Positions 1 to 23,888 of a stretch of 23,888 bases of DNA are shown in pieces. Source of the DNA: a virus. The stretch is from the IMG/VR virus record IMGVR_UViG_3300004807_000126, positions 1 through 23,888 of that record; one strand, 5' to 3'. Below the pieces are notes generated by a model. That model had not been told where the DNA came from and ran no database searches. It saw only the letters and a program-made list of their open reading frames with translations. The stretch's first letter is position 1; every line of letters begins with the position of its first letter. Both the position numbers and the translations under genes were made by a program.

Positions 1-2
1 CC

Positions 3-266
3 AATCAACTTGGCGTAACAACTGGTAGTAGCATTTATAATGCCACAGATGAATTTTACATAGCGTATATTAGTTTCCAACAAGACCCAAATTTAAATAG
101 GGTTCGTCAAATCATCAGCAGTCTAACTACTGATAATTTTCCTGGAACTGATGTACCATTCATGAATGGTTATTATGAAAAAGATTACCAAGAGGTATTG
201 AATTATGGTACACAACGTGAAAGATATACCTGGACATTTAAGTTAACAAGATTAGAGTTTCAATAG
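3..266 (+). CDS. Partial tail-module protein, C-terminal 87 residues
   Basis: An open frame runs in from the left edge with no start codon in the window and stops with TAG at 264-266. It encodes the last 87 residues of a protein that ends in a beta-strand-like stretch (YTWTFKLTRLEFQ). I do not recognise the family. It sits directly before the tail tube gene, the place held in lambda-type gene orders by the tail terminator (gpU-like) or a neck protein, so a tail-terminator or head-tail connector role is an inference from position only. The next gene begins 23 bases later behind a good ribosome site, so the two are probably co-transcribed. Confidence 0.6.
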   Translation, partial: NQLGVTTGSSIYNATDEFYIAYISFQQDPNLNRVRQIISSLTTDNFPGTDVPFMNGYYEKDYQEVLNYGTQRERYTWTFKLTRLEFQ

Positions 267-289
267 CCACTACTTAAGGAGAACACATA

Positions 290-775
290 ATGGCAAACGT
301 AAGAATTACAACAAACACGACTGGTACGCAACCGATTATTCAAATCGGTTTGACAGGTGCAAATTTAGCAGACCCTAATGTCTCTATCACTATACCTTTC
401 GTACAAGAAGTGACAATCACAAACAGTACTGGTGTTTATGCGTATACAGACTTTACCGATGTAGACCAACGTAAACTAAGTACACCTGCTGATAACAAGA
501 TTGGTACAAATATTGTTGTTGATGCTACAAGTTATTTCGGTAACGCAACAGCAACAGCAAATACTGCCGCATATCTTGGTATTGCAAGTTTATCAACCAA
601 TAAAAACAATTTAGATTTTGAAATTTATTGGAATGGTAGCAACACAGGTGCACACTACTACAAAGGTTCAGGTTTCATTACAAACTTGGCACCAAAGACA
701 AGTCCTACACAACCTGTATGGATCACACCTTTGGAAATCGCTGTAGACGGTACATTTACAACTGGTACAGTTTAA
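290..775 (+). CDS. Probable major tail tube protein
   Basis: A 161-residue protein with a strong AAGGAG ribosome site at 275-280. It is beta-rich, low in Cys and Trp, rich in Thr, Asn and Ala, and ends in a segment (PVWITPLEIAVDGTFTTGTV) of the kind seen at the end of lambda gpV-like tube proteins. The size fits a siphovirus tube subunit, which polymerises around the tape measure. Context supports this: it is followed by a strong terminator, then a frameshifted tail chaperone and the tape measure gene. The terminator directly behind it would allow extra tube mRNA relative to downstream genes, as expected for the most abundant tail protein. The family assignment rests on composition, size and position, not on a motif. 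Confidence 0.7.
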   Translation: MANVRITTNTTGTQPIIQIGLTGANLADPNVSITIPFVQEVTITNSTGVYAYTDFTDVDQRKLSTPADNKIGTNIVVDATSYFGNATATANTAAYLGIASLSTNKNNLDFEIYWNGSNTGAHYYKGSGFITNLAPKTSPTQPVWITPLEIAVDGTFTTGTV

Positions 776-798
776 TTAATCATTGATTAGTTAAAGAC

Positions 799-825
799 AA
801 AAGGCACTCACAAGGTGCCTTTTTT
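799..825 (+). terminator. Rho-independent terminator after tail tube gene
   Basis: A perfect 9-bp stem (AAAAGGCAC 799-807 with GTGCCTTTT 815-823), a 7-base loop and a T tract to 825. It lies 24 bases after the tube stop codon. The next gene starts at 844, so readthrough or a new promoter must supply downstream transcripts. Confidence 0.88.
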
Positions 826-843
826 CATAATAAAGGAAAACAA

Positions 844-1032
844 ATGAACGAACAAAATAGCGTATGGCTAAAAACAAATGAAGAAAAATTTAGAAGTTTA
901 ATTGCCGATGAGGCAAAGGCCATGCCCATGCTTGACAACATGATGGCAACGATTAAACAACTTAAAGCAAAACAAGCATTTAGATTGGCATTACTAAATC
1001 AACTACTTGAAGATGCCAACGACCTCGACTAA
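844..1032 (+). CDS. Small hypothetical protein, 62 aa
   Basis: A 62-residue, mostly helical, charged protein with a clear AAGGA ribosome site about 8 bases before the ATG. No family is recognised. It lies between the tail tube terminator and the tail chaperone gene, so it may be a small tail assembly factor, but nothing in the sequence shows that. Its stop codon TAA is itself part of a late-promoter-like box (ACTAAATACAATAT) that would serve the next gene. Confidence 0.65.
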   Translation: MNEQNSVWLKTNEEKFRSLIADEAKAMPMLDNMMATIKQLKAKQAFRLALLNQLLEDANDLD

Positions 1033-1041
1033 ATACAATAT
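1028..1041 (+). promoter_or_regulatory. Late-promoter-like box upstream of tail chaperone
   Basis: ACTAAATACAATAT, one of nine related boxes in the window. If it is used like the T4 late box (TATAAATA at -13 to -6), transcription would start near 1041, leaving a short leader with the AAAGGA ribosome site of the gene at 1065. Confidence 0.5.
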
Positions 1042-1064
1042 AACAACTTAAAGGAAATTAACAA

Positions 1065-1364
1065 ATGAAATTATCACAACTCTCCGCAAAACCCGTATTA
1101 GTACAAGTTATCTTAGATGACAAAGACATTGTAGACGAATATGGCGAATCATTAGAATTTTACACATGGGATCGTCAGCCAATGAATGTGTTTATGAAAT
1201 TGGCATCAATCGACCTAAAATCAGACAGCAACGATTTACTTAGCGTTATCAAGACATTGATCCTTGATGAAGAAGGTAAAGAAGTTATTACCAATGACAA
1301 CATGTTGCCTGCAAAAGTACTAATGAGAGCAATTACAAAAATTAGCGAATTGTTGGGAAAGTAA
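1065..1364 (+). CDS. Tail assembly chaperone, G-like (frameshift donor)
   Basis: A 99-residue acidic protein in the slot between tube and tape measure that lambda fills with gpG. Its last sense codons are TTG GGA AAG followed by TAA. The bases GGGAAAG (1355-1361) are positioned as G GGA AAG, the same heptamer used for the lambda G/GT shift. A -1 slip continues into the frame of the 1403-1618 ORF without a stop, giving a fused GT-like protein of about 184 residues. In lambda, gpG and gpGT coat the tape measure during tail assembly and are absent from the virion. Sequence similarity to lambda gpG is not visible by eye; the call rests on position, length and the slippery site. Confidence 0.85.
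   Translation: MKLSQLSAKPVLVQVILDDKDIVDEYGESLEFYTWDRQPMNVFMKLASIDLKSDSNDLLSVIKTLILDEEGKEVITNDNMLPAKVLMRAITKISELLGK
1355..1361 (+). promoter_or_regulatory. Programmed -1 ribosomal frameshift site GGGAAAG
   Basis: The heptamer reads G GGA AAG in the frame of the upstream gene, followed at once by its TAA stop (1362-1364). After a -1 slip the reading continues from 1361 as VTGSTFDPHSKELG and joins the ATG frame at 1403. No stop occurs between. This is the X XXY YYZ layout and the exact heptamer known from lambda G/T. Confidence 0.88.
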
Positions 1365-1402
1365 CAGGCAGCACGTTTGACCCACACTCAAAGGAACTAG
1401 GC

Positions 1403-1618
1403 ATGATTGTAACAATAGACACAATGGCTAAGCGTTATAAAATGTTGCCTAGTGAAATACTAGCAACTGCTAGTACCTATGATTTGTATGTCATGGATGC
1501 TGCCATAAGTTATCACAATTATGAGCAATATAAGGCACAACATGGTAAGGAACCAATGCCAGACTATGATGTAGATGAATTACAAGCAATGATGGATAAG
1601 GTTAAAAGTAATGGCTAG
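1403..1618 (+). CDS. Tail assembly chaperone, T-like part (reached by -1 frameshift)
   Basis: A 71-residue ORF in the -1 frame of the gene before it. Its N-terminal part (MAKRYKMLPSEILATASTYD) resembles the second domain of phage tail chaperones. The real product is probably the GT-like fusion, adding 85 residues (14 encoded before this ATG) to the upstream protein. An AAGGA at 1390-1394 precedes the ATG, so independent initiation cannot be excluded. In lambda the T domain binds the tube protein while the G domain coats the tape measure. Its 3' end overlaps the next gene by 8 bases. Confidence 0.82.
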   Translation: MIVTIDTMAKRYKMLPSEILATASTYDLYVMDAAISYHNYEQYKAQHGKEPMPDYDVDELQAMMDKVKSNG

Positions 1619-1952
1619 TGGACCAATAACATTTAGTATCAATCAAACTGCCCTACAAAACAAATTCAAACGAATTACTAATTTGAAGGCAGGTGTTATG
1701 CCTGACCTTTATAAATTCTTTGTTGCTGAAACTCCTGTGCGTAGTGGTAATGCCAGAAACAATACAGTATTAGACAGCAATTTACGCATACAAGCACAAT
1801 ACCAATATGCAGGTGTACTAGATGCGGGACGTGGTTTTCGTGATGGTCAAATGCGTGGTAGTACACAAGCACCTGATGGTATGACTAAGCCAACAACAGT
1901 TGAAGCACAACGTTTAGTTAACCAATACATTCAACAATATGGAAGAACATAA
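1611..1952 (+). CDS. Putative HK97 gp10-like tail component
   Basis: A 113-residue protein. The segment ETPVRSGNARNNT near residues 40-53, followed by a YAGVLDAGRG stretch near residues 64-73, resembles the 'TPVdTGrLrns ... YA..vE.Gr' pattern of HK97 gp10-like tail completion proteins. Those act at the head-tail joint or tail terminator. The position is unusual, because this family usually sits before the tube gene. It overlaps the chaperone by 8 bases and the tape measure by 1 base (TAATG), indicating translational coupling. Confidence in the coding call is high and in the family call moderate. Confidence 0.6.
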   Translation: MASGPITFSINQTALQNKFKRITNLKAGVMPDLYKFFVAETPVRSGNARNNTVLDSNLRIQAQYQYAGVLDAGRGFRDGQMRGSTQAPDGMTKPTTVEAQRLVNQYIQQYGRT

Positions 1953-4288
1953 TGGCACAAGACATGAATATTAGTGTTGGCCTTGATCCTACTCAAGTAC
2001 TTCAAGGTCTACAAAAAATTGGTACTGAACTTAATAATATTGCCAATAAGGCTAAAGATGCATTTAATAGCATGAATGGTGGTATTACAAGTTTTACAGA
2101 CAAATTTAATCCATTAAATGCCGCTGTAACAGATTTAACTGGAGCATTAGGTGCATTAGCAACAATTGGATTTGCAAAAGCCGCCGCTGAGTGGGCTAAT
2201 TCAATGGATAATGTTGCTCGTTCAGTAGGCATGACTATTCCTGAATTGTTAGAATTACAAAGTGCTGTAACACAAAGTGGTGGTAATGCACAAGCCGCAA
2301 GTCGTGGTATAGAAATGTTCTATATGAAATTAGACCAAGCACGACAAGGTGGTACTCAACAACAATATGCATTTGAACGATTGGGCATAACACTTAAAGA
2401 TTTGGCTACATTGGATGATAGAGACTTATTCAAGTTGACTATTCAACGTTTAGCACAAATGCCACGTGATGCCGCAAGTTCACGTATTGAAGTTGAATTG
2501 TTATCTAAAAGTTTTCGTGGTATTCCATTAGACAAAATCAATGAAGAATTAGAAAAAGCACGTGGTCAATTTGCAAACCAAGGTCCAGTTATTAGTCAAG
2601 CAAGTGAAGCATATAATAAATTGCAAGGTGATATACAAAACTTAAAAATTGCATTTTTAACATTGGCACAACCATTAATGGAAGCATTTGCAGGTACTAG
2701 TATATCAGTACAAGATTTTGTTAAAGGTCTAAAGATTGCATTAGAAGTTATTACTGGTATTATTGCTCTTAATTTTACATTAAAATTATTTGCCATGGTT
2801 GATGGATTTATGGCATTGGTAGGTGGAATACGTGCCGCAGTAATTGCCATGGAAGCATTTACAGTTGCAGAAGGTGTTGCAACTATGGGTATAAGTTCTA
2901 TTTTAGGTTTAATTGCAAAATTTACAATTGCCGCAGGTGCCGCATATGGAGTAACTAGTGTTATTGGTGACCTTGATAAAAAACTAGAAGAAAATGCAGG
3001 TAAAAACAAAGAGGCAGCACAAGCCGCACAAGAAAAAGTAGATGCAGATAGAAAAGCCGCATTAGTTGGTCAAGAAGTTTATAAATCATATGATAGAATA
3101 AATGCAGGAATTGTAGCACAAACTAATGCGTTTAAGGAAAATATTCAAGCGCAAATTGATAAGTTTAATGCACAAAGCAAATATGTTGGTTTAAGTGAAG
3201 CAGAAATAGCAAAATTAAATGAAGAAATTAAAGTTCGTGAACAATTTGCTACCAAAATTAGAGACTTACAAACAAAATTAACCGAAGCACAAGCGGCGAA
3301 ACCTGATAGTGACCAAGCAAAAACTGTCGATACATTAAAAAATTCAATTAAAGAATTACAAGGAAGTCAAGAACAATATGCAATAGCCGCTGGTGATGCT
3401 GCAGCCAAAGAAAAAGAAAATAACAATGAAAAACAAATGTCTTTGTTGTTAGATGACCAATTAATTAAAATATTAAAAAATATTGAAGATGTTCAAATAT
3501 CAATGGATGAATTGACAATGACTAATGATGAAAAAAAATTAGCAAACATTGATAAACAAACTCAAGCATATATTGCATTAGAAAAAGAAAAACGCCGCGC
3601 ACAACTTGGTCCAGATGCTGATTTATCACAAGATGCAACATTACAAAAAAATATTGATAAAATTATTAATGCACAAGATAAACTTAAAGATAAAACCAAA
3701 GAAGAAATTGCATTAAGTCGTGATTTTAGTACAGGTTGGAATGGTGCCGCTAGTCAATTTATTGCAGACGCTACAAATGCCGGGGCTATGGGTCAAAAAG
3801 CATTTAGTAGTTTTACAACTAATATAGGTAAATCAATTGATACTTTTGTACAAACAGGTAAATTTAGTTTCGGTGACTTAACAAGAAGTATTCTTCAAGA
3901 TTTAGTTAAAATGGAATTACAATTTGAAGAAGCACAATTGTTTAAGATGTTAGGTCTAGATAAATCAGGAGGTGGTAGCATACTTGGTAGCATATTCAGT
4001 GGTTTAGGTTTTGCTGATGGTGGTGACCCTCCAGTTGGTAAAGCAAGTATTGTTGGTGAGAATGGTCCTGAATTGTTTGTACCAAAAACACCTGGCACTA
4101 TTGTACCTAATAATGCAATGTCTGGCGGTAATAATAATTCACCAACGCCAACTGTAACACACAATTACAATTATAACATCAATGCAATTGACCAACGTAG
4201 TGTTGCACAATTCTTTGCCGAAAATCGTAAGACCATGTTAGGTACTATGCAAATGGCACAAAAAGAATTACCTTATTATAATCAATAA
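1952..4288 (+). CDS. Tail tape measure protein
   Basis: A 778-residue protein, the largest in the tail block, starting in a TAATG overlap. The N-terminal third is helical, with hydrophobic stretches around residues 50-75 and 260-335 that fit the tape measure membrane-spanning segments. The middle, about 340-590, is a long charged coiled-coil-like stretch rich in Lys, Glu and Gln. The C-terminus has the typical lambda-type segment (FADGGDPPVGKASIVGENGP, about residues 688-707). At roughly 1.5 angstrom per residue the tail would be near 115 nm, an inference from the family rule. The protein sets tail length and is delivered during DNA injection. Confidence 0.93.
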   Translation: MAQDMNISVGLDPTQVLQGLQKIGTELNNIANKAKDAFNSMNGGITSFTDKFNPLNAAVTDLTGALGALATIGFAKAAAEWANSMDNVARSVGMTIPELLELQSAVTQSGGNAQAASRGIEMFYMKLDQARQGGTQQQYAFERLGITLKDLATLDDRDLFKLTIQRLAQMPRDAASSRIEVELLSKSFRGIPLDKINEELEKARGQFANQGPVISQASEAYNKLQGDIQNLKIAFLTLAQPLMEAFAGTSISVQDFVKGLKIALEVITGIIALNFTLKLFAMVDGFMALVGGIRAAVIAMEAFTVAEGVATMGISSILGLIAKFTIAAGAAYGVTSVIGDLDKKLEENAGKNKEAAQAAQEKVDADRKAALVGQEVYKSYDRINAGIVAQTNAFKENIQAQIDKFNAQSKYVGLSEAEIAKLNEEIKVREQFATKIRDLQTKLTEAQAAKPDSDQAKTVDTLKNSIKELQGSQEQYAIAAGDAAAKEKENNNEKQMSLLLDDQLIKILKNIEDVQISMDELTMTNDEKKLANIDKQTQAYIALEKEKRRAQLGPDADLSQDATLQKNIDKIINAQDKLKDKTKEEIALSRDFSTGWNGAASQFIADATNAGAMGQKAFSSFTTNIGKSIDTFVQTGKFSFGDLTRSILQDLVKMELQFEEAQLFKMLGLDKSGGGSILGSIFSGLGFADGGDPPVGKASIVGENGPELFVPKTPGTIVPNNAMSGGNNNSPTPTVTHNYNYNINAIDQRSVAQFFAENRKTMLGTMQMAQKELPYYNQ

Positions 4289-4303
4289 CTTACAAGGATA
4301 AAA

Positions 4304-5002
4304 ATGAGTACAGGACTACAAACAATCATAGACCGTTGCAATGGTATCAGAATTAACCGTCGCAAGGTCGTTGGTATACAATATACACGTAACGAAATTC
4401 CACGTGTAAGTCAAACACCAACAACCAATCCATGGAAAATAACATTAGATATGCCAAATAGTTTTCGCTATAGTGAGGCACGTGCGTTATTAGAACAACT
4501 TGATACATTAGATGCAACAACACCGCAAATTGTAAGTTTTGGTGACTTGCCTGCGCTAAGTTGGATATTCCAATATCAAGGTGATTTAACACCTGCACAA
4601 CTAGCAGGCATCACAGTACAAAGTTGGGTTGGAACAACATTAACACTAACAGGATTACCTGCAGTAAATGCAAACACAGTATTGTTTCAACAAAATGATT
4701 TGATACAAATTAGCACATATCCTTATCCAACAACATCAGCCAATGTAGTATTACGTGGCACAGGTTCAACAGTAACAGTTACAACACAAAGACCAAATAT
4801 CATAACAACAGGTTCTGTTGTTGGTCATGGTATTGTAGTTGGTGCAAATTGTCAATTCAATATGTTTTGTCCTAACATGCCTGTATACAAATTAACAGTT
4901 GGTGGTTACATTGGTAATCAATCTGCAGGTGTAGTAACAAACAATGCGTTGATACAATGGAGTGACACATTTAACTTGTACGAATTTACAGGGAGTGCAT
5001 AA
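4304..5002 (+). CDS. Minor tail protein, lambda M-like / distal tail candidate
   Basis: A 232-residue protein directly after the tape measure, with an AAGGA ribosome site. The start (residues 1-100) and the last 45 residues read as one beta-rich domain, while the Thr/Val-rich middle, about 112-185, looks like an inserted beta module. The position between tape measure and L-like gene corresponds to lambda gpM, part of the tail tip. The match is positional; no motif is decisive. Its stop overlaps the next start in TAATG, so the two are translated together. Confidence 0.6.
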   Translation: MSTGLQTIIDRCNGIRINRRKVVGIQYTRNEIPRVSQTPTTNPWKITLDMPNSFRYSEARALLEQLDTLDATTPQIVSFGDLPALSWIFQYQGDLTPAQLAGITVQSWVGTTLTLTGLPAVNANTVLFQQNDLIQISTYPYPTTSANVVLRGTGSTVTVTTQRPNIITTGSVVGHGIVVGANCQFNMFCPNMPVYKLTVGGYIGNQSAGVVTNNALIQWSDTFNLYEFTGSA

Positions 5003-5808
5003 TGGATATTATCCCAGCAGTAGCAGGTAATAAAACAAATGTTATCAATGCCGAATTTGTTAAATTAACAATTTACAATAACTTAACTGCCGTTGTAGCA
5101 ACTGCAATTACTATTGGTCAACAATATGAAATTGTAACAGATGGCACAACAGATTGGACAACAGCAGGCGCACCTAACAATTTAACAGGTACAACATTTA
5201 CAGCAACAGTAGTACCAACAGGTACAGGCACAGCATACAATGTAAACATTTATACATTTAGTAGTTCATACAATTATGAAACCATTAACAACCAAGTTTA
5301 TAGTCCTCTTGGTGGTTTATTAGCAGTTGGTGTACAAAACAGAAACATTAAAGCAACAAGTGCTGATACATCAGTTAGTTTAAGTGGTATTGATGGTAAT
5401 AACATTGCCATTGTGTTAGAACAAAAAATTAAGGGCAGTAAAATTGAAATTGTTAGGGGTTTCTATGATACCAGTATGCAATTAACAAGTACTGCACATA
5501 GATTTACAGGTATCATAACAAGTTATAATATTGCAGAGGATCGTCATGATTTGGTTGATACCTTTACAGTTACATTAAGTGCAAGTTCATTTCAACAAGT
5601 ATTAAAAAATCGTGTGGCAGGTAGAAAAACCAATCCACAAAGTTGGAATGTATGGTTCCCAAGTGATACCAGTATGAGTAGAGTATATAGTATTGCAGGT
5701 GCATATTTTGATTGGGGAGCACCAGCATCAAGTTCAACAACAAATCCAAGTGGAAGTGCATTGACATTACAACAAGCAATACAAAGTACACCATCAAATG
5801 CGAGTTAA
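5002..5808 (+). CDS. Minor tail tip protein, lambda L-like, with inserted beta module
   Basis: A 268-residue protein. Its core shows the run NRNIKATSADTSVSLSGIDG, then IVLEQKIKGSKIEIVRGFYD, then a RVAGRKTNPQSWNVWFPSD region, and finally a tyrosine-rich YSIAGAYFDWG segment. I associate this pattern with gpL-type tail tip hub proteins. Residues about 29-81 interrupt this fold with a Thr-rich module (DGTTDWTTAGAPNN, GTTFTATVVPTGTGTA) of a kind common in aquatic phage structural proteins. Removing it brings EFVKLTIYN next to IYTFSSSYNY. Lambda gpL is a hub protein of the tail tip. The C-terminal 30 residues are low-complexity Ser/Thr. Confidence 0.65.
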   Translation: MDIIPAVAGNKTNVINAEFVKLTIYNNLTAVVATAITIGQQYEIVTDGTTDWTTAGAPNNLTGTTFTATVVPTGTGTAYNVNIYTFSSSYNYETINNQVYSPLGGLLAVGVQNRNIKATSADTSVSLSGIDGNNIAIVLEQKIKGSKIEIVRGFYDTSMQLTSTAHRFTGIITSYNIAEDRHDLVDTFTVTLSASSFQQVLKNRVAGRKTNPQSWNVWFPSDTSMSRVYSIAGAYFDWGAPASSSTTNPSGSALTLQQAIQSTPSNAS

Positions 5809-5811
5809 CAA

Positions 5812-6255
5812 ATGATTAGAAAAGCAAATAAATTTGACATACCAAGAATTTTTGAAATGCTACGTAATTATCGTGATGCAGGATCAATCAATGGCGTAAG
5901 CGATATTGATGATGAAAAAACACCAATGGTTGTTATGACACATATATTAGTTGGTGGTGGCATTGCATTAGTAGCAGAAAAAGAAAATGATATCATTGGT
6001 ATGTTGTTAGCAATTAAAAGCCCAAATTTATGGGACGAAAAGAAATACATGATGTATGAAATTGCATATTGGGTAGAACCTGAACATCGCAATGGCACAG
6101 CAGGTTACAGATTGTTAAAAGAATATGTAAAATTATGTGATGAATTGGTAGATAACAATCAAATTGAAAGGTATACTATGACACAAATGAGTGGTCAAAA
6201 ATTAAATTACAGTAGGTTTGGACTAAAGCCTGCAGAAGTAACTTGGAGTTCATAA
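5812..6255 (+). CDS. GNAT-family N-acetyltransferase
   Basis: A 147-residue protein with the GNAT plan: an N-terminal IRKANKFDIPRIFEML helix, a central strand pair (IALVAEKENDIIGMLLA), a YEIAYWVEPEHRNG strand-loop and a helix (GYRLLKEYVKLC). The acetyl-CoA loop reads H92-R-N-G95-T-A97, with His where the consensus (Q/R-x-x-G-x-G/A) has Gln or Arg. These enzymes transfer acetyl from acetyl-CoA to amines or protein N-termini; the substrate is unknown. It starts 3 bases after the L-like gene and ends one base before the J-like gene, in the slot lambda gives to gpK and gpI, so it is part of the tail operon. A role in modifying a tail or host protein is inference. Confidence 0.8.
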   Translation: MIRKANKFDIPRIFEMLRNYRDAGSINGVSDIDDEKTPMVVMTHILVGGGIALVAEKENDIIGMLLAIKSPNLWDEKKYMMYEIAYWVEPEHRNGTAGYRLLKEYVKLCDELVDNNQIERYTMTQMSGQKLNYSRFGLKPAEVTWSS

Positions 6256-6256
6256 C

Positions 6257-9055
6257 ATGCCAGCATTATTTGTAGCAGCCGTAGCAGCCGCAGTCGAGTG
6301 GGTAAGTGGATTAACATTAGCAAGTGTTGCAACATTTGCCGCACGTACATTATTGACCATTGGTATTGCAAAATTAATTGCAAACAAAACAGGTAGTACA
6401 GCCGCAGGTTCGAGTACAAACGCAGGAGCACGTATTCAGTTAAGTCCATCAACTGATAACAACTTACCAATCATATATGGTAGCGCATGGATCAGCCCAA
6501 TCATTACAGATGCAATTATTTCAACAGACCAAAAAACAATGTGGTATGTTTGTGCATTGAGTGAAGTACCTGATAGTGCAGGTGAATTTAGTTTTGGTGA
6601 TATTTATTATGATAATCGTTATTGCCAATTTGATACTACAGATAAAACCAAAGTTACTGCATTGATTAACATATCAAAAGGTAAATTACAAGAACGTACC
6701 GCAGTCGATGGTAATTTGTTTTTTTACCTATACAACAATGGTAGCAGTTCAGGTGTAAACACAAGTCAAACTGCTATTGAAGTATTACAAGATAGTGGTA
6801 TACCAGTAGATTCACGTTGGTCAAGTACTGACACAATGGATAGTACTTGTTTTTTAATATTAAAAGTTGTTTATAACACAGCGGCACGATTGACAAACCT
6901 AGGTAACATACAAGTTAGACTTAAAAACAATTTGGTAGCGCCAGGCGATGTATTACTAGACTATTTTACAAGTTCACGTTATGGTTGTGGTATACCATTA
7001 ACACAAGTTGATACACAAAGTTTAAGTGACCTAAATACTTATAGTAATGAATATATTGAATTTACTGCAGGATTAACCATTGCTGGTATTACAAATGATA
7101 GTCCAGCACAGGTTAAATTAAGTAGCAATGCAGGCTTTGCTGATGGTACACAAATTTATATTGCAAATGTAGTTGGTATGACACAAATCAATGGTGGACC
7201 ATATTACACGCAAGGTACAATTGACCCAGCAATTATTAATTTGTTTAATGATGTTGCATTAACAAGTCCTGTCGATAGTACAGGTTATGGCACATATGTA
7301 AGTGGTGGTAATATTACAGCATTCCAACAACGATATCAAATCAATGGTCCAGTTGATACAGGTCAAAATTGTATGAATAACTTACAACAATTGACTGATG
7401 CATGTGATTGTTGGTTAAATTACAGCGAGTTAACTGGTCAATGGACAGTTGTAATTGACAAAGGTTATGACCAAGCACCAAATGCACAAACATTCAATGA
7501 TTTGTTTTTAGTTGATGATAGAAATTTAGTTGGCGGTATCAATGTAAATCCATTTGATTTGAACACAACATACAATATTATGGAAGTTCAATATCCTAAT
7601 ACTACAATTAAGGATCAAACTGATTTCAAAACATTGTACTTAAAAGACTATCAACCAGAATTATTAAGTCCTAATGAACCACAAAACAAATTAACAATTC
7701 AGTTTCCACAAGTTAATACATACATTCAAGCAGTATATTTGGGTGTAAGACGTTTATTAGCAAGTCGTAATGATTTGGTAATCAACTTTCAATTAGACTA
7801 TAGTGGTATACAACTAGATGCAGGTGATGTAATTCGTGTGACATTATCACAATATGGTTGGGACCAAGTATTATTCCGTGTAACACAAGTACAAGAAGCC
7901 AAGGCAGATAGTGGTAACTTAGGTGCAATCATTACAGCAGTAGAGTACAATGAGGCTGTTTATGCTGATGAGGCAATAGAAAATTATGCACCTATTGCTA
8001 ACTTAGGATTAACTGATCCAAGTTTTATTGGTAAGCCAGGTACACCTGTTATTTCAACAGCCCCATTAGCAAATGGTACAGTCGCAGGTTTTTATGTAAC
8101 TAGTACAGTTCCTATTACAACTGATCCAACAAATCCTGCAGGTACTGTGTTGGCGTTAGATTTTATGTACTCTACTTCAGAAACACCTGTAAGTGCATAT
8201 AGACTTTATACAAGTGTAACCAACCCAGACCAAAGTCCTTTAACACCTGGAGCAACTGAAACCATCCACGTGGTTAATTTACCACCAGGTTCATATTATT
8301 GGAGAACAGTTGCAAGAAATAATTTAGCAGGTACAAGTAGCGATCCTAGTCTTGCATATGCATGGAATGGACCAAATGTAACTCAATATGATCCCGCTAC
8401 AAATCAAGGTGGTTTAAGTATTAATAATATGGCACCTGGAGCGGCTGGATTTTATCAACGCACTCGTTATGATCCAAGAACAATTCAAGTTGGAAATGTA
8501 GTAACCATACAAAATGTAACTTCAACATCAACACGAAATATACCATTAATATATACTGGTAATACATATGCGGCAAATGTATTGAATACATATTATTCTG
8601 GTACGTGGCCATATGCATCATCGAATCCCGGTAATTTAGGATTTTATGTACCTGCCGCGGCCCAAGATCCAAATATAACTGAAAGTGAGCAGGGGTGGTA
8701 TAAAGTAATTTATAATGATTTATCAAGCGACACTTTGAATCCAACCGAATGGGCTATAGTATCAGGATACGTAAATTTAAGTACTGATACTGCAAATACA
8801 GAAGTACAACTTGTTAGATATTCAATATTTGCAACCACACCTACAGTAATAAATCCACAAATGAGAACATTACAAAATGTAATTATTCCCAAAGTAGCAC
8901 CATTTATGAATATGGTAACACTTGAAGATGGATTCACTGGTGCAACAACTAGTCCTGGTAGTATTAAAGAAATTGGATATTTAATGAGAAATATTACTAG
9001 TGGTACTAACGTAACTGCCGTAGCGGCTGCATTGACCACAAAACAAAACAAATAA
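6257..9055 (+). CDS. Tail tip attachment protein, lambda J-like
   Basis: A 932-residue protein. Residues about 4-45 are hydrophobic and Ala-rich. Then follows NLPIIYGSAWISPIITDAII and a J-type beta core, with a hub-like section around 380-560 (DCWLNYSELTGQWTVVIDKG, QLDYSGIQLDAGDVIRVTLS). Residues about 270-355 look like an inserted FCCH-type module (ITNDSPAQVKLSSNAGFADG, then GYGTYVSGGN), a domain first named in ubiquitin-activating enzyme E1 and seen in phage structural proteins. Residues about 590-700 fit a fibronectin III-like domain. The C-terminal third is Thr/Asn-rich and probably faces the host. J proteins cap the tail and often bind the receptor. Only one base separates it from the GNAT gene. 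Confidence 0.83.
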   Translation: MPALFVAAVAAAVEWVSGLTLASVATFAARTLLTIGIAKLIANKTGSTAAGSSTNAGARIQLSPSTDNNLPIIYGSAWISPIITDAIISTDQKTMWYVCALSEVPDSAGEFSFGDIYYDNRYCQFDTTDKTKVTALINISKGKLQERTAVDGNLFFYLYNNGSSSGVNTSQTAIEVLQDSGIPVDSRWSSTDTMDSTCFLILKVVYNTAARLTNLGNIQVRLKNNLVAPGDVLLDYFTSSRYGCGIPLTQVDTQSLSDLNTYSNEYIEFTAGLTIAGITNDSPAQVKLSSNAGFADGTQIYIANVVGMTQINGGPYYTQGTIDPAIINLFNDVALTSPVDSTGYGTYVSGGNITAFQQRYQINGPVDTGQNCMNNLQQLTDACDCWLNYSELTGQWTVVIDKGYDQAPNAQTFNDLFLVDDRNLVGGINVNPFDLNTTYNIMEVQYPNTTIKDQTDFKTLYLKDYQPELLSPNEPQNKLTIQFPQVNTYIQAVYLGVRRLLASRNDLVINFQLDYSGIQLDAGDVIRVTLSQYGWDQVLFRVTQVQEAKADSGNLGAIITAVEYNEAVYADEAIENYAPIANLGLTDPSFIGKPGTPVISTAPLANGTVAGFYVTSTVPITTDPTNPAGTVLALDFMYSTSETPVSAYRLYTSVTNPDQSPLTPGATETIHVVNLPPGSYYWRTVARNNLAGTSSDPSLAYAWNGPNVTQYDPATNQGGLSINNMAPGAAGFYQRTRYDPRTIQVGNVVTIQNVTSTSTRNIPLIYTGNTYAANVLNTYYSGTWPYASSNPGNLGFYVPAAAQDPNITESEQGWYKVIYNDLSSDTLNPTEWAIVSGYVNLSTDTANTEVQLVRYSIFATTPTVINPQMRTLQNVIIPKVAPFMNMVTLEDGFTGATTSPGSIKEIGYLMRNITSGTNVTAVAAALTTKQNK

Positions 9056-9057
9056 AC

Positions 9058-9071
9058 ACTAAATACAAATA
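9058..9071 (+). promoter_or_regulatory. Late-promoter-like box after J-like gene
   Basis: ACTAAATACAAATA, a member of the recurrent box set, starts three bases after the J-like stop codon. A start near 9071 would place the AAGGA ribosome site of the 9087 gene at the very start of the mRNA. Confidence 0.45.
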
Positions 9072-9086
9072 AGGAAAAAACAAATT

Positions 9087-9407
9087 ATGGATCTACTTAA
9101 AATCAAATATTGGACTCAAAAAGCATGTGCAAAACGCAGAAATATTTCTTTCAAATTAACATTCAATGAATGGTGGGATATTTGGCAACAATCAGGCAAA
9201 TGGAATGAACGAGGATGCAAAAAAGGACAATATGTTATGAGTAGATATAATGATACTGGTGCATATGAAATAGGAAATGTTTTTATTCAACAACATGGAA
9301 TTAATATATCACAAGCACAGCAAGGAAGAACCCGAACTGACTTTAGTATTATTATGAAAAATAAATGGAATTCGTTTAGAGTCCAAAAACAATTACAGGA
9401 GATTTAA
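9087..9407 (+). CDS. Homing-endonuclease-like small protein (paralogue of 22927 gene)
   Basis: A 106-residue basic protein. It aligns along residues 1-75 with the protein at 22927-23361: both carry R-x-I-S-F-x-L-T-F, then W-x-x-I-W-Q-x-S-G-K-W, R-G, K-G-x-Y-V-M-S-R, D-x-G-x-Y and N-V-x-I. After this the paralogue has a NUMOD3-like stretch and a zinc finger, which are missing here, so this copy looks truncated or is a minimal form. The fold and catalytic residues are not clear; the link to selfish endonucleases comes from the paralogue. It lies between the tip gene and the first fibre pair, a typical insertion spot for a mobile gene. The next gene follows after one base. Confidence 0.6.
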   Translation: MDLLKIKYWTQKACAKRRNISFKLTFNEWWDIWQQSGKWNERGCKKGQYVMSRYNDTGAYEIGNVFIQQHGINISQAQQGRTRTDFSIIMKNKWNSFRVQKQLQEI

Positions 9408-9408
9408 G

Positions 9409-9918
9409 GTGAGTTTACTATTAAACGGCGCAAAAACAGTTACAATTGCAGGTACAGTAATGCAATGTGTAGAAATATACACAGGTGAAGCATATACTAT
9501 GCCATTCAGTTTTACTGATAGTACAGGTAATGCTGTAAACTGCAATGGTTGGACATTAGGTACTAGTGCCAAATTTTATACTGCTGATAATATAAATTAT
9601 AGTATTAGTAACAATTCAATAATAATTGGTAATTTAACATTAGATACACCTCAACCAAGTACTGGATCTGGAACATATAGTGCTAATTTAACTGCAACAT
9701 TTACATCAGCAAACACAGGCGTTGGATATTTATATGTACCAAGTAATTTAACAGGTGGAACAGGTAGTCCAAACGCTACTCCTGTAATTACATTAGCAAA
9801 TAGTACAGCAAATACTCATATTGTTGTTGTTTCCATGAGTGTTACAAGAACAGATCCTATTAGTTCAAAACAAGATATTAGCAGAGAGCCAATCGGTATC
9901 ATTGTAAGGTATCAATAA
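9409..9918 (+). CDS. Fibre-associated beta-rich protein (BppU N-terminus-like)
   Basis: A 169-residue protein starting with GTG, supported by an AGGAG ribosome site at 9396-9400 with about 8 bases spacing; no ATG competes nearby. The N-terminal half (EIYTGEAYTMPFSFTDSTGN, then CNGWTLGTSAKFYT) follows the pattern of small Ig-like domains that begin phage baseplate upper or fibre-connector proteins. The C-terminal half is Thr/Asn-rich. It ends in a TAATG overlap with a long fibre gene, so a role as connector or adaptor of that fibre is likely but inferred. Confidence 0.55.
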   Translation: MSLLLNGAKTVTIAGTVMQCVEIYTGEAYTMPFSFTDSTGNAVNCNGWTLGTSAKFYTADNINYSISNNSIIIGNLTLDTPQPSTGSGTYSANLTATFTSANTGVGYLYVPSNLTGGTGSPNATPVITLANSTANTHIVVVSMSVTRTDPISSKQDISREPIGIIVRYQ

Positions 9919-11342
9919 TGAGCGATATTAACTTAAATTTTACTGTACCTAATAATAACATTAATTTTACGGTACAGCCTAATGATATTATTATTACACA
10001 AACGCCAATAGAATTAGCGTTTTATCCTCCTCCAACAAGTCAATTAACAGCAACATCATTAAATGCCAATATTACTAATGTACACATTAGTGGTGGAATT
10101 AATGGATATGTATTACAAACTGATGGTAGAGGAAACTTAAATTGGACTGCACAAACAGGTGGAGGTGGCGGAGGTAATGGCACTCCTGGTGGTAGTAATA
10201 CTGACGTTCAATTTAATGATGCAGGTAGTTTTGGAGGTAACGTAGGTTTTACATTTAATAAGGTAACTGGAGACTTAAATGTACCAGGTAACATTATTGG
10301 TAATATAGCCAATGCTAATTATGCTAACTTTGCAGGTTCAGCAATAAGCGCAGATACAGCAACATATGCAAATGATGCAGGTAATGCCAATATTGCCAAT
10401 ATTGCCAATATTGCCAATACTGCTAACCTAGCCACATATGCTACAACAGCAAATAGTGTAGCAGGTGCAAATGTTAGTGGTCAAGTAGGTAACGCTTTAA
10501 TTTCTAGTACAGTATATTCAAATGCTCAACCAAATATTACTAGTGTTGGTACATTAACATCTCTTGATGTTACAGGCAATTTAAGTGCTGGTAATTTTAA
10601 TATTGGTGGATTACATGCAAGTGCGCTTTATCTTAATAGTCCAGGCGGATATATATTTTTTAATGCTGGTACAATTGCTATTAATAGTGGTAATAGTGGA
10701 TATTTAAGTAATAGTCAAGTATTGATTAACAGTGGTAATGTTGGAAATAATCCATATTCTATTAGTATAGGTACATTTTCATATAGTGCAAATGTACAAA
10801 CATATGGCATACAAATGGGTTTGGAAGCAACAGCCAATGCAAATTCAATTGCAATTGGAGCACATTCAGGATCAGGTAGAGCCCTTCGTGGAGTATTTTT
10901 AGGTAATAGTGCCATAAACAATAATGGACAAAATTTTGTTCAAGGAACTATTGCTATTGGTGATACTTCTGGTGGTAATATTGGTGGTGATGGTATTGTA
11001 ATTGGACATAATACTTTAGGTAATCACTTAGATAATTCTATTGCAATTGGTGCCAACGCAGGTATTAACCAAAATTATAGTGCTATAGCGTTAGGTGCAT
11101 ATGCCGCATATGGTAATGCAGGTGCTAATACTCAAGGTGCAAATTCAATTGCAATTGGATACTCAGCAGGTTATACTATTGCACATGCAAATACTATTAT
11201 TTTTAATGCAACTGGTAGTGATTTAAGTTCTACTCAAGCCGATAGTTTGTTTGTAAAACCAATACGTGACGTAACAGGAAATTCTTCATTTACAAAAACA
11301 TTAAAATATAATCCAACAACAGGCGAAATTGGTTTTATCTAA
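9918..11342 (+). CDS. Tail fibre 1 with YadA-head-like repeats
   Basis: A 474-residue fibre protein. Gly-rich linker GGGGGGNGTPGGSNTDVQFN lies around residues 79-98. Then come Asn/Ala repeats (NIANIANIAN near 156-168, ANSVAGANVSG, QPNITSVGTLTSLDVTGNL) of the type seen in aquatic phage fibres. Residues about 310-420 contain repeats such as SIAIGAHSG, GTIAIGDTSG, SIAIGANAG, AIALGAYAA and SIAIGYSAG, the 'S-x-A-x-G-x-x-A' signature of trimeric YadA-like left-handed beta-roll heads. The end (LFVKPIRDVTGN, YNPTTGEIGFI) looks like a fibre terminal domain. It is probably a homotrimer and a candidate receptor-binding fibre. Confidence 0.78.
   Translation: MSDINLNFTVPNNNINFTVQPNDIIITQTPIELAFYPPPTSQLTATSLNANITNVHISGGINGYVLQTDGRGNLNWTAQTGGGGGGNGTPGGSNTDVQFNDAGSFGGNVGFTFNKVTGDLNVPGNIIGNIANANYANFAGSAISADTATYANDAGNANIANIANIANTANLATYATTANSVAGANVSGQVGNALISSTVYSNAQPNITSVGTLTSLDVTGNLSAGNFNIGGLHASALYLNSPGGYIFFNAGTIAINSGNSGYLSNSQVLINSGNVGNNPYSISIGTFSYSANVQTYGIQMGLEATANANSIAIGAHSGSGRALRGVFLGNSAINNNGQNFVQGTIAIGDTSGGNIGGDGIVIGHNTLGNHLDNSIAIGANAGINQNYSAIALGAYAAYGNAGANTQGANSIAIGYSAGYTIAHANTIIFNATGSDLSSTQADSLFVKPIRDVTGNSSFTKTLKYNPTTGEIGFI
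10386..10421 (+). repeat. 9-base tandem repeat in tail fibre 1
   Basis: Three exact copies of GCCAATATT plus a fourth ending ACT, in frame, encoding repeated Ala-Asn-Ile. Slippage would change the fibre by three-residue steps without breaking the frame. Confidence 0.9.
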
Positions 11343-11346
11343 ATAG

Positions 11347-11360
11347 CATAAATACAATAT
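11347..11360 (+). promoter_or_regulatory. Late-promoter-like box before second fibre pair
   Basis: CATAAATACAATAT, identical to the copy at 22909-22922. It lies in the 84-base gap before the 11427 gene. A start near 11360 would leave a 67-base leader; that leader contains the imperfect inverted pair TTGCGAGAC ... GATGCGAGATTTGC, for which I see no function. Confidence 0.55.
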
Positions 11361-11426
11361 CACAAACACTTCACACTTGCGAGACAGCACAGTGGAGTCA
11401 GATGCGAGATTTGCAAAGGAAAACAA

Positions 11427-12191
11427 ATGGCAAGATTTACACAGGCTACTTTGAATCAAGTGGCGGGCTTTGACGCACAAGTATTAGCACAGAACCTAAT
11501 ATACAACCAAAAAGACTTTTGGAATTTCAATTGGTCAACAATTGTTAGTTATGCAGGTGGATGGACAGCAAACACAATACCTGTTGACTTAACTGGTGCC
11601 ACAATCGATGCTCAAATCATACGCAGAGCAATTACAAACTTTAGTGATAGCAGAACAGGATATGATTTTCAAATCAATGATTATCCACTAGTATCACAAG
11701 TTGCTGTAGTATCACAAACATCAAGTAGCGACAATACATTTACATGCGATACAACAGCATTGTTATATACAGGTAAGCCAATACAATTCACAGGTGCTGT
11801 GTTTGGTGGTGTAGCAATCAACACAACATATTATGTAAAAACAATAGTTACAAACACAACATTTACCATATCAACAACCAGTGGTGGTGCTACTTTTACG
11901 CCAACAACAGGTACAGGTACTATGGTTGCTAACACAATCAAGCCCACTCCAGTTACATTACCAATTACAAATCGTCAAGACACTAAAGGTACGTTTACCA
12001 TGACTATTGACGATGCAACATGGGGTATCATTGCAGGTGATCCAGACTTAAATATCAATGCAACTGATCCAGCATGTTATACAGGTCGTATAAAAATCAG
12101 TTTTCCTGCAATAGGCAGTCAACCTGCATATGACGAAGCAGTATTTTTACTATTCTTGGTAAATAGTGATGGAGTTGTAAATTATGGCTAA
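11427..12191 (+). CDS. Fibre-associated protein with inserted beta module
   Basis: A 254-residue protein with an AAAGGA ribosome site. The segment IPVDLTGATIDAQIIRRAI (about 51-69) is typical of Ig-like N-terminal domains of baseplate/fibre connector proteins. Residues about 96-170 look like an insertion: DNTFTCDTTALLYTGKPIQF, FGGVAINTTYYVKTI and TFTISTTSGG, a module recurrent in phage structural proteins. The flanks then resume with ITNRQDTKGTFTMTIDDATW and a closing domain. It overlaps the next fibre gene by 8 bases and repeats the 'short beta protein plus long fibre' layout of 9409-11342, which suggests an adaptor role. Confidence 0.55.
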   Translation: MARFTQATLNQVAGFDAQVLAQNLIYNQKDFWNFNWSTIVSYAGGWTANTIPVDLTGATIDAQIIRRAITNFSDSRTGYDFQINDYPLVSQVAVVSQTSSSDNTFTCDTTALLYTGKPIQFTGAVFGGVAINTTYYVKTIVTNTTFTISTTSGGATFTPTTGTGTMVANTIKPTPVTLPITNRQDTKGTFTMTIDDATWGIIAGDPDLNINATDPACYTGRIKISFPAIGSQPAYDEAVFLLFLVNSDGVVNYG

Positions 12192-14922
12192 TCAAGTAAT
12201 TGTTACAAAAGACCATACTGTACAAATTAGTGTTGAACCAACACCCCAAGTACAAGTAAGTTATAGTCGTGCAGCCATTTCAACAGTAACCAATGTAGAA
12301 ACTGCCAATTATGCAAATTTTGCAGGCAATGTTGTTAACAGTAATCAACCAAACATTACAAACGTTGGTACATTAGGTAATCTTACTGTAAGTAGCAATG
12401 CAACAATTGGTAATTTACAAGTTCTTGGTAATTTGCAAGTTGGTAATTTGTTTGCCAATAATGCTAACTATGCAAACTTTGCAGGTCAAGCATTCAATGT
12501 CAATGCTGCCAATATCACGGGTACTGTTGCAAATTCAAATTATAGTGCATATGCAGGTCAAGCAAATACTGCTAACCTAGCAACGTTTGCAACTACAGCA
12601 AATACTGTAGCAGGTGCTAATGTAACAGGTGTAGTTGGTAACGCTAATCATGCAAGTTATGCTAATTTAGCCAATACAGCAAACAGCGTAAATGTATCAA
12701 ACGTAGTTGGTATTGGTAACATTGCAACTACAAACTATGATGGTAATGCAAATCATGTGTTATATGGTAATGGTGGTTTTTATGCTTTGCCAACAATCAG
12801 TAACGTAGCCAATGCTAATTATGCAAACTTTGCTGGACAAGTAGTTAATAATACACAAAGCAATATAACAACAGTTGGTACATTGACAAATGTTAATACC
12901 AGTGGTGGTTTATCATTTACACAAAACAATGCATTAATATATACTAGTGGTACAGTATTGAATATTACTTCTAATAACCTAAATGATGTAACAGGTGTGT
13001 ATTTAGATAGTGCAACTGATGCGGCATTGTATGCATATAATAATGTTGTTATACAATCAAATAGTTCAGGTACAACGCATGATTGGACTTTTGGTGTTGA
13101 TGGTAATTTGTCAACACCAGGTAACATTGGTATGGGTGGTGGTGTTATTCGTGACTTAAACAATAGTGGTTTAGAATTAAGTTCAAGTAATCGTGTAACA
13201 ATGAATCATGATGATGTTGACCAAGTAACTGCAAGTAGTAGTGGTATTGATGCAATTACCAGAGAAGGTAATGTAACACTACAAACTTATTATAATAATT
13301 ATATTTGGAACTTTGATAATACAGGTAACACACAATTTCCAGCAAACTCAATTGGTAATTTAGGTTATGTTGTCAATGCCAATTATTTTGTTGGTGATGG
13401 TAGTAATTTAAGCAATATCACAGCAGGTAATATCAGTGGTACAGTTGCCAATGCAAATTATAGTTTATATTCAAATATAGCAAACACAGCCAATTTAGCG
13501 ACTTTTGCAACTACAGCCAACTCGGTAGCAGGTGCTAACGTATCAGGACAAGTAGCGAACGCTAACTACGCCTTATATTCGAATATTGCAAATAGTGCAA
13601 ACTCAGTAGCAGGTGCCAATGTAAGTGGTACTGTTGCTAATGCCAATTATTCGGCATTTAGTAATGTTGCAAATACAGCCAATAGTGTAGCAGGTGCCAA
13701 TGTAAGTGGTACTGTTGCTAATGCCAATTATTCGGCATTTAGTAATGTTGCAAATAGTGCAAACTCAGTAGCAGGTAGTAATGTAAGTGGTACTGTTGCT
13801 AATGCAAATTATGCGGCATATGCAGGTAATGTAACTATTGCAAGTCAAGGTAATATTACAACTGTTGGTAATTTATTAACATTAAATGTTATCAATGCAA
13901 CAAGCAACAGCACACAATTTTTGTTTAGTCCAAATGGAACTAACGTAGGTGTTGCAGGTCAAAACACAGCAAGTTTTATTATCAATCAATTTACCACACA
14001 AGGTGGTGTTGGTAATCAAGTACTAAACATGCAATTTAATGCGGCACGTGGTAACATAACCAATCCAGCAAACGTTGCAAACTCAGATTATATTGGTAGT
14101 ATGAGTTGGAACTCATACAATGGTAACACATATGTAAGAAATGCACGTATTACTGTACTTGCACCACAAGGCGGTGATTCATCATTATCAAATGCAAACG
14201 TTGCATGGAGTGCAGGTAGTTTCTTTATTAACACAGGTAATCCATTTGGTAATGTAACAAGTAACACAGCAAGTAGTTCACAAAACATATTGCAATTTAA
14301 TAGATATGGTTCATTGTTAGTAAATCCAGGTGCACCAGGACCAAACGCGGCTGCACAAACTTCATTGACATTAATTAGTTATGGTGCAAATACTGATGGT
14401 GCAGGTAGTGTAACTAATCGTATATTATTTCAACGTGCTAGAGGCAATCGTGATAGCAATCAATCAGTACAAAATGGTGATGGCATAGGTGGTTTTTATG
14501 CTCAAGCATATGGTAATGGTGCTTTTAGTACTGTTGGTGGTGCTAGTATGTATGTACAAGTTGATACTACATTTGGTAACATAACAGCAAACTTTGTACC
14601 AATGGTAATGGCCTTTACTGTGGGATCAAGCAATGGTACTCAATATACTACAAGTTTTAGACCTGATGGTAATATATTATTCCCAGGTGGTAATAGTACA
14701 CTTTTAGTTAATAGTTTGAACATAGGTGCAGTTGGTGGTAACAATCCTTTATTAAAAGTATCAGGATATACAGCAGCCAATTTACGTGCTATTACAGGTA
14801 GCGTTGGACAAATGGCAGCAGTTTTTGACAGTTCTCAAGGATCCAATCCAAATGGCATGATAGCATTTTGGGACACAACAAACTCACGATGGAGTTATAT
14901 ACACGATAATAGTGCGGTGTAA
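12184..14922 (+). CDS. Tail fibre 2, long repetitive fibre
   Basis: A 912-residue fibre. Residues about 35-200 and 430-560 are built from Asn/Ala repeats (NANYANFAG, QPNITNVGTLGNL, TANLATFATTANSVAGANVS) that also occur in tail fibre 1. A 27-residue unit (VAGANVSGTVANANYSAFSN and 7 more) is repeated four times from about residue 448, encoded by 81-base DNA repeats. The second half is a non-repetitive Gly/Asn-rich beta region. The end (LRAITGSVGQMAAVFDSSQG, then NPNGMIAFWDTTNSRWSYIH) looks like a conserved fibre tip. The protein is probably trimeric and exposed at the tail end. It starts inside the end of the preceding gene. Confidence 0.8.
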   Translation: MANQVIVTKDHTVQISVEPTPQVQVSYSRAAISTVTNVETANYANFAGNVVNSNQPNITNVGTLGNLTVSSNATIGNLQVLGNLQVGNLFANNANYANFAGQAFNVNAANITGTVANSNYSAYAGQANTANLATFATTANTVAGANVTGVVGNANHASYANLANTANSVNVSNVVGIGNIATTNYDGNANHVLYGNGGFYALPTISNVANANYANFAGQVVNNTQSNITTVGTLTNVNTSGGLSFTQNNALIYTSGTVLNITSNNLNDVTGVYLDSATDAALYAYNNVVIQSNSSGTTHDWTFGVDGNLSTPGNIGMGGGVIRDLNNSGLELSSSNRVTMNHDDVDQVTASSSGIDAITREGNVTLQTYYNNYIWNFDNTGNTQFPANSIGNLGYVVNANYFVGDGSNLSNITAGNISGTVANANYSLYSNIANTANLATFATTANSVAGANVSGQVANANYALYSNIANSANSVAGANVSGTVANANYSAFSNVANTANSVAGANVSGTVANANYSAFSNVANSANSVAGSNVSGTVANANYAAYAGNVTIASQGNITTVGNLLTLNVINATSNSTQFLFSPNGTNVGVAGQNTASFIINQFTTQGGVGNQVLNMQFNAARGNITNPANVANSDYIGSMSWNSYNGNTYVRNARITVLAPQGGDSSLSNANVAWSAGSFFINTGNPFGNVTSNTASSSQNILQFNRYGSLLVNPGAPGPNAAAQTSLTLISYGANTDGAGSVTNRILFQRARGNRDSNQSVQNGDGIGGFYAQAYGNGAFSTVGGASMYVQVDTTFGNITANFVPMVMAFTVGSSNGTQYTTSFRPDGNILFPGGNSTLLVNSLNIGAVGGNNPLLKVSGYTAANLRAITGSVGQMAAVFDSSQGSNPNGMIAFWDTTNSRWSYIHDNSAV
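13525..13848 (+). repeat. Four tandem 81-base repeats in tail fibre 2
   Basis: Units begin at 13525, 13606, 13687 and 13768, each with GTAGCAGGT. The second and third share the first 70 bases exactly; the first and fourth differ at many synonymous sites. The period keeps the frame (27 codons). Confidence 0.93.
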
Positions 14923-14927
14923 GAAAA

Positions 14928-15149
14928 ATGTACATGTTAGAATCAATAATACTATTCATAAAAAGTTTACCCGCGTGGTTAGGACACGTGGTAGAAATAC
15001 TATTTGTTGCAGTTGTATTCATGACCGCAATAACTTTCCTCGCTGGTGTATGGTGTGGATTACGAATAATTGGTCAACGCAGTAAAAGTATTAAAGAAAT
15101 TGGTTTTTTCCCACCAAAAATCATATTTTCAGAAAACGAAAATGAATAA
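14928..15149 (+). CDS. Small single-TM membrane protein, holin candidate
   Basis: A 73-residue protein with a strong hydrophobic segment at about residues 20-46 (VVEILFVAVVFMTAITFLAG), a shorter hydrophobic stretch at 5-18, then a basic linker (RIIGQRSKSIK) and an acidic tail. One or two membrane passes and a charged C-terminus fit a holin or other inner-membrane phage protein. No endolysin is seen next to it, so the lysis role is a guess from topology and from its place after the fibre genes. The start at 14928 has only a weak ribosome site (TAAGAA); a second ATG lies two codons downstream. Confidence 0.55.
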   Translation: MYMLESIILFIKSLPAWLGHVVEILFVAVVFMTAITFLAGVWCGLRIIGQRSKSIKEIGFFPPKIIFSENENE

Positions 15150-15152
15150 ATA
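15145..15152 (+). promoter_or_regulatory. Late-promoter-like box before structured leader
   Basis: AATAAATA. With T4 late spacing the transcript would start at 15158, which is the first base of the 14-bp outer stem at 15158-15244. Confidence 0.4.
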
Positions 15153-15157
15153 AACAT

Positions 15158-15250
15158 GTTAGACTGTACATTTTTAGATATTCCTTTTTCTGTTCCTATT
15201 GCATACTTGTGAGCGCCACTCACATGGAACATGTACAGTCTAACCTTTTT
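15158..15250 (+). ncRNA. Nested hairpin leader / terminator before Dps-like gene
   Basis: A perfect 14-bp inverted repeat (GTTAGACTGTACAT 15158-15171, ATGTACAGTCTAAC 15231-15244) encloses two further stems: GTTCC 15192-15196 with GGAAC 15226-15230, and TGTGAG 15208-15213 with CTCACA 15219-15224. The outer stem is followed by CTTTTT (15245-15250). It could end transcription after the 14928 gene, or act as a structured leader or attenuator of the 15262 gene, whose ribosome site AAGAGA follows directly. The function is unknown. Confidence 0.7.
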
Positions 15251-15261
15251 AAGAGAACAAT

Positions 15262-15696
15262 ATGGACAAAATTATAGAAGCAATGAAAATTGTGTTTGCA
15301 ACACATTTTCAGTATTACGTTAAATCACATGGTTATCATGTAAATTTAGTTGGTCCTAATTTTTATCAATATCATAAACTATTACAAAAAGTTTATGTAG
15401 ATGCACAAGAAAACATCGACAAAATGGCAGAAGAAATCAGAACACTTGATGCCATTGTACCATTTAACATGACACGTATTTGCGAATTAAGCGAAATTAG
15501 TGATGCCACAGACACACCAAATGTCATGGTCATGATTAAAGAATTATTAGAAGACACCGAAACATTATGCGAAGTTATCCGCACAGCAAGACAATTGTGT
15601 GAAGATAATAGTTGCTATGGATTAATGAATTACCTAGAAGAACGCCTTGACATACACTATCGTTATCAATGGATGTTGCGTAGTACACTAGAATAA
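15262..15696 (+). CDS. Dps-like ferritin-family protein
   Basis: A 144-residue helical protein. The first half reads as a Dps helix pair: YHVNLVGPNFYQYHKLLQKV, then a helix ending NIDKMAEEIRTL. The four ferroxidase ligands of Dps (E. coli H51, H63, D78, E82) match in identity and exact spacing as H26, H38, D53 and E57. The end (YLEERLDIHYRYQWMLRSTL) fits the last Dps helix. Dps forms 12-mers that oxidise and store iron and protect DNA from peroxide; its ligands lie at the subunit interface. The Trp after the first His in many Dps proteins is Val here, and there is no Lys-rich N-terminal DNA-binding tail. It follows a structured leader and ends in a strong terminator. Confidence 0.85.
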   Translation: MDKIIEAMKIVFATHFQYYVKSHGYHVNLVGPNFYQYHKLLQKVYVDAQENIDKMAEEIRTLDAIVPFNMTRICELSEISDATDTPNVMVMIKELLEDTETLCEVIRTARQLCEDNSCYGLMNYLEERLDIHYRYQWMLRSTLE

Positions 15697-15723
15697 AAAA
15701 AGCCCCAATTAAGGGGCTTTTTT
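15696..15723. terminator. Bidirectional rho-independent terminator
   Basis: An 11-bp stem (AAAAAAGCCCC 15696-15706, GGGGCTTTTTT 15713-15723) with a 6-base loop. The A tract on one side and T tract on the other let it serve both the Dps-like gene (+) and the converging minus-strand island, whose last stop codon (15722-15724) touches it. Confidence 0.92.
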
Positions 15724-15838
15724 ATTTGTTGATTGTTCGTAACATACTATTCATAACACGCACTTGGTCACGTTGGTCCATTTGTACAGTACCACAAGCG
15801 GTCAATAACAGGACACTTGCAAGTACTAGTATTTTCAT
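15722..15838 (-). CDS. Tiny lipoprotein, 38 aa
   Basis: A 38-residue ORF beginning MKILVLASVLLLTAC: one Lys, a hydrophobic core and a perfect lipobox L12-T13-A14-C15. Signal peptidase II cleavage would leave a 24-residue lipidated peptide (CGTVQMDQRD and 14 more). Residue +2 is Gly rather than Asp, so in a typical Gram-negative host it would go to the outer membrane. The start lies 8 bases after the stop of the 62-residue gene, with GAGGA about 12 bases upstream; both share one mRNA that ends at the terminator. Such small phage lipoproteins can be outer-membrane spanins or exclusion factors like lambda Bor or T5 Llp. No Rz-like partner is seen, so an exclusion or surface role is as likely as lysis. 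Confidence 0.75.
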   Translation of the reverse strand: MKILVLASVLLLTACGTVQMDQRDQVRVMNSMLRTINK

Positions 15839-15846
15839 ACAGTTTT

Positions 15847-16035
15847 CTAATCCTCAAGATATGCCTCGATGCGGTCTTGCAAAAGACTTGTAAAAATAGA
15901 CAAGTCATTGCAATAATCAAGAGCCGATTCAGGACTACAATCAATACTACAATCAATTTCATTTGACAAAAGTTGAATGTGTTTGACTATATCGTTAATA
16001 GACATTTTGTCAAGTATAGTTGGTGAATAACTCAT
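15847..16035 (-). CDS. Small hypothetical protein, 62 aa, minus-strand island
   Basis: A 62-residue acidic, probably helical protein. Its start is fixed by AGGAG in the leader shared with two neighbours (ACTAGGAGTTTTTTATG). No family is recognised. It is driven by the consensus-like sigma70 promoter at 16066-16094 and is followed by the lipoprotein gene in the same unit. Overlapping minus-strand frames here lack a ribosome site and are not supported. Confidence 0.7.
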   Translation of the reverse strand: MSYSPTILDKMSINDIVKHIQLLSNEIDCSIDCSPESALDYCNDLSIFTSLLQDRIEAYLED

Positions 16036-16065
16036 AAAAAACTCCTAGTTGTTGAAAGAAAACAT

Positions 16066-16094
16066 AGTATAGCACAGGCCTGATTTATCGTCAA
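16066..16094 (-). promoter_or_regulatory. Sigma70 promoter, cassette A
   Basis: On the minus strand: TTGACG (16094-16089), 17-base spacer, TATACT (16071-16066), with an extended -10 (TGC before it). Inverted arms AGCACAG/CTGTGCT (16071-16077, 16097-16103) flank the -35 and spacer and could be an operator. The leader to the ATG is about 25 bases. Confidence 0.85.
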
Positions 16095-16109
16095 ATCTGT
16101 GCTGTTGTA

Positions 16110-16325
16110 TTATTGCAACACTTTGTTTTTACGCATAGCAATCAAACGATTGTATGCGACCAAACAACTGATGCGTGTATTGAAAAAATCAATATCAACT
16201 AAATCACCAATTTCTTCTACAAAAGTCTCAACTTTTTTGTTAGAATGTGTTGCTTTAATAACAACCAATTTGTGATTTTCTAACATATCACCTGATGTTT
16301 CTTGCAAGTCAAAAGATAATTTCAT
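16110..16325 (-). CDS. Small hypothetical protein, 71 aa, minus-strand island
   Basis: The frame is open further upstream, to 16385, but the start at 16325 is preferred because it carries the same AGGAGTTTTTATG leader as its neighbours, and the longer form would begin inside the promoter. The 71-residue product begins MKLSFDLQET, has a VVIKATHSNKKVETFVEEIG stretch and ends with a basic helix. It is of unknown function. It is driven by the promoter at 16357-16385 and lies between the two other cassette genes. Confidence 0.7.
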   Translation of the reverse strand: MKLSFDLQETSGDMLENHKLVVIKATHSNKKVETFVEEIGDLVDIDFFNTRISCLVAYNRLIAMRKNKVLQ

Positions 16326-16356
16326 AAAAACTCCTAGTTGTTGATTTGATATACGT

Positions 16357-16385
16357 AGTATAGCACAGACTTGATTATTCGTCAA
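16357..16385 (-). promoter_or_regulatory. Sigma70 promoter, cassette B
   Basis: On the minus strand: TTGACG (16385-16380), 17-base spacer, TATACT (16362-16357) with extended -10 TGC. The flanking inverted arms AGCACAGA/TCTGCGCT (16362-16369, 16387-16394) have one mismatch. It is close in sequence to cassette A. Confidence 0.85.
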
Positions 16386-16400
16386 ATCTGCGCTGTTGTA

Positions 16401-16586
16401 TTAATGAGACATATTTTTAGCAATAATTTCAAGTGCATCAGCAATGCGTGTTAATTGCCACTGAATTCCATGAAGTTCATCACCAATACTTTCACCAAAA
16501 CTGTTTTTGTTTGGTGACAATATTGCTTGTTCAATATTGCTAAGTTCGCCTACTACATCTTGTAGTGTGTATTCTGTGTCGCTCAT
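16401..16586 (-). CDS. Small hypothetical protein, 61 aa, minus-strand island
   Basis: A 61-residue acidic helical protein (EYTLQDVVGELSNIEQAIL, then LTRIADALEIIAKN), probably a small coiled coil. The start is set by the shared leader AGGAGTTTTTTATG. No family is recognised. First gene of the minus-strand island, with its own promoter at 16617-16645. The three leaders are near-identical while the proteins they precede are unrelated by eye. Confidence 0.7.
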   Translation of the reverse strand: MSDTEYTLQDVVGELSNIEQAILSPNKNSFGESIGDELHGIQWQLTRIADALEIIAKNMSH

Positions 16587-16616
16587 AAAAAACTCCTAGT
16601 TGTTGAAAGAAAAGAT

Positions 16617-16645
16617 AGTATAGCAAAAAACTGATTTATTGTCTG
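16617..16645 (-). promoter_or_regulatory. Sigma70 promoter, cassette C
   Basis: On the minus strand: CAGACA (16645-16640, four of six -35 bases), 17-base spacer, TATACT (16622-16617) with extended -10 TGC. From the ATG to the -10 it matches cassette A at all but one base. The inverted arms seen in A and B are missing. Confidence 0.7.
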
Positions 16646-16721
16646 TTGTATTTTTACAACAAATGACCAAAACAAATTTACCCAAAAAGCATAGAAAAAA
16701 GTTTAGTTTTTGTGTATTATA

Positions 16722-16729
16722 ACTAAATA
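16722..16729 (+). promoter_or_regulatory. Late-promoter-like box before DUF5710-like gene
   Basis: ACTAAATA followed by ATATTG, in the gap between the minus-strand island and the 16858 gene. A start would fall near 16735. A second possible signal, TATACT at 16763-16768, has no good -35. Confidence 0.35.
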
Positions 16730-16771
16730 ATATTGTAAAACGTTAGTGGACATTTCGTTTTATATACTATC

Positions 16772-16838
16772 CTAGTCGTCTCCGAGGTACCCCATGATTG
16801 CACATGGGGCCTCTTCTTTGCAATAGAATGACGATTAG
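16772..16838 (+). ncRNA. Structured 5' leader hairpin of the 16858 gene
   Basis: An outer 9-bp stem (CTAGTCGTC 16772-16780 with GACGATTAG 16830-16838, one G-U) encloses an inner stem: GAGG 16784-16787 with CCTC 16810-16813, then CCCCATG 16790-16796 with CATGGGG 16803-16809, and a 6-base loop. It ends 9 bases before the AAAGGA ribosome site of the next gene. It may be a regulatory leader or a small RNA. Confidence 0.6.
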
Positions 16839-16857
16839 AACTCGACTAAAGGATAAC

Positions 16858-17082
16858 ATGAGAATAAATTTAATTGTACCATATAGTGAACATGAACTCG
16901 CAAAAAAACGCGGGGCTAAATGGGACATTTCAAAAAAGACTTGGTATGTAGAAAATCCACCAAGACTTGATGTATTCATTCAATGGATACCTGAAAAATT
17001 ACTGAGACCAACTCAAGACAAACCTATTAAAAAACCACAATTCAAAGTGGTACAACCTAGAACACCTAGGAAAAAACGTTAA
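16858..17082 (+). CDS. DUF5710-like small protein
   Basis: A 74-residue protein. The segment INLIVPYSEHELAKKRGAKW, then DISKKTWYVENPP and a final FIQWI, is the DUF5710 pattern (I-x-L-x-V-P-Y, A-K-x-x-G-A-K-W-D, K-x-W-Y-V), covering about residues 3-46. The last 30 residues are Lys/Arg/Pro-rich. DUF5710 occurs alone in small phage proteins and as a domain of primases or DNA-processing proteins; its role is not known. The start at 16858 is chosen because AAAGGA (16848-16853) lies just before it; the frame is open to 16798 but the extra residues run through the leader hairpin. Confidence 0.78.
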   Translation: MRINLIVPYSEHELAKKRGAKWDISKKTWYVENPPRLDVFIQWIPEKLLRPTQDKPIKKPQFKVVQPRTPRKKR

Positions 17083-17634
17083 TTGACTAATAAGTTTACT
17101 GTGTACTTTGAAACACAGCGAGATCCCGTTCTGATGTGTGACGGTTGCGATATGAAGTCAACATAGATTTTACAAGTCTACCCCTCGCCTAGTAGGGATG
17201 CCTTAAAGTGTTGTAAACCACTGTTAACAATAACTTACTTGTAATCTTAATGGTAAAAGATATAGTAATATACTTAAAAGAATGCCGAGTCATAGTAATA
17301 GCGATAGAGGGCTCGGGCTGATTATGTAGACCCCAATGTTTCGTCTACATAGTATACAGCGAATACGGTAATTCCTCGTAAGAGTTTGTGAGATATAGTC
17401 AATCCTCCACAGTAATATTAAGAAACATTGTCGCACCCGATTAGGGCCTCAGAAGATAACTTTTGGTGAGTAGGTTTAATTATCTACTCGCCTATGCCTA
17501 GAAGATGAGTATACCTAATATAAAAAAATAAATGTGCAATACTACCGAATGAATTAGGTTTACCTAATTCATGAGGTGTGTCTCTGTAGGAGACACTTAA
17601 AGTTGACTAAATACAAGATAACAAGGACATTATT
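17083..17634 (+). ncRNA. 550-base non-coding region, structured RNA candidate
   Basis: No credible ORF. Many stems are visible: CTGTGT/ACACAG (17099-17118), TAGATTT/AAGTCTA (17164-17180), CCGAG/CTCGG (17285-17316), TATGTAGAC/GTCTACATA (17323-17351), GGTGAGTAG/CTACTCGCC (17465-17492, one G-U), ATGAATTAGGT/ACCTAATTCAT (17549-17572) and GTGTCTC/GAGACAC (17578-17596). GAGATATAGTC at 17390-17400 equals the conserved 3' strand of the P7 helix of many phage group I introns, but I cannot find a convincing 5' partner, and neither neighbour looks like a split exon. Alternatives are an intron relic or a large phage RNA of the GOLLD/ROOL kind. The region differs from its surroundings in being GC-richer and hairpin-dense. 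Confidence 0.55.
17606..17619 (+). promoter_or_regulatory. Late-promoter-like box before Ntn-hydrolase gene
   Basis: ACTAAATACAAGAT, matching the box at 1028 in 13 of 14 bases. A start near 17619 puts the AAGGA ribosome site of the 17635 gene a few bases into the mRNA. It begins ten bases after the last hairpin of the non-coding region. Confidence 0.5.
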
Positions 17635-18474
17635 ATGTGTATAGCCGCAGTAAAATACTTCTACGACATAGGTTGGGTTGGAGTAAAAAATAGAGATAGG
17701 AACTATGTTCCAGAAATCAATTTTGAAATCAATAAACAAGGACCAATTCCCCGACTGTTGTTTCATGACGATTTTACGGGATACATGGAGGGATTAAACG
17801 TCAATGGCATAGGTATATTAGGTACCAGTTTAATGAATGCAGATGATGAGATTGAAATCACAAGACCAAGTACAGATAATCCTGATGGAGAAAAGATAAA
17901 ATCAGCACTAAACGAAAAAACAGTAGAGAAAGTAGCACAGGCATGTATAGATGAGGAACTAACAGGTTGTACATTTATATTTGATATGGAACGTTGTTTT
18001 CTCATAGAGGCATGTATTCGTGACAACAAATACATCTATGACATGGAAGAAATCAAAAAGAATAAACCTACAGCAAGAACAAATCATGGCATATATTTAC
18101 CATGGGCTGGTTATCAAAAAGGCGTAACCAAAAAAGAAGATTTAAGTAGAGAAAGTAGCGAATCAAGACTTAAACAAGCAATGAGTGTATTAAAACTTGC
18201 AAAAACACCGCAAGAATTGATTGATGGTCTTACCATGCAACCAAATCACAAAAACAGTCAAATGAATGCATTACGCATGACACAAGGTGCCAAGAAAATG
18301 CGTACCACAGCGCAAGAAATGATTATACCAATCGAACAAACATTTTACTTACGTCCTGTACAAAGTAAATTGGAAATTGACTTTTGGAAAATAAATCAAG
18401 ACCCTACTCCGTTATGGGTAGAGATATTAAGCAATCGCACATTGTATAAAAAGCCCAAAACAGGCTTAGATTAA
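17635..18474 (+). CDS. Putative Ntn-hydrolase, peptidase C45/C59-like
   Basis: A 279-residue protein. Cys2 directly follows the start Met (MCIAAVKYF), as in Ntn hydrolases whose nucleophile is exposed when Met is removed. Then come a VKNRDRNY segment (about 17-24) like the G-R-N-x-D motif and FTGYMEGLNVNGIGILGTSL (about 46-65). R148-T-N-H151 matches the T-N-H motif of acyl-CoA:6-APA acyltransferase (C45) proteins, and an S-S-E-S-R helix follows. Near the C-terminus, MRTTAQEMIIPIEQTFYLRP fits the 'T..s.i..p....l' strands. Family members cleave or transfer amide-linked acyl groups. The substrate is unknown; acting on a host signal, wall or storage amide is speculation. It has its own AAGGA site and late-type box. 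Confidence 0.68.
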   Translation: MCIAAVKYFYDIGWVGVKNRDRNYVPEINFEINKQGPIPRLLFHDDFTGYMEGLNVNGIGILGTSLMNADDEIEITRPSTDNPDGEKIKSALNEKTVEKVAQACIDEELTGCTFIFDMERCFLIEACIRDNKYIYDMEEIKKNKPTARTNHGIYLPWAGYQKGVTKKEDLSRESSESRLKQAMSVLKLAKTPQELIDGLTMQPNHKNSQMNALRMTQGAKKMRTTAQEMIIPIEQTFYLRPVQSKLEIDFWKINQDPTPLWVEILSNRTLYKKPKTGLD

Positions 18475-18505
18475 CCATAACATTCGCAATCAAAGTATTT
18501 TTATT

Positions 18506-18536
18506 CTATAATGTATTTGTATAAATAACATTATAG
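18506..18536 (+). promoter_or_regulatory. TATAAATA late box inside an inverted repeat
   Basis: A perfect TATAAATA (18520-18527) lies in the 15-base loop between CTATAATG (18506-18513) and CATTATAG (18529-18536), an exact 8-base inverted repeat. The left arm also contains TATAAT. The AGGA ribosome site of the 18546 gene overlaps the right edge. Confidence 0.6.
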
Positions 18537-18545
18537 GAATAAATT

Positions 18546-18980
18546 ATGTCGATTAGAATCATTAAATACGTACCAAAAGTTACCAATGCCAAAACACAAT
18601 ATGTTGACATTGATAGTAACGATTTGTTATGGTTGCAAAGTGAACTTATCAGATACCTAAGCACAATGGGTGAACTTGATGGTCATAGAAACAATGACAT
18701 CAGACAGGTACTAAAACAATGGTGGTACAAACGAACAAGTATGTTACCAAAAGGTGCAAATGGACAGAACAGTCCACTTACCTTTGTCAGTGGCATACTC
18801 AACAACATCATGTGGGGTACACAGAGAAATTTAAGTATCACACAAATGGAAAGTCTAGAATACATCAGCAATATGATGTGTAAATTTTTAGAAGCAATAC
18901 ACGAACTCAATGTAACACCTACAAATGAATACAACAGTAGTTTTGTGTTTCAATCAAGCATATTACCAATCAAGTTATGA
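18546..18980 (+). CDS. Hypothetical protein, 144 aa
   Basis: A 144-residue protein of mixed composition, with a helical C-terminal half (QMESLEYISNMMCKFLEAIH) and a WLQSELIRYL helix near residues 30-39. No family is recognised. It has an AGGA ribosome site and the strong late box just upstream, so it begins a block that runs through overlapping genes toward the terminase. Its stop overlaps the next start (ATGA). Confidence 0.68.
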   Translation: MSIRIIKYVPKVTNAKTQYVDIDSNDLLWLQSELIRYLSTMGELDGHRNNDIRQVLKQWWYKRTSMLPKGANGQNSPLTFVSGILNNIMWGTQRNLSITQMESLEYISNMMCKFLEAIHELNVTPTNEYNSSFVFQSSILPIKL

Positions 18981-19291
18981 AAAAATGGCATCGTTGGCAT
19001 CGTTATGTAAACGAAATAAAGATAATTAAAAATTTTCCAATTGACGAAACACCTATAGGTTGGATTAGGGGCACAGGAACTGTAAAACCCGAAACACTAA
19101 ATAAACTTATAGCCAGTAATCATAAAAATTGGAAAGGTATTCCAAAAAGCCCTGAACAAAAACAAAAAATGAGTTTGGCTAAACTTGGAAAACCTAAAAG
19201 TGAACAACACAAACAAAGTCTTAAAAAAGCGTGGCAGGCCCGCAAAAGCACAAACTGTGAGCAAATTAAATCCACAGCAATTAATCAGTAG
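18977..19291 (+). CDS. NUMOD3-containing protein, frameshifted N-terminal part
   Basis: A 104-residue basic protein. Residues about 53-95 carry two NUMOD3-like units (KGIPKSPEQKQKMSLAKLGK, then PKSEQHKQSLKKAW), a DNA-binding motif found in homing endonucleases. No GIY-YIG or HNH catalytic motif is visible in the first 50 residues. The last 22 residues follow an A6 run (19223-19228) and look like out-of-frame coding. Dropping one A would continue as LKKRGRPAKAQ into a zinc finger frame ending at 19463, giving a 161-residue protein. The gene is therefore either broken, a sequencing-error victim or expressed by slippage. It overlaps the gene before it by ATGA. Confidence 0.6.
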   Translation: MKKWHRWHRYVNEIKIIKNFPIDETPIGWIRGTGTVKPETLNKLIASNHKNWKGIPKSPEQKQKMSLAKLGKPKSEQHKQSLKKAWQARKSTNCEQIKSTAINQ

Positions 19292-19463
19292 TTTAGTGAA
19301 TATCAATAGTAGCCTTGTGTTTAATTATAAAAAAACAGATACACATAATTGGCATGTAGTTGGTTATGTGTGTAGAGTGTGTAATGGAGTTTTTGTAACA
19401 TACAACAGATTACAAAAACATCAAAACACTAAATGTCTTATAAATACAATATCGGAGGAATAA
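19185..19463 (+). pseudogene. Zinc-finger C-terminal part in +1 frame of the NUMOD3 gene
   Basis: This open frame has no ATG; its only usable start would be a TTG without a ribosome site, so it is not an independent gene. It encodes an AT-hook-like KKRGRPAKA, a linker and a C2HC finger: C-R-V-C, 12 residues, H, 4 residues, C (19371-19436). The same finger type ends the two endonuclease-like proteins at 22456 and 22927. It most likely is the C-terminal part of the 18977 gene, separated by one base at the A6 run. Confidence 0.6.
19439..19452 (+). promoter_or_regulatory. Late-promoter-like box before 57-aa gene
   Basis: TATAAATACAATAT, the closest match in the set to the T4 late consensus with the extended downstream CAATAT. 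A start near 19452 would directly precede the GGAGG ribosome site (19454-19458). The box lies inside the end of the zinc-finger frame. Confidence 0.6.
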
Positions 19464-19464
19464 C

Positions 19465-19638
19465 ATGCCAATACACCGCATAGTACAGAACGGAAAAACA
19501 TATTATCGTTATGGCGACACTGGTAAAATGTATACCAATCGCATGGATGCTGAACGTCAAGCGGCGGCAATACATGCCGCAGGATATCGTGAACCAATGA
19601 AACAAAATAAACCAATGAAAGACAAGAGTAGCAAATGA
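19465..19638 (+). CDS. Small conserved-looking phage protein, 57 aa
   Basis: A 57-residue ORF with one of the best ribosome sites in the window (GGAGG, 6 bases before ATG). It starts MPIHRIVQNGKTYYRYGDTG, then KMYTNRMDAERQAAAIHAAG and a Lys-rich tail. The pattern 'K-x-Y-Y-R-x-G-x-x-G-K-x-Y-x-x-R-x-x-A-E-R-Q-x-x-A-I-x-A-x-G' is one I associate with small proteins near phage head and terminase genes; the function is unknown. It overlaps the following gene by ATGA. Confidence 0.8.
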   Translation: MPIHRIVQNGKTYYRYGDTGKMYTNRMDAERQAAAIHAAGYREPMKQNKPMKDKSSK

Positions 19639-19925
19639 ACTTATACAAACTAGAACGCAGAGAAGACAACAATATATGGGTCAACATACAACCACTTATG
19701 GCTGACATACAAAAGCATTTTGACAATTTGCATGACATGGACACAAGTGAGTTTACACAACAAGACCGTGAATTACTAGACTTAAAGATTGTTGGACTAA
19801 GAGCAATATATGAATTTTTAGGTGCATTAAAATTAGAACACGAATTAAAAGAGTTACGTGACAATGAAGAAATTCAACGTCAAATCAATGAAGGCACAAA
19901 ATTAATGGAAAAGGTATTACACTAA
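19635..19925 (+). CDS. Hypothetical helical protein, 96 aa
   Basis: A 96-residue acidic protein predicted by eye as almost all helix, with heptad-like leucines in the second half (LKIVGLRAIYEFLGALKLEH, then ELKELRDNEEIQ). No family is recognised. The start is fixed by its ATGA overlap with the preceding small gene, and it ends one base before the next ATG, so it belongs to the same co-translated block that leads to terminase. Confidence 0.7.
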   Translation: MNLYKLERREDNNIWVNIQPLMADIQKHFDNLHDMDTSEFTQQDRELLDLKIVGLRAIYEFLGALKLEHELKELRDNEEIQRQINEGTKLMEKVLH

Positions 19926-19926
19926 A

Positions 19927-20307
19927 ATGAGTACTCCAAAAAATTATAAAACATTGCTTGATAGACCTGCTACTCACAATATAAAAAATTTTGACAGAAT
20001 GGTTGTCGAACTTGGCAAGTACATGAATGAGTGGGAAATGGATCAATGCTTAGAATTCATGAACACAGTTGCAGATAGCAAGTGGGATATTAATCCATCA
20101 GTAGAGGATTGTAAAACACAACTGCAAATCATGCTTGGCAAAGACAATGTTAATGAAATGATTAGATTGTGGTCAATGGAAAATCAAAATTTATTAACAG
20201 TATTTGGTGAATTAAAATATATGCGTGTAGATGGTAGTGATAAAACAGCATATGATGGATTAGATCCAACTGACAATCCAAATGATTTTATAAAGGTATA
20301 TCTATGA
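19927..20307 (+). CDS. Hypothetical protein, 126 aa
   Basis: A 126-residue acidic protein without recognised motifs. It contains several Trp and Met residues and a C-terminal Asp/Asn-rich stretch (YDGLDPTDNPNDFIKVYL). It starts one base after the stop of the gene before it and overlaps the next by ATGA. It is part of the pre-terminase block of small genes. Confidence 0.7.
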   Translation: MSTPKNYKTLLDRPATHNIKNFDRMVVELGKYMNEWEMDQCLEFMNTVADSKWDINPSVEDCKTQLQIMLGKDNVNEMIRLWSMENQNLLTVFGELKYMRVDGSDKTAYDGLDPTDNPNDFIKVYL

Positions 20308-20504
20308 AATGGTTTAAGAGTTTATGGTTCAATATGCGTAAGACTAACAACTTACCTGGCAACGAAGTATTGATTCCTATGAAAGAAACACCACCTATTG
20401 CAGAAAAACAAAACGACACTACAACAAAACAGGCCCCTGCAAAAAAACGTGGTAGAAAAAAGAAAGAGGTACAAAATGAAATTGCCCCAACAGACATTGC
20501 GTGA
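20304..20504 (+). CDS. Small basic protein with AT-hook-like motif, 66 aa
   Basis: A 66-residue protein with an amphipathic start (MKWFKSLWFNMRK), a Pro/Thr-rich middle and a basic patch PAKKRGRKKKE near residues 44-54, which resembles an AT-hook without the central Pro. It could bind DNA or be a small membrane-associated peptide; neither is shown. It overlaps the upstream gene by ATGA and its last 29 bases overlap the next gene in another frame. Confidence 0.62.
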   Translation: MKWFKSLWFNMRKTNNLPGNEVLIPMKETPPIAEKQNDTTTKQAPAKKRGRKKKEVQNEIAPTDIA

Positions 20505-20667
20505 CAGATTAAACAATCCTGGTATCATACGTACCTATCGTCACATGATACAAAACAGTCCCACAGACATTGTTGAAGAATTAAGAAAAAACCTCAATGA
20601 CAATTGTGAGAACCATCCAAAACTAGAATTATTAGAGCAAGATTTTGTTGCAAGGTTAGGAAAATAA
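20476..20667 (+). CDS. Hypothetical protein, 63 aa
   Basis: A 63-residue protein starting MKLPQQTLRDRLNNPGIIRT. The start at 20476 is preferred over the longer frame (open to 20398), because AGAGG lies 6-10 bases before it and the longer form would overlap the whole basic tail of the preceding gene. Helical with acidic second half; no family recognised. Next to the terminase small subunit, 2 bases from its start. Confidence 0.62.
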   Translation: MKLPQQTLRDRLNNPGIIRTYRHMIQNSPTDIVEELRKNLNDNCENHPKLELLEQDFVARLGK

Positions 20668-20669
20668 TT

Positions 20670-21011
20670 ATGCAAGAAGCCGCACTATTGAAAAATAATC
20701 AGAAAAAATCAAACGTTGGTGGAAAAAGACCCGGCGCTGGTAGAAAAAAAGGTTCAACACAAAAATTAAGTGGTGTTGAATTATTAGTTGCTATACATAA
20801 GGCAACAGGCAAGCCATTCTCAGACAACGTTGCAGAACACTATCACAGAGCAGTACAAGCAAAAGAATGGAGTGAAGTGCGTGACTATGAAAAGTTTATT
20901 ATTGCCAAAGTAATTAGCGATACAAAAGAAGTTGATATTACAAGCAATGGCGAAACAGTTGGTGCAACATTTACATTTCCTAAAGTAGAATTAAGTGACT
21001 GGAACGAATGA
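20670..21011 (+). CDS. terS: Terminase small subunit
   Basis: A 113-residue protein with the N-terminal motif GGKRPGAGRKKGSTQK (residues about 17-32), the basic G-G-x-R-P-G-A-G-R-x-K-G signature common at the start of phage terminase small subunits. The helices that follow (ELLVAIHKATGKPFSDNVAE, then VRDYEKFIIAKVI) fit the rest of the protein, and the end is acidic. It recognises phage DNA and recruits the large subunit for packaging. It overlaps the large subunit gene by ATGA, as expected for a coupled pair. The start is supported by AGGAAA upstream. Confidence 0.87.
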   Translation: MQEAALLKNNQKKSNVGGKRPGAGRKKGSTQKLSGVELLVAIHKATGKPFSDNVAEHYHRAVQAKEWSEVRDYEKFIIAKVISDTKEVDITSNGETVGATFTFPKVELSDWNE

Positions 21012-22444
21012 GACAAGTCAATGTCCCACTCTATGGCGAACAACAAACTATATTAAATGATTGGCTTAACACAGACAAACATTGTATAGATATTGTTCCT
21101 GTTGGTAGTGGTAAAACATTTTTAGCAAGTATTGCATTGCCTATATTTGCAACCAATGAAGTATTTCACAAAGGTAAGGATATCATTTATAGTGCACCAA
21201 CAGGTGCCATGATTAAATCATTGATTTGGGAACCACTTAAAAAGTCCTGCATAGAATACTTTAACTTAAAAGAAGGTAGCGATATCAACAATAGTGAACT
21301 TACCATTAAGTTTCCAAATGGTGTGTTCATTCGTTGCAAAAGCGCAGAACAGCGTGAGAATTTGCGAGGCTTAAACGTAGGCATGTGGATTGCAGACGAA
21401 GCCGCACTATATACACGTGATACATTACAAGAGATTACCAATCGATTGAGACCTAAAGTTGGTCAGCCTGATACTGCAGGTAGATTGATTGTTATCAGTA
21501 CACCAAATGGTGCAGGTCCTCTTTATGAATTGTTTAACTTAGCCAAAGAAAATCCTGAAAAATATATTGTTAGACATTACAACTACTTGGAAATGCGTAG
21601 TGGTAACTTAAAATTCATTAACGAACAAAAACGCATTATTAGTCCCTTGAAGTTTGGTCAAGACTATATGTGCCAATGGGAAAGTGTAGCAGACATGTTT
21701 TTCTATACATGGGACAAAACAAAATATTGTGATAACGTTAATGATAGAGGTACTGATTTGTACACATTTCAGGATTTTAATAAAAGAGTTATGTGTGCCG
21801 TTGTTGCACAGGTTACCAATCCAGGTGATATCAATGGTAAAATTGAAATCATTAAAAGTTATGCCATACCTGATTGCAGTACAGAAGGTATAGCACAAGC
21901 AATACGACTAGACTTTCCCAAGCGTAGAATCAACAGTATTATTGACATGAGTGGTGGACAAGTTAACCGTGATACCACAAGTGCGTTTGGTGTAACTGAT
22001 AAAACTATTTTAGAAAAATATGGTTTTACAATTGTTAATAATCGTAAAAGCAATCCATTGATTAGTGACACAGACAACACAAGCAATGCGTTTATTGCAA
22101 GAGGTGGATTGATTGTAAAACCTGATGACAAGTTTTTACTAGAGGCATTATCAACATATCACTTTGAAGATGCCACTAGAAAACGTTTGGTAAAGTATAC
22201 CGAACAAAAGTATGCACACATTGACGGTCTTGGTGATTGCATACGTTATGGCATACATCATTTGTTCCCAATAACACATGACAGCATAGGAATGCCTGAG
22301 TACATTGGTATGGATCCAGCATATCAACAAGCATCAATGCCTGGCAGACAATATTTACCTGATAGTCCTCTATATCCAGGTGGACCAAGTTGGGAAGAAA
22401 TCATGAATGGCAATCAAGAACAAGACTATCAAATATGGCAATAA
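21008..22444 (+). CDS. terL: Terminase large subunit
   Basis: A 478-residue packaging ATPase and nuclease. Walker A is V30-P-V-G-S-G-K-T37; Walker B with catalytic acid is V124-G-M-W-I-A-D130-E131; coupling motif S164-T-P-N-G168. The C-terminal RNase H-like nuclease shows candidate metal ligands D256 (TFQDF), D313 (IDMSGG) and D406/D410 (DGLGDCIRYG). The length fits the family. The protein pumps DNA into the prohead through the portal and cuts it. It is co-translated with the small subunit. Two endonuclease-like genes separate it from the portal gene, whereas the two usually adjoin. Confidence 0.96.
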   Translation: MRQVNVPLYGEQQTILNDWLNTDKHCIDIVPVGSGKTFLASIALPIFATNEVFHKGKDIIYSAPTGAMIKSLIWEPLKKSCIEYFNLKEGSDINNSELTIKFPNGVFIRCKSAEQRENLRGLNVGMWIADEAALYTRDTLQEITNRLRPKVGQPDTAGRLIVISTPNGAGPLYELFNLAKENPEKYIVRHYNYLEMRSGNLKFINEQKRIISPLKFGQDYMCQWESVADMFFYTWDKTKYCDNVNDRGTDLYTFQDFNKRVMCAVVAQVTNPGDINGKIEIIKSYAIPDCSTEGIAQAIRLDFPKRRINSIIDMSGGQVNRDTTSAFGVTDKTILEKYGFTIVNNRKSNPLISDTDNTSNAFIARGGLIVKPDDKFLLEALSTYHFEDATRKRLVKYTEQKYAHIDGLGDCIRYGIHHLFPITHDSIGMPEYIGMDPAYQQASMPGRQYLPDSPLYPGGPSWEEIMNGNQEQDYQIWQ

Positions 22445-22455
22445 AGGAATATCAA

Positions 22456-22908
22456 ATGACTAGATATATAGGTGACACAACAAGGTCTATGATTGATAGA
22501 CTTACAGATAAAATAACAATTAACCAAAACACAGATTGTTGGGAATGGCAAGCAGGCAAAAACAATTTAGGTTATGGTTTAATACGTGATGATAAAAAAA
22601 TGCGATTGGCACATCGTGTAAGTTATGAAGAACATATAGGTTCTATACCATACAACATGTGTGTTTGTCATACGTGTGATAATCCTAAGTGTATCAATCC
22701 AAAACACTTATGGTTAGGCACAAGAAAACAAAATGCACAAGACATGATGAAAAAAGGTCGTCATAGGTTATTTGGATGGGTACCAGGTACTCCAGGCGTA
22801 CGTACAGGTGCTAAATTTCATAAACTATATTGCATACATTGCAATAGAGATATAGCAGCCAATACATATGCAAGATTTCATGGGGATAAGTGCAAACTAA
22901 AGCCCTAG
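22456..22908 (+). CDS. HNH homing endonuclease (HNH_3) with C2HC zinc finger
   Basis: A 150-residue protein. Residues 28-102 match the HNH_3 plan: CWEWQAGKNNLGYG, A-H53-R, C71-H72-x-C74, D-N-P-K-C79-I-N81-P-K-H84-L, W-L-G-T-R and Q-N-A-Q-D-M. The zinc-binding cysteines and H72, N81 and H84 are all present, so it should be active. The C-terminus has a second finger, C126-I-H-C129, 12 residues, H142, 3 residues, C146. The start at 22456 is preferred because of AAGGA at 22444-22448; the frame is open further upstream into terminase. It is free-standing, not in an intron, between terminase and portal. Confidence 0.9.
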   Translation: MTRYIGDTTRSMIDRLTDKITINQNTDCWEWQAGKNNLGYGLIRDDKKMRLAHRVSYEEHIGSIPYNMCVCHTCDNPKCINPKHLWLGTRKQNAQDMMKKGRHRLFGWVPGTPGVRTGAKFHKLYCIHCNRDIAANTYARFHGDKCKLKP

Positions 22909-22922
22909 CATAAATACAATAT
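22909..22922 (+). promoter_or_regulatory. Late-promoter-like box, nearly leaderless start
   Basis: CATAAATACAATAT, identical to the box at 11347. The predicted start near 22922 lies only 5 bases before the ATG at 22927, and no ribosome site is visible. Confidence 0.5.
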
Positions 22923-22926
22923 CATT

Positions 22927-23361
22927 ATGAACATATATAAACAGCGATATTTTGAACAAAAACAAGCCGCGAGACAGCGCGGTATTTCATTTGAATTAAC
23001 ATTTGACCAATGGTTTGCAATTTGGCAAGACTCTGGTAAATGGGAATTAAGGGGTAGAGGTAAAGGATCATATGTTATGAGCCGTATAGGCGACGTAGGT
23101 CCTTATGCAATTGATAATGTTTATATTAATAGTCAAGAGCAAAATGCAAGTGAAGGTTCTTCACGTGCTAAATCAGTTGAACATCGTAATGCAATTTCTA
23201 AAGCATTGAATGGAAAAAAGAAAAATTTAGATGCAGTTATAAAAAATGCCCAAGCACAATTGATGAGACCAAAATACATGTGCCAACATTGCGATAAAAC
23301 AATTAGTGGTGCTGGTAATTTGAAACAACATATTGCTAGTAAGCATAAGGAAACACAATGA
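22927..23361 (+). CDS. Endonuclease-like protein with NUMOD3-like and C2H2 zinc finger
   Basis: A 144-residue basic protein. Residues 18-68 carry the conserved block shared with the 9087 protein (GISFELTFDQWFAIWQDSGK, then KGSYVMSRIGDVGPYAIDNV). Residues about 75-107 resemble a NUMOD3 DNA-binding stretch (EHRNAISKALNGKKK). A classic C2H2 finger follows: C119-Q-H-C122, 12 residues, H135, 4 residues, H140. No complete nuclease motif is recognised, so it may be a divergent endonuclease or an associated DNA-binding protein. No ribosome site precedes it; the late-type box lies directly upstream. It overlaps the portal gene by ATGA. Confidence 0.72.
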   Translation: MNIYKQRYFEQKQAARQRGISFELTFDQWFAIWQDSGKWELRGRGKGSYVMSRIGDVGPYAIDNVYINSQEQNASEGSSRAKSVEHRNAISKALNGKKKNLDAVIKNAQAQLMRPKYMCQHCDKTISGAGNLKQHIASKHKETQ

Positions 23362-23888
23362 AAAACACAGAATTATTAAAAAGAAATTCAGTATACTCAG
23401 CCATCTATCAGCAGATGCTAGGTTTCCAGTCAGCATATCTTGGTGGCTATATATTCAAACAAGATGTACGTAAAAAGCGTCCAAGCGAAGATAGTATTCT
23501 TTGGAATGACTTAATGAAAAACACAGTGGCACAACCTGTTTGCCGTTATATTGTTGACACCATCAATGACGTATTGTTCGAGCCAGGCATTAAACGCAAT
23601 CTAAGATTTGCAACACCAACAGGTCAGTATATCGATCCTAAGAATTGTGATTGGGTAGAATTGTTTGTTAACGATGCTGACCTACAAACACGTGGCTTAA
23701 CAAGTTTCATGGAACAAGTTGGTGACTTAACAAGTATCTTTGGTCATTGTTGGGTAGCAGTTGACATGCCACAAGAAAGTGAAGGCAACTTAGGTAGGCC
23801 TTACTGTTGTGCAGTTAGCCCATTAGATGTATGGGATTGGTGTTTTGATTGGTATGGTGGTAGACCAATACTAGAATACGTTAAAATC
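23358..23888 (+). CDS. Portal protein, 5' part (runs off the window)
   Basis: An open frame of 177 codons from an ATGA overlap to the right edge, with AAGGA at 23347-23351. The start (AYLGGYIFKQDVRKKRPSED), then YIVDTINDVLFEPGIKRNLR and a helix-plus-strand segment (FMEQVGDLTSIFGHCWVAVD) are typical of the clip and wing region of phage portal proteins of this group. Twelve copies form the DNA channel at the head vertex that docks terminase and the tail. The position after terminase supports the call. The remaining part lies beyond the window. Confidence 0.83.
   Translation, partial: MKNTELLKRNSVYSAIYQQMLGFQSAYLGGYIFKQDVRKKRPSEDSILWNDLMKNTVAQPVCRYIVDTINDVLFEPGIKRNLRFATPTGQYIDPKNCDWVELFVNDADLQTRGLTSFMEQVGDLTSIFGHCWVAVDMPQESEGNLGRPYCCAVSPLDVWDWCFDWYGGRPILEYVKI

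Follow-up and report, generated by a model that had tools for sequence, protein, structure and literature searches.

Does the open reading frame (ORF) at 15262–15696 of IMG/VR virus record IMGVR_UViG_3300004807_000126 encode a genuine Dps, the small iron-oxidizing cage protein with which bacteria counter peroxide damage, and what might a bacterial virus do with one? The window analyzed here spans the whole 23,888-base record and is evidently part of a tailed-phage genome, with genes for a tape-measure protein, tail-fibre-like proteins and a terminase large subunit. Its right end holds the start of a portal gene, as judged from its resemblance to portal genes in relatives. The dps gene with its ligand codons, leader and terminator-like site, its two upstream neighbors and the terminase large-subunit gene lie on the plus strand.

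Identification of a phage-encoded Dps

The 144-residue ORF product matches the Pfam Ferritin family PF00210 over the whole protein (3e-16; 60.1 bits, with the cut-off at 24.5 bits) as well as phrog_3636 (3.7e-25), for which the PHROG annotation is 'DNA binding protein'. Its best relative of solved structure is P. aeruginosa Dps (Pa Dps; PA0962, PDB 8ff9; 7e-16), with other Dps ranking below. The two proteins align without gaps at a constant 11-residue offset and are 28% identical over the whole chain. In this alignment H26 (codon 15337–15339), H38 (15373–15375), D53 (15418–15420) and E57 (15430–15432) correspond to Pa Dps H37, H49, D64 and E68, respectively. Crystallography of Pa Dps revealed Fe1 bound by H37, D64 and E68, and Fe2 by H49 and E68 (PMC10002758).

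A preliminary description of this locus had recognized a Dps-like ferroxidase from the same four residues, their H-x11-H-x14-D-x3-E spacing, the protein length and a 'GPNF' turn. Each of these features was confirmed, with the residues aligning to the di-iron ligands of Pa Dps, the turn located at G31-P32-N33-F34 and the family match extending over the full 144 residues. The spacing motif arose by chance in 162 of 200,000 shuffles of the protein (8e-4) and was found in none of the other stop-to-stop frames of the window; it is the family match, rather than the motif, that settles the identity of the protein. Overall, ORF 15262–15696 is a genuine Dps mini-ferritin encoded by a bacterial virus, and the alignments support assignment of a complete putative ferroxidase ligand set.

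Predicted fold and departures from the usual Dps sequence

AlphaFold modeling of the monomer with a 46-member alignment afforded a mean pLDDT of 94.7 and a pTM of 0.90, and this model was retained in place of one from the single sequence, which reached a pLDDT of only 44.8. Four long helices (residues 2–28, 34–60, 88–115 and 119–141) and a short one (70–76) are predicted, reproducing the Dps hallmark of a four-helix bundle with a short BC-loop helix and without a fifth C-terminal helix. Comparison by Foldseek/VIA-align placed 8ff9 first (1.1 Å, Z 23.3), and the next rows were all Dps. The ferritin-type four-helix bundle anticipated by the preliminary description is thus borne out as a predicted Dps fold. 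A dodecameric cage would be the most likely assembly of such subunits.

Beyond being phage-encoded, the window protein departs from Pa Dps at two sets of positions. The first ligand is followed by V27 (15340–15342), where Pa Dps (W38) and most other Dps carry a conserved Trp; this Trp is usual in Dps, although not defining. In the clade of 46 members that we refer to as HVN, at least 90% have Val at this position. The equivalent Trp of Listeria Dps takes part in radical trapping (PMC10002758). Tyr19 and Tyr45 are invariant among the 46 aligned HVN proteins and could in part replace the role of this Trp. The second set concerns the B-type pore, for which residues D125, D129, D130 and D134 were reported in Pa Dps (PMC10002758). 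Judged from the alignment, D125 is matched by the acidic E114, while D129, D130 and D134 are replaced by C118, Y119 and N123, leaving one of four reported positions acidic, with D115, E126 and E127 nearby. Because of V27 and the pore substitutions, activity could be slower than usual, or iron could take another route.

The window Dps is acidic, with a pI of 4.98 and a net charge of −9 per chain. Helix A begins at residue 2, and the protein has no basic tail of the Lys/Arg-rich terminal type found in DNA-condensing Dps such as that of E. coli; Pa Dps likewise has neither a C-terminal tail nor a basic N-terminus. Since it is acidic and tail-less, the protein is not expected to condense DNA in the manner of E. 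coli Dps, and the earlier suggestion that the cage protects DNA, insofar as this would operate through binding, is not supported by the sequence. Compaction of host or phage DNA by this Dps is accordingly very unlikely, despite the family name, its precedent and the PHROG annotation. The tails of a second phage group (described below) are not basic either, and several Dps are reported to lack DNA binding (PMC10002758). An alternative that draws on the resemblance to Pa Dps is that the cage nicks DNA and aids degradation of host DNA. The Pa Dps activity was observed in vitro and has no assigned residues that could be mapped onto the window protein; moreover, late production of a non-specific nuclease would put progeny DNA at risk. 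We consider this role highly improbable.

Viral relatives, selection and phylogeny

The preliminary description had called for a search for the same gene in related phage contigs, and such genes were found. Relatives were first collected through the terminase large subunit (21008–22444), yielding 80 viral loci. A Ferritin-family gene was present in 11 of 50 terminase-relative records, the remainder consisting mostly of short fragments. A scan of viral DNA for Dps relatives using the single sequence returned nothing, its patterns being too specific, and a search using the Dps alignment of relatives recovered 62 viral loci. The four ligands are invariant across the 46 relatives in the alignment, whose identity falls as low as 35%, and are kept in every full-length copy among the 62 loci (about 60 close relatives). 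Similarly, a wider DNA pattern that targets ordinary Dps, KxHx[YF]HWN, occurs in at least 120 viral contigs, and 119 of 119 motif-carrying ORFs in this set retain all four ligands. Loss of ligands in homologues, which would have counted against a ferroxidase, was therefore not seen in any full-length viral relative of either set. Values of dN/dS between close pairs are mostly 0.03–0.15, with high dS in many pairs, and dps is under purifying selection in the close pairs tested.

A tree was built from 184 sequences and 146 columns, in which the bacterial set comprised the best matches among those listed; these reach up to 38% identity to the window Dps. One branch (100/97) separates the viral contig Dps from each of the 44 bacterial Dps sampled and from two isolate phages, and the HVN clade, including the window Dps, forms one group (100/100). 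This topology indicates a single viral origin for the viral contig Dps, which we regard as indicated rather than proved because bacterial sampling was limited and the tree rests on 146 columns. Scanning the clade patterns against about 85,000 species genomes for a host origin returned no Dps relative. Within one bacterial phylum, the pattern K-x-H-G-[FY]-H-V-N was found in 0 of 398 genomes, and the HWN (Trp) pattern in 56 of the same 398. Two features are new here: a viral Dps lineage that the tree separates from the bacterial Dps sampled (100/97), and within the viral Dps a subclade in which the conserved Trp has been lost, with V in place of W.

Genomic context of dps in the window

Directly upstream of dps lies a gene for a 73-residue small membrane protein (14928–15149), for which a lysis role would be a guess, preceded by a gene for a tail-fibre-like repeat protein (12184–14922). 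In most close relatives, too, a small membrane-anchored protein is encoded ahead of dps, and tail-fibre-like genes also neighbor dps in relatives. The tail-fibre-like gene itself contains 81-nt tandem repeats (ANVSGTVANANYS units) that are partly common to gene 9918–11342. The earlier placement of dps in a phage late region is supported.

The leader of about 110 nt includes an inverted repeat with a nested hairpin (15158–15246; −28.2 kcal/mol, z −3.8), and the structured leader reported in the preliminary description is real. Its arms were present in no other dps locus examined, and we rejected the hairpin as a conserved element; it is specific to the window. The reported terminator is likewise real as an intrinsic terminator-like site at 15696–15723: one such site was found against 0.8 expected in shuffles, but this one has its 11-pair stem immediately past the dps stop codon. 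Promoter-like sites were no more numerous than in shuffles. Genes following dps are on the opposite strand in the window and in most relatives, which, together with the terminator-like site, makes dps the last gene of a rightward late transcription unit. The proposal that dps forms a unit of its own does not hold generally: close relatives start dps 0–30 nt past the preceding late gene, without such a leader.

Several other features of the window were recorded. Three upstream elements of 62–66 nt, 82–90% identical to one another (16031–16092, 16353–16418 and 16582–16643), precede three small minus-strand genes; each contains a minus-strand −35/−10-like pair, and these repeats are probably early promoters. 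A 279-residue protein (17635–18474) begins M-C-I-A-A-V, includes KNRDRN and by eye resembles N-terminal-Cys Ntn hydrolases; it gave no Pfam match and no convincing PHROG match. Elements that are likely of a mobile, homing type occur between the terminase and portal genes as well as in the tail region (22390–22908, 22927–23361 and 9087–9407); they comprise an HNH endonuclease gene and a pair of related small genes, of which one encodes a C2H2-type zinc finger.

Position of dps across phage groups

In the group to which the window belongs (loci L100–L130), tail-fibre genes are followed by the small membrane-anchored protein, where present, as it usually is, and then by dps, with gaps of 0–30 nt. 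A second group (L131–L161) has dps after terminase and portal and before the scaffold and major capsid genes. In one of its members, L135 (2650–6432), the dps start overlaps the portal stop codon, and the portal is 40–47% identical to those of pelagiphages HTVC111P, 112P, 202P and 026P and to that of DSL-LC06. In T4-like contigs dps lies between the small and large terminase subunits (TerS and TerL) in 33 of the 97 loci examined, for example in L165, L169, L205 and L237 (L237:3307–5757). Other viral Dps have varied neighbors, one of which is superoxide dismutase. Thus dps is repeatedly, though not always, placed in late packaging or structural modules, and this recurrence in three phage groups, as portal-Dps-scaffold, TerS-Dps-TerL and tail fibre-Dps, is new.

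The arrangement raises the possibility that Dps is linked to the assembly of heads or the packaging of DNA, acting in or on the procapsid or the packaging machinery or being carried in the virion, for example by sequestering iron near DNA or by being enclosed with it. The portal-scaffold location with its overlap of the L135 portal stop, and the TerS-Dps-TerL order of T4-like contigs in 33 of 97 loci, point in this direction. So does a BFVD fold search, which lists phage proteins of 290–763 residues with a Dps fold. These include A0A6J7XDU5, A0A6J7WPK9 and A0A6J7WIS1, annotated 'Prohead protease', of 333–763 residues and containing the Dps fold. Annotation and length, on which these candidates rest, suggest Dps-protease fusions, but none was found among the 119 sampled viral ORFs. 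Moreover, in the window's own group dps follows tail-fibre and small membrane-protein genes, outside the head module, and many other viral Dps have unrelated neighbors. In related pelagiphage isolates the portal-scaffold site is occupied by different genes and may therefore be an insertion hotspot, and a shared position may reflect merely late, strong expression. On balance we consider a packaging role unlikely. In one form of this reading, a virus-specific Dps lineage was adopted into the head-assembly and packaging program of several unrelated tailed phages, and its cage would guard the packaged genome against Fenton damage, either by acting on it or by traveling with it; this we regard as doubtful.

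A proposed role in iron and peroxide detoxification

We favor the reading, to which we assign a probability of about 0.68, that the window Dps is a dodecamer that oxidizes Fe(II) and serves as a late-infection detoxifier of iron and peroxide. The chemistry of the ferroxidase ligands is established for the Dps family, and Fe(II)/peroxide chemistry is likely for the window protein, given its residues. The protein would assemble as a dodecamer with twelve inter-subunit sites, each composed of H26 and H38 from one chain and D53 and E57 from the partner chain. At these sites hydrogen peroxide or O2 would serve to oxidize Fe(II), and the ferric product would be stored. Gene position suggests that the structural transcription unit delivers the protein late in infection, so that the Fenton reagents, free iron and peroxide, would be removed from infected cells during replication and packaging of the progeny genomes. 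Removing Fe(II) and peroxide together would limit hydroxyl-radical damage, which may benefit the phage.

Conserved ferroxidase ligands, purifying selection and late position count in favor of this detoxifier role, and by analogy so may the Dps and ferritin ROS defence published for other phages. Against it, the recurrent placement in packaging modules is not accounted for by simple detoxification, and the presence of V27 in place of the radical-trapping Trp and the replacement of most pore acids may also argue against it. A different use of the same ferritin-type chemistry would be storage or scavenging of iron for the phage or its next host, with virions supplying iron in the manner of a Ferrojan horse. 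Iron in phage particles has been debated in print. The window Dps has no tail or capsid domain and no receptor-binding feature, and we give iron supply very little credence.

Relation to known phage Dps

Phage Dps is already known, both from annotated isolates and from gut and Lactobacillus phages, and ferritin-based ROS defence has likewise been described in freshwater phages. The window dps belongs to this known class, of which the HVN subclade is a variant. Among isolates, Synechococcus phages S-SRM01 and S-EIVl, Proteus phage Privateer, Aeromonas phage LAh_8 and Salmonella phage 7-11 encode Dps at no more than 33% identity to the window protein. All four ligands were seen for four of these five phages, and no HVN-type protein was among those examined. 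In Privateer and LAh_8, dps lies among nucleotide-metabolism genes, not late structural genes.

According to PMC8008677, 'Gratiaviridae', other gut phages and Lactobacillus phages carry DPS, proposed to raise the oxidative tolerance of the host cell; in contrast to the window, the gut hosts are anaerobic, and late packaging modules are not mentioned in the passages on these genes. In freshwater phages, ferritin is named in one clause of PMC6802176 among phage-mediated ROS-defence genes and is in all likelihood a gene of the same general type and role as the window Dps. We found no ligand, clade or gene-order analysis of ferritin in the main text of that paper. Little literature on phage Dps in freshwater was found in the sources available, precedent being provided by these two papers. 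The virus-borne Dps of the preliminary description is thus real, but given these reports less surprising than had been assumed.

Phage Dps had previously been reported piecemeal as an auxiliary gene, and here a large viral Dps lineage is found among the late genes of different phage types. If this position reflects function, oxidative protection at genome packaging would become a part of phage biology that can be tested. Should the position reflect the timing of expression alone, control of iron and peroxide would still be a common late need of these phages.
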